A model generated the notes under the pieces. The model ran no database searches. It was not told where the DNA came from and saw only the letters and a list, made by a program, of their open reading frames with translations. A program made the translations under genes and the position numbers. 64,000 bases of DNA from a virus. The DNA is taken from the IMG/VR virus record IMGVR_UViG_3300021962_000055, positions 1-64,000 of that record; one strand, written 5' to 3'. Of the stretch, positions 1 through 64,000 are shown one piece after another; positions within the stretch are counted from its first letter, which is position 1; each line of letters begins with the position of its first letter.

Positions 1-94
1 GCTGTTCCGACAGCAAGGCTCAGGGGAAAAGAGGTGCCAACAGGTGGCACCGCATGTTCCGCACCCGTGAGAAGCGGGAGTGGAGGAAGGAGCA

Positions 95-262
95 ATGGTC
101 ATGAGAACCAAGCGCAAGGCCCGAGCCATCGGGTCGGATCGGTGGGGCACCATCTACCGATACGGCCTTTACGAGGACATGGACATCCTCCAGCAGGAGA
201 TCCTGTTCATCGAGAAGCTCAAGGAGCGACTCGCCCGCATCCCCGTCGTGGCTAGCAACTAG
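95..262 (+). CDS. Small basic protein, unknown function
   Basis: A 55-residue protein rich in Lys, Arg and Glu (begins MVMRTKRKARA) with no domain that I recognise. The ATG at 95 is preferred to an upstream GTG at 80 because GGAGG at 82-86 lies 8 nt before it; the ATG at 101 is an alternative. Its TAG stop (260-262) is the last half-site of a CTAG-CAA-CTAG motif. It is the first of a run of short plus-strand genes. Confidence 0.6.
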   Translation: MVMRTKRKARAIGSDRWGTIYRYGLYEDMDILQQEILFIEKLKERLARIPVVASN

Positions 263-281
263 CAGAAAGGACACGACAATC

Positions 282-542
282 GTGTTGGAAACCAGTTGGA
301 AAGCCCAAGCCAAGTTGTGGCGTCATGCCGCGCAGTGCTTGGCACAAGAACTTGAGGAGCTTGTCAACCTCCTCAACAAGACCGTCACAAAAGACAACCC
401 GGTGCCCATGGCCCCGTCGGTTGCGCTGTACAAGTTGACGGTGAAAGGCGTCGAAGCCGCCGAATCAGGCGACGTCGAGACGATGGGCCGCACACTCCGT
501 GAGGCCCGTAAACTCGTCGGAATCCCAGGCGAGGACCTCTAG
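282..542 (+). CDS. Hypothetical protein, 86 aa
   Basis: Predicted mostly helical 86-residue protein without a recognised domain. It starts at GTG 282, preceded by GAAAGGA at 265-271. The start codon lies inside a short inverted repeat (ACACGA-CAA-TCGTGT, 271-285) that could fold over the initiation site. The TAG stop at 540-542 is part of the CTAG-TCA-CTAG motif at 539-549. The gene is 19 nt downstream of its neighbour and probably co-transcribed with it. Confidence 0.6.
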   Translation: MLETSWKAQAKLWRHAAQCLAQELEELVNLLNKTVTKDNPVPMAPSVALYKLTVKGVEAAESGDVETMGRTLREARKLVGIPGEDL

Positions 543-548
543 TCACTA

Positions 549-581
549 GGACGGCGGTGCGCCGCAACCGTGCCGCCGTCC
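549..581 (+). promoter_or_regulatory. Intergenic hairpin with GCCGCAACCGTG core
   Basis: GGACGGCGG (549-557) pairs perfectly with CCGCCGTCC (573-581) around a 15-nt loop containing CGCCGCAACCGTG. It begins where the upstream CTAG-TCA-CTAG motif ends. There is no T-tract, so a simple intrinsic terminator is unlikely. Hairpins with a related GCCGCAATCGTG core occur near 2858, 6424 and 14864. Confidence 0.6.
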
Positions 582-589
582 ATTTGCCT

Positions 590-706
590 ATGAGAAAGCT
601 CATCCGGCATACCTGCGGGTATGCGCTCGATCTCCTGTGCCGAGCAACTGGGCACAGGTACTGCATGACGCTCGGGGCTAAGTCGTGGCACCTGCTTAAC
701 GACTAG
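590..706 (+). CDS. Possible 38-aa protein
   Basis: A short frame (starts MRKLIRHTCGYAL, ends WHLLND) fills the gap between the hairpin at 549-581 and the CTAG-CCA-CTAG motif at 703-713. Its TAG stop (704-706) is the first half-site of that motif, as is usual for the neighbouring genes. No convincing Shine-Dalgarno sequence precedes the ATG, and the protein is not recognised. It could be chance; the stop placement is the main support. Confidence 0.35.
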   Translation: MRKLIRHTCGYALDLLCRATGHRYCMTLGAKSWHLLND

Positions 707-724
707 CCACTAGCGGATACAGGG

Positions 725-743
725 GTGCGTCTGTACAACGCAC
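725..743 (+). promoter_or_regulatory. Leader hairpin before the first MoxR gene
   Basis: GTGCGT (725-730) pairs with ACGCAC (738-743) around a 7-nt loop. It lies between the CTAG-CCA-CTAG motif at 703-713 and the ribosome-binding site GAAAGGA at 761-767. The order CTAG motif, hairpin, AGAAAGG-type site, start is also seen at 2841-2918. Confidence 0.45.
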
Positions 744-774
744 AACACCAACCCCAATGAGAAAGGACCACACA

Positions 775-1497
775 GTGGAAAACACCACTTTGCCCGAGTG
801 CTGGCAGGAGGTGGCCGACGCTGTGTCGGCTGGCATCCGTCAGATCATCTTGTTCGGCCCCCCCGGGACCGGCAAGACGTTCACGGGTACGCACTTCAAC
901 CTCAACGAGGCTGGTGCGTTCCGTGTCATCTGCAACGAGGACATGACCGACGCAGACGTGACCGGTCACTTCATGAACAGCCCGCAGGGCTTCGTCTGGA
1001 ACGAGGGCGCCGTCCTTCGTGCCTGGCGTGGCAACGGTGCTGTGGGTGGTCGAGTCGTCGCTGACGAGATCGACCGCGCCAGTGGTGACGTGCTCTCCAA
1101 GCTGTTGGCAATGTTCGACAGCCCCGATAGTGCGTCGTGGACTCACCCCGTCACGGGTGAGGTCGTGCGCCCCATGCCCGGGTTCTCGGTCTTCATGACC
1201 ACCAACCTGGAAGACATGACGGAGTTGCCGACTGCGCTCACGGATCGTTTCGCCGTGCGCATCCGCATCGATCAGCCCCACCCGGACGCTCTCGCACTCC
1301 TCGACGAGGATCTGCGTACCCCGGCGTCCAAGTCGGCTGACGCGCCTGGTGACAGGCGTATCTCCCTCCGTGGTTGGATGACGTTCCAGGACGTCCGTCG
1401 TGTCCACGGTGACGAGCGTGCGGCTCGACTCGTGTTCCGCCACATGGCGGACTCGATCCTCGATGCCATCCGCGTCAACGCAGTCACTAGTCACTAG
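775..1497 (+). CDS. MoxR/CobS-type AAA+ ATPase (pair 1)
   Basis: A 240-residue AAA+ ATPase of the MoxR/dynein-related type (AAA_5-like). The Walker A motif GPPGTGKT is at residues 28-35, a Walker B-like VVADEIDRA follows, and VFMTTNLED fits sensor 1. MoxR ATPases typically work with a von Willebrand A (VWA) partner to remodel or activate target proteins, and the next gene encodes such a partner 12 nt downstream. GTG 775 is chosen over ATG 757 because GAAAGGA at 761-767 gives proper spacing. The gene ends in CTAG-TCA-CTAG (1487-1497). The cellular target is unknown; cobalamin or porphyrin roles assigned to phage CobS homologues should not be assumed. Confidence 0.85.
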   Translation: MENTTLPECWQEVADAVSAGIRQIILFGPPGTGKTFTGTHFNLNEAGAFRVICNEDMTDADVTGHFMNSPQGFVWNEGAVLRAWRGNGAVGGRVVADEIDRASGDVLSKLLAMFDSPDSASWTHPVTGEVVRPMPGFSVFMTTNLEDMTELPTALTDRFAVRIRIDQPHPDALALLDEDLRTPASKSADAPGDRRISLRGWMTFQDVRRVHGDERAARLVFRHMADSILDAIRVNAVTSH

Positions 1498-1509
1498 GAG
1501 GTGACCCCA

Positions 1510-2844
1510 ATGTCCGGTGCCCGTGTACCGGCATTCCCCGACTGGCTGGATCGGGAGGACGCTGACTCACGCAAGTGGTCAGTGTCCCCCGGTCACGCCG
1601 GGCCGGGCGGTGCCAGGACTGACGTCGCTAACAAGCGTATGGCAGTCCCTCTCGATGAGTCTCCTCTCGGTCGCTCAGTGCGCATCCGTGAGATGGTCAG
1701 GGCCAAGCTGTCCCCTGCCCATCTTGCTTCTGCCCCTGAGGATTGGGAAGAGGTGCCAAGCAACTACCGTGACATGGCCGAGGCACTACGTGCCAACGTC
1801 GTCGCCAAGACTGTGTACTCCGGTTACACAGCCAAGTGCGGTCACGAGAAGTTCCTTGCCGAGCAAGCAGTCAAGTCCCTCGATGCTAACTCCATCATGG
1901 ACTTGATCGTGCGCACGGCTCACACCGACGCAGCACGGTCAGTGATGACCAACCTGCGTAAGGCTGCCAAGGACAACCCCAAGGTGCTCAGGTTCATCAA
2001 CCAGGTGAACGACGCGTGCAAGTACTACCGGTTCCACGAACGCTTTGTGGATAACGAGTACTGGACGCACAACACCGAGGGTGACTCCCTTACCGGTGGT
2101 GACTACCAGTCGTACACCCTTGCCCAGTCTTTGGCTAACATGGGTGGCACTCAGCTAGTGCCTAGCACACCTGGCGACCTCAAGGTTGACGAAGGTACCG
2201 AGCGTACCTTGTCTGACGCTGGGTTTGCCAAGCTCATCCTCGACAAGGTTCCGCTCACCGAGCGTGTCGCGGGCAGGCTTGGGCGCAAGCGCATTGCTAC
2301 CAACATCGGTGTCAACCCGAGGCGTATCAACCGCATGCTCACTGACCCTGACATGCGTATCTTTGATCGCCGTGCCCGCAACATCGGTGGGGTTATCCTC
2401 ATCGACCAGTCGGGGTCGATGCACCTCAGCACCGACGACATCTGGGAACTCATCAAGGCCAGCCCTGGCTGTACCATCATCGGTTACAGCCACCATCCTG
2501 GCACTGAAGATGTACCCAACGTGTGGGTGCTGGCCGAGCGCGGTCATGTGTGCGCCGAGGTTCGTAGCGGCAACGGCGGTAACGGTGTCGATGGGCCTGC
2601 GTTGGTGTATGCACTGTCCAAGCACAAGAAGGGCGAGCCCTTTGTATGGGTTTGTGACGGCTACGTCACCAACCAGTACGACGACTACACGCCCAGGGGT
2701 GCGGAGTTCTGCCGTGCCTTTGTGCGTAAGCATCGTATCCACATGGCGAACAACGTCAAAGAGGGTATCGAAGCCCTCAAGCAAGTGCGCGACGGCAAGA
2801 AATTGCCAACACGGCTGACCGGCAGTCTCAACGGCGGTCACTAG
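1510..2844 (+). CDS. VWA-domain protein, partner of MoxR pair 1
   Basis: A 444-residue protein with a C-terminal VWA-like domain. The MIDAS motif DQSGS is at residues 299-303 within GGVILIDQSGSM. The N-terminal two thirds are helical and not recognised. The perfect SD GGAGGTGA (1497-1504) supports the ATG at 1510 rather than GTG 1501. Directly following a MoxR-like ATPase, it probably forms the ATPase-VWA pair of RavA-ViaA or CobS-CobT type. One CTAG-TGC-CTAG motif lies inside the gene (2155-2165) and another at its stop (2841-2851). A second, more elaborate pair occurs at 11024-14302. Confidence 0.8.
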   Translation: MSGARVPAFPDWLDREDADSRKWSVSPGHAGPGGARTDVANKRMAVPLDESPLGRSVRIREMVRAKLSPAHLASAPEDWEEVPSNYRDMAEALRANVVAKTVYSGYTAKCGHEKFLAEQAVKSLDANSIMDLIVRTAHTDAARSVMTNLRKAAKDNPKVLRFINQVNDACKYYRFHERFVDNEYWTHNTEGDSLTGGDYQSYTLAQSLANMGGTQLVPSTPGDLKVDEGTERTLSDAGFAKLILDKVPLTERVAGRLGRKRIATNIGVNPRRINRMLTDPDMRIFDRRARNIGGVILIDQSGSMHLSTDDIWELIKASPGCTIIGYSHHPGTEDVPNVWVLAERGHVCAEVRSGNGGNGVDGPALVYALSKHKKGEPFVWVCDGYVTNQYDDYTPRGAEFCRAFVRKHRIHMANNVKEGIEALKQVRDGKKLPTRLTGSLNGGH

Positions 2845-2857
2845 TCGCTAGCCAACA

Positions 2858-2892
2858 GGGACGGGCGCACGCCGCAATCGTGCGCCCGTCCC
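2858..2892 (+). promoter_or_regulatory. Strong intergenic hairpin, 13-bp stem
   Basis: GGGACGGGCGCAC (2858-2870) and GTGCGCCCGTCCC (2880-2892) form a perfect 13-bp stem with a 9-nt loop containing GCCGCAATC. It lies between the CTAG-TCG-CTAG motif after the VWA gene and the AGAAAGG site of the next gene. No T-tract follows, so it may be a processing or translation-control element or a Rho-type pause rather than an intrinsic terminator. Confidence 0.7.
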
Positions 2893-2915
2893 ATAACCAA
2901 CAGAAAGGAAACCCC

Positions 2916-3245
2916 ATGCTTCCTGCTATGGAGCGACCACCCAGCGGAGTCATCGTCTTCGCTGACGACGAGGGCAACTGGATCCTCTCGGCAAACAGGG
3001 TCAGCATGATCACTGTCACCGAAGAGGTCCGGCGCAGCATGAAAGCCCAAGCCATCGCCATGACAGACATGGACGAGTACGAGATTGACGAGCGTATCCC
3101 ACCCATCGGGGAGGAGATCGGTCGCATCGAATCAGCCAACCGTCAGGTCGAATCTCTCGAAGAGGCTGCCTCGATCATTCCTTTGCTCTGGGAGTGGATC
3201 ATGGGGTTCTCTGACGACCTGCCCGAAGAAATGGAGAAAGAGTGA
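2916..3245 (+). CDS. Hypothetical acidic protein, 109 aa
   Basis: An acidic 109-residue protein (begins MLPAMERPPSG) with no recognised domain. The ATG at 2916 is supported by AGAAAGG at 2902-2908; the in-frame codons upstream of it fall in the hairpin. It ends in TGA overlapping the GTG of the next gene by 4 nt, which suggests translational coupling. Confidence 0.6.
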   Translation: MLPAMERPPSGVIVFADDEGNWILSANRVSMITVTEEVRRSMKAQAIAMTDMDEYEIDERIPPIGEEIGRIESANRQVESLEEAASIIPLLWEWIMGFSDDLPEEMEKE

Positions 3246-3793
3246 CTCCCACAGTCCAAGACCTCTGGTCTCACATAAGTAACAAGATTGCCAACAAGGT
3301 TGCCAATCCTTACGAGGATCTGTTGGCAACGATCATCCCAATCGATGAGGACGGCAAGTTCTGTGCTCACATCTCGGCACATGACAAGCCAGAGTACAAC
3401 GGCGACAGCTACGACATGATCAGGGCTCTGTGTTTCACCACGGAACTACTGCCCACCAAGTCGTTCGGGTACATGTGCCCAGCCATTGCCCGTGACCCAG
3501 AGACCGGAGAGGTCGCCAAGACGATCATCTCATTTGCTCTTGTCATCGAACACGGCAACGTGGTGTTCGGGTACTGGGATCTCGACACCAACGAGGTCGA
3601 GTACATGGATAAGGAGGAAGACCAGGGTTACAAGGGTGAGTTGCCCATCGCCCTGTCTGCCCTGTCCCTCAAGTGGGAACTCGACAGGGGTGGTCTTGGC
3701 GAGGTGGGTGACGCAATGCGTGACGCCCTCAAGGCAGCCGAGAAGGCTCGGGAAGCAATCCACAAGGTCATCAAGATGGAGGAGACCAACTAG
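3242..3793 (+). CDS. Hypothetical protein, 183 aa
   Basis: A 183-residue soluble protein with no recognised family. The middle contains a strand-rich segment (FALVIEHGNVVFGYWDL) and the end is a charged helix. It starts at GTG 3242, overlapping the preceding stop. The middle resembles part of the 7391-7819 product (IFLDHGTVYTAMRM), so the two could be distant paralogues; that is only an impression. Its TAG stop is in CTAG-TGA-CTAG (3790-3800), and the next start overlaps the stop by one base. Confidence 0.6.
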   Translation: MTPTVQDLWSHISNKIANKVANPYEDLLATIIPIDEDGKFCAHISAHDKPEYNGDSYDMIRALCFTTELLPTKSFGYMCPAIARDPETGEVAKTIISFALVIEHGNVVFGYWDLDTNEVEYMDKEEDQGYKGELPIALSALSLKWELDRGGLGEVGDAMRDALKAAEKAREAIHKVIKMEETN

Positions 3794-4113
3794 TGACTAG
3801 CACTTACAAAGAGAAACGCAAGCTCACTACGGCGTCTGATGCCTGGCACTTCATTCGCCAGCGTCAGCCGTTCAAGACCAGTGGCGCTTTGTGGGGTACC
3901 AAGGAAGCAGTAGGCTCGGGCCGTCTTGACGGAATCGAGCTGATCCAGTTCCGTAGGGCAATCGAGGAAGGTCACATCGATTTCATCGTCATGTCGTACC
4001 ACACCCCAATCGCCTGGTATAACAAGACACTCAAGAAGTGGCACCTGGTGAACGAGAAGTTCTCAGTTACCACCAGCAAGCACCAAACCATCACAAGAAG
4101 GGCAGTCTCATGA
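3793..4113 (+). CDS. Conserved phage hypothetical protein, 106 aa
   Basis: A 106-residue protein whose C-terminal part (DFIVMSYHTPIAWY, then FSVTTSKHQ) is of a kind common in actinophages as a small protein of unknown function. It starts at GTG 3793, whose G is the last base of the previous stop, and it ends in TGA overlapping the next ATG. The CTAG-TGA-CTAG motif covers its first codons. Confidence 0.6.
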   Translation: MTSTYKEKRKLTTASDAWHFIRQRQPFKTSGALWGTKEAVGSGRLDGIELIQFRRAIEEGHIDFIVMSYHTPIAWYNKTLKKWHLVNEKFSVTTSKHQTITRRAVS

Positions 4114-4415
4114 TCACAGAAGATGATGACGTAGTACTAGTGGTAGTGCCACTGTCATACGTCATGCTCCTTGAATCCATCGCCAACTTCGATCCCGATT
4201 GGGCGAGTAGCGAGGATTGGGAGCACATCGACGATGTACGAAGTATCCTCATCGAGGACACCGAGGTGCTAGCCACCGTAGGAATGCTCAACGAATCATG
4301 GGATCCTGACATGGACGACAACCAACCCAGGGATTTCACGATGCTCCCCAACCCGAGGCCCGAGATCTCTCGGTACTCGCTCAACCAGTTAGGAGAAGAT
4401 CCTGATGACGAGTGA
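4110..4415 (+). CDS. Hypothetical acidic protein, 101 aa
   Basis: A strongly acidic 101-residue protein (MITEDDDVVLVVVPLSY) with no recognised domain. The ATG at 4110 overlaps the previous stop (ATGA) and has AAGAAGGG upstream at 4095-4102. It overlaps the start of the next gene by 11 nt. Rich in Asp and Glu, it could be a DNA-mimic type protein, but nothing specific shows this. Confidence 0.55.
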   Translation: MITEDDDVVLVVVPLSYVMLLESIANFDPDWASSEDWEHIDDVRSILIEDTEVLATVGMLNESWDPDMDDNQPRDFTMLPNPRPEISRYSLNQLGEDPDDE

Positions 4416-4587
4416 GCTAGCCACTAGCGAGGACGAGGTAGTCAATGAGGCTTTGCGCATCATCGACAACGCCCTGTCCTCATACGGCAAGAACAGCATT
4501 GTCCCAGGCGAGGCTTTCAAGGATTGCCTGCTAGACCTGCGCATCCTTATCGCCTCCAAGCCCAAGGAGGAACCCGTTGCTGAGTAA
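4405..4587 (+). CDS. Hypothetical protein, 60 aa
   Basis: A short helical protein of 60 residues with no recognised family. The ATG at 4405 follows AGGAGA at 4391-4396. Its first codons contain the CTAG-CCA-CTAG motif (4417-4427), here read as Leu-Ala-Thr-Ser. It overlaps the next gene by 11 nt. Confidence 0.55.
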   Translation: MTSELATSEDEVVNEALRIIDNALSSYGKNSIVPGEAFKDCLLDLRILIASKPKEEPVAE

Positions 4588-4987
4588 GGCAACAGTTGTT
4601 ATCGGCTTGGCCGTGCTGTCAGCGTGCAGCACTGCCGAGTCGAATGACACGACAACTCTGGTGGCACTTGAGACGAGCACCGTCGCAACTGTGCCGCCGT
4701 CCAATACAACGTACTACTCGCCCGCAAAGATCGCCTTTGTTGACGATGTGTACTACTACTACGGGGCATCCGTGCCCCTTGGTGCCGATGACCTACTTGA
4801 GTTTGGTGACACCTGGTGCTATGCACTAGAGACGGGCATGGGTGGGTCAGATGTATCAGAGCGCATAAGAGAGGGCGCTATTGATAACAACGACGCGAAC
4901 CTCCACTACGCGATCGTTAGGGCGGCAGTGTTCAACCTGTGCCCCGAGCAGCAATACAAGTGGATTGACGTTGCTAACAGCAGATAA
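4577..4987 (+). CDS. Putative lipoprotein, 136 aa
   Basis: Starts at TTG 4577, supported by a strong AGGAGG at 4565-4570. The N-terminus is a lipoprotein signal peptide with a hydrophobic stretch (ATVVIGLAVL) ending in the lipobox LSAC, followed by a Thr/Ser-rich linker. The mature part (about 115 residues) has one further Cys pair and is not recognised. Secreted, lipid-anchored phage proteins can act in superinfection exclusion or envelope modification. That role is inference. Confidence 0.65.
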   Translation: MLSKATVVIGLAVLSACSTAESNDTTTLVALETSTVATVPPSNTTYYSPAKIAFVDDVYYYYGASVPLGADDLLEFGDTWCYALETGMGGSDVSERIREGAIDNNDANLHYAIVRAAVFNLCPEQQYKWIDVANSR

Positions 4988-4996
4988 GGAGAGGTA

Positions 4997-5485
4997 ATGG
5001 ACATGCGTTACGAGATAGCCCAGGCTATGCGCAAAATCCCCGACCACGCACCTGACATCAAGGACTTCTTCCCAGACGGGATCCGCTTTGACAATGGTGA
5101 GTGGGAAATTGACGATGTTGTCAAGCTGTACGAGTACAAGCACGAGCACTTCTGGCATAACATCGCCCAGTCTGCCATGCGTGATGAGTTGATTCCGTGT
5201 GCTACGTACATCAACCAAATCCGACGTGAGATCGGGCTTGATAAGGACGAGGATGAAGAGTTCTTTGAGCGCCTTATGTTCGCTGGCTCACTTGTCAGTG
5301 AAGACCGTAGGTACCGAGCACTATCGGACGACGAGCGTGAGGAGATCGACCTTATCCGTAAGGACCTCAACGAACAGTTTGCCGACCCCGAATCGGAGTT
5401 CAACAATGTCTTGGCTCAGGCAATGGATGCGGTGAACTCCAAGATGGATGACATCGAGTCTCTCAACAAATTACTGGAGGAATGA
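4997..5485 (+). CDS. Hypothetical helical protein, 162 aa
   Basis: A 162-residue charged, predicted helical protein (MDMRYEIAQAMRK) with no recognised domain. The ATG at 4997 follows AAGGAGAGGT. It ends 1 nt before the ParA-like gene and is probably translationally linked to it. Confidence 0.6.
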   Translation: MDMRYEIAQAMRKIPDHAPDIKDFFPDGIRFDNGEWEIDDVVKLYEYKHEHFWHNIAQSAMRDELIPCATYINQIRREIGLDKDEDEEFFERLMFAGSLVSEDRRYRALSDDEREEIDLIRKDLNEQFADPESEFNNVLAQAMDAVNSKMDDIESLNKLLEE

Positions 5486-5486
5486 C

Positions 5487-6002
5487 ATGACAAGGAACAT
5501 CTGCCTAGTGTCTAGCAAGGGTGGTCAAGGTATCACCACTACCACCTTGTTGCTGGCCCGGAGTTTCGAGGAGCAGGGCCTCACTGTTGCTGTCGTCGAT
5601 AAGGATGACGGTGACCTGAGGGCTGCGATGGGCGTCCCATACACTGATGACGCCACTTACCGAGTAACCGATAAGGTTACGTGGCACCGTCACGGAACAG
5701 TTGTCGAGGCTGACGTTGCTATCTACGACAACTGTGTACCCCACACCAACAAGTACGAAACGTACGTGGTTGTGCGTAACTGCTACCTGTCCATCAGGCG
5801 CAACATGGACACACCTGGTGATGGCGTAATCGTTGTGTTGGATAAGGCACGAGCCCTTACCGATTCTGACGTACAGTCAGTGCTTCGTAAGCCTGTGTCT
5901 GTGGTGGTGCCCATCGACAACGCCATCGTCAAGAAGGTGGATGCCGGTCTGTTCGACAGGCTCCCCACCAAGTTCACCATTGACCCACTAGTAACTAGCT
6001 AA
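5487..6002 (+). CDS. ParA/MinD-like protein with altered P-loop
   Basis: A 171-residue protein of ParA/MinD type. SSKGGQGITTTT near residues 8-19 matches the deviant Walker A motif KGGxGK[ST]T and keeps the signature first Lys, but has Ile in place of the P-loop Lys. VAVVDKDDGDL fits the next conserved strand. ParA ATPases usually position DNA or protein cargo; this one is short and may bind nucleotide poorly or not hydrolyse it. The ATG at 5487 follows GGAGGA (5477-5482). CTAG-TGT-CTAG is inside the gene (5505-5515) and CTAG-TAA-CTAG is at its end (5988-5998). A ParB-like gene lies one gene downstream. Confidence 0.7.
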   Translation: MTRNICLVSSKGGQGITTTTLLLARSFEEQGLTVAVVDKDDGDLRAAMGVPYTDDATYRVTDKVTWHRHGTVVEADVAIYDNCVPHTNKYETYVVVRNCYLSIRRNMDTPGDGVIVVLDKARALTDSDVQSVLRKPVSVVVPIDNAIVKKVDAGLFDRLPTKFTIDPLVTS

Positions 6003-6012
6003 GGAGAACCAC

Positions 6013-6366
6013 ATGAAGAAGTACAAGTTCAAGTTCCCCGCCACGATCAGCATGACAAGTGAGGACCTCTTCGATCATTTGATCGGGTCAGGCGCCAGTT
6101 GTTATCCGTGGTGGCGAACTGTTGACCTGAACGATGAAGGATTCCTCCTGCTTGAAGCAGACAGCGAGACCGACATCGACGGAGTAGAGCCCCCCATCAG
6201 CAAAACGTTGACCATCGACGAGGTTGTTGCTGGGATCCAGGCTATGCTTGACGACCCCAAGTGCCCCGAGTCGGTCACGTGGGCGTTTCAAAACGACGAC
6301 ATTGACTCGGACGCAGCGGACGTAATTCTTCAGACGCTGTTGTTCGGTCAGACAATCTTCGCATAG
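6013..6366 (+). CDS. Hypothetical protein, 117 aa
   Basis: A 117-residue acidic protein (MKKYKFKFPATISM) with no recognised family. The start is preceded by AAGGAGAACCAC, one of four near-identical ribosome-binding leaders in this arm (also before 7391, 11024 and 15644). It lies between the ParA-like and ParB-like genes. Confidence 0.6.
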   Translation: MKKYKFKFPATISMTSEDLFDHLIGSGASCYPWWRTVDLNDEGFLLLEADSETDIDGVEPPISKTLTIDEVVAGIQAMLDDPKCPESVTWAFQNDDIDSDAADVILQTLLFGQTIFA

Positions 6367-6372
6367 AGTCGG

Positions 6373-6440
6373 TGGCGTGCTGGCACACGCCAACGAATGG
6401 TCTTGTTCGCAAGACCACAACGAGCCGCAATCGTGGCGGC
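6373..6440 (+). promoter_or_regulatory. Two small hairpins before the ParB-like gene
   Basis: TGGCGTG (6373-6379) pairs with CACGCCA (6386-6392) around a 6-nt loop. Further on, GCCGC (6424-6428) pairs with GCGGC (6436-6440) around AATCGTG, giving the recurrent GCCGCAATCGTG core. The leader of 127 nt between the two genes holds these and the AAGGAGGG site at 6481-6488. Confidence 0.5.
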
Positions 6441-6493
6441 GTCCCAAAACCCGGGGTTCTCATGGCCCTGGTTACCAACCAAGGAGGGTTACT

Positions 6494-7327
6494 TTGAGAG
6501 TAACACTTGAAACCATCACACCGCAGGATGCCGAACGGCTACTGCAGTACAACGCGGGTAATCGCTTCATCCGCAAGAAGCGTGTTGCCCTCTATGCCAA
6601 GCAGATGGCCAATGGCCAGTGGCGGGCAACCGGTGAAGCACTCAAGTTCAGTAGTACTGGCCGTCTTCTCGATGGTCAGCACAGACTTCACGCTGTGGTT
6701 TTGGCAGGCGTGCCTACCCAGTTCTTGGTCATCCGTGACCTCGATGATGAAGTTTTCAAAGTACTGGACAGCGGGCTTGCCCGTGGTGCTTCGGACGTTG
6801 TCCGTTCGCTCGGAGTTGGCAGTCCCAGTGATGCCAGTGCAATCACTCGCATGTACCTAGTGGCTAGCAGTGGGTTGAACCCGGCTAACACGAACGTCAT
6901 GACGCTTGTGACGAAGACAGACATCGCTTCCTACGTCGAGACCCACAAGGATCTTCTGACGGAGACAACCAGCGTATCGCGCAATACCCGCAATGCTGTG
7001 GGTGGGTCCACTACGTCTTGGGGTGCTGCGAGGCTCATGGCTTCCGACACTGTTGGTGTTGCGGAGTTCGACAAGTTTGTTGCCGGAGTTGTCTCTGGCG
7101 CTGGCCTTTCGGCTGGCGACCCGAGGTTGGCTTTGCGCAACTGGCTTAGCCGTAACTTCAAGCCGAGTACTTCTGGTGTTACCGCTGCGGTGCACCTCGG
7201 TACGTACATGAAGGCATTCGTTGCCTACCTCAACGGGGATCAGATCCACCTGCTCAGGACGTGGGATCCCAAAAAGCCCATGCCCATTCCGGTGGCCACC
7301 CCGTCATCGGTCATCTTCACTAGCTGA
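6494..7327 (+). CDS. ParB-like protein with DGQHR motif
   Basis: A 277-residue protein beginning MRVTLETITPQDAE. TTG 6494 is chosen because AAGGAGGG (6481-6488) lies just upstream and homology-like sequence begins there. The pattern MANGQWRATGE, then a predicted strand and DGQHR at residues 60-64, matches the ParB/sulfiredoxin-like fold seen in many phage and DGQHR-domain proteins. The rest is helical. It may bind DNA or nucleotides, or act in host takeover; with the ParA-like gene upstream a partition-like pair is possible. CTAG-TGG-CTAG lies inside the gene (6857-6867). Confidence 0.7.
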   Translation: MRVTLETITPQDAERLLQYNAGNRFIRKKRVALYAKQMANGQWRATGEALKFSSTGRLLDGQHRLHAVVLAGVPTQFLVIRDLDDEVFKVLDSGLARGASDVVRSLGVGSPSDASAITRMYLVASSGLNPANTNVMTLVTKTDIASYVETHKDLLTETTSVSRNTRNAVGGSTTSWGAARLMASDTVGVAEFDKFVAGVVSGAGLSAGDPRLALRNWLSRNFKPSTSGVTAAVHLGTYMKAFVAYLNGDQIHLLRTWDPKKPMPIPVATPSSVIFTS

Positions 7328-7338
7328 CCATTCACCAC

Positions 7339-7371
7339 GGTGGTGCCCTAGCGGCTAGCTGGGGCACCACC
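7339..7371 (+). terminator. Hairpin with CTAG motif in its loop
   Basis: GGTGGTGCCC (7339-7348) pairs with GGGCACCACC (7362-7371), a perfect 10-bp stem. The 13-nt loop contains most of CTAG-CGG-CTAG (7348-7358). There is no T-tract, so termination is uncertain. If a protein binds the motif, the fold and the binding may be linked. Confidence 0.55.
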
Positions 7372-7390
7372 ACAATCAAGGAGAACCACC

Positions 7391-14863: not shown

Positions 14864-14884
14864 ACAGCGCAATCGTGGCGCTGT
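14864..14884 (+). promoter_or_regulatory. Leader hairpin with AATCGTG loop
   Basis: ACAGCGC (14864-14870) pairs with GCGCTGT (14878-14884) around AATCGTG, repeating the CGCAATCGTG core. Just upstream, TTGGCC (14832) and TAGACT (14853-14858) resemble a promoter, but their 15-nt spacing is poor. The site AAGGAGGG for the HNH gene follows directly. Confidence 0.5.
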
Positions 14885-14898
14885 CCAAAGGAGGGTCT

Positions 14899-15369
14899 AT
14901 GAGCCTGTGTCGTGGTCCGGTGTGTAACCGCAAAGTCGTATCAAAAGGGTTATGCGCTGCTCACTATAAGCAAATGCAACGAGATGGCGTGTTGCACGTC
15001 ATCGAAGATTCCAAGCTGCCAGAAGATAAGTTCTGGAAGAACATAAAAAAGACAGACGATGGGTGTTGGCTGTGGACAGGGCCTGTGGATAAGGGTTATG
15101 GCCGCATGTACGTGGGCAATAAGGCGTACCAAGTACACCGCTGGTCATATGAACAGCATAAGCACGTAAGCCTTACCAAGGCAGAGACATTAGATCACCT
15201 ATGCCGTAACACTACGTGCTGTAACCCAGAGCATCTCGAGAAGGTGTCGTTGATCGAGAACATCGAGAGGCAGCACCTGTACCACGCCCTTAACGCGGAG
15301 ATCAAACGCCTAAGGGATTTCCTAACCGATATCGGATACAACCCCGACACCTTACAAAAGGAGATGTAA
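14899..15369 (+). CDS. HNH endonuclease
   Basis: A 156-residue protein with an N-terminal zinc-binding-like segment (CRGPVCNRKVVSKGLCAAH) and a C-terminal HNH core in which LDHLCRNTTCCNPEHLE supplies the His and Asn residues plus further Cys. Free-standing HNH enzymes of this size in phages are usually homing endonucleases or packaging-related nickases. Being far from any terminase, a homing type is more likely. ATG 14899 follows AAGGAGGG. It is preceded by 200 nt of structured non-coding sequence. Confidence 0.8.
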   Translation: MSLCRGPVCNRKVVSKGLCAAHYKQMQRDGVLHVIEDSKLPEDKFWKNIKKTDDGCWLWTGPVDKGYGRMYVGNKAYQVHRWSYEQHKHVSLTKAETLDHLCRNTTCCNPEHLEKVSLIENIERQHLYHALNAEIKRLRDFLTDIGYNPDTLQKEM

Positions 15370-15623
15370 TGACCGAAGTAATCCATCCGCACAAGCTCGA
15401 TGAGTTTGACGACACTGAAGTGCAGGAGTACCTGCGTAACCCAAACAAATGCCCTTACTGCCGTAGTACGCACATCTGTAGGACCGGAGCTGACTGGGAG
15501 GAAGTTGACTTCGTTACCCACGTAATCAGGTGCTATGACTGCGAGCACCGGTGGGCCGAGGTATATAACCTCGTAGCTATCGAGCCCTACGGGGAAGACC
15601 CCTGCGACGACGAACCGTTCTGA
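15369..15623 (+). CDS. Zinc-ribbon protein, 84 aa
   Basis: An 84-residue acidic protein with two Cys pairs (CPYC and CYDC, about 34 residues apart), which suggests a zinc ribbon; the rest is unrecognised. ATG 15369 overlaps the previous stop (TAATG). Proteins of this type often bind nucleic acids or polymerase, but no evidence is visible here. Confidence 0.6.
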   Translation: MTEVIHPHKLDEFDDTEVQEYLRNPNKCPYCRSTHICRTGADWEEVDFVTHVIRCYDCEHRWAEVYNLVAIEPYGEDPCDDEPF

Positions 15624-15643
15624 CAACAACAAGGAGAACCACC

Positions 15644-15865
15644 ATGAACACCAGACATTACTCACACCTTGACCACCTGATTGGCAAACGTGTGCGGCTT
15701 CAATATACAAATGACCCTTACACTGATTTGAAACAAGGTGATGAGGGGGTTGTCCAATTCATTGACGACCTTGGTACCGTTCACGTCAAGTGGGACAACG
15801 GTAGTTCAATGGGGCTTATCACCTCTGAAGGTGACCGGTTTGTTGTACTAAAAGAGGAGGAATGA
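15644..15865 (+). CDS. DUF4314-type KOW-like protein
   Basis: A 73-residue beta-rich protein. The pattern LIGKRVRLQYTNDPYTDL, DEGVVQFIDDLGTVHVKW and DNGSSMGLI closely matches the DUF4314 domain common in phages and mobile elements. The function is unknown. ATG 15644 follows the repeated leader AACAAGGAGAACCACC. It overlaps the next gene. Confidence 0.75.
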   Translation: MNTRHYSHLDHLIGKRVRLQYTNDPYTDLKQGDEGVVQFIDDLGTVHVKWDNGSSMGLITSEGDRFVVLKEEE

Positions 15866-16212
15866 TGTTTAGGTACCACGACGATGAGGATTACTACGAC
15901 CGCCCAGACCCGGTGTATGCCCGTGGCTGTAGATGTAACAGCCTGTCAGAAGAGCCGTGTAGCTACTGTCAGGGTGACTACACATGCCCTGGTGGGTGTG
16001 GACACTCAGCAGGTGACTGCCAGTGTCCCCCAGTATGGGACGATCTTTCTGAAGAAGACCAGATGAAAAGAATCAAAGAGGCATTTGAGTATCTGTGTGA
16101 CCGTGGCGAAGTGCCTTACGGGATCATGGTTGGAGACGATGGTACTTGGGACACTTACGACCCGGCTATCGAGTTGGCCGAAGAATGGTATGACCACGAA
16201 AGGGTAGGGTAA
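15865..16212 (+). CDS. Cys-rich acidic protein, 115 aa
   Basis: A 115-residue protein with about ten Cys in its first 55 residues (CRCNSLSEEPCSYC, then CPGGCGHSAGDCQC), consistent with one or two zinc sites, followed by an acidic helical part. No family is recognised. ATG 15865 is preferred over 15862 for spacing to GAGGAGG; it overlaps the previous stop. Confidence 0.55.
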   Translation: MFRYHDDEDYYDRPDPVYARGCRCNSLSEEPCSYCQGDYTCPGGCGHSAGDCQCPPVWDDLSEEDQMKRIKEAFEYLCDRGEVPYGIMVGDDGTWDTYDPAIELAEEWYDHERVG

Positions 16213-16214
16213 CA

Positions 16215-16646
16215 GTGCAAACGTTTGTGCCTTATGGCCCTAACTTCCTAGCTAACGCTCAATGCTTGGATAACAAACGACTGGGTAAGCAGCGAGTCGA
16301 GTGCCTGCAGATCCTTAACGCACTCACCGACCCTGCCGCCAAGGGTTGGCGCAACCACCCTGCCACACGCATGTGGGATGGTCATATCCCAGCTCTTGTG
16401 CTGTACGGTCGTGCCATGTGCGCTGAATGGACACGTAAAGGGTATAAGGATACGTGCGCTGACAAGATGCTTCAGCGTGCGGCTGATATGTGCATCGATC
16501 TGGAGTACCCCGTGTTGCCCAGTTGGTTATCGGATTACGAAGTAATGGAATCCCATAGGTCCAATTTAATTAGAAAGCTGCCAGACCACTACGGACTGAT
16601 GTGGCCGGGTCTCAGGGATGACTTGCCTTACAAGTGGCCTGTCTAA
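16215..16646 (+). CDS. MSMEG_6728-like protein (pyrimidine-dimer glycosylase family)
   Basis: A 143-residue protein starting MQTFVPYGPNFLANAQ with the conserved segments LDNKRLGKQRVECLQILNAL and WRNHPATRMWDG. These are typical of the actinobacterial MSMEG_6728 family, related to T4 endonuclease V-type pyrimidine-dimer DNA glycosylases (Pyr_excise). A DNA-repair role is plausible but not shown. GTG 16215 is the start. It is the last gene of the left arm and overlaps the end of the convergent deaminase gene by 4 nt. Confidence 0.7.
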   Translation: MQTFVPYGPNFLANAQCLDNKRLGKQRVECLQILNALTDPAAKGWRNHPATRMWDGHIPALVLYGRAMCAEWTRKGYKDTCADKMLQRAADMCIDLEYPVLPSWLSDYEVMESHRSNLIRKLPDHYGLMWPGLRDDLPYKWPV

Positions 16647-17041
16647 GCTAGCACTAGCTCTCTGATACGAGCCTTACCCCAACCATCCGTCTCAGTCCAT
16701 ATGGCGGTGTTAACCCCGTGCTCAGCTAGTAGCTCCTGGCATGCCTCGCACGGCTTGGCCAATCCGATAAGACCGCTCCTTGTTATCCTGGCAATGTAGA
16801 TTGTAGACCCTTGGGCGTCTCCTGCCTTACGCAGTGCTACTTGCTCAGCGTGGTACGAAACACCACCAGGTTCGACTTGTGCTGGGTCATTACGGTACCG
16901 ATTGAAACCGGTGCTAAGGACACGCCCACCACCAACAAGCACGGCCCCCACACGCCACTTATCGTGGGGGGCCATCAGTGCTTGTTGTGCAGCGACGTTT
17001 ATCCAGCGAAGATCAGACGTACTGATTTTGGGCATCAGCAA
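16643..17041 (-). CDS. Cytidine/deoxycytidylate deaminase family protein
   Basis: A 132-residue zinc-dependent deaminase. HAEQ (His64, Glu66) and PCEAC (Cys98, Cys101) provide the zinc ligands and catalytic Glu. The likely role is conversion of dCMP to dUMP or of cytidines for thymidylate supply during infection. TTG 17041 has a GAGG at good spacing, and ATG 17035 is the alternative. It overlaps the WhiB gene upstream by 29 nt and meets the left arm tail to tail. Confidence 0.78.
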   Translation of the reverse strand: MLMPKISTSDLRWINVAAQQALMAPHDKWRVGAVLVGGGRVLSTGFNRYRNDPAQVEPGGVSYHAEQVALRKAGDAQGSTIYIARITRSGLIGLAKPCEACQELLAEHGVNTAIWTETDGWGKARIRELVLA

Positions 17042-17474
17042 TCAGTTCCTCAGACTTTTCGATAGAGATACCGAGGTGGGTTGCTAGATCACTGACGATG
17101 CCTCTGGATGGAATCTTTTTAAAAGCGTTGAACTGCTTAAGGCATTTGATAACCACAGTTACCGGCATGCGACAATCAAGATTGTTGGTGTCCATGTTTC
17201 TGCGCTCCCTTGGAGCCAGGCCGCCGTATACACCGTGGTGTAGCCCATTCTCTATAGCAAAAGTCAAACACTCTTTGCGCACCGTGCATTTAGAGCAAAT
17301 CAATTTTGATTCGTTAACACAGGCTTGCATTAAGTGGGCTTCTTCTTTGGAAGGGAAAAAACATGAGGCCCCATGGCCCTTGCACGCAGCTTTCTGTCTC
17401 CACTTGTCGTCTCCCCATGAACGAAGTTGGGGAAGGTCTACCGACTTTTCAATGAGTTGTTCAGATGTGTTCAT
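17013..17474 (-). CDS. WhiB-family protein (first copy)
   Basis: A 153-residue WhiB-like protein. Cys31, Cys60, Cys63 and Cys69 fit the CxxC/Cx5C [4Fe-4S] cluster pattern, followed by the family motif GVYGG (G[VI]WGG-like) and a basic segment. A C-terminal extension of about 55 residues looks helical. WhiB proteins are actinobacterial regulators that contact the principal sigma factor, and phage versions can repress host genes. The target here is unknown. Confidence 0.85.
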   Translation of the reverse strand: MNTSEQLIEKSVDLPQLRSWGDDKWRQKAACKGHGASCFFPSKEEAHLMQACVNESKLICSKCTVRKECLTFAIENGLHHGVYGGLAPRERRNMDTNNLDCRMPVTVVIKCLKQFNAFKKIPSRGIVSDLATHLGISIEKSEELIADAQNQYV

Positions 17475-17487
17475 GTTGTGGTGAATC

Positions 17488-18549
17488 CTACAAGTTATTA
17501 ATGATGTCTACAATTCGTTCAAGGCCAAAGCGAACGTCCCTTACGGCTACGGCCTCGCGGTTGAAGGCCCCCTCCTCAGCACGGATGCGAGGGTTCCTGA
17601 GCTCTTCGATATGCCTAATCCATTTGATTGGCTTCTTGGCGATACGCCCAACACCCAGGGTGAAGTACAGATCCATGTACGAGTCGAGGTTCTGAGCAAT
17701 GAATGGGATACCGCTGGCGGCGTATTCCAACCCCTTGATATCGGACTTGGCCCGATTGAAAGGGATATTGGTGAGAGGTACGATACCAATGTCCATGGTC
17801 AACAGCTTCGGGTAGTGCTCAGCAGTGCACACCGGAGCGGTAACCACTTCGCTGTCTTTCATACCGAGCTTGCCGGCAAAGCTTGGGGCGTTGACAATGT
17901 GTCCACCGTGGTAGAGGGCAATCCGTCCATCACGAACCATTGGTGGAAGGATCCCTTTCATTGTCTCAATGTCCTTACTGCGGTGGAGGGTGCTACCAAC
18001 CCACCCGACCACAGGTACGTCTGAGTCGTTGTGCTCTTTTACGTTGAACCTTTCAAGATCAATGGTGTTAAGAGACACCACAGTCTTGGTGTTGAGCATC
18101 TCATCCATACGCATAGCTAGGTACGGAGTACTGCAGATGAGTAGGTCGGACTTGGCCAACGTCGCCTTGTAATGGTTGATGTTCTCAATAAGGTTTGTCT
18201 TAGGGTTGTTTACGTGGTAAGCGTAGTTGTCCGTCGACAGACCCCAGTACCAATCATCAACATCATTGATGATCTTCTGACCATAAGCCTTGGCGGCAAC
18301 GACGTTGTCGGCAATGCCCTTATGCATGAGGCGTTGCATGATGATGACATCGGGGTCATACATCTCACCAGTTTGATCTTGGATGGAGAAGTGTGTCCGG
18401 TTCCAAACAAGCACACCGACAGCAGTAGCCATCGGTAGACGTGTTACGAACTGACCAAGCCGGGCCCATCCAGACCCGCCCCAGTGCTCCTTGCCGTCAG
18501 GAGCCTTGCTCGGGGGAAGCCAATCCCCTGACGCTATTCCTAGTAGCAC
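17488..18549 (-). CDS. GT-B-like glycosyltransferase
   Basis: A 353-residue protein resembling GT-B glycosyltransferases. It has a first Rossmann-like half, then VPVVGWVGSTLHRSKDIE, and a C-terminal half with GIVPLTNIPFNRAKSDIKGLEYAASGIPFIA, the usual nucleotide-sugar binding region. It may glycosylate phage DNA, virion proteins or host envelope. GTG 18549 is supported by GGAGGTAAAG directly upstream, although this overlaps the preceding gene by 53 nt. Confidence 0.75.
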   Translation of the reverse strand: MLLGIASGDWLPPSKAPDGKEHWGGSGWARLGQFVTRLPMATAVGVLVWNRTHFSIQDQTGEMYDPDVIIMQRLMHKGIADNVVAAKAYGQKIINDVDDWYWGLSTDNYAYHVNNPKTNLIENINHYKATLAKSDLLICSTPYLAMRMDEMLNTKTVVSLNTIDLERFNVKEHNDSDVPVVGWVGSTLHRSKDIETMKGILPPMVRDGRIALYHGGHIVNAPSFAGKLGMKDSEVVTAPVCTAEHYPKLLTMDIGIVPLTNIPFNRAKSDIKGLEYAASGIPFIAQNLDSYMDLYFTLGVGRIAKKPIKWIRHIEELRNPRIRAEEGAFNREAVAVRDVRFGLERIVDIINNL

Positions 18550-18703
18550 CCTTTACCTCCGATACGAACGTCATGACATTGGTCTTTCTACCACCTACCC
18601 CACAACGGTGAAGTGGGGGTTGTGTCATTGGGACAAACACCTCCACCTCACCGTTGCATTTGGGGCACCGATAGTGCCCCGGCGGGTAAGTTTCTTTGGT
18701 CAC
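18497..18703 (-). CDS. Small zinc-ribbon-like protein, 68 aa
   Basis: A 68-residue protein with CPKC near residues 13-16 and a later Cys (HRCG), suggesting a small zinc site. GTG 18703 overlaps the stop of the upstream gene by 4 nt. Its last 17 codons overlap the glycosyltransferase start, so the C-terminus is less certain. Confidence 0.5.
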   Translation of the reverse strand: MTKETYPPGHYRCPKCNGEVEVFVPMTQPPLHRCGVGGRKTNVMTFVSEVKGATRNSVRGLASPEQGS

Positions 18704-18906
18704 GACGTAGCTTCGGCCTTGGGACGGCGCCTGGTCCAGGTCTTGGCAAACTCGCGAATCTGCTCAAGGTCCCACAGGGGGGTTGCAGCTAGCGTTAGTA
18801 CGGGCTGGGGGAAGTCCTTACGCTTACGAAGCGCATGGATCTGCTGCTTAGGGCAACCAAGCAAGTTGGCTACCTCGGCTGTTCCTCCAATGTTTGTGAT
18901 GTCCAT
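18700..18906 (-). CDS. AlpA/MerR-like HTH protein
   Basis: A 68-residue winged-helix protein. EVANLLGCPKQQIHALRKR followed by DFPQPV and PLWDLEQIREFAKTW matches the AlpA/excisionase-like layout. It probably binds DNA and may regulate its own promoter, which lies just upstream. ATG 18906 follows AAGGAGACC. Confidence 0.72.
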   Translation of the reverse strand: MDITNIGGTAEVANLLGCPKQQIHALRKRKDFPQPVLTLAATPLWDLEQIREFAKTWTRRRPKAEATS

Positions 18907-18944
18907 TTTGGTCTCCTTATGGTGTACACATTACGTGTGGCTAT

Positions 18945-18973
18945 ATGTTACACGTGGCGGTGCCTCAGTGCAA
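18945..18973 (-). promoter_or_regulatory. Candidate minus-strand promoter
   Basis: On the minus strand TTGCAC (18973-18968) and TAACAT (18950-18945) are separated by 17 nt, a good sigma-70-type match with a TAnnnT -10. It directs transcription of the HTH, zinc-ribbon and glycosyltransferase genes. ACGTGT-type words are repeated at and just below the -10, including CACGTG and GTGTACAC palindromes at 18922-18956, and could be operators. Confidence 0.5.
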
Positions 18974-18976
18974 CTA

Positions 18977-19492
18977 CTACTTACACTTTCTTGTCCAGGG
19001 CTGGAACCCGCACCCACGGTGGGCGTCGAACCAGATGTACATCTCCCAGGCCCAGGCAAAGTTGTAATAGGGGTCATTGACGTACCGCCAATCTCCGTAC
19101 TTGTCCTGAATCTCGTTGTGCCATACCTGGTTGATTTGGAGCGGTCCCGAATCGTGACCGTTCCACCTGGGGTGACCCTCGATGATGTTTAGACATCGAG
19201 ACTCATTCCAAGCCTCGTCAAGGACGTCCACTAGGAGTTCCTGAGGCCAGCCAGCCGCAACGGCAATCGGTGCAAGTTCTTCACACTTAGTGCCGGGAGG
19301 CACCAGTGTGGTTGTCGGCACCGGAGCCACCGTTGTGGTGGTTGTGGTTGATGTGGTTGTAACTATCGGTGGTTCAGTTGTTGTGGTTGTAGGAACCGGA
19401 GCTTGAGTTGTGGGGATGGCTTTTTGTGTGCTCACTTGTCCGCTGCAGCCGACGAGTACGACGGCCGCAATCGTTAGGGTAAGTTTACGCAA
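18977..19492 (-). CDS. Lipoprotein with lysozyme/transglycosylase-like domain
   Basis: A 171-residue protein starting at TTG 19492 after AAGGAGAAGAC. It has a lipoprotein signal (IAAVVLVGC), a Thr/Pro/Val-rich linker to about residue 65, and a C-terminal SLT-like lysozyme fold. In that fold Glu in AWNESRC fits the catalytic acid and DSGPLQINQVWH matches the usual core. It could be a membrane-anchored muralytic enzyme for lysis or release. Being membrane-anchored is unusual for a phage lysin. Confidence 0.7.
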   Translation of the reverse strand: MRKLTLTIAAVVLVGCSGQVSTQKAIPTTQAPVPTTTTTEPPIVTTTSTTTTTTVAPVPTTTLVPPGTKCEELAPIAVAAGWPQELLVDVLDEAWNESRCLNIIEGHPRWNGHDSGPLQINQVWHNEIQDKYGDWRYVNDPYYNFAWAWEMYIWFDAHRGCGFQPWTRKCK

Positions 19493-19521
19493 TAGTCTTC
19501 TCCTTGATAGGGGATAAGGAA

Positions 19522-19547
19522 AAGCCCTACTCGTAGGGGTAGGGCTT
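19522..19547 (-). terminator. Terminator-like hairpin between WhiB and lipoprotein genes
   Basis: AAGCCCTAC (19522-19530) pairs with GTAGGGCTT (19539-19547). Read on the minus strand the stem is followed by TTCCTTATC. A second stem, AAAAGTCCT (19574-19582) with AGGACTTTT (19611-19619), overlaps the end of the WhiB gene and has T-residues at its 3' side. Together they probably end transcription from the 19954 side. Confidence 0.6.
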
Positions 19548-19588
19548 CCTTCTAGTTTACCACTGCGTTACGGAAAAGTCCTACCAGA

Positions 19589-19954
19589 TCAACCAATTAG
19601 GTCGAAGAGCAGGACTTTTATGTCAAACGTACTACCTTGGTTTGGTATTTTATTGATGTCAACAGGTGTTGGCTTGGGGGGTCTATCGCATTGTCCACAG
19701 TCGCACCCACGTCGATACGACTCAGTGGTTCCGTGTACGATCTTGGCCGTGCCTTTGCGTTCTTGCGGAGTGAGCCCACCCCACATACCCCACACTTCGT
19801 TGGTGCCGTACGTAGCACACCTGCGCCACACGGGGCATGAATGGCAGACCAGTTTTCCTACGGCGTAGTAGTCGCTAGGGGATGGAGCGTCTAGGGGCGG
19901 GTACCACAAGTCGTGGTGTTTTCCACGACACAGAGCCTCATCTAGCCAATCCAT
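19589..19954 (-). CDS. WhiB-family protein (second copy)
   Basis: A 121-residue WhiB-like protein. Cys9, Cys37, Cys40 and Cys46 fit the [4Fe-4S] pattern, and EVWGMWGGLTPQERK contains the family motif and downstream basic residues. A second Cys cluster (CDCGQC) follows. It differs clearly from the copy at 17013-17474, so it is not a recent duplicate. ATG 19954 is the start. It is separated from the MazG-like gene by 3 nt. Confidence 0.85.
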   Translation of the reverse strand: MDWLDEALCRGKHHDLWYPPLDAPSPSDYYAVGKLVCHSCPVWRRCATYGTNEVWGMWGGLTPQERKGTAKIVHGTTESYRRGCDCGQCDRPPKPTPVDINKIPNQGSTFDIKVLLFDLIG

Positions 19955-19957
19955 CTA

Positions 19958-20287
19958 TTAGTAGCGCCCACCCTCTACTTCTCGACGGAACAAGCACAAG
20001 GCGATTACAGAGTAAGTAGCGATATCGAGAAGGCTGTCTTCGATGCCTTCGTTCTGGAGGGTGGAGCCCTTAGCAGCTGACTGTAAGCGAACGACCTTAT
20101 CATTAGCCCGCATCATTGCACCGATCCATGGACTAACGCCCCAATCCTTTGATGCACTAACGTTTGCAAAGAAGTCCTCGTCAGTACCGTAGTCAGCACC
20201 CTTACGACGGTGCATAGCAAGAACTTCTTCGATAACCGCTTCGAACTCGGGGTCACCATGAATGTGGGGCATCGTCTTCACTTTCAA
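19958..20287 (-). CDS. MazG-like nucleotide pyrophosphohydrolase-type protein
   Basis: A 109-residue helical protein. HRRKGADYGTDEDFF and EDSLLDIATYSVIA fit the all-alpha NTP pyrophosphatase or nucleotide-modification-associated families common in phages. It may control nucleotide pools during infection. The ATG at 20287 overlaps the membrane-protein gene by 35 nt; an in-frame ATG at 20272 would shorten this. Confidence 0.6.
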   Translation of the reverse strand: MKVKTMPHIHGDPEFEAVIEEVLAMHRRKGADYGTDEDFFANVSASKDWGVSPWIGAMMRANDKVVRLQSAAKGSTLQNEGIEDSLLDIATYSVIALCLFRREVEGGRY

Positions 20288-20483
20288 TTAATGTATCTAA
20301 TACACGGACTAACGCTAGAGGACCAACAGTCAGAACAAGGAAGAACCCAAAAGCTTGTGGGATGGACCACCCACTTCCCTTGTTTGACAAGGCGTCTAAG
20401 AGAGTCGCAAAGACGGCGATCAGAATAGCCGCTGCTGCTCGTCGTCGTTCACGATATACCTCGGTGTTGCGCATGCGTCGCAC
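20253..20483 (-). CDS. Small membrane protein, 76 aa
   Basis: A 76-residue protein with a basic N-terminus and two hydrophobic segments (about residues 17-32 and 43-62). It starts at GTG 20483 after GGAGG. It overlaps its neighbours on both sides (64 and 35 nt). It could be holin-like, but nothing specific shows this. Confidence 0.5.
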   Translation of the reverse strand: MRRMRNTEVYRERRRAAAAILIAVFATLLDALSNKGSGWSIPQAFGFFLVLTVGPLALVRVLDTLIESEDDAPHSW

Positions 20484-20599
20484 CTGCTGTCCTCCATTCT
20501 TCGTAGCTCGGTTTCCAATGCTTTGATCTTCTTGTTAAGAAGCTTGATCTCATGATTAAGAACGTTAATCATGGCTTGTTTAGAAGCGTCGAAGTCCAT
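20420..20599 (-). CDS. Possible coiled-coil protein, 59 aa
   Basis: A 59-residue frame starting MDFDASKQAMINVLNHEIK and continuing with a heptad-like stretch (KLLNKKIKALETELRRM), then CDAC. It starts by sharing one base with the preceding stop (TGATG), and it fills an otherwise empty 115-nt gap. Its C-terminal third overlaps the membrane-protein gene, which argues for caution. Confidence 0.45.
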   Translation of the reverse strand: MDFDASKQAMINVLNHEIKLLNKKIKALETELRRMEDSRCDACATPRYIVNDDEQQRLF

Positions 20600-20916
20600 C
20601 AGATGGCGTTAGGTACTTGGCTGTTGTAAGCGTATAGGTAGCTGCGGAGAGCGTTGCTGATCCATGAAGAGGCGACTTCCTTGTAGAAGTAGTCCACAAC
20701 ATCTTCGGGGAGCTCGATCTCTTCGCCGTTAATCACCACAACCATGGAAGAACGTAGGCGATAATGGTTTGCCTCGTCGGCCAAATGGGTGATCATGGCA
20801 GAGGCTTCCGCCAAGGTGGCTGTTACGTCTGCGATGGAAACCCCGACAGTATTACTTTGTAGATCTTCAGCCAGGTTTTTAATGTGGCTAGCAAACCCGT
20901 AGTAGTCCGTGTTCAT
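20599..20916 (-). CDS. Hypothetical protein, 105 aa
   Basis: A 105-residue protein without a recognised domain, mainly helical with a short strand (MVVVINGEEIELPEDVV). The minus-strand start at 20916 follows AAGGAGAACAT. It ends in a TGATG junction with the small coiled-coil frame. Confidence 0.55.
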   Translation of the reverse strand: MNTDYYGFASHIKNLAEDLQSNTVGVSIADVTATLAEASAMITHLADEANHYRLRSSMVVVINGEEIELPEDVVDYFYKEVASSWISNALRSYLYAYNSQVPNAI

Positions 20917-20949
20917 ATGTTCTCCTTTTTGTCAATCCTATAGCGATTG

Positions 20950-22383
20950 TTACTGCTCGTCAATGTTTATTACATCGGCTATGAACTGGTCGGTCATAGA
21001 CCGATCCAACCCTCCACCGGGTAGTTGTCGGGAAACCTCTCCGGCCTTGGCTCCAAACAACCTAGACAAGACACCGGCGTTACCACGGGCCTCAACTTCC
21101 ATGCGGATGACGTCTCGATTGTCAGAGATGTTCTTGAACTTGTCGACCAGCGAGAAAAGCCTGTCCATTTCTGACGACAGGGCCGGGTCCAGCCCCTGAC
21201 CCTCCAGCTCTTCAGCAAACCTGGCAAACAAAACACGGCTGGCTTGCATCTCAATCATGGCCTGTAGTACTGCTTGTAGTTGATCCTTGGTGCGTATCTC
21301 TACAGGCAGTTTGAAGCCACAATCGGAATGTTCGCGGAATGCAGGACAACGGGCCGCCAGGTAGCAACTATCACACTGTCGCAGTGGGTTCGATTGATAC
21401 CGGATTACAGGGGTCTCTTCAGGGCTGATTTCAATGTATTCCCCCTGCTCAGACTCACTTTGTGTACCCATTGAAAGGATGCTCTCAATGCCCATAACCG
21501 GTAGTAATACACGGTCACTGTCGTGCCGCTTTTCTAGTTGACCGGTAGCAATAGTTGGTGGCCTCGACACCGCTTTAGGTGGGGTAACCGTTTCATGGGG
21601 TATATCAACTATCTCCCCACTTTCACTGTTTACGAACTCCTCTTCATCACCAATCTCTTGGGGGTCATAGGCCCCAAAAGACTTGGTCTCCCATGCCATC
21701 CAAGAACGAATCGCCAGGGTGCCTAATGCACTCACATCGTCTTCCATGACGGCCTCGTAGTCGACCCCCAAACGGAGGATGTCTGGGCGGTGCTTTTTAC
21801 GTGACGACTCTTTTTGCTGGGCCGGGTAACGGCGTAGTCCGTGCCCGTCCCATACCTGGGTTTCGCCGTAGCGGATAGTAGATGTCCAAGAACCGACGAC
21901 CACGGCGTCCCATGGGAGAGCTTCAATGATGTCTGGCTTGCTGGTGAGCCCAATTAGGTTGGCGTTCCACCGCTGTGACAGCGACCGGATTCTGGGGGTG
22001 GTCTTAGATGTGACGGCCTTGTCCGAGATGGCGGCACGCCCATACCTCTGGCATAGCCAGGCTAATCGTTCCAGATCGTCGTTGTCCGACCATAGGGGGA
22101 TGTACTTATCCCCCATCCAGTCACCGTCATACCCTGGGCGTCCTACAACGTATGTCAGGTCGTCGATGTGCTGGCGTACAAAGTCGGTGTAACGGTTTTC
22201 GTCCTCGTCATTTTCAGACGTGTACAAAAGAACCTCAGCGTTGTTGAACACCGTGGGGATGTGAAACTCTTTGATCTTGGGGATCGGTAGATGGGTAAGG
22301 TTTACAGCCATATGCTTTACGTTGTTAGCGATAAGCATGTTTCTGTGGGCGCCCTTTTCGGCACCGCCTAGGAATACTCTCAC
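20950..22383 (-). CDS. Large unknown protein with Cys cluster, 477 aa
   Basis: Starts at GTG 22383 (MRVFLGGAEKG), which overlaps the previous stop (GTGA) and has GGAGAG upstream; a TTG at 22395 is an alternative. Residues 1-220 alternate strands and helices in a manner suggesting a Rossmann- or TIM-barrel-like fold. A disordered middle follows. The C-terminal third has CDSCYLAARCPAF and a later Cys, so a metal or Fe-S site is likely, then a long helical region. I recognise no named family. As a large protein in an operon with a HAD-like gene it may be enzymatic. Confidence 0.6.
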   Translation of the reverse strand: MRVFLGGAEKGAHRNMLIANNVKHMAVNLTHLPIPKIKEFHIPTVFNNAEVLLYTSENDEDENRYTDFVRQHIDDLTYVVGRPGYDGDWMGDKYIPLWSDNDDLERLAWLCQRYGRAAISDKAVTSKTTPRIRSLSQRWNANLIGLTSKPDIIEALPWDAVVVGSWTSTIRYGETQVWDGHGLRRYPAQQKESSRKKHRPDILRLGVDYEAVMEDDVSALGTLAIRSWMAWETKSFGAYDPQEIGDEEEFVNSESGEIVDIPHETVTPPKAVSRPPTIATGQLEKRHDSDRVLLPVMGIESILSMGTQSESEQGEYIEISPEETPVIRYQSNPLRQCDSCYLAARCPAFREHSDCGFKLPVEIRTKDQLQAVLQAMIEMQASRVLFARFAEELEGQGLDPALSSEMDRLFSLVDKFKNISDNRDVIRMEVEARGNAGVLSRLFGAKAGEVSRQLPGGGLDRSMTDQFIADVINIDEQ

Positions 22384-22853
22384 TCGTCTCTCCAAGTCCG
22401 TTCAGCGGCCTTGAGGGCCTGGGTATCCATCTCGTCTACCAGGTTTCCCCACTCCTTGATCTTCCTACCGGAATCCCATTCCGGGCGCACGATGTATGGT
22501 GCGGCCACCAAAAGGGTAGGGATACCAAGCTTTAGGGTCTCAGCGCATACCCGTGGGTCGTTATCAATGTACCACTCAATGCGACCGGCAGCGGAACCGA
22601 GGCGGTGCACAGTCTCCGCCTTGAGCACCGGGTCCACGTGGTCGACGAAGTCAATCATTGATGCCTTGAACTGCTCTCGTTTGAGCCAGTCCGTGAACAA
22701 CGCTCGATCATATTGCTCGTTACAGACAAGGAGAATCCGGCCCATGTACTTATCGAACATGGCCCCCCAAATGGCTCTGCCATTTGTATCAGGTTGCCTA
22801 GTGACTAGCGAGTCCGCAGGGCGGGCCAGCACGTCAAAGTTAAATACGATCAC
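22380..22853 (-). CDS. HAD-like phosphatase-type protein, 157 aa
   Basis: A 157-residue protein with HAD-like features: an N-terminal VFNFDVL motif, and IDNDPRVCAETLKLGIPTLLVAAPY near the C-terminus, typical of phage HAD-related proteins. The classical DxD nucleophile pair is not clean (NFD), so activity is uncertain. GTG 22853 overlaps the previous stop. CTAG-TGA-CTAG lies in its first codons (22798-22808). Confidence 0.6.
   Translation of the reverse strand: MIVFNFDVLARPADSLVTRQPDTNGRAIWGAMFDKYMGRILLVCNEQYDRALFTDWLKREQFKASMIDFVDHVDPVLKAETVHRLGSAAGRIEWYIDNDPRVCAETLKLGIPTLLVAAPYIVRPEWDSGRKIKEWGNLVDEMDTQALKAAERTWRDE
22798..22808. repeat. Outlying CTAG-TGA-CTAG motif
   Basis: An exact match to the CTAG-YNR-CTAG motif, the only exact one that I found outside the first 12 kb. 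It lies inside the HAD-like gene about 45 nt after its start, so position relative to a start codon resembles the copies at 4417 and 5505. Confidence 0.6.
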
Positions 22854-23308
22854 CCGTCATACATCCCTTTGGCCTTGCGGGCCTGATGGATTACGAAGGC
22901 AGACGCTGGGCAGTAATGGCAAAGGTACTGTTGGCTCTCTTTAGGTACGCCAAACGTGCGACCAATCGACTTTGACGAGTCCTCGTAGTCTGGACACATC
23001 CCAGAGGGGCGATTGTGCTTATTGAAGCACCGCAGGGCGTCTACCTTGAGATCGTCACGGAGTTCACGTACTTCCCACTCATTCTTGAGAAGCTCTTTTT
23101 GAACTGCTGTTTCATCGCCAAGCTTCTCCCAGGTATCTTCGTCAACGCGGAAGATTAGAGAACTATGGGCATCAGGATTGGGGTCCTTAGACTGACCGAG
23201 GTGCCTTTTGATGAGCTCTTGTAGCTCCATGTCATAGTCAGGCTGACCTTCGTAGTCACGCATCTTGTACATTGTGCCGCATGAGCGGCAGGCCAAAAGC
23301 CTGGGCAT
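22850..23308 (-). CDS. Cys-rich conserved phage protein, 152 aa
   Basis: A 152-residue protein with Cys pairs at both ends (CRSC near residue 7; CHYC near 128) and a further Cys pair in the middle (CFNKHNRPSGMC). This pattern suggests zinc or Fe-S binding. The middle has a predicted coiled region. Start ATG 23308 follows AGGAGCACAAC. No function is known to me. Confidence 0.6.
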   Translation of the reverse strand: MPRLLACRSCGTMYKMRDYEGQPDYDMELQELIKRHLGQSKDPNPDAHSSLIFRVDEDTWEKLGDETAVQKELLKNEWEVRELRDDLKVDALRCFNKHNRPSGMCPDYEDSSKSIGRTFGVPKESQQYLCHYCPASAFVIHQARKAKGMYDG

Positions 23309-23330
23309 GTTGTGCTCCTAGTGAGGGTTG

Positions 23331-23564
23331 TCAGTCCTCAGCGTAGCCGCTTTCGTACTCGTGGTCAAGCACCTTTGGTGTTACACCCTGGAGAAAATCA
23401 GTTACGTTGTACTGGGCTTGAAGCTGACCGGAGCGAACCATTACGTTAGGGTCTTTGTCGAGCTCTCCACCGCGTCCTGGGGTGAGGCTCTTCAAGCGCC
23501 CGTCGTTTAGGCCTGAATGAAGATCGTTATTCATTGAGCGTGAGTTGTTAACGGCCATAATCAT
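23331..23564 (-). CDS. Hypothetical protein, 77 aa
   Basis: A 77-residue, probably disordered protein (MIMAVNNSRSMNN) without a recognised family. ATG 23564 overlaps the stop of the upstream gene (ATGA). It is the last of a run of small minus-strand genes (23331-26643) that look like virion accessory or scaffold-like proteins, though nothing proves it. Confidence 0.5.
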   Translation of the reverse strand: MIMAVNNSRSMNNDLHSGLNDGRLKSLTPGRGGELDKDPNVMVRSGQLQAQYNVTDFLQGVTPKVLDHEYESGYAED

Positions 23565-24382
23565 TTCTTCTTTCTAGAGGTGGACCTGCGAGTGGGCTGC
23601 TTGGCAGGGGTTGGTGGTACAAAGTCGTCTGGCATTCCTGTTACTCGGGCCTGAGCACTGCCGGGCTTAGGGACCGTAGGTAACCCTTTGCGGTAATCTA
23701 GGTCAGGGTCAAACGGGGTGTTAGATGGGTTATCTCCTGTGAGCGGGCTATCTAGCATCTTGATGACCCATGCAGCGGCTTGGGACACACCACCAGCACC
23801 AAGGTTGGGGTTCTTTTCTGTGGTGCGTGGGTCACTAAACGGTTCGGGGATGTCGAGCATCCCTAGAGCTTCCCCGTGCTTTGGTTCGTGGGGTTTACCA
23901 TGGAACATATCTCGTCCAACAATCGCGATAAAGTTAGCCCTACCACGACGAGCACCAGCGGTACGCGTGGCTGCCTCTGCCTGAGCGGCCTGAGCCTCTC
24001 GGGCGAGCGTTTCTTGTTGGGCCCTTTGCTTCTTTTTAAACCGCCAATCCACGGTTGCTCCTATCGCTGAACCGGCTAATGAACCTAACGTGTTAGATAC
24101 ATTGGCAAGTGTAGCCCAGTTGTGTCCACCGGGGTTGGACCTCCCGCCTCCACCGTAGGACTCAAGACCTGCTGAGCCAGACCCCATCCAACGCCCAGCG
24201 GGTGACGACGTCGCACCGCCCCTGCCTTGGATTCCTTCGGCCAACCCAGAGTTATCGGTTAGAAGTCCGTACCGTCCGTAATCAAAGAAGCGGGGATCGC
24301 TGCCTGCCACGTGGCGCATACGTACATCCCAGCCACTTTGAAGGCCAGTTGCTGACATCTGTGTCTTTGGTGCATCAGCCAT
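23561..24382 (-). CDS. Hypothetical Gly/Arg-rich protein, 273 aa
   Basis: A 273-residue protein with a Gly/Ser-rich N-terminal third, a helical middle (KKKQRAQQETLAREAQAAQA) and a Pro/basic C-terminus ending RSTSRKKK. ATG 24382 is preferred over GTG 24397 because GGAG lies 9 nt upstream and it follows the previous stop. A GxxxG-like stretch (GSLAGSAIGATV) might insert in a membrane. Function unknown. Confidence 0.55.
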   Translation of the reverse strand: MADAPKTQMSATGLQSGWDVRMRHVAGSDPRFFDYGRYGLLTDNSGLAEGIQGRGGATSSPAGRWMGSGSAGLESYGGGGRSNPGGHNWATLANVSNTLGSLAGSAIGATVDWRFKKKQRAQQETLAREAQAAQAEAATRTAGARRGRANFIAIVGRDMFHGKPHEPKHGEALGMLDIPEPFSDPRTTEKNPNLGAGGVSQAAAWVIKMLDSPLTGDNPSNTPFDPDLDYRKGLPTVPKPGSAQARVTGMPDDFVPPTPAKQPTRRSTSRKKK

Positions 24383-24384
24383 GA

Positions 24385-24684
24385 TTAGGCGCTCCACAAA
24401 CTATTCATTGAGTACCGACCTGAACCGGAGAACGAACCGTCCTCGAAGGCTTCGTGCATAACGGGCATGCCAGATATCCATGACCTGTAAGACGGTGCTC
24501 CATACCTGCTCATGTTTAGGACACTGAAGATGTCGGGCGACTGCTTGGCGAATCCATTGCGCTTTGGGAAGAGCTGCTGGGGTACGACAGGGCGTGTTTT
24601 CCTAATGGTCTCCGGGTCGCTAATCGCGCTCTGGAGAGCCAGGTCAACAAGCATCTCTTGTCGGGTAGCCCAGGGCTTCGCCAT
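24385..24684 (-). CDS. Hypothetical protein, 99 aa
   Basis: A 99-residue basic protein without a recognised domain. It is coupled to its upstream neighbour by a TGATG junction. The sequence is rich in Ser, Pro and aromatic residues in its C-terminal half, as is common for phage structural accessory proteins. Confidence 0.5.
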   Translation of the reverse strand: MAKPWATRQEMLVDLALQSAISDPETIRKTRPVVPQQLFPKRNGFAKQSPDIFSVLNMSRYGAPSYRSWISGMPVMHEAFEDGSFSGSGRYSMNSLWSA

Positions 24685-24890
24685 CAGTAGTCTTTCTTTA
24701 CCTGCAGGGTAGGTCGCTCTTTTTTGCCGCCAAATACTTGGTGTACACGAGCAGCAATGGCGTCACCCATCGAACCGATTGCCTCCCCAGCCTGTTGCCC
24801 AGCAAGGGCTTCACGGCTAACTGGAATACGGGATCCTGGGACAATGGGCTTTCCATTTGCCCATAGACCACGGTTACGTGGAGCTGCCAT
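24684..24890 (-). CDS. Hypothetical protein, 68 aa
   Basis: A 68-residue basic protein (MAAPRNRGLWANGK) with a short helical segment in the middle and a Lys-rich C-terminus. No family is recognised. It shares one base with the next gene (TGATG). Confidence 0.5.
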   Translation of the reverse strand: MAAPRNRGLWANGKPIVPGSRIPVSREALAGQQAGEAIGSMGDAIAARVHQVFGGKKERPTLQVKKDY

Positions 24891-24912
24891 TGTAGTTACC
24901 TCGTCTCTCTAA

Positions 24913-25260
24913 TCAGTCGTAAACGCCAAACATACCCTTTGCTGAGGGCATGAAGCGTGGGCCATTACGTTTTGCTGCTTTAGCTGGTTTTCCTAGACTT
25001 GCCAATTTTTGACCGGCGGCCTCTGTTTCAGCAGTCCTGTTATTCATAGGGGAGAACGGATCAGAAAAACTGCTGACGTCGTTGCCGTATACCCCAGTCC
25101 AATTGCCTTGCTGACCTTGCTGTACCTGTCGGATTGACTCAATGTTTTTACGTGCTGAACGTGGTGATGTGATACCGTGAGCCTTGGCTGTCTCCATATC
25201 ACCAGCGGTTAGTTGTGGCCGTTTGTTACGGCCAAGGATACTGCGCATGAACTTAGCCAT
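24913..25260 (-). CDS. Hypothetical basic protein, 115 aa
   Basis: A 115-residue basic protein (MAKFMRSILGRNKRPQL) predicted to be largely disordered, with Gln- and Asn-rich segments. No recognised family. It belongs to the run of small Lys/Arg-rich genes on the minus strand. Confidence 0.5.
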   Translation of the reverse strand: MAKFMRSILGRNKRPQLTAGDMETAKAHGITSPRSARKNIESIRQVQQGQQGNWTGVYGNDVSSFSDPFSPMNNRTAETEAAGQKLASLGKPAKAAKRNGPRFMPSAKGMFGVYD

Positions 25261-25287
25261 TACTTTCCTCTTTTCTTGGTAACTCGA

Positions 25288-25815
25288 TCACTTAGGTGGT
25301 CTTGATGGTCTTGCAGGTTGGTTTTCATTACCCTTACCTTTAAAGGGCACATTTTTTAGTGGCTTAGACGTATCAACACGCTCTTTAGAATCCCTTGCTG
25401 GTACTGTCGAAGAACCGGATGCCTTACCTTTTTTATCAAAGGATACTTTGCCCCTGTCTACTGCCTCGGGGGTCATGTTACGGTAAGCAAGTTCGTTGTG
25501 GATATCCTTCATCTTTTTATTGTCTGCATAACCCATTTTGTCTTGGTGTGAAGGGTCATTCTTTGCTCTCTTGTAATGGTCAATCAACTGGCGGTCGTCC
25601 ATTGCGTTCAAGTCAGCTTTTGAGTAGCGGTCAACACTTGCATCAACGTTTCCGTTTGCGAGACGCTTAACTGAATCTTTTGCGGGTGCTGGCTTTGACG
25701 AAGAACCTTTGCTGGTTGTTTCAGGTGGGCGGGTAGTACGACGAGGGGGCGATGCCGGTGGCCTCTTTTCGTCTTTCTTAACTTCTGCTTTTGCTTTACT
25801 ATTCTTTTTAAACAT
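25288..25815 (-). CDS. Lys/Pro-rich disordered protein, 175 aa
   Basis: A 175-residue, highly charged, low-complexity protein (N-terminus MFKKNSKAKAEVKKDEKRP). One ordered-looking helical segment (about residues 65-110) lies between Pro- and Ser-rich tails. No family is recognised; a DNA- or scaffold-binding role would fit the composition. Confidence 0.5.
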   Translation of the reverse strand: MFKKNSKAKAEVKKDEKRPPASPPRRTTRPPETTSKGSSSKPAPAKDSVKRLANGNVDASVDRYSKADLNAMDDRQLIDHYKRAKNDPSHQDKMGYADNKKMKDIHNELAYRNMTPEAVDRGKVSFDKKGKASGSSTVPARDSKERVDTSKPLKNVPFKGKGNENQPARPSRPPK

Positions 25816-25820
25816 AATGA

Positions 25821-25994
25821 TTACCCTTTCTTTTTATCCCTTTTCTTAATAGCGGCGTTAGCCGCTTTAACGGCTTTAGCATCGTCTCCTGTAGATTTTA
25901 GCACCTTGTTAGCTACCGTTGCCCACTGCTTCTTTTCGGCTGGGGTATCGGCTTTCTTGTTCTTTTTCTTAGCGTCCGATGGTTTCCAAGGCAT
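25821..25994 (-). CDS. Small MPWKPSDA-type phage protein, 57 aa
   Basis: A 57-residue frame starting MPWKPSDAKKKNKKAD and containing QWATVANKVL and KAVKAANAAI. This is the pattern of a small conserved protein widespread in tailed phages and their prophages, of unknown function. The start at 25994 and stop at 25821 fill a gap that is otherwise empty. Confidence 0.75.
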   Translation of the reverse strand: MPWKPSDAKKKNKKADTPAEKKQWATVANKVLKSTGDDAKAVKAANAAIKKRDKKKG

Positions 25995-25996
25995 AA

Positions 25997-26494
25997 TTAT
26001 CTCCAGGGTGGGGCCAAGGTTTTTAACCTAGATTGGCGTTCTCTATCGATGACTTCTTGCTGTGGGCGCTCGAGCCCACGTGGGATCCCTCGTGGCCCAG
26101 CCTTACCATCGTTGGTAAGGCGCACCGGCTCAGCTCCGGGAGGTGCAAACTTCTGGCCGACTGACTGTAGTTGTAGCCCTGTGTACAGGTTAAACTCATC
26201 TGGCCAAATGTAATCACCTTGGTTGATCCGCTCACCTTTGTGCACACCTCGACTGTATGGTCGAGTGTTGGTGCGAGCCACGGCGTTAAGTAGTTTGTCC
26301 TGTCGCCGGTTAGACGACATGGTGCCCAAGTACCCATCTGGGTACTGGGCATCTGGGCTAGCTCCGAAGGCAGCCAGGCGAGCGTCCTTGGCATTACGGA
26401 ATACCGGGGCAGGACCAAGAGCGGCTTGGGTGTCGTTGGCATACGGGTCGTAACCACCACCCCAGTCACTAAAGGTCTGTTGGTTAGCGGGCAT
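25997..26494 (-). CDS. Hypothetical protein, 165 aa
   Basis: A 165-residue protein (MPANQQTFSDWGGGYDP) rich in Gly, Pro, Asn and Arg, probably extended or disordered. It shares one base with the upstream stop (TAATG). No recognised domain. Confidence 0.5.
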   Translation of the reverse strand: MPANQQTFSDWGGGYDPYANDTQAALGPAPVFRNAKDARLAAFGASPDAQYPDGYLGTMSSNRRQDKLLNAVARTNTRPYSRGVHKGERINQGDYIWPDEFNLYTGLQLQSVGQKFAPPGAEPVRLTNDGKAGPRGIPRGLERPQQEVIDRERQSRLKTLAPPWR

Positions 26495-26643
26495 TAATCC
26501 TCTTTAAGGCCAAAGCGAACCTGTTCGCGCTTCTTGGATTTGCTTTCCCGGACGATCTCTTCCTCGTACCAGTCGTCATATTGGTCGTCGTAATCTGGGC
26601 TGTTGGCTAGGTTACGAAGTTCGCTTTGTGTCTTGTTACGCAT
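26494..26643 (-). CDS. Small charged protein, 49 aa
   Basis: A 49-residue frame starting MRNKTQSELRNLANSPDYD with an acidic middle and a basic end. The start follows GTAAGGACC and the TAA stop shares a base with the next ATG. Its coupling to a neighbour makes it more likely than chance to be real. Function unknown. Confidence 0.6.
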   Translation of the reverse strand: MRNKTQSELRNLANSPDYDDQYDDWYEEEIVRESKSKKREQVRFGLKED

Positions 26644-26692
26644 GGTCCTTACTTGTTGTTAATCACCCTACGTCGGTGCTGGTTTCTACTGC

Positions 26693-29641
26693 CTATTGAC
26701 CGAACTGAATACTGTTAAGTTGGTTAATACCCATTCCACGGCGCTTGGCAACACCACTAGCGCGTACCGTTACATCGGTATCAGATTCGCTGAGCTGAGG
26801 AGCTTGAGGTGTGCCACCTTGTGGTGCCCCACGACGAGCCATACCTAGCGACCCTACTGATACACGGCGTGCCATATCACTCATACTCTCACCTTCTAGT
26901 GGCATGCGGGCAAATGCACCTGAACGCTTTCCTGCAACGAGGGCGTCAGCACGGCGGATGTTCTCCATACGCTGTTCTTGTGACTGTTCTTGTGGGGCTG
27001 GGGTGGATGTTGGTATAGGAGAAGCGAGAGTTGAAGCTTGAGATGTGTACCCAGCAGATCTATTAAACTGAATGTCGTTAACGTTTTTAAAGTAGGGGTT
27101 GCCAGTTGGGTTGACCTCTTTAAAGTAGGGGCCGCCGGTTGGTTTGTCCTCATCTTTAGGTGGCGTTGTGGGGATACTAACTACATATCGTTTGTTGAAA
27201 TCTGCGTCACTGGAAGGCTTTAACAAGGCTCCGGTGATTGACCTAGCTGGGATACCAGTTTGGTCTACTTCAAACTGTTCAACGTCAGCACCGAGCATAC
27301 GGCTTGTTACCGCTTCTGCGTCTCCAGTCAACATTGCCCTGTTTGGACCAGTGGCCCCTCCCATTTTGGCTCCAAGAGCATACGGGTCCATTTCATGAGC
27401 GGCCACAAACCCTGCGGTGTCATAGTCCGTCTCGGCGTTGGGGCCCTCACGTAGTGATTTGTAAGCTTGACGTGGGACTTCGTCCTCAGCAATCCGCTTA
27501 GCCACGGCCTTACGTGACCTAGCTTGTTCGGCCTTGCTTGGAGCCTTGGGCATACCCTTTTGCCTTTCGGCCTTCTTGGTTGCTTCAAGGTCAGCGTCAC
27601 GCTTAGCCAGATCCTCAGGAGAAAGGATCGTGCGCTTAGGGATTAGGTACGTGGACAACCGGTCGGCGTAAGCTGGTACTTCTTCACCAGCTTTTTGAGG
27701 GAACATTTCAACAAGCTCGTCAGCAGTTGGGATGTTGGTCCTAACGTTGACTGTGCCTCCGCCAGCTTTTGGAACCCTGGTCATCTGACCTTTTACAGAG
27801 GTGGAGGTGCCACGCCTTTCCCGGAGAATGTTTAGATCTTCACCCGAGGTTGTTACAGCTTCAGTTCCCTCGGTAATTACATCTTCCTTACGCTTACGGA
27901 GTTCGTCTGCTGCGGCAAGACGGCGAGCTGCGTCCATCCGACTTATTCCCTGTTGCTTAGCGAGTTCGGCAACATCGGAACCAAACTCATCTACGTTGGT
28001 CTGCTCCATGACAGTTGGCCCAGGTAGTGGGTCTTTTCTCTTGCTTGGGCGTCGACCAGTGAATGAAGCTGGCTTGCCTTTCTTGAGAATCGCAGCCTGA
28101 ATTTCCCTTACCTTTTGCTCTCCTTCCAGGCCCGACACATCACGGACTGGGATCTGTGGAGAATTGGTATACGGGGTGTACTCAGGATCCATCGGATCGC
28201 GAACTTCTTTTAGGGGATTGACCAATTCAAAAGCGCCTGAATCGGTCTGGGTTACTTGTGTAGCGGGGTTAGCCGTGTCTGCTGGTTTGGGTTGGCCTGT
28301 TTGCCGGTCAGTTCCAACATCCCAAGAACCAACAACTGCGCCTAGGGCGGTGCCACCTACTCGACGAGTAATGGCGTCAGCACCCTTTAGTAGGGCACCA
28401 CCTGAACGGGAGCCGGGACCAATGATTCCGCCTAGCTGGTTGTCTCTCAAAAACTTCTGCAGTTGAGGAGGCATGCCACTGGGGTTAGCCGCTCCAGTAG
28501 CTGCGGTGTCCCCCGAAGCTGCGCGGTTAATGCGCATACGCCTTGGACCAGACGGGCGCCCGGGTACAGGAGTTACTTCGGGCTGTAGGTCGCTAGCGCC
28601 AGTTACGTCTGCCAATGACATCGTGGAAACGCCGTCCCTAGATGCCATCGGACGATTAGCTGCGTTGCTAGAGCGGATAACACGACCTGGTGTGGGGGGT
28701 GTTACTGCACGTTGTTCTACTTGAGCAGTGGGTGCGCTTCCCTCGACGGGGATGGTCATTGATTCTGGGCTACCGCTTTCTAACCCAAGATCTTTATTGG
28801 TGCGGGCAACTAGTTCATTGAAGGTTCCGACCATACGTCGGACTTTGTTTTCTTCGCGGGCCTCTCGTGCTTGCGGAGTAGATGTAATAGCCGAAACACC
28901 TAGGTCTTTACCGGAATCTTTAGTAGTTAGAGCTTGCGGCTGAACAAATGGGCGCTGGGGTTTTCCGGAGCGTGTTTCTCCAGACCAAAACCGCTGTTCT
29001 GCAACTAGTTCTCCCACGGTCTTTGCACGTGGAATGGCTGTACTCCTACGTGAAGATGTGGGGGCAGCAGGTTGTGCTGATCGTGCTGGACTTGGGGTCC
29101 TTGCAGCAGCACCACCCTCTTCTAGGCCTTTAGTGGTGGGGCCAAAAGAGCGACGGGTTCCACGTGGTTGAGGTCCAAGCACATCAGAAACTGCTCTGCT
29201 TACTAACCCAGTACCAGCTAAATCTTGGTTCTCGATGTCTTCGTAGTCTTCGATGTCACCGAGGTCTTCTGAGGTACCAGCAGCAATGTCCCTCTTAGCA
29301 CCGGTAACATCAACCGGGGCTAATCCTACATCTTGTAGAAAAGCAGGGTCGATTCCAGAACTAGCGAGGATCTCGTTGTAGGTATCGGGGTCATACTCGG
29401 GGTGGTCTGGGTTCCTGAGGTTTTCAAGTGATGAAAAGGAATCAGTAGAAGGGTCGTAATAATCACTTTCAAAAGTGGCCATACGAGCAACCTGCTGTTG
29501 CCTAAAATTGCGAACTGCTTCGTCGGCAGCTTTCTGTGCTGCCTTAGTTGGCTGACCTTTGGTCGTGTACCCCTTACTGCGTACAGTATCCTTTACTGCC
29601 TTAGCAAGCGGATCAACAGTCTTTCTTTTCCTTGCGGCCAT
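26693..29641 (-). CDS. Giant disordered protein, 982 aa
   Basis: A 982-residue Pro/Ser/Thr/Arg-rich protein, by far the largest in this region, with no recognised domain or membrane segment. It has several charged low-complexity tracts and a tandem repeat near the C-terminus (PTGGPYFKEVN then PTGNPYFKNVN; DNA period 33 nt at 27086-27151). It could be a virion or nucleoid-associated structural protein. The length and operon position argue against noise. The start, ATG 29641, has GAGG about 8 nt upstream. Confidence 0.6.
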   Translation of the reverse strand: MAARKRKTVDPLAKAVKDTVRSKGYTTKGQPTKAAQKAADEAVRNFRQQQVARMATFESDYYDPSTDSFSSLENLRNPDHPEYDPDTYNEILASSGIDPAFLQDVGLAPVDVTGAKRDIAAGTSEDLGDIEDYEDIENQDLAGTGLVSRAVSDVLGPQPRGTRRSFGPTTKGLEEGGAAARTPSPARSAQPAAPTSSRRSTAIPRAKTVGELVAEQRFWSGETRSGKPQRPFVQPQALTTKDSGKDLGVSAITSTPQAREAREENKVRRMVGTFNELVARTNKDLGLESGSPESMTIPVEGSAPTAQVEQRAVTPPTPGRVIRSSNAANRPMASRDGVSTMSLADVTGASDLQPEVTPVPGRPSGPRRMRINRAASGDTAATGAANPSGMPPQLQKFLRDNQLGGIIGPGSRSGGALLKGADAITRRVGGTALGAVVGSWDVGTDRQTGQPKPADTANPATQVTQTDSGAFELVNPLKEVRDPMDPEYTPYTNSPQIPVRDVSGLEGEQKVREIQAAILKKGKPASFTGRRPSKRKDPLPGPTVMEQTNVDEFGSDVAELAKQQGISRMDAARRLAAADELRKRKEDVITEGTEAVTTSGEDLNILRERRGTSTSVKGQMTRVPKAGGGTVNVRTNIPTADELVEMFPQKAGEEVPAYADRLSTYLIPKRTILSPEDLAKRDADLEATKKAERQKGMPKAPSKAEQARSRKAVAKRIAEDEVPRQAYKSLREGPNAETDYDTAGFVAAHEMDPYALGAKMGGATGPNRAMLTGDAEAVTSRMLGADVEQFEVDQTGIPARSITGALLKPSSDADFNKRYVVSIPTTPPKDEDKPTGGPYFKEVNPTGNPYFKNVNDIQFNRSAGYTSQASTLASPIPTSTPAPQEQSQEQRMENIRRADALVAGKRSGAFARMPLEGESMSDMARRVSVGSLGMARRGAPQGGTPQAPQLSESDTDVTVRASGVAKRRGMGINQLNSIQFGQ

Positions 29642-29709
29642 TCATACACCTCGCAAAACGGGAATCGCTAACTAAGATATTACCACTTATTGGTGAGCCC
29701 TAATGAGGG

Positions 29710-29994
29710 TCAGCGCACCACGGGCTTGAATGTAATAGCCGATATGACTTCGCCGTTTTCGCCCTTGATATCATCAAATCCGATTACAAACGACAGGTCG
29801 ATACCTCGTGGGGCAACAAATCCTCGGGCAATGGCGCAAGCCTTTGCTGCCTGGTTGACAGCGCTTGCTCCGATGGCCCTCATCCTTGGTGCTTGCCCAG
29901 CAACAACAGCTCGGGCAACGATAGAGGCGACACTCTGTGGGTTACTGGTTCCTGAAACCTTTACGACTTCATCAACCTGTTGATCTTGTGACAT
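29710..29994 (-). CDS. SpoVS/Alba-like protein
   Basis: A 94-residue protein. VVKVSGTSNPQSVASIVARA, then RAIGASAVNQAAKACAIARG and FVAPRGIDLSFVIGF closely match the SpoVS family, whose Alba-like fold binds nucleic acids. SpoVS is known from sporulation and from Thermus-like genomes; a phage copy is uncommon. It may bind DNA or RNA, or act on host regulation. The gene lies alone between two larger operons. Confidence 0.8.
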   Translation of the reverse strand: MSQDQQVDEVVKVSGTSNPQSVASIVARAVVAGQAPRMRAIGASAVNQAAKACAIARGFVAPRGIDLSFVIGFDDIKGENGEVISAITFKPVVR

Positions 29995-30035
29995 AATGTA
30001 CTCCGTATAAAACAGTCGGTAATGACTGCTCTATA

Positions 30036-30398
30036 CTATGAGTACCCAGCTTCCTTCAATAGTTCAACCAAGTCACTCAAGCGCATCACAGCGTATGAAT
30101 CACCCAGGGCTTTTTCGCCTTTACCAGGGCGTTTAACAACGAGTGCAGGTACTGCCCCACCTAGGTTCTCGGCCTGCTCGACGGTGTCGTTCAACCACTG
30201 GCTAAGTGAGAATGACTTCTGATTCTTACATTGTACAGTTACCTGTCGGTTAACCTGGTTACGGATACCGTTGATATCTCCTGTGTCTCCCCCGCCCTTT
30301 AGCACAGTACGGTGGGCAACTGGAAATCCGTTATCGTTCAAATACTGCCTTACCAGGGTTTCAAACGAGGTTCCTTTTTGCTTAGCCCTATTCGCCAT
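30036..30398 (-). CDS. Holliday-junction-resolvase-like nuclease
   Basis: A 120-residue PD-(D/E)XK-type nuclease similar to Hjc. KGTSFETLVRQYL, then GGGDTGDINGI and VQCKNQKS supply the expected Glu, Asp and Lys residues, and a C-terminal helix follows. The likely role is resolution or processing of branched DNA during replication, next to RecA and the other recombination genes. It is the downstream end of the replication operon and overlaps its upstream neighbour by 11 nt. Confidence 0.7.
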   Translation of the reverse strand: MANRAKQKGTSFETLVRQYLNDNGFPVAHRTVLKGGGDTGDINGIRNQVNRQVTVQCKNQKSFSLSQWLNDTVEQAENLGGAVPALVVKRPGKGEKALGDSYAVMRLSDLVELLKEAGYS

Positions 30399-30663
30399 GG
30401 TACGGCCCTATGTACTCTTCCCAGATTATCTGGGGCTTTTCACCACACTGTTTACAACTTCCACCTTGCCCGGGTGGTACAGCTGGCCAATCCCTACAGC
30501 ATCTGGCGATAATAAGACCCTCAAAAGCAAAGTAGCTGTCGACAACATTGCGCCAGTGGTCACGGTCGGCTCGCATTTTGTCAAACATCTCCTTTAGGGC
30601 GTGGAAATCATCTTCGCATTCTTGAAGTTCGGCTCGTAGACGGGCAACTAGATCGTCAGTCAC
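30388..30663 (-). CDS. Hypothetical protein, 91 aa
   Basis: A 91-residue protein with a probable N-terminal coiled coil and a C-terminal Cys group (CCRDW, then CKQCG), suggesting a metal site. GTG 30663 is chosen as it overlaps the previous stop; an upstream start at 30696 is possible. No family is recognised. Confidence 0.5.
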   Translation of the reverse strand: MTDDLVARLRAELQECEDDFHALKEMFDKMRADRDHWRNVVDSYFAFEGLIIARCCRDWPAVPPGQGGSCKQCGEKPQIIWEEYIGPYHGE

Positions 30664-30823
30664 GATTAAGTTTCTCGGTGATCTTGCGGAGCTCACTCAA
30701 GATGTCCTGTAAGGTGTGGTTGATCTTATTGAGTGGTTCAGTGGTATACCGATAGGTATCTTGTTGTCGGCGGTACCGTTCGTTGGCTTCACGTGCTGCT
30801 TGGTGTCCATAGGGGTCTGACAT
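30656..30823 (-). CDS. Small helical protein, 55 aa
   Basis: A 55-residue charged helical protein (MSDPYGHQAAREA). ATG 30823 follows GGAGC near the end of the previous gene; a longer form from 30862 is less likely. No function can be assigned. Confidence 0.5.
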   Translation of the reverse strand: MSDPYGHQAAREANERYRRQQDTYRYTTEPLNKINHTLQDILSELRKITEKLNRD

Positions 30824-30824
30824 G

Positions 30825-31325
30825 TCATGCTCCAAATCTAGATGTACGTTGGTCTTTCCCATGCAAGCCGATCCTGCGGCTTAGCTCTCGTGAGAGTAGT
30901 TGGGCTCCTCGTTCGCAACCTTCGAACATGGCTTCCATCAACTTTCGGTACGCCCTGGCTACTTGGTACTTTTCTTGCTGGGCTACAACGTTAATATCTA
31001 CGTCGCGTCTGGCTTTGGCGATGGTTACTCGGTCACCCTTGGCGTCTGCACCCCACTGAGATATGAGTACTCGAGCCTCGACAACCCTACAGTTGTTTGC
31101 CTCTTTGTCTTCGTCAATCTCAGCCTTCACAAGCTGGCCTTTAAGATATGACACCCAAGACATGAACTGTGTATACAAATCCATGAGGTCACTGTCGTCC
31201 ATATCGTCAAGGTGTACTGGCAGCGACGGTGGTTCATCACCTGGTCGCTGTGGAAGTGAAAACTTTGAGTTAAAACGTTCCATGGCCGGGTGCTCCGGCG
31301 GTTCTTGAGAAAGCACTCTCACCAT
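30825..31325 (-). CDS. Conserved actinophage protein, 166 aa
   Basis: A 166-residue helical protein with an Asp/Glu-rich stretch (LDDMDDSDLMDLY) then FMSWVSYLKGQLVKAE and a long amphipathic helix. Proteins of this layout occur beside recombination genes in actinophages, but the function is unknown to me. ATG 31325 overlaps the preceding stop by one base. Confidence 0.55.
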   Translation of the reverse strand: MVRVLSQEPPEHPAMERFNSKFSLPQRPGDEPPSLPVHLDDMDDSDLMDLYTQFMSWVSYLKGQLVKAEIDEDKEANNCRVVEARVLISQWGADAKGDRVTIAKARRDVDINVVAQQEKYQVARAYRKLMEAMFEGCERGAQLLSRELSRRIGLHGKDQRTSRFGA

Positions 31326-32191
31326 CACCAACACACCTTTTTGTAGGGGCAGTACGTGCAGCCTTTGCATTTTGAGTCTGTAGCCCACGACGGACGTTCT
31401 GGAGTTGTCCCCTCGTCTAGGTGGGCAATAACAGTCTTGCAGTTTTCCAACAATGGGGCAACTATCTCTTCGTTGTACTTTACAGAAAACTCTTTAATTT
31501 CTTGCGTCGGTTTCCACTCATAGATGAACACCATCTCATGCACCCCAGTGCAGTACATATACAAGTTACCTTGTCGAAGATGTGAGGCAAATGGTGTCTT
31601 AATGTTTTTCCATACCTCGTCAATGGTGATTTGACCCTTTTGGTAATCGGCGTGCAGTGAGGGCTTCTCAAAACGAACAGTGCCGATACCAACACTCTTA
31701 ATTTCGATTAACGCTTGCCCCTGGGAGTCTTTAATTTCCCCATCAGCATGCCCGAGGATCCTGTGGTCATCATCTTGAATAGGTACCTCGTTATACCTAA
31801 TGCTAGTAGAACCGCAGCTGACACAGGAATTAGGAGAAGTTGCAACCCATACCACAGAGCACCTTTTACAGGACCACGCACCATGTAACACCCCAGCTTT
31901 CCAAAGCCATGTTTGCCATTTTTCGTGAATGGCATGGCCTTCCTCAAATACATTTAACCTACTAAATGACATGGAGTCCGGGGCAGCGGAGACACCAGTA
32001 ATCTTGTACACCGCCGCACGTGCACACCAATCCTTTTTAGACAGCTCACTGGGGTGCAGGTGGTCTGTATCCCTGTGCATGTTGCGCTCTTTTTGCATAC
32101 GCATAATCTGCGCTTCAGCCAATGGGATAACCCGCCCCTTGGACTTCATTGCCTTTTTGTAATCCTTGAGATACCAAGGTTGTTCAGTCAT
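31325..32191 (-). CDS. Cas4/RecB-like exonuclease with Cys cluster
   Basis: A 288-residue PD-(D/E)XK nuclease. ILGHADGEI, then ALIEIKSV supply the metal-binding Asp and Glu-x-Lys, and Cys near residue 57 with CKGCTYCPYKKVC at the end fits the Cas4-type [4Fe-4S] cluster. A four-Cys zinc ribbon (CKRC, CVSC) is inserted in the middle. It probably resects DNA ends for the nearby RecA. It overlaps its neighbours by a few bases on both sides. Confidence 0.8.
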   Translation of the reverse strand: MTEQPWYLKDYKKAMKSKGRVIPLAEAQIMRMQKERNMHRDTDHLHPSELSKKDWCARAAVYKITGVSAAPDSMSFSRLNVFEEGHAIHEKWQTWLWKAGVLHGAWSCKRCSVVWVATSPNSCVSCGSTSIRYNEVPIQDDDHRILGHADGEIKDSQGQALIEIKSVGIGTVRFEKPSLHADYQKGQITIDEVWKNIKTPFASHLRQGNLYMYCTGVHEMVFIYEWKPTQEIKEFSVKYNEEIVAPLLENCKTVIAHLDEGTTPERPSWATDSKCKGCTYCPYKKVCW

Positions 32192-32529
32192 TGCGCACCG
32201 ATGATTTCTTGAAAGTCATCTTCATTAAGGATTACGTAATGCCTACCACCAAGGTCAAACTGTAGTACCGCCAATCGATCCTCCAAGATCGCCCTTTGAG
32301 TCAGCTCTTGCAGTTCCTTAGCCTTGATTGAATAAGACTTTTCATTATTCGTTAGTTTGTTTTCGATTAGTAGTTCATGGGTACGCACATCGTTTTTACG
32401 CAACCACCCTGATCCAGAACCAGCATTTCTGCTTCCCCTGTAGATCTTTGCAGATCTGTTCTCTTGCCTCTTTGAGGCTTTCATTATTTCTCGTTGCTGG
32501 TCTGCCCGGTCTTCGCGCCCAAAAATCAC
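32188..32529 (-). CDS. PD-(D/E)XK-like nuclease, 113 aa
   Basis: A 113-residue protein. GSGWLRKNDVRTHELLIENKLT carries Asp, Glu and Lys in the order of PD-(D/E)XK nucleases. Small proteins of this kind often act as resolvases or endonucleases in phage recombination operons. It overlaps the RecA gene by 4 nt and the Cas4-like gene by 4 nt. Confidence 0.6.
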   Translation of the reverse strand: MIFGREDRADQQREIMKASKRQENRSAKIYRGSRNAGSGSGWLRKNDVRTHELLIENKLTNNEKSYSIKAKELQELTQRAILEDRLAVLQFDLGGRHYVILNEDDFQEIIGAQ

Positions 32530-33542
32530 AGGAACTTCTCCAGTGCCTTTTGCTTTAGGTCTGCTTGAAGGTCGAGGTCTTCACGAACACCGGTAAGTAA
32601 TGCATCTTTACCTTGCCACTTTTGACCACCGTAGTTGTAGTACGCACCAGTACGAGTAATGATCTCCGTAGCGATACAGATATTTACAACGTCTTTGATA
32701 ACGTCAAACTCACCTAAACCAAACCCGTGGGAAGCGGCAAAGTAGAAATCTACTTGCGCTACCTGTTGTGGACGGTATGTCTTGTTCTTCATGGTGCGGC
32801 CACGGATCGTCTGACCTACAGGCTCGTCCTTATCCTTGATCCACTCATCACGCTTAACTTCGACGCGGACAAAGTAATGAAAGTTCTTTGCCTTACCACC
32901 TGGTGTGGTGCGGGGGTCACCATACATAACACCAATCTTTTCCCGCCACTGGTTGATGATCAAGCCAGTGCACCCACGGTCTTCATTGATGAGTGAACGT
33001 TTTTGTGCTTTGCTGCTCTTGCGAAAGAACTTGCCGGTAAGACGGGCACCGAGTCCTACGGAGAACTCTTCCATCATCTTTTCTGCCTCGTCACCTGGGA
33101 CAAGGGCAGGAAGGGAATCGAGGACAATGCAGTCAACGGCGCGGTTTTCCATAGCCCTGATGATCAGGTCGTAGGCATGCTCCATGACGTTGGTCTCTAC
33201 CACCCAAAGACGTTCAAGGTCAACACCAATAGCCTTGGCGTAGTCAGGAACAAATTCTTCAGCAGCTACCCACATGGCAATCCAATCTGGGTCTGCGGCC
33301 TGGTTGGCAGCGATGGTCTTGTAGGCCAGGGCTGTCTTGCCGGATGATTCGTCACCAATGATCTCTGACCACTGGTTCATTGGCCAGCCGCCTCCGAGCA
33401 TCAAGTCAAAGGCAAGAATACCCGTGGTAATCCTAGGAACTTCTTCCTTTACTCGGTTACCTTGTACGATGATGTCCTCACCGTACTTCTTGTTGATGGA
33501 CGCAACAATGGACTCAAGAGTCTCACGCTGTTCGCTTTTCAA
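32526..33542 (-). CDS. recA: RecA-like recombinase
   Basis: A 338-residue RecA/UvsX-type recombinase. Walker A GDESSGKT is at residues 63-70, VDCIVLDSLPAL is the Walker B region and GLIINQWREK matches the family core. It forms filaments on ssDNA for homologous recombination and recombination-dependent replication. The size is close to bacterial RecA, with a shorter C-terminal part. It sits between the small nucleases and the polymerase side of the operon. Confidence 0.9.
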   Translation of the reverse strand: MKSEQRETLESIVASINKKYGEDIIVQGNRVKEEVPRITTGILAFDLMLGGGWPMNQWSEIIGDESSGKTALAYKTIAANQAADPDWIAMWVAAEEFVPDYAKAIGVDLERLWVVETNVMEHAYDLIIRAMENRAVDCIVLDSLPALVPGDEAEKMMEEFSVGLGARLTGKFFRKSSKAQKRSLINEDRGCTGLIINQWREKIGVMYGDPRTTPGGKAKNFHYFVRVEVKRDEWIKDKDEPVGQTIRGRTMKNKTYRPQQVAQVDFYFAASHGFGLGEFDVIKDVVNICIATEIITRTGAYYNYGGQKWQGKDALLTGVREDLDLQADLKQKALEKFL

Positions 33543-33555
33543 ATTGTGCTCCTAG

Positions 33556-33963
33556 TTAGACAGCCCAAGAGGACTGTGACCCTTGATCATACAGGCCATT
33601 CCACCCACATTCAAAGCATCGTGGGGCTGGTGAGTTTCCACCCACCATGGTGTTTCCACCTTTTGCAGTTCGCACGAATACATGTTGACTACCGCATTCC
33701 GGGCAGGTCATGTCGCCCTGTTTACGTGCAGCCTCTCCACCCTTCCATAGTCGAATTGCTTCTCCCATGGTTACGTTTTCTGTGGGAGCCCTTGACTCAT
33801 CAAGAACTCGTTGGTTACCAGCATTAGGTTGATGTTGAACCGGAGCCATGGGAACCTGGATACCAACCCTCATTGGAGGGCTAGTCGGAGGAACTGACGT
33901 TTCAGTTCTAGGTAGCTGGCGTGGTGTGGAACCGGAAAGTCGCTGGGACCACCAATCACTCAT
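33556..33963 (-). CDS. Zinc-ribbon protein, 135 aa
   Basis: A 135-residue protein with a Pro-rich N-terminal half and a C-terminal zinc ribbon (CPECGSQHVF and CFECGWNG). ATG 33963 overlaps the previous stop. It may bind nucleic acids or act in a protein complex; the position beside recA favours a role in replication or recombination. Confidence 0.55.
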   Translation of the reverse strand: MSDWWSQRLSGSTPRQLPRTETSVPPTSPPMRVGIQVPMAPVQHQPNAGNQRVLDESRAPTENVTMGEAIRLWKGGEAARKQGDMTCPECGSQHVFVRTAKGGNTMVGGNSPAPRCFECGWNGLYDQGSQSSWAV

Positions 33964-34402
33964 CCTCTTCATCCTCTTCGTCGTCGTACTCTTCGTCTTC
34001 GTCTATGATAAACGTAAACAAATTAAATATTGCCGAGGCATTTACACTACCAACCCTATCGGCAACAGGGATGTCAGGCAATATCAATTGCTCGTTATCT
34101 ACTAGATGAGAAACTAGGGCCATGCCAAAAGACTGGATAACGTTCTTTGTGTTCTCTAGATCCTCTTCATCAAGGTCATTATGTACCTTGACAACTTCCA
34201 TCATCCATTCGGTGCAGTTTTGTACGGTCTCAAAAATGCCTAGGCCTGTAAGAACAACCCACTTGCTGATGATGTCCATGATCTCGCTCTCCTGTACTTC
34301 AGGAGAAGGTACGGAGAACCCAGCCGAAGACGCAATCTTCTGCCCTTCCATTATGGACAGGGACAGATAAAAGTTTCTTTTATCGACTGGTGTTGTAGAC
34401 AT
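33956..34402 (-). CDS. Hypothetical protein with acidic tail, 148 aa
   Basis: A 148-residue helical protein ending in a very acidic tail of Asp and Glu. Not recognised. The tail resembles C-termini that bind ssDNA-binding or replication proteins, but this is only a suggestion. It shares one base with the polymerase gene stop. Confidence 0.55.
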   Translation of the reverse strand: MSTTPVDKRNFYLSLSIMEGQKIASSAGFSVPSPEVQESEIMDIISKWVVLTGLGIFETVQNCTEWMMEVVKVHNDLDEEDLENTKNVIQSFGMALVSHLVDNEQLILPDIPVADRVGSVNASAIFNLFTFIIDEDEEYDDEEDEEDE

Positions 34403-36492
34403 TACTTACCTTTGGCCTCTGCCCAGCTAATAGCGGAATGGCAGGAAACCTTTAACGGAATCCCGTTGTATGTTACACCATCTCCCATGGAGGACACCAG
34501 CTTGTCAAGTAACCTGTCTACCTGGTCTTTTTCTACCAGTACAACTAGTTCGTCGTGTACCTGTACCAGGATGTTGGCACCCAGTGGGGTTAGGTCGTTA
34601 TACACATCGACCATGGCTTTCTTACAAATGTCGGCAGCTGACCCCTGTACAACTGCGTTAACTGCCTGACGCTCTGCCCTAGACCTTAAGGCGGGGTCAG
34701 TGGAAACTAGATCGGATAAATGCCTGCGGCGACCAGACAGGGTCTGCACATAACCTTTGGCTCTTCCCTCTGCGATCACAGACTGCTTCCACTTGGTGAT
34801 CCCAGAAAACTGCTTGTAGTACTGGTCGATGACATGGCGGGCATGCTCTTCATCGATACCCGTGGTGCGAGCAAGTTTCTGCGGGCCACCGCCATAGGCC
34901 GTCAAGAAGTTGACGCCCTTACCAAGCTGTCGCTCTTCTGAGGTTACTTCGGTAACCGGCTTACCAAGCACCAAGGCGGCAGCACCAGAGTGAATGTCGG
35001 CCCCGGTCAGGAAGAACTCACTCATCTTCTTGTCTCCGGAGAACATGCACATTACACGGAGCTCGATCTGGTCATAGTCGGCAACCAGCAGCTCATACCC
35101 CTCAGGGGCAACGAATAGTCCTCTAACGCTACTGTCACGTGGGATGTTCTGCAGGTTGGGGTTGCTGGACGACAGGCGTCCAGTGGCGGTCCTGTGCAGG
35201 TGAAACGACGGGTGCAGTCGGCTCTTGTTTAGCTTCGGGAGCAACCCATCAACGTAAGTTGATACCAGCTTTTTGGTTTCAGCCCACTCCAAAAGCATCG
35301 GGACAACTGGGTGCTTAGTCTCTAACTTACGAAGTGACTCTTCGTCAACTGATGCGCTTCCACCAGGGGTGGTCTTTACTGGCTTAAGCCCTAGCCCACC
35401 CTCTCGCTTTTTGTTGAACAGCAGCTGTTGTTTATGCTTTGAACTGTCAGGGTTAAACCCCGGTGGGGCGTAATCCATCATTGAAACCAGAAGGTCGTTC
35501 AGGCGGTTCTCCAACTGTTTGCCAAGCACAGTCATAGACCTCTGGTTGACTGGAATACCGTTGTCCTCCATCTCCATGAGGACGCGAAGAACTTCCATGT
35601 CTTGACGAAGGGAATTGAGAAGTTCTGGTACAGCTACAACCTTGCGGTACAGCGACTTGTACAAATTCCACGTCCAGCGAACATCTAGGTGTACGTACCG
35701 TAGAGCCTGTGTAAATGACGTCTCACTAATGATCGCTCCAAGCTTTCCATCTTTGTGGTACGCCTTAAACGATTCAAAGTTGTGGGAGATCAGGTGATCC
35801 AAACTGTACTCAGACAGGTTCTCATTAAGCACATGCTGTAGGAGCATGGTATCCAAGTAGGGGCCCGGGGGAAGGCTTCCACCAAAGTATTTACGTATGG
35901 ACCTGGCATCAAACTTTACGTTGTGCCCAATCTTAACAATGTCGCTAAAGAAGATTGGGCGTAGGGCCTCAAATACTTGTGATGGTGAGAGCTGTGGGGG
36001 AGGGGGGCTGTATACGGCTGGTTTGTAATACTTGGCTTTGGCCATGGACTCTTTACCACTCTTCAAAAGAGCTCGGTATCCAGGTGGTGGAACAGTTGAC
36101 CCATCACCACGTTCGGCAGGTTCAATGATGCTTCCATTGGGGTGACCCATTGGAATAGCCCACGAATGTCCCTGGGTAGCAATCCCAATCCAAAATACGT
36201 TGTTACGGATTGGGTCTAGCGCCAGGGTGTTGCGCCACCTGTTGGTAATGATGTCTTTGGCGCGATTGACAATATCAACATTTGTGGTCTTAAGAGTGGC
36301 GACGTGGTCTTTCCACTCCTTTTCAATCCACTGCTGTACATCTGGGTGCCGCTCTACAGCACCCATCGTCTCAACGTCGAAAGCGAATGCTCCGACGTTT
36401 TTTACAACCTCAACGATCTCGTTAAGTTGCTCCACTGTAGTAACGAAGTGGGGGGCATTGCTGCCCCCCACTCGTGCCGTGATATTGCTCAC
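34402..36492 (-). CDS. polA: DNA polymerase I (family A) with 3'-5' exonuclease
   Basis: A 696-residue family A DNA polymerase. The N-terminal 3'-5' exonuclease domain has AFDVETMG and HNVKFDA, and the polymerase domain has motif A DYDQIELR, motif B GKGVNFLTAYGG and motif C VHDEL. No 5' nuclease domain is present. The O-helix residue equivalent to Phe762 of E. coli is Phe. It is the probable replicative polymerase of the phage and lies in an operon with primase and helicase. Confidence 0.93.
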   Translation of the reverse strand: MSNITARVGGSNAPHFVTTVEQLNEIVEVVKNVGAFAFDVETMGAVERHPDVQQWIEKEWKDHVATLKTTNVDIVNRAKDIITNRWRNTLALDPIRNNVFWIGIATQGHSWAIPMGHPNGSIIEPAERGDGSTVPPPGYRALLKSGKESMAKAKYYKPAVYSPPPPQLSPSQVFEALRPIFFSDIVKIGHNVKFDARSIRKYFGGSLPPGPYLDTMLLQHVLNENLSEYSLDHLISHNFESFKAYHKDGKLGAIISETSFTQALRYVHLDVRWTWNLYKSLYRKVVAVPELLNSLRQDMEVLRVLMEMEDNGIPVNQRSMTVLGKQLENRLNDLLVSMMDYAPPGFNPDSSKHKQQLLFNKKREGGLGLKPVKTTPGGSASVDEESLRKLETKHPVVPMLLEWAETKKLVSTYVDGLLPKLNKSRLHPSFHLHRTATGRLSSSNPNLQNIPRDSSVRGLFVAPEGYELLVADYDQIELRVMCMFSGDKKMSEFFLTGADIHSGAAALVLGKPVTEVTSEERQLGKGVNFLTAYGGGPQKLARTTGIDEEHARHVIDQYYKQFSGITKWKQSVIAEGRAKGYVQTLSGRRRHLSDLVSTDPALRSRAERQAVNAVVQGSAADICKKAMVDVYNDLTPLGANILVQVHDELVVLVEKDQVDRLLDKLVSSMGDGVTYNGIPLKVSCHSAISWAEAKGK

Positions 36493-36497
36493 GGATA

Positions 36498-37211
36498 TCA
36501 GTCGTCCAGATCTTCAAGAGCAATCTGCTGGAGATCCTTACGTGCAGGGATCTGAATGATATCCGGAGTGTAAGCCTTGCCCTTGAAAGAGCGGATGTCT
36601 TCCGGGGTAAGCGGCTCAATGTTCCACTCTTCCAGGTCCCGCTCCTTGACCAACTGATGGTTGGTGGCAGAAGTGGCACCCTTGCCGGAACGGCTTACCG
36701 CCCAGAAGTGCTTGGAGAGAGGTCCCTGACGGGGGTCATTGTGGAAGTTCTTGAGCTGGTCGATGACCCGAGGTCCCACTTCGTAGGACTTGATGGACGG
36801 CTCGCTGTCGGAACTCAGAAGCACCACATTGAATGCAAACCGAGTTGACGGACGGCTACCGGCATCACAAAGCGGACAACCCTTTGGGTCGATGTCCGCA
36901 ATGCAGGTAAACGACTTCTGACCCGAACGCTCAACCCAGTGTTGGCGGTATGAAGCGTAGGGCTCATCCTCCAAGAACTTGATGATGATGGGGTCTTCCA
37001 TCACGCGAAGACGCTGAGCGTACGGTGAGTCGGCATTCTTGACCGAGTCCGCTGCACCCCAACCACGACGGATTACCCGTGATGCGGCAGCGGGGCGCTC
37101 TTCAGCTTCTTCCTTTTCTTCGTCTTCCACGACGAGCTTCAATCCCTTGGTTGAACGCACCGGGGCGTCTTCCATGATTTCCTGCTCGTCATCATCTTCA
37201 TATCTGCTCAT
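36498..37211 (-). CDS. ssDNA-binding-like protein with zinc motif
   Basis: A 237-residue protein with an acidic N-terminus (DDDEQEIMED), a central HWVERSGQKSFTC and CPLCDAG segment that suggests a zinc-containing OB-like fold, and an acidic C-terminus ending LEDLDD. This is the layout of phage gp32-like ssDNA-binding proteins, whose acidic tail recruits partners. It lies beside polA. No direct proof of binding is visible. Confidence 0.6.
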   Translation of the reverse strand: MSRYEDDDEQEIMEDAPVRSTKGLKLVVEDEEKEEAEERPAAASRVIRRGWGAADSVKNADSPYAQRLRVMEDPIIIKFLEDEPYASYRQHWVERSGQKSFTCIADIDPKGCPLCDAGSRPSTRFAFNVVLLSSDSEPSIKSYEVGPRVIDQLKNFHNDPRQGPLSKHFWAVSRSGKGATSATNHQLVKERDLEEWNIEPLTPEDIRSFKGKAYTPDIIQIPARKDLQQIALEDLDD

Positions 37212-37221
37212 TGTTTGTTCC

Positions 37222-37656
37222 TTAATCGTTGGGCCATTGGTTTTTGATGTGCTGTCTGAATCCGTCCCAGTTGGCCTTGGCTGGGTCGTCTATCTCAAAC
37301 CGCGACAGCGCGGTAAGTAGGAACTCTACTTGCTCTAGCGAGTAAAGCCTACGTCCTTTCAAAGCTTTTCCAGGAATTTGTTCCGCCTTGGGGGCAGGTG
37401 TCCTGTACTTTGCCTTGGGGAGCCACCCTTTGGACTCCCACATCCTGATTGTAACCGGTTTTCTATTGAGGGCTTTGGCTAACTCGCCTACGGTAAAGAA
37501 CTGCCGTTCAACCCCGTTGACCCTCATTATTTTGGACTTAGCTCCGTTCAGCCGGTCCTCGGCTAGTGGATCCTTGGTTGTCACCTTCCTGTTTTTGGGA
37601 GGCGTCCTTCCCGGAAAATCAGGAAGGCTGTTGAACATGTCCAGCGGATCTCGCAT
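37222..37656 (-). CDS. MerR-like HTH protein
   Basis: A 144-residue protein. FFTVGELAKALNRKPVTIRMW, then GWLPKA and a C-terminal helix (YSLEQVEFLL) fits a MerR-type winged HTH. It is probably a regulator or replication-linked DNA-binding protein. The N-terminal 50 residues are basic and disordered. It lies 10 nt upstream of the ssDNA-binding-like gene. Confidence 0.65.
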   Translation of the reverse strand: MRDPLDMFNSLPDFPGRTPPKNRKVTTKDPLAEDRLNGAKSKIMRVNGVERQFFTVGELAKALNRKPVTIRMWESKGWLPKAKYRTPAPKAEQIPGKALKGRRLYSLEQVEFLLTALSRFEIDDPAKANWDGFRQHIKNQWPND

Positions 37657-37668
37657 CGGTGCTCCTGA

Positions 37669-38088
37669 TCACTCGTCGTCGTAGCTTTTTTGGTCTACTA
37701 CTTTGAAAGCCCACGATTCCTTTTCGACGTAAAAACTGGCCAGAGTGTCTTGGTGCTCTTGATGGTCCCAGCAGTACGTCAATACGGCGTTCTCGGTGAT
37801 GGTCACGATGGTCTCTTGAACTTCTTCAAGGATACCCAGTTGCTCGGCCCACTCCTCTGCCGCACCCAAGTCAAATGACCTGCTGACCCTACGTTCATGT
37901 TTGACCTGGGTGTTGACCCCAGGTAGCCACTTATGCCCACGGTCGTCTGGAACACCATGCTCAGAGACCATGGCGAGCAGTTCTTTTTTGAGGCTGTCGG
38001 TGCGGGCCGTGGCCTTATCCGAGAACTCCTTGGCTGCTCGGTACTCCTGAACGAGGCGCTCAACCATACCCTTTTCAATCTTTGACAT
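37669..38088 (-). CDS. Conserved replication-operon protein, 139 aa
   Basis: A 139-residue protein with an N-terminal charged coiled-coil-like helix (about residues 8-45) and a C-terminal strand-rich part. Function not recognised. It sits between the SNF2 helicase and the MerR-like gene with a spacing of 1-12 nt, so is almost certainly co-transcribed. Confidence 0.6.
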   Translation of the reverse strand: MSKIEKGMVERLVQEYRAAKEFSDKATARTDSLKKELLAMVSEHGVPDDRGHKWLPGVNTQVKHERRVSRSFDLGAAEEWAEQLGILEEVQETIVTITENAVLTYCWDHQEHQDTLASFYVEKESWAFKVVDQKSYDDE

Positions 38089-38089
38089 C

Positions 38090-39640
38090 TTACACCTGTG
38101 ATTCTCTTAGGAAGGACGACAGACTACTCAACGAAATATCAAACCCGCCACGATGGTCGTGGTGCTTTCCGTCGATGAAGGCTTCGTTGATGGAACGTTT
38201 TTGCTGGAGCATCTCGTACTGACGCTCTTCGATAGACCCCTGCATTACGAATGTCGCAATCGTAACGTGAGCAAACTGCGAAGACAACCTGATGATTCTT
38301 GCTTCTCGTTGTTCTAGTTTCCCACTGCTCCATGGGAGGTCGTAAGAGATCAGATAGTTGGCCATAGGTAGGTCGACACCGTACCCTCCGGCATCAGAAG
38401 ACAAGAACAACCTGACGTCCTGATCATTGGAGAACGCCTGCTTTGCTTCGTCTTTTTCCTCAGCGTTCATGTCTCCTGTAAATAACACACTTCGTGTCAT
38501 GGATCTTGAGGCGGCTTGTATCAACTTTAAGTTGTCTTTGAAAAACGAAAACAAAACTACCTTGTTCTTGGGGTCTTCGTTTAACACCTGTTGGATGTAC
38601 TCAAGCACTGCGTCCAGCTTGGGGGTGCCTATATTTGCAGGCACTAGGCCAAGCTTGTACACCTCATCAGCGTATGCGCTTCCCTCTTTGGGGTAGTTAG
38701 GGTCGCTGTATTTACGGGCTGAGTTAACTACCAGTTGCGGGTTATCGCAGAGCATCCGCAACACGGTAAGACGGGACATGATTTGCCCCTGGGCCTCATT
38801 AGATTCTGGGTCGTTGTAATGCTTCCAGATGTTGAAAGCCCCACCATGGCTACCTATTACCTGCTGTAACTGGTGTAGCAGGTCAGTTGAAATGGTTCGA
38901 TATAGCCTGGCACCTACGTCGTCAAAAGCCACCGGGATGGTTTGGTGAATGATGTCTGGTAGCTGATCGGCAATATCTTCCCTGGTCTTACGCACCATGC
39001 AGTCAGCCATAGAGGCATGAAGGTTCTTTAGGTTTCGATACCTAGTTGGCTTGCCAAAGTGATCTCGGACAATAAAGGTCCTGTCAAACTGATCAAACTT
39101 GCCTAGGACGTCCGGGTCAACAAATTCCATGATGGAGAACAGTTCCTCGGGGCGGTTCTCGATTGGCTGTCCGGTAAGGGCAAATCGATAAGGCACTCGC
39201 TTACCAATCTTCTTTATCATCTTAGACCGCTTACTTACCCTGGATTTGATGATGGTGGCCTCGTCTACGACGACAGCTTGGATACCAACTTTGAGACACT
39301 GAGCCATATCCCGTATCAATGTCTCTGGGTTTACGATGATATAGTCAGCTGACAGTGTGGCGCGCCAGCACTTCTCACGAGCTTTTGGTGAGCCATCGAT
39401 TACAAGAACTCTAGAATTAGTAAATCGTTTAATCTCACGCATCCACTGGTACTTGAGGGATGCAGGAACAATGACAAGGCATTTATCGATGTCGTTGGAT
39501 TCCATCAACCTCTCGATGGCTGCAATGGTGGTGACGGTCTTACCTGCACCCATAACCAGGCCGAGGAGCATCTGCCCGCGATCAACCATACGGTCGACAG
39601 ACTCTTCTTGGTACGGGTACAAAGTTCCTTTAAACATCAC
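38090..39640 (-). CDS. SNF2-family helicase (second copy)
   Basis: A 516-residue SF2 helicase of the SNF2 type. Motif I MGAGKT (residues 30-35), motif II VVVDEAT (DEAT rather than DEAH), motif III-like ALTGQPIEN and a motif VI-like QREARIIRLSS are visible. The motif VI end is altered relative to the usual RxGQ. It differs from the copy at 9298 in these motifs, so the two are not recent duplicates. It probably helps in replication, fork repair or nucleoprotein removal. Confidence 0.85.
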   Translation of the reverse strand: MMFKGTLYPYQEESVDRMVDRGQMLLGLVMGAGKTVTTIAAIERLMESNDIDKCLVIVPASLKYQWMREIKRFTNSRVLVIDGSPKAREKCWRATLSADYIIVNPETLIRDMAQCLKVGIQAVVVDEATIIKSRVSKRSKMIKKIGKRVPYRFALTGQPIENRPEELFSIMEFVDPDVLGKFDQFDRTFIVRDHFGKPTRYRNLKNLHASMADCMVRKTREDIADQLPDIIHQTIPVAFDDVGARLYRTISTDLLHQLQQVIGSHGGAFNIWKHYNDPESNEAQGQIMSRLTVLRMLCDNPQLVVNSARKYSDPNYPKEGSAYADEVYKLGLVPANIGTPKLDAVLEYIQQVLNEDPKNKVVLFSFFKDNLKLIQAASRSMTRSVLFTGDMNAEEKDEAKQAFSNDQDVRLFLSSDAGGYGVDLPMANYLISYDLPWSSGKLEQREARIIRLSSQFAHVTIATFVMQGSIEERQYEMLQQKRSINEAFIDGKHHDHRGGFDISLSSLSSFLRESQV

Positions 39641-40554
39641 GCAATCCAGGGGGGAACAACAGTGGCGTTTAGCAGACCGTATTCAATCTGCTCATCCGTC
39701 ATGTCTCCGATGTCCTTTACATCTACTCCCTTGTAGTTCCACCACTTTATACCACGTCGAGGTGTACCAAGGAACTTGTAAAGTTTCTTGCTGGACTCCA
39801 GACCAGCAGCATCGTTGTCCATGGCTACGACTACCTGGTCAGCCACGTGAAGTAGCAAGTTCATCTGGTCTCTAGTCATGTGGGCGCCAAACGAAGCTAG
39901 AGCCCTGGGCTTTTCAAAGACCGCTGCAAACCGAACAATGTCAAGAGGGGACTCCACGATCACGGCGGTGCGTCCTCGAAACCTTTCGATGCCAAACAAG
40001 GTGCTTCCTTTGGAGACCCCAACTGGGTAGTTGCGCACCCAGTCTCGTTTCTTCTCCTGCCACCCTATGAGTTGCCCAATTGAAGACACCACGGGCAAAG
40101 CCCATGATTTGTTCTCTGGGTTCCAACGAACACCGAACTGGTACACAAGGTCTGGGTCAAGGTTGCGGAATGCGCAATGCTTGTCAGGAACTCGGGTGAA
40201 CTTTGAGAAAGCCGAAACGTTTAGAACTGGGTCTACGGTGTCTTTGGTTTTGGTGGCTAGTAGCCGATCCATCCCAGCGTTGATCAAGAACTGCTGGGCT
40301 GACATGGCGTCGTTGCCAACCAGCTCGTACAGGAGGGAAGACAGAGAACCACGGGCACCGCATGAGAAACAGATCCACAAACCGGTAGTTGCGTTAATGC
40401 TCCATGAGGGAGAGTTGTCCTCACGGCCTACGGTACGGATGTGCACGGGGCACTTGCCAGTAATCTCTCGATCACCGATCTTAGATATTTCAACACCGGC
40501 AGTCTCAAGGATTAGAGCTATGTCAGTCGAAGGACGGGTCGATGTCTCCGCCAT
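39637..40554 (-). CDS. DNA primase (TOPRIM, zinc-binding)
   Basis: A 305-residue primase. The N-terminal CHC2-like zinc site is Cys35, His38, Cys62 and Cys65 (CPVH, CFSC). The TOPRIM domain has AVIVESPLDI and VVVAMDNDAAG. The protein lacks a C-terminal helicase-binding domain of bacterial size, as is common for phage primases. It probably makes RNA primers for the DnaB-like helicase encoded next door. Confidence 0.85.
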   Translation of the reverse strand: MAETSTRPSTDIALILETAGVEISKIGDREITGKCPVHIRTVGREDNSPSWSINATTGLWICFSCGARGSLSSLLYELVGNDAMSAQQFLINAGMDRLLATKTKDTVDPVLNVSAFSKFTRVPDKHCAFRNLDPDLVYQFGVRWNPENKSWALPVVSSIGQLIGWQEKKRDWVRNYPVGVSKGSTLFGIERFRGRTAVIVESPLDIVRFAAVFEKPRALASFGAHMTRDQMNLLLHVADQVVVAMDNDAAGLESSKKLYKFLGTPRRGIKWWNYKGVDVKDIGDMTDEQIEYGLLNATVVPPWIA

Positions 40555-41776
40555 CCATCATCACCTCTTCAAACTCCATTGTGGTCCAGTCCCATTTGAT
40601 GTGTACTTCCCCTGTAGGAGAAGACCTAGCCAGTACGACTCGGATAATTGCTTGATCGTCTATGTCCGGGTTGCGTTCTACGCCAAGAATCAAGTCGGCG
40701 TCTTGTGCAAACGATGATGTGTACCCGATGGCGTCAGCGGTAACTGCACGTGTCTTCTTGTTGCCAAGTTTCCATGAAAGGACCTGAGTGGTGGCTACTA
40801 CGGGAATGTCAAACCTTTGAGCAAGCCTTTTGAGCGATCTGGTGATGTTGGTCAAAGCTTGTGGGGAACCTTTGGGCTCTCCCTCTTCGTCATCCATCAG
40901 GTATACGCCGTCTACCACCAACAAGTCTGGTTGATACTCCTGTACTTTTCCAGCCAACGCACTCACCGTGGTGAGCGATGAGGAATCTTCACTGAACACA
41001 AACGGTTGCATGTTCTTGCGCAGAGCCAAAGCACTTTTGATCTTGGCCATGTCCTGCTTGTTCAAGTCACCAGACAGAATGCGCCCATACGGGACACGAG
41101 AGATCAAGGCGTCATAACGTGCTTCTTGCTCTTCAATGCTCATCTCAAAGGAAATGAAGAGGGGCCGTTTCCCGTGGATGTGTGCAGCGTTACCAATAAT
41201 GAGGGCGAAGAGAGACTTACCTCGTTTGGGTTCACCTGCGAAGACGATGAACTGCTGAGGACGTAGTCCGTGGGTAATTCGGTCAAGCCCGTGGAATCCG
41301 GTAGGAATGCCACGAAGAGCATTGGGTTGTTGGCGCATCTCTTCGTAACGAGCAAGACGGTTCTCCCAGTTCTGAATAATGTCTACGTCGCGTAGACGAG
41401 CGGACTCTACTGAAGCTTTTTGTAGGCCGGAGCTAAGCACCTCCATGGCCTTGGCGATGTTGTCGTCGTTGAGCTCATTGATGGCGGGTTGCAGCGCATC
41501 AAGCATGCACCGCTTCCTGTAGGCGTTGAAGACCTCATCGAGAAGACGAGAGAACGGTTCATCATCTGCGTCGTACAGGGTGATGCCGCCAAACTCCTGC
41601 ATGAACACTCGCTCACTGGGAACAGTGCCATGGGCGCGGTAGAACTCCAGGATCCACTGCCAGATTGCAGGCCACTCACCAGTCAGGTGGTCGGGCTTCA
41701 ATCCAGCACGTACTACTGGTTGTAGATCCTTGCTGTGGATGACTTTAGAGATTAAGTACAATTCACTAGACGACAT
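40523..41776 (-). CDS. DnaB-like replicative helicase
   Basis: A 417-residue RecA-fold helicase of DnaB type. The N-terminal DnaB-like helical domain is followed by IPTGFHGLDRITHGL and a P-loop GEPKRGKS at residues 181-188, then LLVVDGVYLMDDEE (Walker B) and VVATTQVLSWKLG. It unwinds the replication fork. ATG 41776 overlaps the previous stop by one base. It overlaps the primase gene by 32 nt. Confidence 0.85.
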   Translation of the reverse strand: MSSSELYLISKVIHSKDLQPVVRAGLKPDHLTGEWPAIWQWILEFYRAHGTVPSERVFMQEFGGITLYDADDEPFSRLLDEVFNAYRKRCMLDALQPAINELNDDNIAKAMEVLSSGLQKASVESARLRDVDIIQNWENRLARYEEMRQQPNALRGIPTGFHGLDRITHGLRPQQFIVFAGEPKRGKSLFALIIGNAAHIHGKRPLFISFEMSIEEQEARYDALISRVPYGRILSGDLNKQDMAKIKSALALRKNMQPFVFSEDSSSLTTVSALAGKVQEYQPDLLVVDGVYLMDDEEGEPKGSPQALTNITRSLKRLAQRFDIPVVATTQVLSWKLGNKKTRAVTADAIGYTSSFAQDADLILGVERNPDIDDQAIIRVVLARSSPTGEVHIKWDWTTMEFEEVMMDGGDIDPSFD

Positions 41777-42216
41777 CACAGCCTCCACGCAGACTCAGGG
41801 CTGACCACTGTAGCGCGCATGCCTAGCGAATACGCAACATCTTTGTTCGGCGCGTAAACAACTTTGATTGCTCTGTTGTACTTCAGATCATCTGCATAAG
41901 CGGCAACGTCTTCGTAGAAGTACACCGGTGTAGTTACGCCTTTGCGAAGAAGCCAACGGTAGATGGGCTCTACGGCATCAACCGATAGAAACGTTATCAC
42001 CTCGGTTGAAATACCAAGGCGCTCAACAGAGTCAATCAATGATTTCAGAGGTAGCTCGTTGGGCGACCACAGCGCGAGCGCAGCGTCCCAGTCATTGCGG
42101 CGAATATAAAACTTCTCTTTGACCGCAGAAACCCCAGAAGGTGGGGAGGCCAGGACGCCCTCAAAGATAGAGGCTTGTCCCACTCCGCTAGAGATGGCGA
42201 TGTCTCCTCGTTCCAT
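41776..42216 (-). CDS. Hypothetical protein, 146 aa
   Basis: A 146-residue protein with alternating strands and helices (Rossmann-like impression) but without a recognised motif. It lies between the DnaB-like and DnaC-like genes with overlaps of one base on each side, so it is likely part of the replication machinery or a HAD-like enzyme. No catalytic residues could be pinned down. Confidence 0.5.
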   Translation of the reverse strand: MERGDIAISSGVGQASIFEGVLASPPSGVSAVKEKFYIRRNDWDAALALWSPNELPLKSLIDSVERLGISTEVITFLSVDAVEPIYRWLLRKGVTTPVYFYEDVAAYADDLKYNRAIKVVYAPNKDVAYSLGMRATVVSPESAWRL

Positions 42217-42806
42217 CAGGCCACCTTTACTTTTTCCATCTCAACTACCGCACTTGTTACCCGCTCTCCATAACGGCGAGTAAAGTCGGTGACACCAAGC
42301 GTGGTGGTCACGATGGTGGTGCGCATGTCTTCATGCCTGCGGCGGATGAGACTTCCAATCTCGTGGGTTGCAAACTCCGTTTCTCGTTCTTGCCCCACAC
42401 CGTCTAGAAGCACCACGTCAAATGTTCCCTGGATGTACTTGATCAAGTACGGACTGGAATACATCTCCGGCAAAAGGTTGTCGTTGTCAAACTGGTCTTT
42501 GAGCATCTCGATGTACCGATCAGCCGTAACAAACCGGCCAGACGCTGTGTCTGCAATCAGTTCTTGAAGCACCAGTTGTGCTAGTACGGTTTTTCCAACT
42601 CCGGATTTTCCGTGGATAAAGATGCTGCTTCCGGGCTCAAACGTTTGTAGCCACTTGACGACCTGCGCCGGTACCTGAACAGATTCTGTTGGGATTTGGG
42701 AGAACCTTTTTGGAATCTTTGCATGGAACAACCGCTCTTCAACAGGACGGTTTCTCCACCACGCGGCTGACTTCCAATCAGTCGGGGTCTGAAATTGCTG
42801 TGTCAT
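42216..42806 (-). CDS. DnaC/DnaI-like helicase loader
   Basis: A 196-residue AAA+ protein. Walker A GKSGVGKT is at residues 66-73, DVVLLDGVGQ is the Walker B region, and the short size matches phage DnaC-type loaders. It probably loads the DnaB-like helicase encoded two genes downstream. ATG 42806 is chosen with GAGG about 9 nt upstream; the upstream codon at 42821 is an alternative. Confidence 0.8.
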   Translation of the reverse strand: MTQQFQTPTDWKSAAWWRNRPVEERLFHAKIPKRFSQIPTESVQVPAQVVKWLQTFEPGSSIFIHGKSGVGKTVLAQLVLQELIADTASGRFVTADRYIEMLKDQFDNDNLLPEMYSSPYLIKYIQGTFDVVLLDGVGQERETEFATHEIGSLIRRRHEDMRTTIVTTTLGVTDFTRRYGERVTSAVVEMEKVKVA

Positions 42807-43140
42807 TTTTGTGGTCCTCATTGTTTTCCGTGTAGGCGTTGTTTACGATTTCCCAAAACTCATCGTTGTCCTGTTTACGCTTGTGCAGGACCTTGTTGTG
42901 GACCTCAAGCCCCGATTTTGTCGAGAACTGCGCTCCACAATCCGAGCACCGGAGCATAGTCTGCCGAGAGCGTAGCGGACGGGCACAGAAGGCATCGGGT
43001 GGGATCACTGACTCTAGCGAGTGGTCAAACCAAAGTTCATACTCGTCAGTGGACTTGAAGTTGTCATGCAACCATTGTACGAACACCAAGATGTCCTCTA
43101 GGTTATTAAATACATATCTGTTGCGGTCATCTCTTCCCAT
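42778..43140 (-). CDS. C2H2 zinc-finger protein, 120 aa
   Basis: A 120-residue protein with an apparent C2H2 finger. CSDCGAQFSTKSGLEVH continues to a second His, giving Cys-x2-Cys-x12-His-x4-His spacing, which is unusual in bacterial phages (Ros/MucR-like proteins are exceptions). The rest is acidic and helical. It overlaps the loader gene by 29 nt. It may be a DNA-binding replication factor. Confidence 0.65.
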   Translation of the reverse strand: MGRDDRNRYVFNNLEDILVFVQWLHDNFKSTDEYELWFDHSLESVIPPDAFCARPLRSRQTMLRCSDCGAQFSTKSGLEVHNKVLHKRKQDNDEFWEIVNNAYTENNEDHKNDTAISDPD

Positions 43141-44356
43141 GACTAGCCCTTCGGTAGTTGTACACCGCTTCCAGGATTGACCCGGCCGCAGGGCGTAGGT
43201 TTGTCTTGGAAGGTTTATGTAGTTCTGGTGGAAGTTGAACTGACCCTACAGCTGCCTGTAGCTCCAGCAAGTCCCCATCTTCTTCCCCGGCTAGTACCCG
43301 TATAAACGAGTTTAGCGCAGACAAAGTACTCCTGAACTCGGGGCTGACCACACCTTTGTGAGATGTAATCAAGTCCGCCACAACTTCAGGGTACCGGAAG
43401 CAAATGTCCATGCCGTGCATAATCACCGCATGTCGGATTGTGGAGTCGTTCAGCTCTGGCCAGGGCATGTCAATTCCGTTGCGCTCAAAATCCCCCATGA
43501 TGAACATCAACGCAGGGTCTTCGACAGATACTTCGGTGTCAACCTGCTCCATCAACTTTTGCTGAACGCCCTTGTTGGTAAACACCATGATCGGGTTCTC
43601 TGCTGTGCGCCAGTGCTCTACGTCCATGAAACGTTTAATCATCTGCGAAACTGTGAACTCTGTTAACCCAGAATCCCGCAAGGTGTTCAAAGTCTTACGA
43701 AGAATGATGATGTCTCGATAGGCGTAGGTGGTCCCCATGATCGACCTTGGGTCGCTTAAAAACTGGCTGACCAAGTTGGTTACATCCCGTCGGGTTTTCT
43801 TTTCTGGGGGCTTGGGGTCAAACGACTTTTCAGGCTTGTCTGGGTCTGCTCCAAGAATCATAAAATCCTCCAGACCGCTCGCGGTCCTCTTTATGTTTTC
43901 AGTATCTATATCTAATATCTCTATTAAAGGGTCCGAGATTTGTGCTGTTAGCAGGGGTGACTCAGTTTTAGATGGGGTCAGCCGTGACCCATTGATAGGG
44001 TCAGCCGTGACCCTATCTACACCCCTGTTTGGGGAGTCAATAGGGTCAGCAGTGACCCCATCTGGAGCGTTGTAGTTGATCCGGTAAGAGTTGGTGAGGG
44101 GCTTGCGATAACGTACAACGGTAACGATTCCCTGCTCCGCCAACCACTTAAGAGACCGTTTTACGGTCTCCTTGGAGAGCTCCGAATACTCAGAAATTTG
44201 GGCGACGGAGGCGCGCACTTCTTTGGTACGTCGCTCCATGAGCGCAACAAGTGAAACCAACAATTGTAAATCTCTGGCGTGCCCAGACTGGCGTATGCGC
44301 TCAGTCGCCCATAGGGGGATGGCCAAGAACGGCCCCTGGAACAAGTTGGTGGTCAT
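43127..44356 (-). CDS. Winged-helix replication initiator-like protein
   Basis: A 409-residue protein. The N-terminal winged HTH (about residues 20-75) has ASVAQISEYSELSKETVKRSLKW and EQGIVTVVRY, a MarR/DnaD-like layout. A disordered linker and a helical C-terminal half follow. As the first gene of the replication operon it probably recognises an origin or primosome, like phage replication initiators with DnaD-like features. ATG 44356 is preferred because a promoter just upstream would give a leaderless transcript. The longer form from 44395 lacks a ribosome-binding site. Confidence 0.6.
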   Translation of the reverse strand: MTTNLFQGPFLAIPLWATERIRQSGHARDLQLLVSLVALMERRTKEVRASVAQISEYSELSKETVKRSLKWLAEQGIVTVVRYRKPLTNSYRINYNAPDGVTADPIDSPNRGVDRVTADPINGSRLTPSKTESPLLTAQISDPLIEILDIDTENIKRTASGLEDFMILGADPDKPEKSFDPKPPEKKTRRDVTNLVSQFLSDPRSIMGTTYAYRDIIILRKTLNTLRDSGLTEFTVSQMIKRFMDVEHWRTAENPIMVFTNKGVQQKLMEQVDTEVSVEDPALMFIMGDFERNGIDMPWPELNDSTIRHAVIMHGMDICFRYPEVVADLITSHKGVVSPEFRSTLSALNSFIRVLAGEEDGDLLELQAAVGSVQLPPELHKPSKTNLRPAAGSILEAVYNYRRASHGKR

Positions 44357-44365
44357 GGGTCGGTG

Positions 44366-44431
44366 ACTGTACAGTATGGAGGGCACCGGATGCAACCATG
44401 CTTGACATGGTTACGATCCGGTTGTTAGTAT
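44366..44431. promoter_or_regulatory. Divergent promoters sharing an inverted repeat
   Basis: On the plus strand TTGACA (44402-44407) and TAGTAT (44426-44431) are 18 nt apart and point to the Dps cassette. On the minus strand TTGCAT (44395-44390) and TACAGT (44371-44366) are 18 nt apart and point to the replication operon, with the TSS expected at or next to the ATG at 44356. AACCATG-CTTGA-CATGGTT (44394-44412) overlaps or touches both -35 elements and is a good operator candidate. Confidence 0.6.
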
Positions 44432-44483
44432 CCCATTAACCAGTAAGTTGGTGGTTCTCCTGACTGGTTGTAGGTTCAGCGAG

Positions 44484-44519
44484 CGCCGGGTGTGTGCGGT
44501 AAAATGCTCATACCCGGCG
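44484..44519 (+). promoter_or_regulatory. 5'-leader hairpin of the Dps gene
   Basis: CGCCGGGT (44484-44491) pairs with ACCCGGCG (44512-44519) around a 20-nt loop that contains TAAAAT. It lies 22 nt before the ATG at 44542, between the promoter and the AGGAG site. It could stabilise the leader or control translation; the TAAAAT may be a second -10 element without a clear -35. Confidence 0.45.
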
Positions 44520-44541
44520 TTAGCTTTACCCTAGGAGCACA

Positions 44542-44976
44542 ATGGACGATCTAATCAAATCACTAAAGGTCCTGGTAGCGGACGTGGTGACTTTTTACTT
44601 TATGGCGCATGGGTACCATTGGAACGTTGAAGGGGAAGACTTCAGCCAGTACCACGGCCTCTTTTCTGACATCTATGAAGATGCCTACGGTTCTATTGAC
44701 GCCATCGCTGAAAACATTCGAAAGCTCGATGACTACGCCCCGTTCAGTCTAAAAAAATTCAACGAGCTGACCACAGTTACTTTTAAAGATGTAGAGCCCA
44801 CACCAAAGGCAATGGCTAAGGCTCTTCTAACGGCCAACGAATCCGTCATTAAAACCCTGAATGATTCTTTTAAGAAAGCCACAAAGGCGGACGAGCAGGG
44901 TATTGCCGACTTCCTCGCTGGGCGTATTGACATGCATAAAAAATGGGCGTGGCAACTCCGCGCTTCAACCAAGTGA
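44542..44976 (+). CDS. dps: Dps-like ferritin
   Basis: A 144-residue Dps/ferritin-like protein. AHGYHWNVEGEDFSQYH and FSDIYEDAYGSIDAIAE hold the His, Asp and Glu residues of the Dps ferroxidase centre. Dps protects DNA by iron oxidation and storage; phage copies may protect phage DNA in the host or against peroxide. The gene has its own promoter and an AGGAGCACA site. It is the first gene of a short plus-strand island in an otherwise minus-strand region. Confidence 0.88.
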   Translation: MDDLIKSLKVLVADVVTFYFMAHGYHWNVEGEDFSQYHGLFSDIYEDAYGSIDAIAENIRKLDDYAPFSLKKFNELTTVTFKDVEPTPKAMAKALLTANESVIKTLNDSFKKATKADEQGIADFLAGRIDMHKKWAWQLRASTK

Positions 44977-44983
44977 GGTAATT

Positions 44984-45277
44984 ATGGCAGAGAAGAAAAA
45001 GGATCCCCGCCTTGAGCGCGCTGGTGTATCTGGCTACAACAAGCCCAAGCGTACCCCCGACCACCCTACCAAGTCACACATCGTTGTAGCCAAAGAGGGA
45101 GACAAGGTTAAGACGATCCGCTTTGGTGAGCAGGGGGCAGAGACCGCTGGCAAACCTAAGGCTGGGGAGTCGGAGCGCATGAAGGAAAAGCGTGCTTCCT
45201 TTAAGGCTCGCCATCGTGCCAATATCGCCAAGGGAAAGATGTCAGCAGCGTATTGGGCAGACAAGGTCAAGTGGTGA
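44984..45277 (+). CDS. Small Lys-rich protein, 97 aa
   Basis: A 97-residue basic protein (MAEKKKDPRLERAGVSGYN) with segments such as KRTPDHPTKSHIVVAK and MSAAYWADKVKW. Proteins with this pattern occur in aquatic tailed phages and are uncharacterised. ATG 44984 lies 7 nt after the dps stop. It shares a base with the next gene's start (TGATG). Confidence 0.7.
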   Translation: MAEKKKDPRLERAGVSGYNKPKRTPDHPTKSHIVVAKEGDKVKTIRFGEQGAETAGKPKAGESERMKEKRASFKARHRANIAKGKMSAAYWADKVKW

Positions 45278-45468
45278 TGGCTGCCAAGAAGAAGGCCGAG
45301 TCAAAGGTAAACGAGGCTGGCAACTACACCAAGCCCGCACTCCGCAAGCGTCTGTTCAATGAGATCAAGGCTGGCACCAAGGGCGGCGACCCAGGTGAGT
45401 GGTCTGCCCGTAAAGCACAGCTTCTGGCCAAGCGCTACAAGGAAGCTGGCGGCGGTTACAAGGACTGA
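45277..45468 (+). CDS. Small Lys-rich protein, 63 aa
   Basis: A 63-residue basic protein. GNYTKPALRKRLFNEIKAG and GEWSARKAQLLAKRYKEAG are typical of a small family in phages of aquatic bacteria. The role is unknown; the composition suggests DNA binding or packaging aid. It is coupled to its neighbour on both sides. Confidence 0.7.
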   Translation: MAAKKKAESKVNEAGNYTKPALRKRLFNEIKAGTKGGDPGEWSARKAQLLAKRYKEAGGGYKD

Positions 45469-45470
45469 CC

Positions 45471-45719
45471 ATGGCCAAGAAAGAGCCCCAGAAGGATCTC
45501 GACAAGTGGACCAAGGAAAAGTGGCGCACATCCGACGGCTCGGAATCCAAGGGCAAAAAGCGCTACTTACCAGACAAGGCTTGGAATGCCCTTTCTCCAG
45601 AAGAGAAGGCGGCCACCAACAAGGCCAAAGCTGAAGGAAACAGTAAGGGCAAGCAGTTTGTTCCTCAGCCAAAAAGCATCGCAAAGAAGACTGCGAAGCA
45701 TAGGAAAGGAGGTAAGTAG
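45471..45719 (+). CDS. Conserved Lys-rich protein (DUF5872-like), 82 aa
   Basis: An 82-residue basic protein. KWTKEKWRTSDGSESKGKK and RYLPDKAWNALSPEEKAAT match a small conserved phage protein family that I think is DUF5872; the number is from memory. Function unknown. It starts 2 nt after the previous stop and the next gene has a strong AGGAGG site. Confidence 0.7.
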   Translation: MAKKEPQKDLDKWTKEKWRTSDGSESKGKKRYLPDKAWNALSPEEKAATNKAKAEGNSKGKQFVPQPKSIAKKTAKHRKGGK

Positions 45720-45720
45720 T

Positions 45721-45837
45721 ATGTGTACATCGTGTGGATGTGGGCTCAAGGACAAGAAAGACCCCGGCTACGGCAAGGGTCCCAAGAAGGGCGGCAAGAA
45801 AGCCGCTCCGAAGAAGGCAGCGGCCAAGAAGAAGTGA
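45721..45837 (+). CDS. Small Cys/Lys-rich protein, 38 aa
   Basis: A 38-residue protein starting MCTSCGCGLKDKKD and ending in a Lys/Ala-rich tail. The CxxCxC group could bind metal, and the tail could bind DNA. ATG 45721 follows AAAGGAGGTAAGTAGT. It ends before the terminator, so it closes the cassette. Confidence 0.65.
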   Translation: MCTSCGCGLKDKKDPGYGKGPKKGGKKAAPKKAAAKKK

Positions 45838-45865
45838 CCTTGTAACGGAGGTGACCGTATCTAGC

Positions 45866-45897
45866 AAAAAGCCCCTGGTTTGCACCGGGGGCTTTTT
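45866..45897 (+). terminator. Strong intrinsic terminator
   Basis: AAAAAGCCCCTGG (45866-45878) pairs with CCGGGGGCTTTTT (45885-45897), with one G-T pair and a 6-nt loop. The A-run and T-run make it work in both directions: plus for the Dps cassette, minus for tail genes. It lies 28 nt after the last gene of the cassette. Confidence 0.85.
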
Positions 45898-45915
45898 GTT
45901 GGGGTGGGGGAACCC

Positions 45916-45946
45916 CTAGGGCCCTAGCTCGCGTGGTAGCAGCTAG
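45916..45946. repeat. CTAG-containing palindrome at convergent boundary
   Basis: CTAGGGCCCTAG (45916-45927) is a perfect 12-bp palindrome. CTAGC (45924-45928) and GCTAG (45942-45946) form a further inverted repeat. Three CTAG words in 31 nt lie between the bidirectional terminator and the end of the tail operon. The spacer differs from the 3-nt motif of the left arm, so this may be unrelated. The rest of the 45898-45965 gap shows nothing else. Confidence 0.4.
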
Positions 45947-45965
45947 GTATGTAATGGTGAGAGTA

Positions 45966-46703
45966 TCAGGTGTGCTGTGACCTGACAACCAAATCCATGA
46001 TGTTTTTTAGAAGTTCTTCTGTACCGGTAAAGCCAAGTTCAGATCCGTCTTTCATCATGATTATGATGGTAGCCACCTCGGTGGATTCTTTGCTCGGCTC
46101 ATTGGAAAGCATGGTTACCGCTTCCTGCTTTGACTTGGGATCAAAACCCTTGTCCTTGGCCATGCGCTTTACCAGAGCCGTTGGCATCATTTCCAAGGTC
46201 TCTCGGTCATAGGCGGTGTCCCCAAGATCTGGAAGCTGGTCGTCAGTGACTTCATCGTCTTTGGGCATCTGCTCATCCTCATCAAAAATGATTGGTACCA
46301 ATCCATTGGTCAATTCCAACGTCGGCAACTTTAGGTTGATTGCTAGTTCTGCAAGTTTCATGGATTGAGCAACACGGTCCTCGTCCCAGAGCAAGAGGGC
46401 AAGCCCACGAACTTCACGAGAGTCGAGATCCTTAACAACAGATTCGTCTACGTCATCAACTACAACCACGTTGGTGGCTTTGGTGGCCAGCGCCTTTGGC
46501 ACCGACTTAACACCTTCCTTGGCGACGACACTAAACTCTGCCTCGTTGTCCAGAACCCAGTCATAGACAACCTCAAGACCCTGAGTTACTTTTCCGTACC
46601 AGGGGATGATGAACTGGCAAGACGCACCAATGTCGTTTAGACCCGCCTCGATTACTTTCTTTGGCGCAGACCCGGAGCCGATTACCCCGTATGTTTCTTT
46701 CAT
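45966..46703 (-). CDS. Hypothetical protein, 245 aa
   Basis: A 245-residue protein. The N-terminal half alternates strands and helices (YGVIGSGSAPKKVIEAG; TNVVVVDDVDESVV) in a Rossmann-like pattern, and the C-terminal half is acidic and helical. No named family. It is the last gene of the tail operon and may be a non-virion enzyme or regulator. Confidence 0.55.
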   Translation of the reverse strand: MKETYGVIGSGSAPKKVIEAGLNDIGASCQFIIPWYGKVTQGLEVVYDWVLDNEAEFSVVAKEGVKSVPKALATKATNVVVVDDVDESVVKDLDSREVRGLALLLWDEDRVAQSMKLAELAINLKLPTLELTNGLVPIIFDEDEQMPKDDEVTDDQLPDLGDTAYDRETLEMMPTALVKRMAKDKGFDPKSKQEAVTMLSNEPSKESTEVATIIIMMKDGSELGFTGTEELLKNIMDLVVRSQHT

Positions 46704-46712
46704 GGTTTCTCC

Positions 46713-46967
46713 TTAGCGTAGGCTTTTGCGTTGGAAGGAATCACCAGCCAACGTCATGCATCGTAACGCTGAGTGTACAGCTCCTGCAAGTGAGGCAACC
46801 GCCAAACCTGAAAGTTTTAAGTCGCCCACTCCACCAACCCACGCACCAAGGTATCCAAACAAAACACCGGCCAAGATTTTTACCCACGGCATTGGTTCTT
46901 TGGGTAGGAGGGCGTCAATAGTTTGCATGGTTTTGTATACCGCTAGTGAGACTACTAGTAGTTCCAT
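46713..46967 (-). CDS. Small membrane protein, holin candidate
   Basis: An 84-residue protein with two or three hydrophobic segments (residues 1-15 weakly, 30-48 and 50-66) and a basic C-terminus ending SFQRKSLR. It lies at the end of the tail operon after the gpI-like gene, where holins often sit. No endolysin gene is adjacent. Confidence 0.5.
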   Translation of the reverse strand: MELLVVSLAVYKTMQTIDALLPKEPMPWVKILAGVLFGYLGAWVGGVGDLKLSGLAVASLAGAVHSALRCMTLAGDSFQRKSLR

Positions 46968-48728
46968 TTATACTCCTGGTATGTGGTTATAGGTGACAGA
47001 CCATCTAGGACTTGGCACTGCACCATTACTGTACACCGGAGACGTTCCAGTTGTTAGCTCGGTTACAGGCAATAGTTGGGGAATAAGCCTGGTTACAACG
47101 GCTCGAGTTTTTTGGTAGTTCGAGTTGTATACAGAAAAGTTTTCGATAGGTAGTCCTGGTGATGCGCCATTTGGAGCAGCAGGGTTGTACCAGCGATAAT
47201 CAGAAATGGTGTTGCCATCGACTAACCATCCGCCAAAAGTGGTGTCCCCATCAAAGAACAACCCACCAACCTGACGCTCCAAAAGCATCCTGCTAAAGTG
47301 CTGTGGTGCGTCAACTGTTGACAGTTGAAAAATTGATAGATACATATTGGTGTAGGCAGTAACACTGTCTGGTACGGTAAGCCCCCAGTATTTGATACCA
47401 CCCAATGTTGTTGATGTTGCTTGGCTGGCAACTAGCGTTGCAGATGCACCGCCATATGGGGCCCCGCTGTACAACTCCACTTTAGTTACACTCTCTTGAG
47501 CCAGAGATCCCAATCCTGATTGAACTGAGAAATATAGGGTATCCCCACCCTTGGCTCTGATATACCCTGAGGTTGTTTGTAAAACATTTACAGAACCACC
47601 AGAAGAAAGATCGGGGTCGTAAGACCATAGTTCATTGCCGATGACCGTTCCACCTGTTGCAGATGGGGTACCGCCACTGTAGGTGGTAGTGAACGACGCG
47701 GTGCCGGGCACGCCAGAATCAATCTGCAAAGAAAACACTGTCGAGCTTGGGGACCCTGCATCAAACAAACTGGAGAGAACTCTTGTAAGGTTCGGATCTT
47801 TTAGAAGGTTTACCCTTTGAGCATAGACCTTAATAGTGTTTGTAGCGTAATCAAACTCAATGTCAGAGCCGGTGATGGCTTGTAGGGCCAGCTCAATAGA
47901 GGTAGCCGTACCCTCACTCCTGCGTAGATACCCAATTATATCCAGCAGAGATCGAAGACGTGATGCACCCAGTTCCCTCGATTGCAGATCAACACCAAGA
48001 TCCTGAGCAAGATAATCCAGTACTTCGCTATCTGCTACTTGTGGGTCTTTGCACGAGATAACGTAATCAATGGTCGTACGCACTCGATCAATTTCAAATC
48101 CAAAGATACTAAGGTATCTTTCTAGAGGACCACCAGAACCTTCATCTAAATCGGAGTCCAACAGTCTGTAGTGCTCTGGTATTTTTTTAAACAGATCTTT
48201 GGCTGACCCATAGTTTTTGGGGGAAAGAACTGAAATGGTGGCTGCCGGTTCATAGTAAAGATCGCCATCGCGTGATTCAAACTTTACAAATAAAGTGTAG
48301 TAAGCCCACTTACCAGGGGTTACATAGTGTGTGTATTCGCGTGTTCGGTTATCAAACATTAGTGTTTGCCCGTCACTGATTGTTTCAGGTTCTCCTGACT
48401 CGGAATACACAAGTACCAAGACAGTTGGTACAACCGTGTAAGGAGAAACAACCGTTGTTAGATCAACCAGGGGCGCATCCCAGGAAAGGTGGTTTTCTCC
48501 ATAGTCAACAACAGATACATCAAAAAAAGAAACAAACGAAAGAAGACCGCCAGAAGAAACAGGGGTGTCCAAGATCGGCGCTACTAGAATGCCGTCTGCT
48601 TTTAATTTGGTGTCATCGTCTGCACGTACTGCCAAACCAACCGATGCTGCCGCTGACCCAGATGGATACTGGGTGTAAGAGCCATAGTTTGGCGTTATTT
48701 TTTGTAGCGTAAATGATTTACGTGCCAT
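46968..48728 (-). CDS. Tail protein I-like baseplate protein
   Basis: A 586-residue protein. The middle (PEHYRLLDSDLDEGSGG, FEIDRVRTTIDYVISC, then LDYLAQDLGVDLQSRELG and a helical stretch) matches the P2 gpI family that joins baseplate and fibres. The C-terminal half is Ser/Thr/Gly-rich and beta-predicted, like fibre-attachment parts. It lies downstream of the gpJ-like gene, the usual order. Confidence 0.75.
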   Translation of the reverse strand: MARKSFTLQKITPNYGSYTQYPSGSAAASVGLAVRADDDTKLKADGILVAPILDTPVSSGGLLSFVSFFDVSVVDYGENHLSWDAPLVDLTTVVSPYTVVPTVLVLVYSESGEPETISDGQTLMFDNRTREYTHYVTPGKWAYYTLFVKFESRDGDLYYEPAATISVLSPKNYGSAKDLFKKIPEHYRLLDSDLDEGSGGPLERYLSIFGFEIDRVRTTIDYVISCKDPQVADSEVLDYLAQDLGVDLQSRELGASRLRSLLDIIGYLRRSEGTATSIELALQAITGSDIEFDYATNTIKVYAQRVNLLKDPNLTRVLSSLFDAGSPSSTVFSLQIDSGVPGTASFTTTYSGGTPSATGGTVIGNELWSYDPDLSSGGSVNVLQTTSGYIRAKGGDTLYFSVQSGLGSLAQESVTKVELYSGAPYGGASATLVASQATSTTLGGIKYWGLTVPDSVTAYTNMYLSIFQLSTVDAPQHFSRMLLERQVGGLFFDGDTTFGGWLVDGNTISDYRWYNPAAPNGASPGLPIENFSVYNSNYQKTRAVVTRLIPQLLPVTELTTGTSPVYSNGAVPSPRWSVTYNHIPGV

Positions 48729-48729
48729 A

Positions 48730-50181
48730 TCACACCGATGTGGTTATACCACCAGAGGTGGTGATTGTGTAAGAGCCCTTACGGATCAGTTGAACGTTTG
48801 TTGGTGAACTTCCACCTAATGTTACGGTCGCGTATTCAACACCCTCTACATTGTGTATTGCCCTATAGATATCACCAATTTTAATGTCTACACCAAACTG
48901 AATCCTCGGCAATTCAAACAGGGCATCTAACGCCCTTTCAACGGCTCTTTGTACAGATACTGCTACGTAGCTTTCTTGTACGTAAACAGTTGCGGTAATT
49001 GTTTTTGGAACTAAAGTTATTGAACTCTCAGCAACAACTGTTACCCCAAGAGTAGATAGTGGTTGAATCAATGCCTCAATCTCATCTTGGACAGTACTAG
49101 TTACTGCTACTGAGTTTGATGTGTAACTTGTGTATTCAGAAATATAAGGCATTCCATACACAGATACGCTTCCCCCACCACCGCCTGAAGCGTTTGGCGT
49201 ATAGGCCACTACAGCTTTGTATACACTAGGTACCCGAAGAGCCAGGTCAACATAATCTTGAAGTGTTACCGCTCGGTCTTGTGACCTAATCATTGCTTTT
49301 AATGAGCTCTTAATTGAGTCGACAGTTTCACCATTACTGCCACCAGTAGCAGTTGTTGACGAAACAACTGCTAGTCCTACTGGCTGAGTAGTTTTAAACG
49401 CTGATATTTTGTTTTGTCCAACGTTCCCACTACCACCAGAGGTGGTGTTGTAGGTTGCAGTTATTTTGGTGTTTGTTGCTGGGATGCGTCCGCTTAAGCG
49501 GTTACCAAACAAAACTTGTGTTTCATTGTCAGCATTTACGATTACTGAATAAACACTGTTACCTGAATTACTAAGGGATATATTTGGTACTGGGTTCCAC
49601 GCGGTTGGGTCTATACCGTTTTCATACACATAAACCTGCACGGATGACGGAACGGCATTTGTTTTTGATAGCGAGTATTTTTGGTTTACTTGCCCATTTG
49701 CCGAAGTAGTCAATACTTCTTCTATAACTTTTTTACCTTCTGTAACTAAAACTCCTACAGTTTGACCAGCCAACACCGTTGTCTCTTGGTTTGAAAAGAA
49801 CTCGTACTGAGATCCATCGCTAATTGCAACAAACACCGTTCCGGCGGCTAGTGAAACGGATGCCGACGATGAGTTGGAAACATACACAGTAGCGGTAGCA
49901 GATGAACGATTAAACGGGGTGTAGTCAAATAGGTTGGCCAATGCCAACACGCTTTCACGTTGAGTGGCAGTTGTAATAAAAGCCTCGCCAGCAGCACGGT
50001 CAACGTAATAATGTAGGACGTCACCCATGTAAGCCCATAGGTCAACAAAAAGCATTCCAAAATCAGACGGGTCCCTATCGGTCCAGTCTGGAACAACACG
50101 TGATGCACGGGCCAACAAATCACGACGAATGTTTTCGTAATCGCGGCTAGCAAAGTCAAAACCTGGGGTTCCTAAAGGCAT
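48730..50181 (-). CDS. Baseplate J-like protein
   Basis: A 483-residue gpJ/gp47-like baseplate protein. FASRDYENIRRDLLARAS, then DFGMLFVDLWAYMGDVLHYYVD and a long Ser/Thr/Val-rich middle, with ALRVPSVYKAVVAY later, is the family pattern. It is the main ring component of the baseplate. The gene is 8 nt downstream of the gp25-like gene. Confidence 0.88.
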   Translation of the reverse strand: MPLGTPGFDFASRDYENIRRDLLARASRVVPDWTDRDPSDFGMLFVDLWAYMGDVLHYYVDRAAGEAFITTATQRESVLALANLFDYTPFNRSSATATVYVSNSSSASVSLAAGTVFVAISDGSQYEFFSNQETTVLAGQTVGVLVTEGKKVIEEVLTTSANGQVNQKYSLSKTNAVPSSVQVYVYENGIDPTAWNPVPNISLSNSGNSVYSVIVNADNETQVLFGNRLSGRIPATNTKITATYNTTSGGSGNVGQNKISAFKTTQPVGLAVVSSTTATGGSNGETVDSIKSSLKAMIRSQDRAVTLQDYVDLALRVPSVYKAVVAYTPNASGGGGGSVSVYGMPYISEYTSYTSNSVAVTSTVQDEIEALIQPLSTLGVTVVAESSITLVPKTITATVYVQESYVAVSVQRAVERALDALFELPRIQFGVDIKIGDIYRAIHNVEGVEYATVTLGGSSPTNVQLIRKGSYTITTSGGITTSV

Positions 50182-50189
50182 TGTTACTC

Positions 50190-50600
50190 CTAGATCGGGC
50201 TGTCTTCGGCAGTTACACCGGGTACGGCTACGTTAAATGCTACAACCTGGGGAGCCCCAAGTGGTAGACGATAAACAATTGTGATGGCCAGTGTCGTGTC
50301 TTGGTTCCCAAATGCAGCGACACTGTAGGATGGGGCTAGTCGAATATCGAGAATAGAAACTCGGCTTATACTGTTTGACATTTCCTGCTTAGCGTCGATT
50401 ACAAAGTCAGCAATAGACAATTCGTCAATCGGTTCAAATAGCAGTTGTCTGACACCAGCGCCATACCGATGGTTCATAACACGTTCGTACTTGCTGGTTG
50501 TAGCAACATTTATGATTTTTTGCTCAGCCACAACTGTTGGGGATGAGGTTGTTACAACCCGTCCTCCCGAAAATGAAAAAGGAACTTTTATTGACTTCAC
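50190..50600 (-). CDS. GpW/gp25-like baseplate wedge protein
   Basis: A 136-residue gp25-like protein. INVATTSKYERVMNHRYGAG and LLFEPIDELS match the GPW_gp25 core. It connects baseplate wedge components. The position between the hub-proximal genes and gpJ is typical for contractile tails. Confidence 0.82.
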   Translation of the reverse strand: MKSIKVPFSFSGGRVVTTSSPTVVAEQKIINVATTSKYERVMNHRYGAGVRQLLFEPIDELSIADFVIDAKQEMSNSISRVSILDIRLAPSYSVAAFGNQDTTLAITIVYRLPLGAPQVVAFNVAVPGVTAEDSPI

Positions 50601-50842
50601 GCCGACCCTCCGTCAAGACCTGCGGTTGCAGAATACCCAGAGTTTACTATATGTATGTTTGACACTTTTTCATCTTCAACAGCAACTAACACTTGGTCTC
50701 CTGTGGTTAAAGGCCCGTAAGAAATGTTACGTGATAGTTGTACTGACACGGCGTTACCTAGTAACGAAGGGATCTTTACGTACACCGCATCATTTGATGA
50801 ATACGCAACGACAGCACGATAGACGCACATTCCGTCATACAT
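50597..50842 (-). CDS. Small baseplate protein, 81 aa
   Basis: A small beta-rich protein (MYDGMCVYRAVVAYSS), about 81 residues from ATG 50842; a TTG at 50848 is an alternative. The predicted OB-like strand pattern (ISYGPLTTGDQVLVAVEDEK) suggests a gp5/gpV-like spike-side component. It overlaps both neighbours by a few bases. Confidence 0.55.
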   Translation of the reverse strand: MYDGMCVYRAVVAYSSNDAVYVKIPSLLGNAVSVQLSRNISYGPLTTGDQVLVAVEDEKVSNIHIVNSGYSATAGLDGGSA

Positions 50843-52001
50843 ATTCAACCACCCTTTCTACTGATGTTTTCCACTCTCCATTTACGTATTTTGCAGGTGG
50901 TGGCGAATCAAACAATTCAGTGGGAGGGATTATGTATTCACTAGTTAAGTTAAAGTCCCTTGATATATCAAGGGTTGAAATACAACTAGATCCACCAATG
51001 GTGTGTTTAACAGAGTTAACATACCATAATCCTTCAAACTTTGCTCCGTAACCCGTGACCTCAACAACCCCACCAGGAACGGTGCCAATTGCTGCGTGTA
51101 CATCAAGGATTGCATTAAACGGTAAGTTTTTACGTATCTTTGCCCCGATTATCTTTTCAGACTCTATAACAGAGTTGGAGGATGTAGAGAGAGCAGATGT
51201 GTATTTTGATCGGTGCCCAACACCAGACCACGACATTTCAGACGATAGGTGGTCTCCTGTAGAGGTTACGGATACACCAGCGTTATCTAGAGAATCAACT
51301 TGGTAATTCCAAGAAACTCCATCCGGTGTTAAATACCCAAAGCTTCCGTGAAATTTTAAGATACCCCCAGGTTGCGGTGATGTTACCGTGTTGGGACTGA
51401 CCAAGGTTTCGAATGAGGGTCGTCTACCAATTGCCTTAAACGGGTCCCATATATGCATGTGGGTTCCATGAACAGTAAACGAGTACCCGTAGGTGTCACA
51501 GAACCACGACAGGAACTCCCAATCTGATTTTTTTGCTTGAGCAATCTGGGGAATTGAAAACCCGTCGTTGACTACGTCGACACTAAATCCGTATTTGTCA
51601 GACATCTCTTTGGCGATAGACACCACTGAGCAGTTTTCCCATATCCTAGAGTTGGTGCTTTTCATGTTAATTGAAGCACCAAAACAAACAATGTTCGCCA
51701 TTTGAAACTGGCTTCCATTTACAACTTGCCCACCGGCTGAATATTCGGGCTCAATGTATAAAACGTAACCATAAAACTCAAACTTGCGTCCTGTACCCAA
51801 AACAGCTGTGACTCTTACGGGTGCATCAATATAGTCCGTAATAGCTTTAGCTGGTATACCAGCCATTTGTAATGACAACATGTCATGCTTGTTGGCTGAT
51901 AGGCTTAACGTAAGCTTGCTAATTGACAGGTAATTGACTTCAGATTCACCAATGTCAATAGACACTTTGGGAGATAGCGGACTTCCGCTATTGATAATCA
52001 T
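50835..52001 (-). CDS. gpD-like baseplate hub protein
   Basis: A 388-residue protein of the phage late control gpD/gp27 type. VNYLSISKLTLSLSANKHD, then the middle IAKEMSDKYGFSVDV and SDWEFLSWFCDTYGYSF are typical. It forms the trimeric hub that holds the spike. It overlaps the LysM-like gene by 4 nt. Confidence 0.78.
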   Translation of the reverse strand: MIINSGSPLSPKVSIDIGESEVNYLSISKLTLSLSANKHDMLSLQMAGIPAKAITDYIDAPVRVTAVLGTGRKFEFYGYVLYIEPEYSAGGQVVNGSQFQMANIVCFGASINMKSTNSRIWENCSVVSIAKEMSDKYGFSVDVVNDGFSIPQIAQAKKSDWEFLSWFCDTYGYSFTVHGTHMHIWDPFKAIGRRPSFETLVSPNTVTSPQPGGILKFHGSFGYLTPDGVSWNYQVDSLDNAGVSVTSTGDHLSSEMSWSGVGHRSKYTSALSTSSNSVIESEKIIGAKIRKNLPFNAILDVHAAIGTVPGGVVEVTGYGAKFEGLWYVNSVKHTIGGSSCISTLDISRDFNLTSEYIIPPTELFDSPPPAKYVNGEWKTSVERVVEYV

Positions 52002-52240
52002 CGAGGAATCCTCAACAGCGTCCCTGTTGGTATGGTGTCAGGCCATTGCACTTGCGGGTTGATGTCAGCTATTTCCCAATACCTAGAACCGTCATTTAAA
52101 ACCCTTGCAGCAATGTTTGCAAAGGTTTCACCATCTTTTGTTATGTACTGGTAATACGAAGTAGCTTCTCCAGCTACACGGGAAGCAATAATCCCACCAT
52201 GATAACTACGGTATCTGCTTGAAGTTCTGTAAACGGCCAT
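51998..52240 (-). CDS. LysM-domain tail protein (gpX-like)
   Basis: An 80-residue protein with one LysM module (YITKDGETFANIAARVL, then YWEIADINPQ and GTLLRIPR). gpX-like LysM proteins sit between the tube and the baseplate hub in contractile tails. ATG 52240 overlaps the previous stop by one base. Confidence 0.8.
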   Translation of the reverse strand: MAVYRTSSRYRSYHGGIIASRVAGEATSYYQYITKDGETFANIAARVLNDGSRYWEIADINPQVQWPDTIPTGTLLRIPR

Positions 52241-54027
52241 CACGCACCTGACCATGTGAGCGCAAGCCTCTGCGCCCCTATTGACTGGTTCCCTTGAACA
52301 ACACCCTTATTAGTCGCACTGGCGGTCAAATTAACCCCAGATGTCGTAGTGGCCGTAAGGTCTACAGTCACTTCAAAAATGTAATAAGAGTTTTTAATAG
52401 AGGACGGCACATCATTTCTTGTGCTAGCGTTAAACCGGCTAGATGATTCATTTGGGATGTCTTTGTTATCGGTGCTCGTGTGTATGGATCTACGTCTTAT
52501 ACGTGCTCCACTGGCTCCAGATCCAGATGTACCGGCACCCCACTCAGACTTACTTGCAGCTGTTTCACTTTTAGTAAACGACCCCATCTGTACAACACCT
52601 GAAGAGCTTTCTTTGTAAGTGTTGTTGTTTAACAAAGAAGTTGCCTCTGATTGGGTTAACCCTACTGACCCTGATCGTTTCCCGTACATAGAAAGTTTTG
52701 TTGTGTAACTAATCGTTATACCTGCATCTGCCTCAAACAATTTAAGAATGTCGTCGTCATCAGCACCGGTTCTGGTGCGTTCACCAGTTTCTGCGTCGTC
52801 GACGTCTTCTCCACCTCTAATTGCCCGTACTTTATCGAACCCCATGAAAAGGGCTCTACCAGTAGAATCGTTTGTAAAGCCAGCCGAGTCATTAACAACA
52901 TAGACCCAAGCCCCGTTATCGTCTATCTTGTTGTTGAATGCATCGTCGATATCTTTTTCGCTGTCTTCATATTCAACAGTAAACACTGCCGTAAAGCTGC
53001 TACCGGTAGTTGACAAAGCCTTCAATAGTTCTTTCTTTTCCCCTTCTTTGGCAGCGTCTTCTTGTTGCTTAGCCACCGCAGCACTTTTAAATTGCTTGGT
53101 AAGGAAAGTGTCTTGTTGAGCAAATCCAATGTACATGGCGCTCATAGACAAGTACACCTTGCACTGCAGGGGTACCATGTTCGTGTTGAACTTGAGAAAC
53201 TCAACTTTAGACGCGGTAATAAACCCATCTAACATGAACAAGCTTGAAAACATAACACGTACTGGGTTTGGCATCAAGAAAGCTGAGTTGCCAAAGTTTG
53301 CTTTCATAATCTCAGTTGCGGCAACGTCGTCAACTACCAGACCAGCGTCATCTGTTGTTGTAGAATCTTCTCCGTCGTCCTCCCCATCATCCTCTCCGTC
53401 AGTAGAGGGTTCTGGTTGTTGATTGTTATATACGCTACTGGCATTTGTTTTCAACGACGCCAACTGCCAGTTAAGCATCTCAGCTGAGAAACCTTGCCCA
53501 ATAACAGAATACAAGACCCGCAGGTCTGACATTACGCCAATGTCATACACATCCTTTGAGTCGTAATCACCCTTAACGTCGGCAGCGGGGTTGCTATTGG
53601 GGTCAGAAAATCGGCTATTACCAGCCGCAACTTCAGCAGACCTATCAAACAATAAGTCAAACTGAAAGTTCATAACAGCCCCCACTGGTTGGGCCAACTG
53701 CTCCGGAGTTTGCAAGATTGACAAATACATGTCTTCTCGCATTGCAACGTTTTGTTGAATATCTTGTGGGTTAAATTGAAAGTTGCACCGACTAATTGGA
53801 ACACCTTCTCCTAAAGCTGGTTGTTCTAAGTTGCGTATGTACCCTCTATGCAACCTGTAATTGCCCCCAGCTACAGCCTGCTCATGCCCCCGAGCCGCTA
53901 GGGCGTGTTCAGCTTCAAGAAATCTAATACTACGGCTGGGGTATATAAAGGGTGGGTTTGTTATTCCCGTAGCTGATTTTTGCTCGTTCCAGTTAACACC
54001 AAAATCTCCGTCCTCACGGTAACCCAT
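52240..54027 (-). CDS. Large tail/baseplate protein, 595 aa
   Basis: A 595-residue protein with RCNFQFNPQDIQQNVAMRED near residue 79, typical of tail proteins found next to LysM/hub genes. A run of GEDD-type acidic repeats lies at about residues 209-220 (DNA about 53370-53400). The remaining sequence is beta-rich and Ser/Thr-rich. It is probably a tube-initiator or hub-associated structural protein. No enzymatic motif is seen. Confidence 0.6.
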   Translation of the reverse strand: MGYREDGDFGVNWNEQKSATGITNPPFIYPSRSIRFLEAEHALAARGHEQAVAGGNYRLHRGYIRNLEQPALGEGVPISRCNFQFNPQDIQQNVAMREDMYLSILQTPEQLAQPVGAVMNFQFDLLFDRSAEVAAGNSRFSDPNSNPAADVKGDYDSKDVYDIGVMSDLRVLYSVIGQGFSAEMLNWQLASLKTNASSVYNNQQPEPSTDGEDDGEDDGEDSTTTDDAGLVVDDVAATEIMKANFGNSAFLMPNPVRVMFSSLFMLDGFITASKVEFLKFNTNMVPLQCKVYLSMSAMYIGFAQQDTFLTKQFKSAAVAKQQEDAAKEGEKKELLKALSTTGSSFTAVFTVEYEDSEKDIDDAFNNKIDDNGAWVYVVNDSAGFTNDSTGRALFMGFDKVRAIRGGEDVDDAETGERTRTGADDDDILKLFEADAGITISYTTKLSMYGKRSGSVGLTQSEATSLLNNNTYKESSSGVVQMGSFTKSETAASKSEWGAGTSGSGASGARIRRRSIHTSTDNKDIPNESSSRFNASTRNDVPSSIKNSYYIFEVTVDLTATTTSGVNLTASATNKGVVQGNQSIGAQRLALTWSGA

Positions 54028-56690
54028 TAGCTGCTCCTCAACGATTCGATTTCAAGTTCACGCCTAATCATTGCTACTAACTCCGAAGCAATCTTTTTAA
54101 GATCTTGAGAGTTTCCACTACCCATCAAGTTGATCGTTGGGCTCATATTGATAGTGGTGCCTCCGGTTACCGATACAGCACCGCCAACAGACTGAGACAC
54201 ACGGCTAGCAACCGGTGTTGGGTCTCCAGACGGGTTAGGTACGCCTCGACTTTGGAGCACCTCGGTGGTCTGGTAGTCCGGGGCCCAAGACGAGTGGGCT
54301 TTCTCGATGGCTGCTGCTACCGCGTAGGGGTCATTACTCTTGTTCTTTAGAGCGTTGATAACACCCTTTTGGTAATTGGTCATATGGTAAACGCTGGCCA
54401 ACATACCCTGTTCGTAGTTGGCAAAGTTCCATACGTGCCTTTTACCCCCCTCCCCAAAGGAGTTAAATGGTGTTGCTTCGCCCAGGTGAGCGCCCCCAGA
54501 ACTTTGGGGAGAAGAGATGGTAGCGAGTGGGTTGAACTTAGCTCGAGTTCCTTCCGAGGCAATCCATGCAGACATCACCTGAAGGTTTGCTTCGGTTACA
54601 GGTGCCCCAATCCTTCTAAGGAAATCGCTACTCCACTGAGCAATGTCTACGCCAGATTTAGCGGTGCCCCCACTTGGGCCAAGGTCAATAGACATTGACG
54701 TTCCGCTGGCTCCTACGATGCGACCTGGCCTACGCCTTCTCTGCGTAGTCGACCCATCGGTTTGAACTGCCGTTCCACCAATACTACGTGCTACCCGCTC
54801 AGAAATAGAGGCGTAGCCAGAGGTGCCACCCTCCGAAAGGGCCGGAGAAGCTAGGCCAGTACGCGGACTGTCTCCCATCATTTCGCCAAAGTTACTGTTG
54901 GGGTCAAACGGAGCTGCACTTGTCGGCCCATGTCCCCAAGGTGCTCCCATTCGTTCGTATTCACCACGACCACCCGGAAGGTCTGCTGGCTGCACGTGCC
55001 ACGGTTCGTTGTTAACGTCTTTGAAGTGGCGTAGGCCGTATTTGTGAGCGTTGGCTACCACCCAATCAAGATCTCCAGTAAGGTCGGCAGCAAGACCGAT
55101 CTCATGCATCGATCGTCCCGGAGGGGCTGCTGCTGCCCCGCTGGTGTGCTCCCAGTATGAACCGTCCCACTGAATGTTCTTCTCACCACGGGAGTTAGTA
55201 GGACTGGTTGTCTTCGTGTATCGAGACAGGAACATACGACGTTGCTCGTCAGAACTACGTACACCTGTACCAATCTTTACGTTGGGGTTATCCGCCATCA
55301 TCTTTGATAGGCGTTGTTGGAATGTTGGGTGTAACCCAGACATCCTTCCGCCAGACGACGGAGCTGTTGGGGTATTTGGATCCCCACCAAAGTTCAGGCC
55401 ACTTGGGTCAGACCCAAACCCCAGCCCATTAGTAACATTTTGGAAAACACTTGTGGCAATTCGGTTACTGCCGACCAATCCAAGAATCCCAGACAGACTG
55501 TCTTCTAGGGCTCCAAATGCCCTGGTAAGTGACTGTGTCTGACGCTCTAGGTATGCGTAGTTGTCTACCTGGCGTCTATAAAAGTTTTCATCGCGCCTTG
55601 TCTCTAGACGTTGGGTTTCTTCGACCTGAGTAGCAAAGTTCTCCTCAATACCCATACGACGGCGGTCGGCTTCTTTACTGGGGTCATACATACCCCGCCC
55701 ACCCTTACCCTGGAACGTAAGGTTTTGCTGGGCGTATTGAATAAGCTGGGTCTGCATCTCTTGCGGCACACCCATCATTGTCAACTTGGATCGTGTCACC
55801 GATCCTGGGAGTAGGGCTGATTTGACAGTCTTCTCGTCGGTCAACCCAGCAGCCCGTACGAGGCCTTGCATAACACTCATACCAGAGTTCTGTGTACCAC
55901 CAGGTCCAATGATGGAGGTACCAGTCATCATGAACATTCGGTTGGCCACAGGAGCACTGGCCAAGGTGCCCAGCATCCCGGTTACATCACTGGCCGACAT
56001 GGAGTAACCGCTCATAGTGCGGAATGCCTCAACAGAGGCGGCCTGCTGGCGACCACTAAGTCCGATGGATGCTTCCATGGACATCAAGTCATTTATGCCT
56101 CCAGCACCAAGACGGTAGTTGGTCAAGGGCATACGATAGGTAGAACTAACCCCAAGCTGGCTTTGCCCTGTCAACTGCTGGTACAGCACCGACATCCGGT
56201 CAGCTGCCAAAACCCCTTCACGCCCCCTGTCAAACCGGGAGTTAGCAGCGTTAATGCCCATGTTAGCCATGGACAAACCAACGGCGGCTGCGCCAAACAT
56301 ACGCCCACCGCCAGCCATCTTGGTTTTTCCGATGGCGCCCATAACGCCACCCTCATTGAAGGTTCCTGCAATATCGGCTCGGCGTTCAAACAGCCTCTTT
56401 GCAGCGCTTAAGTTGGTACCAGCCATCTTGGTGCCCGCTGCACCACGAGCGTCCCCACCCCCGTCACCTCCGCCTGCTGCACCCTCGGCACGGTCTTCAA
56501 GGTCCCCCATGGCCTCAGAGACGGCCTTCTTAAGACCCTTCTCAAACCGTGTGATTACACGATCAACAAAAGCGTTTACAGATTTTTCAATGGCCTGGAC
56601 ATCCTGGTTCACAGAACTTGAAACAGGGCGTGCGTCTCCACCAAGGGTGGATTCTTCTGCCCCTGACTGTGATAGTGGATCTATTGCCAT
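54027..56690 (-). CDS. Tape measure protein with two muralytic domains
   Basis: An 887-residue protein directly after the tail chaperone region, the usual site of the tape measure. Gly/Ala-rich and helical segments occupy residues 1-440. Residues about 455-575 carry an M15 D-Ala-D-Ala peptidase-like motif (GRSMHEIGLAADLTG and EPWHVQP). Residues about 690-800 look like a lysozyme-type domain (AWIASEGTR, NFANYEQGMLASV). The enzymes would locally open the wall during infection. Its length sets an approximate tail length. Confidence 0.8.
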   Translation of the reverse strand: MAIDPLSQSGAEESTLGGDARPVSSSVNQDVQAIEKSVNAFVDRVITRFEKGLKKAVSEAMGDLEDRAEGAAGGGDGGGDARGAAGTKMAGTNLSAAKRLFERRADIAGTFNEGGVMGAIGKTKMAGGGRMFGAAAVGLSMANMGINAANSRFDRGREGVLAADRMSVLYQQLTGQSQLGVSSTYRMPLTNYRLGAGGINDLMSMEASIGLSGRQQAASVEAFRTMSGYSMSASDVTGMLGTLASAPVANRMFMMTGTSIIGPGGTQNSGMSVMQGLVRAAGLTDEKTVKSALLPGSVTRSKLTMMGVPQEMQTQLIQYAQQNLTFQGKGGRGMYDPSKEADRRRMGIEENFATQVEETQRLETRRDENFYRRQVDNYAYLERQTQSLTRAFGALEDSLSGILGLVGSNRIATSVFQNVTNGLGFGSDPSGLNFGGDPNTPTAPSSGGRMSGLHPTFQQRLSKMMADNPNVKIGTGVRSSDEQRRMFLSRYTKTTSPTNSRGEKNIQWDGSYWEHTSGAAAAPPGRSMHEIGLAADLTGDLDWVVANAHKYGLRHFKDVNNEPWHVQPADLPGGRGEYERMGAPWGHGPTSAAPFDPNSNFGEMMGDSPRTGLASPALSEGGTSGYASISERVARSIGGTAVQTDGSTTQRRRRPGRIVGASGTSMSIDLGPSGGTAKSGVDIAQWSSDFLRRIGAPVTEANLQVMSAWIASEGTRAKFNPLATISSPQSSGGAHLGEATPFNSFGEGGKRHVWNFANYEQGMLASVYHMTNYQKGVINALKNKSNDPYAVAAAIEKAHSSWAPDYQTTEVLQSRGVPNPSGDPTPVASRVSQSVGGAVSVTGGTTINMSPTINLMGSGNSQDLKKIASELVAMIRRELEIESLRSS

Positions 56691-56702
56691 TGGTTCCTCG
56701 CT

Positions 56703-56873
56703 TTAGGTACTACGCCATTTTGCCATACGGAACCAGAAGTCACGTTGGCGAACGGTCATGGACCGTAAATCCGAGAGATTGAACCCTTTGTAAACAGAGG
56801 CGATTAATTCGTATTCCCAATAAGTATATTTCAGATTAGCTAAGTAGAAGGGAGATCCAGTCGATCCTGATGG
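56703..56873 (-). CDS. Frame without a start codon, frameshift partner of tail chaperone
   Basis: An open frame of 56 codons on the minus strand with no ATG, GTG or TTG until 17 codons before its end. The sequence YWEYELIASVYKGFNLSDL then SMTVRQRDFWFRMAKW is the kind found in tail assembly chaperone extensions. It is +1 (or -2) relative to the upstream gene, overlaps its end (56836-56873), and ends 12 nt before the tape measure. This arrangement strongly suggests programmed frameshifting as in lambda G/GT and Mu; the slip site is not obvious. Confidence 0.7.
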   Translation of the reverse strand, partial: PSGSTGSPFYLANLKYTYWEYELIASVYKGFNLSDLRSMTVRQRDFWFRMAKWRST

Positions 56874-57633
56874 TCATATCATGACCGCAGTGAGCGCACG
56901 GGACATCCACCTCCCCGAGCTTCGGGCCTGCCGAGATGGAGGTCAGGGACTTGATAAGTGTATTACGATCACCGAGGTTAAGGCCCTTGGCCCAAGATTC
57001 AGCCTGAGCCTGCGTTTCCCCGTTCTCCCACACACGGCACTTTGCCAGCATGGCGGAGTTCTGTTCTGCTACAGACTTGGACACCTTGGCAGCAAAAGAG
57101 TTATCTGCTGCTGTAGGGATCCTCAGCTTGATAATCTCACCATTACGGATCTTGACATCGATTGTTGATCGCAGGTCTACGTTTGGTTCTAGCAGAGGAA
57201 AGTCTTCCTCAAGATCTACTGTCACATCATTGAGTTTCTCACAGTTACCGCACTGGGCCTGAAACGACTTGGTGCGTCCGTACGTGGCCCGGATTACCCC
57301 AAGGAACAGGATATCCCTGTCACCGATTGTAAGGGCGTCAAGTACAGACGGGTTGTCACTAGTTGACATCTGGCCAACCCTAACCACAGTTCTCTTAATA
57401 AGAGAAGACATGTATTCGGCGTAGGTCAAAGTACTCTTTGACTCGAGCCCTGCCATGTACTCCTCATCAGCGCCTGTCATCTCCCGTACCTCGGCATCCG
57501 TGTACCAGATGCCCGTGTTTGGGTCCACCAATCCACGTTGAAGCTCGACGATCACCCGCTCGGGTGAGTTAAGTTCTGGGGCTGGTTCTTTGATGGCGTT
57601 GTTTACTGCGTCCGCGTCGTTTGCGATTCCCAC
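56836..57633 (-). CDS. Tail assembly chaperone/T4 baseplate-like protein
   Basis: A 265-residue protein with CGNCEK (about residue 130) and CAHCGH near the end, probably zinc ligands, and conserved text such as GDRDILFLGVIRATYG and SLTSISAGPK. It resembles the T4 baseplate-type family that replaces tail chaperones in myophages. It lies between tube and tape measure. A frame following its end lacks a start, suggesting a longer form by frameshift. Confidence 0.7.
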   Translation of the reverse strand: MGIANDADAVNNAIKEPAPELNSPERVIVELQRGLVDPNTGIWYTDAEVREMTGADEEYMAGLESKSTLTYAEYMSSLIKRTVVRVGQMSTSDNPSVLDALTIGDRDILFLGVIRATYGRTKSFQAQCGNCEKLNDVTVDLEEDFPLLEPNVDLRSTIDVKIRNGEIIKLRIPTAADNSFAAKVSKSVAEQNSAMLAKCRVWENGETQAQAESWAKGLNLGDRNTLIKSLTSISAGPKLGEVDVPCAHCGHDMTIRIDWISLLLS

Positions 57634-57653
57634 TTATGCTCCTATTGTTATGG

Positions 57654-58250
57654 TCAGATAGATGCGAGGGCTTCTACCTCTGCCTTGGTCCAAGCTACCA
57701 CAAAACCTTCGTGATGCACTGTTAGCTGCTGAACCATGATGCCGCTGTCGCCAGCATTAAGGTCGCTCAACGAGTAGGCGCCTGGCCAGCAGTTAAACAC
57801 CTTGAAACCAAAGCGAGCATCGCCGGGGGATGGGGCCTGACCGTCTACGTCACCAGGGCTGGAATATGAACCGCTGGATACTGGGTGGTCAAATACCTTT
57901 ACCAGGATGTCGCAGCGGTAGTTGTTGTCAGCACTGGTGGAGTTACCAGATGCCTGGTTCCATGAGTGCAAGAACTGCTGCCACTTGTACATCTGAGACT
58001 GATCAGAGAACACACCACGGCTAAAGGTGATTGGTGCAAAGTCTGACTGGCCAATGAACTTGTGTGGGTGGGTGTTCATTCCACCCTCGCGGTAACCGAC
58101 CATCTCGTTCTGTACCGACAGACCAGACATGGCGGCAAACCCCAACTTGTCGAGCCCCCTGGCAGCGTTGCCAAGAACCCCGGGGCCAGGGTTGATCGTA
58201 ACTTGGAATTTAAAGTTACGGATTGGATCGCTAATTGCTGAACGTGCCAT
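57654..58250 (-). CDS. Tail tube protein (gp19-like)
   Basis: A 198-residue tail tube protein of T4 gp19/phage-tail-like type. NFKFQVTI, then SVQNEMVGYREGG and SDFAPITFSRGVF match the family, and the C-terminus has GIMVQQLTVHHEGF. It lies directly after the sheath gene with 10 nt between them. It forms the inner tube of the contractile tail. Confidence 0.88.
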   Translation of the reverse strand: MARSAISDPIRNFKFQVTINPGPGVLGNAARGLDKLGFAAMSGLSVQNEMVGYREGGMNTHPHKFIGQSDFAPITFSRGVFSDQSQMYKWQQFLHSWNQASGNSTSADNNYRCDILVKVFDHPVSSGSYSSPGDVDGQAPSPGDARFGFKVFNCWPGAYSLSDLNAGDSGIMVQQLTVHHEGFVVAWTKAEVEALASI

Positions 58251-58260
58251 CTATGACTCC

Positions 58261-59793
58261 TCAGATGTTTGAAATGGTATTGGATCCGCCAGTCCACTGG
58301 CTAAGATTGATTACAATGAACTCTGCGGGGTACTGCAGGGCGACACCGACCTCTACACGAACTTCACCGTTATTGATGGTGGTTGAGGTGTTGTTGGTCT
58401 CATTGCAGATTACATAGAAAGCCTGGGTCGAGTTGGCACCCTTAAGGCCACCCGAACGCCAGAAATCACCGAGCAGTGAAGAGGCGGTCATGGTGATGCG
58501 ATCCCACAGACGCTGGTCGTTGGGCTCAAACACAGCAAATGCGGTAGCGTCCTGTAGTGCCTGCTTCAAGTAGTTGAGTGACCGGCGGATTGGGATGTAC
58601 TTGCCAGGGGTCTGTTTGTCTAGGGTGCGGGTACCGTTGATTACGATACCGGCTCCTGGAATTGCTTTGAACAGGTTTACACCATAGGTGTCGTAAAGTG
58701 ATGCCGACTCAGCGCTAGTGAATGAAGCGGTAAGGCCGATGGCGTTACGGATGTCAGTGCCATAACCAGCAGGGGCCTTAGCTACCGTACGAGCAACTTC
58801 CGAACGGACGTACGCACCAGCAACAGCTCCACCAGGGTAGGTGTCACGGATAGCGGCTGGGCCGGTCTTGGTTGGGTCAGCCATCTTCAACATTGGGTAG
58901 TAAACAGCAGCGTATGAAGAGGTTGTGTAGGAGTTCACAGTGCCTGCGCCGATGGTCGATGCGTCAGTAGCAGACGAGGGGTCGATGATTACAAACGAGT
59001 TTCCACGAGCCTCGGCCTTTGCAATAAGGGCGTTTACAACGGTGCTAGAAGTGCGACCCACTGCGTTAAGCAATAGGACTCCCTCGACGGTCTCTAGTTT
59101 AGTGGAAATTGATGCCGTGTAGTCAGCGTCAACTACCGATGCTCCATCAACTGCCGCCGAAAAAGCTACCGGGCTGGTGAACCATGACCAGTTGTTGTTG
59201 GCGGTTGGGGTGGGGCAGGAAGTTACCTTGATGTATTTTGAGTAGGTATTAACAACGGTGGTTACATACCGGTTGTTGGAGGCGCTGTTGGAAACCTCGT
59301 TCCAACGTTCAACTTCAACTCCACCCAAGTGCACAGTAAGGTTGAATGTGGGGATAACTGAAGCGGTTGGGGATACGGTTCCGCCGCTTACAGTTACAGT
59401 GAGGTCACTGCCCCAAGCACCAGGGCTAGATGCCTCTACGGCAATCAACGTTGCCGATGCTCCGGAAAGACCACTTGGGTAATAAGGAACAGTAGTGGAG
59501 GCGGTAGAAGCAAGTGTTCCGGCTCCTGACGTGTGGAGTACGCGAACTACATATGCGTCACGACCACCGTTTGCAAAGTAGTGGTAGACGGCATACCCAA
59601 GATCGTGGTTAGCATCGATATCCCCATAGAAGGACTTGAAAGCACTCCAAGAGTTAATCAACGTAGCAGTCAAAGGACCACGTGGGGCGGTGCCAAAGAA
59701 CACCGCAGTTGACTGAGCGGAGTTGGAACGTTGGGCGTTATTGGTAAGAGTTGACTCTGTTACGTATACGCCTGGATTTGAATATGTGGGCAT
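58261..59793 (-). CDS. Tail sheath protein
   Basis: A 510-residue tail sheath protein. The N-terminus has PTYSNPGVYVTES, the middle a Ser/Thr/Ala-rich variable part, and the C-terminus KQTPGKYIPIRRSLNYLKQAL and RLWDRITMTASSLLGDFW, all characteristic of the contractile sheath family. Its presence shows that the phage has a contractile tail. It is followed directly by the tube gene. Confidence 0.92.
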   Translation of the reverse strand: MPTYSNPGVYVTESTLTNNAQRSNSAQSTAVFFGTAPRGPLTATLINSWSAFKSFYGDIDANHDLGYAVYHYFANGGRDAYVVRVLHTSGAGTLASTASTTVPYYPSGLSGASATLIAVEASSPGAWGSDLTVTVSGGTVSPTASVIPTFNLTVHLGGVEVERWNEVSNSASNNRYVTTVVNTYSKYIKVTSCPTPTANNNWSWFTSPVAFSAAVDGASVVDADYTASISTKLETVEGVLLLNAVGRTSSTVVNALIAKAEARGNSFVIIDPSSATDASTIGAGTVNSYTTSSYAAVYYPMLKMADPTKTGPAAIRDTYPGGAVAGAYVRSEVARTVAKAPAGYGTDIRNAIGLTASFTSAESASLYDTYGVNLFKAIPGAGIVINGTRTLDKQTPGKYIPIRRSLNYLKQALQDATAFAVFEPNDQRLWDRITMTASSLLGDFWRSGGLKGANSTQAFYVICNETNNTSTTINNGEVRVEVGVALQYPAEFIVINLSQWTGGSNTISNI

Positions 59794-60498
59794 TTAAAAG
59801 ACCTCCGAGAACGGGGTGGTGAATACAGAAGGTGACTGATTGTCTGCGTTTGTAATAGTACCAACTACAGAGGTTACCTGCTTGACCTGTTCGAGGTCGG
59901 AGGCTGGCAGCTCTGCTGACATATTAATAGTATACACTTTTCTAAATACTCTCTTGCGGTACCCAGCTTCCCCATCAAGTAGGTCACTGTTACCCCATGA
60001 GACCAGGTCAAATCTCCTGATAGTCCCATCTTCCGGGACATCTATAAAACCTCTACGAAAAGGCACTACCCTACGTAGGATCTTGGCCGTTAGCTGCCTG
60101 TCGTGAAGGGCGCTTCGTGCATAGGTGGTGATTTGATAAATAAGTGTTACCGGTACAAATGAGTCGGTACGCAGGTACGCGGCCCCATTCATCTCTGCGT
60201 CTAGATCCGCAGCGGTCATTTCAGAAGGGTAGTAATTAATAAAGTTTGGACTCAGGGAAGCCCCGGCGACACTGTTGCTGTAGTAATACTCGGTCTCAGA
60301 ATGCTGTAGAGAACGGTTGTGTGTTATGCCGACGTTCTCGATTGTTATGAAAGGGTATTCTTTTTCGGTCTCCCCTTCTGGGTACCTAAAGAAAACCTTG
60401 GCCACACGCTGGGCAGACCGATCGTCTGACACCGCGATGTTAGCAAACCTTGCCTTTACGGCAGCGTCTTCAGCTAATAGGAACCCGGGGTTAGGCAT
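59794..60498 (-). CDS. Tail completion/neck-type protein, 234 aa
   Basis: A 234-residue protein just upstream of the sheath gene. It has PEGETEKEYPFITIENVG and a conserved layout of strands and helices. In many myophages the gene before the sheath encodes a tail terminator or completion protein. That placement is the main evidence; the sequence itself is not diagnostic. Confidence 0.6.
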   Translation of the reverse strand: MPNPGFLLAEDAAVKARFANIAVSDDRSAQRVAKVFFRYPEGETEKEYPFITIENVGITHNRSLQHSETEYYYSNSVAGASLSPNFINYYPSEMTAADLDAEMNGAAYLRTDSFVPVTLIYQITTYARSALHDRQLTAKILRRVVPFRRGFIDVPEDGTIRRFDLVSWGNSDLLDGEAGYRKRVFRKVYTINMSAELPASDLEQVKQVTSVVGTITNADNQSPSVFTTPFSEVF

Positions 60499-60874
60499 TG
60501 AACCCCCTCATGGACAAAGCGACATCATCAGAAAACTCAGTTTCAAATACTCGCAATAGGGATTGAGGGGCAGCTGTTGATGAGCCGTATTCAAGAAGCT
60601 CCGCCTGCTTCTGTACTTCTGCGGATCCCTTTACGGAAATCTTTACAAAGTTACTTTCAGTAATCTCAACATCAAGGAGATCAGCAAACTCTTTCCAACG
60701 TGGGTGCTGTTTTGCCCTATCACGAGCCTGCTTACGGTATTTATCAGCAAGAATCTTATTGCGCGTATTTTTGTTTACGGCATCCTTTACAACCTTTTCA
60801 GCACCAATGGCTTTGGTCATCATGGACGCAAACGCAGAACTAGGGGATGTGTTATTTGAATAAGCCCTGATCAC
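60491..60874 (-). CDS. Neck/head-tail joining-type protein, 127 aa
   Basis: A 127-residue protein with a basic helical N-terminal half (RKQARDRAKQHPRWKEF) and a C-terminal strand pair (NFVKISVKGSAEVQKQAEL). It resembles HK97 gp10-like joining proteins in size and layout. It overlaps the next gene by 8 nt. Confidence 0.55.
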   Translation of the reverse strand: MIRAYSNNTSPSSAFASMMTKAIGAEKVVKDAVNKNTRNKILADKYRKQARDRAKQHPRWKEFADLLDVEITESNFVKISVKGSAEVQKQAELLEYGSSTAAPQSLLRVFETEFSDDVALSMRGFNA

Positions 60875-60935
60875 GGCATACTCTCCCAGTTCTAAGCAGT
60901 TGTGATGTCAAGACGCGCATCTTGACACCAATATT

Positions 60936-61472
60936 CTACCCTACTGAGGGCAACTGCGCAGGCCAGGGGAATGTGTCAACTCTGGCTGGCTCTGGGCCTG
61001 GGTCGTTCAAAAACTCCTGGTTGACGTATATTTCTTGTCCAGCTACCAGGATTGAAACGTCGTCTTTCAAACGCCCTCGAACTCGGTAGTCGTAGACTCC
61101 GTAGTACCTACCATCGTAGTAGAACACGTCATTGAGGTGGTTACGGTACTCCCATGGGAAAGACACTCCAGCTGACCGCATGTCTGCCATGGCGATAAAG
61201 ATGTCCATGGTTTGTACCGGCTGGCGGCCCTCTGGTATTGACCGCCTCTGGTCTTCGTTCTCCGCACCAAGAAGGATAGGGATTACAACACCAGTTTTGT
61301 AGCTTTTCCCGCCAGTACCACGAACTCCCTCGTCGTATACATCGTCGTATATACTATTTACACTAGCTGACCCAAGTAAATTAAACTCATACCAAATAAC
61401 ACTTTCGTTAGCCACTTTGTGGTGGCGTCGAAAGTGCCTGTTGATTAGGTCTAGCTCCCTGCGTACGTCCAT
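60936..61472 (-). CDS. Head-tail connector-type protein, 178 aa
   Basis: A 178-residue protein with a helical N-terminus (DVRRELDLINRHFRRH) and a beta-rich C-terminal half. The exact role is not recognised, but the order after a likely adaptor gene suggests neck formation. It overlaps the upstream gene by one base. A 61-nt gap (60875-60935) downstream shows no feature. Confidence 0.55.
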   Translation of the reverse strand: MDVRRELDLINRHFRRHHKVANESVIWYEFNLLGSASVNSIYDDVYDEGVRGTGGKSYKTGVVIPILLGAENEDQRRSIPEGRQPVQTMDIFIAMADMRSAGVSFPWEYRNHLNDVFYYDGRYYGVYDYRVRGRLKDDVSILVAGQEIYVNQEFLNDPGPEPARVDTFPWPAQLPSVG

Positions 61473-62269
61473 CAGTAGTATGCGTTAGTTGTTTGACCTG
61501 ACCTTGGGGAAGTATCCACGAACACATCCTCTCGCAGGTTGTCTTCCTGTACCTCGTGGTCGATAACACCAGTATCGACTGGTGGCCACAGGCGCTCCAT
61601 TGGCGAGTAGTCGCCAAACTCCTTTGGCTTGTACAGTGGCACAAGACGGTTTGTACCACGGGAGATACGGCGCAAGGTAAAGACCTCAATACGGTCAATG
61701 CCAATGTTAAGAGCGGTGGCGTGACGCTGGTACTCGGACTCCCACTGCATTAGAAGACTCTGGGCCATCCTAAACCGCTGGCTGGCAGGGATGTGCACTG
61801 ACTCTGAGGTGATGACGTCAATGTCTCGGCTGTACTCGGTCATTAAGGCCCATAAGCATTCACAAATGGTTGCAATGCCAATGGCGTTGATTAGTACATC
61901 TGACATCTCGGAGATTCCAACACCAATTCCTCTAACGTGTTTTTCTACAGCCCTCTGTGTGTAGAAGGTCAGATCATCAGGGGTAACCCATTCATAGTAG
62001 TAACCCTCAATAAGGATCTTTGATCCAGAGGCAGGCAGTGACGCTAGTCGAAGGATGCCGTTACGCTCATCAAGCGAATAAGCAGACGGAGCTAGTTCGG
62101 TTGTTGACCCACCAACTGTGTACACCGCAATCCACAAGCTTGTGGAATCGATGTTGGTATGGCCCAACTCATAGGTCCTCCCAGCTACATCGAAGGTAAC
62201 CTGAAAGAACCTAGGGAAGTCACGAAGATAGGTTCGTGCTATGTTGCTGATGTCGGAAAGGGTAGCCAC
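61472..62269 (-). CDS. Head-tail adaptor-like protein, 265 aa
   Basis: A 265-residue protein beginning MATLSDISNIARTYLRDFP with an N-terminal helix and strand-rich middle, resembling phage head-tail adaptor or portal-associated proteins. The C-terminus is acidic. It is the first gene after the intergenic region at 62270-62427. Confidence 0.55.
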   Translation of the reverse strand: MATLSDISNIARTYLRDFPRFFQVTFDVAGRTYELGHTNIDSTSLWIAVYTVGGSTTELAPSAYSLDERNGILRLASLPASGSKILIEGYYYEWVTPDDLTFYTQRAVEKHVRGIGVGISEMSDVLINAIGIATICECLWALMTEYSRDIDVITSESVHIPASQRFRMAQSLLMQWESEYQRHATALNIGIDRIEVFTLRRISRGTNRLVPLYKPKEFGDYSPMERLWPPVDTGVIDHEVQEDNLREDVFVDTSPRSGQTTNAYY

Positions 62270-62427
62270 ACCTACAGTTTACTACGAGTTCGTTTGGTTT
62301 GCCCCGGCCAGGGTGTCCTGCCTGGGCTGCTCGTAAGCAGGTTGGTTTTCCCGGTGGCGGCTGCTCGACACAGTGCGTTTTGTGATTACTTGTTGAGCGG
62401 GCAAGTTTGTGGGCTTGGGCAACTGTG
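62270..62427. other. Intergenic region with several inverted repeats
   Basis: This 158-nt gap shows no gene. It contains CCAGG-N8-CCTGG (62308-62325), CTGC-N6-GCAG (62327-62340) and a long-range 8-bp pair GACACAGT (62367-62374) with ACTGTGTC (62422-62429) around 47 nt. Its edges are the stop of the fibre gene and the start region of the adaptor gene, so it may contain a terminator and promoter, but no clear elements were seen. Confidence 0.45.
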
Positions 62428-63768
62428 TCATGCGCATCGAATGTAGTACTTAACGTACATTGTACGTGGCTGCACCGAGACCGAGGATGGGGCGGCCTGA
62501 CCGGCTGGCCCAGAGGTCAATCCTGAAGTTAGGTTGATGGTTACGTTATGAGTGTGCGCAACTGAAGGGGCAGTCTCTTCTACATAGTTGATGGCCATAC
62601 CGCCCTGAGGAGTTGAGAAATATAGGTAATCATCTGCAAGGCCACCGCTTGGGTCGACGAAGTTACGCGGGGCAATATATGACTCACTGGCGTAAGTGCG
62701 CAGTCGAGTTGCAAAGTCAACACTAGTAACACTAGGTGTGTGAGTGTGCACGCCACCATCTAGGGCTACCCCGCTTGAGTGGGAGTGATCAATTGTGTGG
62801 GTGTGTTCCGGTACCTGAGCAATGGTCAATGTGGTTTGGTGGTTGACATTGCCTGTGGGCGTTGCAAGAGAGCCACCAGATACGGGCAACCCTCCGAGAT
62901 ACATTCCTCGGAAGTCGGGAAGATTGAATGTTGTTGAGCCGTCTCCCCCGCCGTACTCGGTGCCCAACACCTGAAACAGGGGCTGGTATATCGACCTGCT
63001 GATCGGTGCCCCATTACACTCCAGCCACACAGCTCCGTTTGGAGGGGTGCTAGACACCCAAGTAATTACCGTACCAACAGGTACGCCCGGATCTACGGGA
63101 ACCCCTGCCAGTTGTTGCCAAGTGGTTGAGTCCCGCTTTACATATACTCCAGACTCACCGTTTGACAGTGCTGAAGTTCGGAGATACAAGTCTCCTGTTG
63201 ATCCCTGGGATGCTGACGGTACAGATGTACCACGGTACGCAATTGGGGTTTGGATGTTACGGCGTTTGTCCACAATGTGGCTAGACAGGATTGTGGGGAT
63301 CCCTTCACCACGGTAAACCGCCGCTATAGCCACATCTGTAGCCGGATTAAAGTAGCTAAGTACGGGCAGTCCCGCCGTAGATACAAGCCTGGTTGAGCTA
63401 CGGGGCAGCGTTGGATTTTGTACTGACTCGGTACCATACAGACCAACAAAAGTCATTGTTGACCCACTTAACCGTGCCACAATCAAGTCAAATCGACCAG
63501 CTGTTGGCGTGGTCGGTGTGGCTGGAATTGTTAGGTATGAGTTTTCTTCAACTGCGTAAACAACACCATTGAGTACTACAACACCCCCGGCAACCGACAC
63601 GGCGGTATTACCACCAGAAGATGGTGGTGTTACGACGCAACCGGAAATTACGCCAGTTGTGTCATTACCTAAAATTTCGAAGTCAAGTGAGTCCGGTTCG
63701 GATTGATCAAGAACCGCATACTTGTTCCCCGACGTCGTGTCGGTTGCATTGGGGATGATGAAGGGCAT
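62428..63768 (-). CDS. Tail fibre/collar-domain protein
   Basis: A 446-residue protein. The N-terminal half is beta-rich (adhesin-like), and the C-terminal half contains a Phage Tail Collar domain: GTVITWVSS, LECNGAPIS, TFNLPDFRGMYLGG, then His-rich HTHTIDHSHSS. This is typical of receptor-binding or short tail fibres. It lies upstream of neck genes, which is not the usual end of the tail operon. Confidence 0.82.
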   Translation of the reverse strand: MPFIIPNATDTTSGNKYAVLDQSEPDSLDFEILGNDTTGVISGCVVTPPSSGGNTAVSVAGGVVVLNGVVYAVEENSYLTIPATPTTPTAGRFDLIVARLSGSTMTFVGLYGTESVQNPTLPRSSTRLVSTAGLPVLSYFNPATDVAIAAVYRGEGIPTILSSHIVDKRRNIQTPIAYRGTSVPSASQGSTGDLYLRTSALSNGESGVYVKRDSTTWQQLAGVPVDPGVPVGTVITWVSSTPPNGAVWLECNGAPISRSIYQPLFQVLGTEYGGGDGSTTFNLPDFRGMYLGGLPVSGGSLATPTGNVNHQTTLTIAQVPEHTHTIDHSHSSGVALDGGVHTHTPSVTSVDFATRLRTYASESYIAPRNFVDPSGGLADDYLYFSTPQGGMAINYVEETAPSVAHTHNVTINLTSGLTSGPAGQAAPSSVSVQPRTMYVKYYIRCA

Positions 63769-63776
63769 CAGTTACC

Positions 63777-64000
63777 TCAGAGGGTGTCGTAGATGTTGCC
63801 GCTCTTGCGAAGATAGGTGTACAGGTCCTTGGGGATCTTGTACCGGGAGCCATCCTTAAAATCGTATGATTCCTGACCCCAGAACATTTTCCAGGTGCCC
63901 TTGACACGGGCGTTTACGTAATCGCTATCGGTTGACGTAACGGTTACTGGCTCGTCTACTACAACATTGTCGTATTCTTCAACATCCTCGATTGGCTCAA
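63777..64000 (-). CDS. Partial virion-type protein, 5' end beyond window
   Basis: The last 74 codons of a minus-strand gene whose start lies past base 64000. The C-terminal part (VKGTWKMFWGQESYDFKDG, then SRYKIPKDLYTYLRKSGNIYDTL split here) has the pattern of a conserved phage structural protein of unknown role. It ends 8 nt before the fibre gene and is the first visible gene of this operon. Confidence 0.7.
   Translation of the reverse strand, partial: EPIEDVEEYDNVVVDEPVTVTSTDSDYVNARVKGTWKMFWGQESYDFKDGSRYKIPKDLYTYLRKSGNIYDTL

What the first reader, a model, noticed from the sequence alone, without database searches (positions are those of the whole stretch)
56703..56873. Programmed frameshift in the tail chaperone region
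The frame before the tape measure has no usable start codon, overlaps the end of the chaperone gene in the +1 (or -2) register, and encodes a conserved-looking segment. Tail chaperones with C-terminal extensions made by slippage are general in long-tailed phages, but a +1 or -2 event without a clear slippery heptamer would be less common.
Basis: partly seen in the sequence, partly recalled or inferred. Interest (0 to 1): 0.7.

Follow-up and report, generated by a model that had tools for sequence, protein, structure and literature searches.

The report
Forward (+1) frameshift in phage tail chaperone
A virus of bacteria makes two versions of a tail-building helper protein from one gene by having some ribosomes slip one base forward at the sequence CTT-CTA, a rarely documented type of programmed slip that is preserved in every close relative examined.

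Summary
On the minus strand, an ORF at 56873-56703 overlaps the end of the tail chaperone gene (57633-56836) in the +1 register. It has no ATG/GTG/TTG until 30 codons past the junction. The chaperone belongs to the T4 gp26/gp51 family (PF12322). I compared 151 distinct junctions. In all 82 of the window's clade the chaperone ends CTT-(C/T)TA-(C/T)TN-NNN-stop. The +1 frame is open in 82/82 for 44 codons, while the other two frames are interrupted in 81-82. It is under protein-level selection (pN/pS 0.33) and is better conserved than the chaperone in 80/80 comparisons. Relatives confine the shift to about 23 nt around CTT. A sister clade (Streptomyces phages, actinobacterial prophages, soil phages) also shifts +1, at TTT-C, although its other Phe codons are 81% TTC. 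Five more distant loci use the -1 frame. Best reading: programmed +1 slippage of P-site tRNA-Leu from CUU to UUC (56850-56848), making a minor chaperone with a three-helix extension. T4 makes a comparable pair from two genes. The -2 and CTG-start alternatives are disfavoured. There is no wet-lab proof.

The parts
56836..57633 (-). Zero-frame tail assembly chaperone, short form (265 aa, GTG start), T4 gp26/gp51-like with two CxxC pairs
   Evidence: PF12322 E=8e-11; phrog_150 baseplate hub; AlphaFold model pLDDT 88 matches T4-like baseplate hub/chaperone models down to E 7e-30; best-probability PDB match is the HK97 tail assembly chaperone 2ob9, prob 0.84 but E 0.64
56848..56850 (-). Proposed slip codon CTT (P site), re-pairing +1 to TTC at 56849-56847
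   Evidence: CTT in 82/82 distinct junctions; shift confined to 11 nt upstream..12 nt downstream by the nearest stops in relatives
56845..56847 (-). Zero-frame A-site codon CTA (YTA in all relatives: TTA 56, CTA 26)
56836..56838 (-). Zero-frame stop TAA, exactly 12 nt after the first base of the slip codon in all 82 relatives
56703..56873 (-). +1-frame ORF (stop to stop) given in the finding; preceded in frame by TGA at 56876-56874, ends at TAA 56705-56703
56706..56846 (-). Part translated after the shift (YLANLKYTYWEYELIASVYKGFNLSDLRSMTVRQRDFWFRMAKWRST): C-terminal extension of the long form, predicted three-helix domain
   Evidence: pN/pS 0.33, no stops in 82/82; AlphaFold pLDDT 88, helices 4-21, 27-31, 35-49; same domain in the Streptomyces-phage clade
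56696..56699 (-). GAGG Shine-Dalgarno-like site 5 nt before the tape measure ATG
   Evidence: sequence
54027..56690 (-). Tape measure protein (887 aa) with an internal VanY peptidase domain
   Evidence: position and length; VanY E=8.8e-7
57654..58250 (-). Tail tube protein (T4 gp19 family), directly upstream
   Evidence: PF06841 E=7e-22
58261..59793 (-). Contractile tail sheath protein
   Evidence: PHROG tail sheath E=1e-45

Best explanation
A programmed +1 ribosomal frameshift produces two forms of one tail assembly chaperone. Most ribosomes read GAC TGG ATC TCC CTT CTA CTT AGC TAA and release the 265-aa short form. When CUU (56850-56848) is in the P site and CUA waits in the A site, some peptidyl-tRNA-Leu slips one base forward to UUC. 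The next codon read is then UAC, and translation continues for 47 codons. The predicted product is a 309-aa long form, ...DWISL-YLANLKYTYWEYELIASVYKGFNLSDLRSMTVRQRDFWFRMAKWRST. As in lambda gpG/gpGT, the short form would coat the tape measure protein and the C-terminal extension would recruit tail tube subunits. Shown by comparison: coding status of the +1 frame, lack of independent starts, boundaries and invariance of the site, family membership. Inferred: slippage itself, the tRNA step, frequency, and function of the long form.
For: (1) +1 frame open in 82/82 relatives and under protein-level selection, pN/pS 0.33 against 1.48 and 1.32 in the other frames. (2) No ATG/GTG/TTG before codon +30 in the window; none within -15..+8 codons of the junction in 48/82, with no conserved position in the rest. 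(3) CTT, YTA and the 12-nt distance to the stop invariant in 82/82; the pattern occurs once in the 92.8-kb record. (4) Nearest +1 stops lie 11 nt before the slip codon and the zero-frame stop 12 nt after it begins, so the shift must occur there. (5) Sister clade is +1 at TTT-C, 63 of 64 with one TTT-T (L258), while Phe codons elsewhere in those genes are 374 TTC to 87 TTT; the following codon is free, so TTT-C is kept for slippage rather than coding. (6) CUU is the strongest known +1 slip codon in bacteria (prfB) and the Ty1 site is CUU_AGG_C (PMC5009743). (7) Chaperone position between tube and tape measure; T4 gp26 and gp51 both hit PF12322 and gp51 carries an extra 48-residue C-terminus, with fused profiles collinear to gp51 at P 0.001 (window clade) and 2e-4 (sister clade), hhalign probability only 3-21%. 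(8) Structure match to T4-like hub/chaperone models.
Against: No protein or reporter evidence. CTT CTA also occurs in frame at six other places in the window's major ORFs without an obvious recoding role, so the hexamer alone cannot be highly shift-prone. No stable RNA structure lies just downstream (mean z 0.2-0.7), and the upstream anti-SD match is weak (about -3 kcal/mol). CTA is not rare in this virus (12.4 per 1000), although TTA, used by most relatives, is third rarest. Invariant CTT-YTA could partly reflect dual coding. The 82 sequences are related and not independent.
Confidence: 0.86

Rival explanations
1. -2 ribosomal frameshift, as in phage Mu, reaching the same frame with one extra residue.
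For: Same frame relation; -2 is documented in Mu (PMC5009743).
Against: No sensible re-pairing two bases back: CUU to CCC, CAC or ACC depending on the relative; in the sister clade UUU would move mostly to UGU, and the codon after UUU varies (CGC, CAG, CTC, CCG). Only +1 re-pairing (YUU to UUY) is preserved.
Confidence: 0.06
2. Separate small gene started at a non-canonical codon (CTG 56834, ATT, ATA) or by termination-reinitiation at the chaperone stop; no fusion.
For: Annotators of BRock, GiJojo and LuckySocke called it a separate gene.
Against: Called starts differ between related phages; CTG is found in 13/82 only; a separate start would not explain the open +1 frame between slip and stop, the invariant CTT-Y/TTT-C, or the +1/-1 alternation in homologues.
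Confidence: 0.05
3. Sequencing or assembly indel, or a decayed gene.
For: A single frame break is the usual look of an indel error.
Against: Same frame relation in 82 distinct junctions of many independent metagenome assemblies, and in isolated Streptomyces phages.
Confidence: 0.01
4. Transcriptional slippage rather than ribosomal frameshifting.
For: It can also join two frames.
Against: The site has no homopolymer run of the usual length (longest run CCC in TCCCTTCTA); it is conserved as codon-phased CTT-YTA.
Confidence: 0.02

Closest known systems
Lambda gpG/gpGT tail assembly chaperone frameshift
   Same: Chaperone just upstream of the tape measure; short form plus frameshifted long form
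   Different: Lambda is -1 on a classic heptamer; unrelated chaperone family; here +1 at CUU_CUA
T4 gp26/gp51 tail assembly chaperones (Vladimirov, Gautam, Davidson 2022, cited in PMC12846349)
   Same: Same protein family PF12322; long form has a C-terminal extension ending in a similar motif
   Different: T4 encodes short and long forms as two separate, divergently oriented genes; here one gene plus a +1 shift
Vandenendeviridae/Andersonviridae chaperone -1 frameshift at GTTTTT (PMC12846349)
   Same: Contractile-tailed phages, chaperone fused by recoding, same style of comparative evidence
   Different: -1, poly-T site
HF1/HF2/HSTV-2 haloarchaeal myoviruses, +1 proposed, at TTT-CGC in the HF1 group (PMC7230728, PMC5009743)
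   Same: +1 shift in a chaperone upstream of the tape measure; TTT-CGC identical to the BRock-clade site; seen in HF2
   Different: HF2 chaperone shows no PF12322 match; archaeal host; TTT rather than CTT
Bacterial prfB CUU_UGA and yeast Ty1 CUU_AGG_C +1 sites (PMC5009743)
   Same: tRNA-Leu slips +1 from CUU to an overlapping UUN codon
   Different: prfB shifts at a stop codon, helped by a Shine-Dalgarno-like element (from general knowledge); Ty1 uses a rare Arg codon; here a Leu codon and no strong stimulator seen
Listeria phage PSA/A118/A500 tsh +1 at CCC_UGA (PMC5009743)
   Same: +1 shift in a phage tail gene
   Different: Tail shaft protein, Pro codon before a stop; not a chaperone

Membership tests
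Frameshifted tail assembly chaperone (G/GT type) | Two overlapping ORFs between major tail protein and tape measure genes | tested here: met
   tube 57654-58250, chaperone 56836-57633, +1 ORF 56703-56873, tape measure 54027-56690
Frameshifted tail assembly chaperone (G/GT type) | Downstream ORF without its own start, open back past the upstream stop, conserved in relatives | tested here: met
[quoted passage not shown]
   CTT-YTA 82/82; +1 type, not the X XXY YYZ heptamer
Frameshifted tail assembly chaperone (G/GT type) | Fusion protein made in vivo at low ratio; required for tail assembly | not testable with these tools
   needs reporter, mass spectrometry and genetics
T4 gp26/gp51 chaperone family (PF12322) | Profile match above curated cut-off | tested here: met
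   42.4 bits against cut-off 24.5; T4 gp26 and gp51 are both members
T4 gp26/gp51 chaperone family (PF12322) | Long form carries a C-terminal extension homologous to the gp51 C-terminus | tested here: inconclusive
   Collinear hhalign over most of the length P=0.001; extension alone P=0.086
prfB-type CUU +1 site | CUU in P site followed by Y, allowing re-pairing to UUY | tested here: met
   CTT then C/T in 82/82
prfB-type CUU +1 site | Stop codon in the A site | tested here: not met
   A-site codon is CTA/TTA; stop is 3 codons later
prfB-type CUU +1 site | Strong Shine-Dalgarno-like element about 3 nt upstream | tested here: not met
   Mean anti-SD energy about -2.5 kcal/mol
-1 heptamer frameshift | -1 register and X XXY YYZ | tested here: not met
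   -1 frame open for 2 codons only in the window; -1 seen only in distant homologues L022, L024, L282, L306, L307 and, by reading frame, XacN1

The most novel reading that the evidence does not exclude
CUU_YUA_Y at sense codons, with no adjacent stop codon, strong Shine-Dalgarno element or RNA structure, is a self-sufficient class of programmed +1 site in bacteria. Together with UUU_C in a sister clade it defines a YUU_Y rule for the T4 gp26-like chaperones, and this family has switched between +1 (two codons), -1 and two-gene solutions while keeping the same pair of products.
Probability: 0.55. Interest if true: 0.65.

Novelty: new variant of a known kind. Interest (0 to 1): 0.52.

Why it matters
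Frameshifted tail chaperones are common, but +1 cases are few and a current predictor looks only for homopolymer forward sites: PRFect searches three or four identical bases, and every CUU-stop case in RECODE is prfB (PMC10885494). This site would be missed, and its UUU_C relatives are annotated as separate genes in published Streptomyces phages. It extends +1 frameshifting into the T4 gp26/gp51 family, where T4 itself uses two genes, so one family shows +1, -1 and duplication as interchangeable ways to make a short and a long chaperone. It also offers a large natural alignment for asking what makes a sense-codon CUU site shift.

Tried and rejected
Downstream RNA structure: no signal within 9-109 nt of the slip in either clade. 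A region 60-140 nt downstream folds better than shuffles in the window's clade (mean z -1.96), but it is too far away and consensus folding finds nothing. Rare-codon stall: TTA is rare but CTA is not, so left as a partial contributor. Phage-encoded tRNA-Leu: none. -2 shift, CTG start, assembly error: rejected as above. No DNA-level match in GenBank phages. HF2 chaperone as a homologue: no match, so its TTT-CGC looks convergent. Rfam: nothing. The Vladimirov 2022 and Xu 2004 papers were not found in the library, so their content is taken from citing papers.

Full report
Observation. All features lie on the minus strand of a 92,847-base IMG/VR virus record. The chaperone ORF runs 57633-56836, the ORF in question 56873-56703 and the tape measure 56690-54027. 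The second ORF is in the +1 (equivalently -2) register, is closed upstream by TGA 56876-56874, overlaps the chaperone by 35 coding nt and has no ATG/GTG/TTG until 30 codons after the junction.

What the genes are. The upstream neighbours are a T4 gp19-type tail tube and a contractile sheath. The chaperone matches PF12322 (T4_baseplate, 42.4 bits, cut-off 24.5) and PHROG 150. T4 gp26 and T4 gp51 both belong to PF12322, and gp51 has an extra C-terminal stretch (residues 202-249) outside the domain. Papers citing Vladimirov et al. 2022 describe some T4-like phages as carrying one short and one long chaperone gene instead of frameshifting (PMC10885494; PMC12846349); identifying these with gp26 and gp51 is my reading, supported by the Pfam result. 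An AlphaFold model of the window chaperone (pLDDT 88) matches T4-like baseplate hub and chaperone models (best E 7e-30). Its most probable PDB match is the HK97 tail assembly chaperone 2ob9 (probability 0.84, E 0.64), which is suggestive, not conclusive.

Relatives. Scans with the chaperone, alignments and the +1 segment, plus Streptomyces phages BRock, GiJojo, LuckySocke and pSt2308, gave 151 distinct junctions. Three kinds occur. Clade A (82, with the window): zero-frame end CTT-YTA-YTN-NNN-stop, +1 extension. Clade B (64): +1 extension with TTT followed by C in 63 and by T in one (L258). Group C (5: L022, L024, L282, L306, L307): -1 extension; L022 and L024 carry A AAT TTT. Two further records outside that set read TTT-C with a +1 extension (jumbo phage LR756508, Streptococcus phage GXN1). 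On a tree of 111 representatives built without the C-terminal codons, the three states need 3 changes (shuffled mean 40.5), with clade A on one side of a branch. Relatives were found by homology, so they are not independent samples.

The +1 segment is coding. In clade A none of 82 has a stop within 44 codons after the slip in the +1 frame, against 81 and 82 in the other frames; pN/pS is 0.33 against 1.48 and 1.32. The extension is 72% identical to the window on average while the chaperone is 47%, and the extension is higher in 80 of 80 comparisons. The clade B extension aligns with it around an invariant F and a conserved R.R..W motif. Modelled alone it is a three-helix domain (pLDDT 88).

It has no start of its own. 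No ATG/GTG/TTG lies within -15 to +8 codons of the slip in 48/82 clade A and 38/63 clade B loci, and positions differ in the rest. The suggested CTG 56834 is CTG in 13/82 and otherwise mostly another Leu, Ile or Val codon. Published annotations of BRock, GiJojo and LuckySocke place the start at different points.

Where and how. In clade A the nearest +1 stop ends 11 nt before CTT and the zero-frame stop begins 12 nt after CTT begins, so the shift lies in this short stretch. Within it the four bases CTT-Y are invariant, and Leu-tRNA with anticodon GAG can re-pair on UUY. In clade B only TTT-C is invariant: the next codon is CGC, CAG, CTC, CGT, CCG and others, and the next +1 residue is R, A, S, V, G and others, so the signal is not dual coding. 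Phe codons elsewhere in those genes are 374 TTC to 87 TTT, so TTT at the site is a kept choice. This identifies the slip codon by homology of position (most often the 4th codon before the stop in both clades). No re-pairing two bases back is preserved, which argues against -2. In clade A the base before CTT is only C or A, although TCT is the commonest Ser codon in those genes; this is unexplained and may reflect an E-site effect.

Stimulators. None is convincing: no adjacent RNA structure, weak anti-SD pairing (about -2.5 kcal/mol in clade A, -4.2 in clade B), and an A-site YTA that is rare only when it is TTA. CTT CTA occurs at six other in-frame places in the window's main ORFs, so efficiency is probably modest, or context matters.

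Comparison with known systems. Frameshifting of tail chaperones in the -1, -2 or +1 direction is established (PMC5009743). +1 cases are few: HSTV-2, and HF1-group haloviruses with TTT-CGC (PMC7230728), seen here in HF2. CUU as a +1 codon is known from prfB and Ty1. I found no report of +1 in the T4 gp26 family or of CUU in a tail chaperone among the papers searched, but the library lacks most subscription journals. Hence 'new variant of a known kind'.

Verdict. Slippage, ratio and function of the long form remain inferred.

Noticed in passing
54027..56690 (-), residues 457-566: The tape measure protein contains a VanY-like D-Ala-D-Ala carboxypeptidase domain (E 8.8e-7); the positional counterpart in phage BRock is annotated 'endolysin'.
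   Followed up: no
L026 4779-4961, L027 4779-4976, L028 4827-4982: Published Streptomyces phages BRock, GiJojo and LuckySocke annotate the +1 extension as a separate hypothetical gene at different start points; pSt2308 (L029) has no gene there.
   Followed up: partly
56790..56711 (-), 60-140 nt after the slip: RNA folding is stronger than shuffles in this part of clade A (mean z -1.96, 46% below -2), covering the end of the +1 ORF; consensus folding gave no structure.
   Followed up: partly
base 56851 (-), last base of the codon before CTT: This base is only C or A in 82/82 relatives although TCT is the commonest Ser codon in the same genes; possible E-site effect.
   Followed up: partly
L022, L024, L282, L306, L307, L313: Distant PF12322 chaperones read into the -1 frame instead, L022 and L024 at A AAT TTT and XacN1 near TTT TTT ATT: direction switching within one family.
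   Followed up: partly
L317 6300-6374 and 12883-12956 (record 85300-85374 and 91883-91956): The record carries a tRNA-Ile (anticodon TAT) and a tRNA-Arg (CCT) gene outside the window, but no tRNA-Leu.
   Followed up: no
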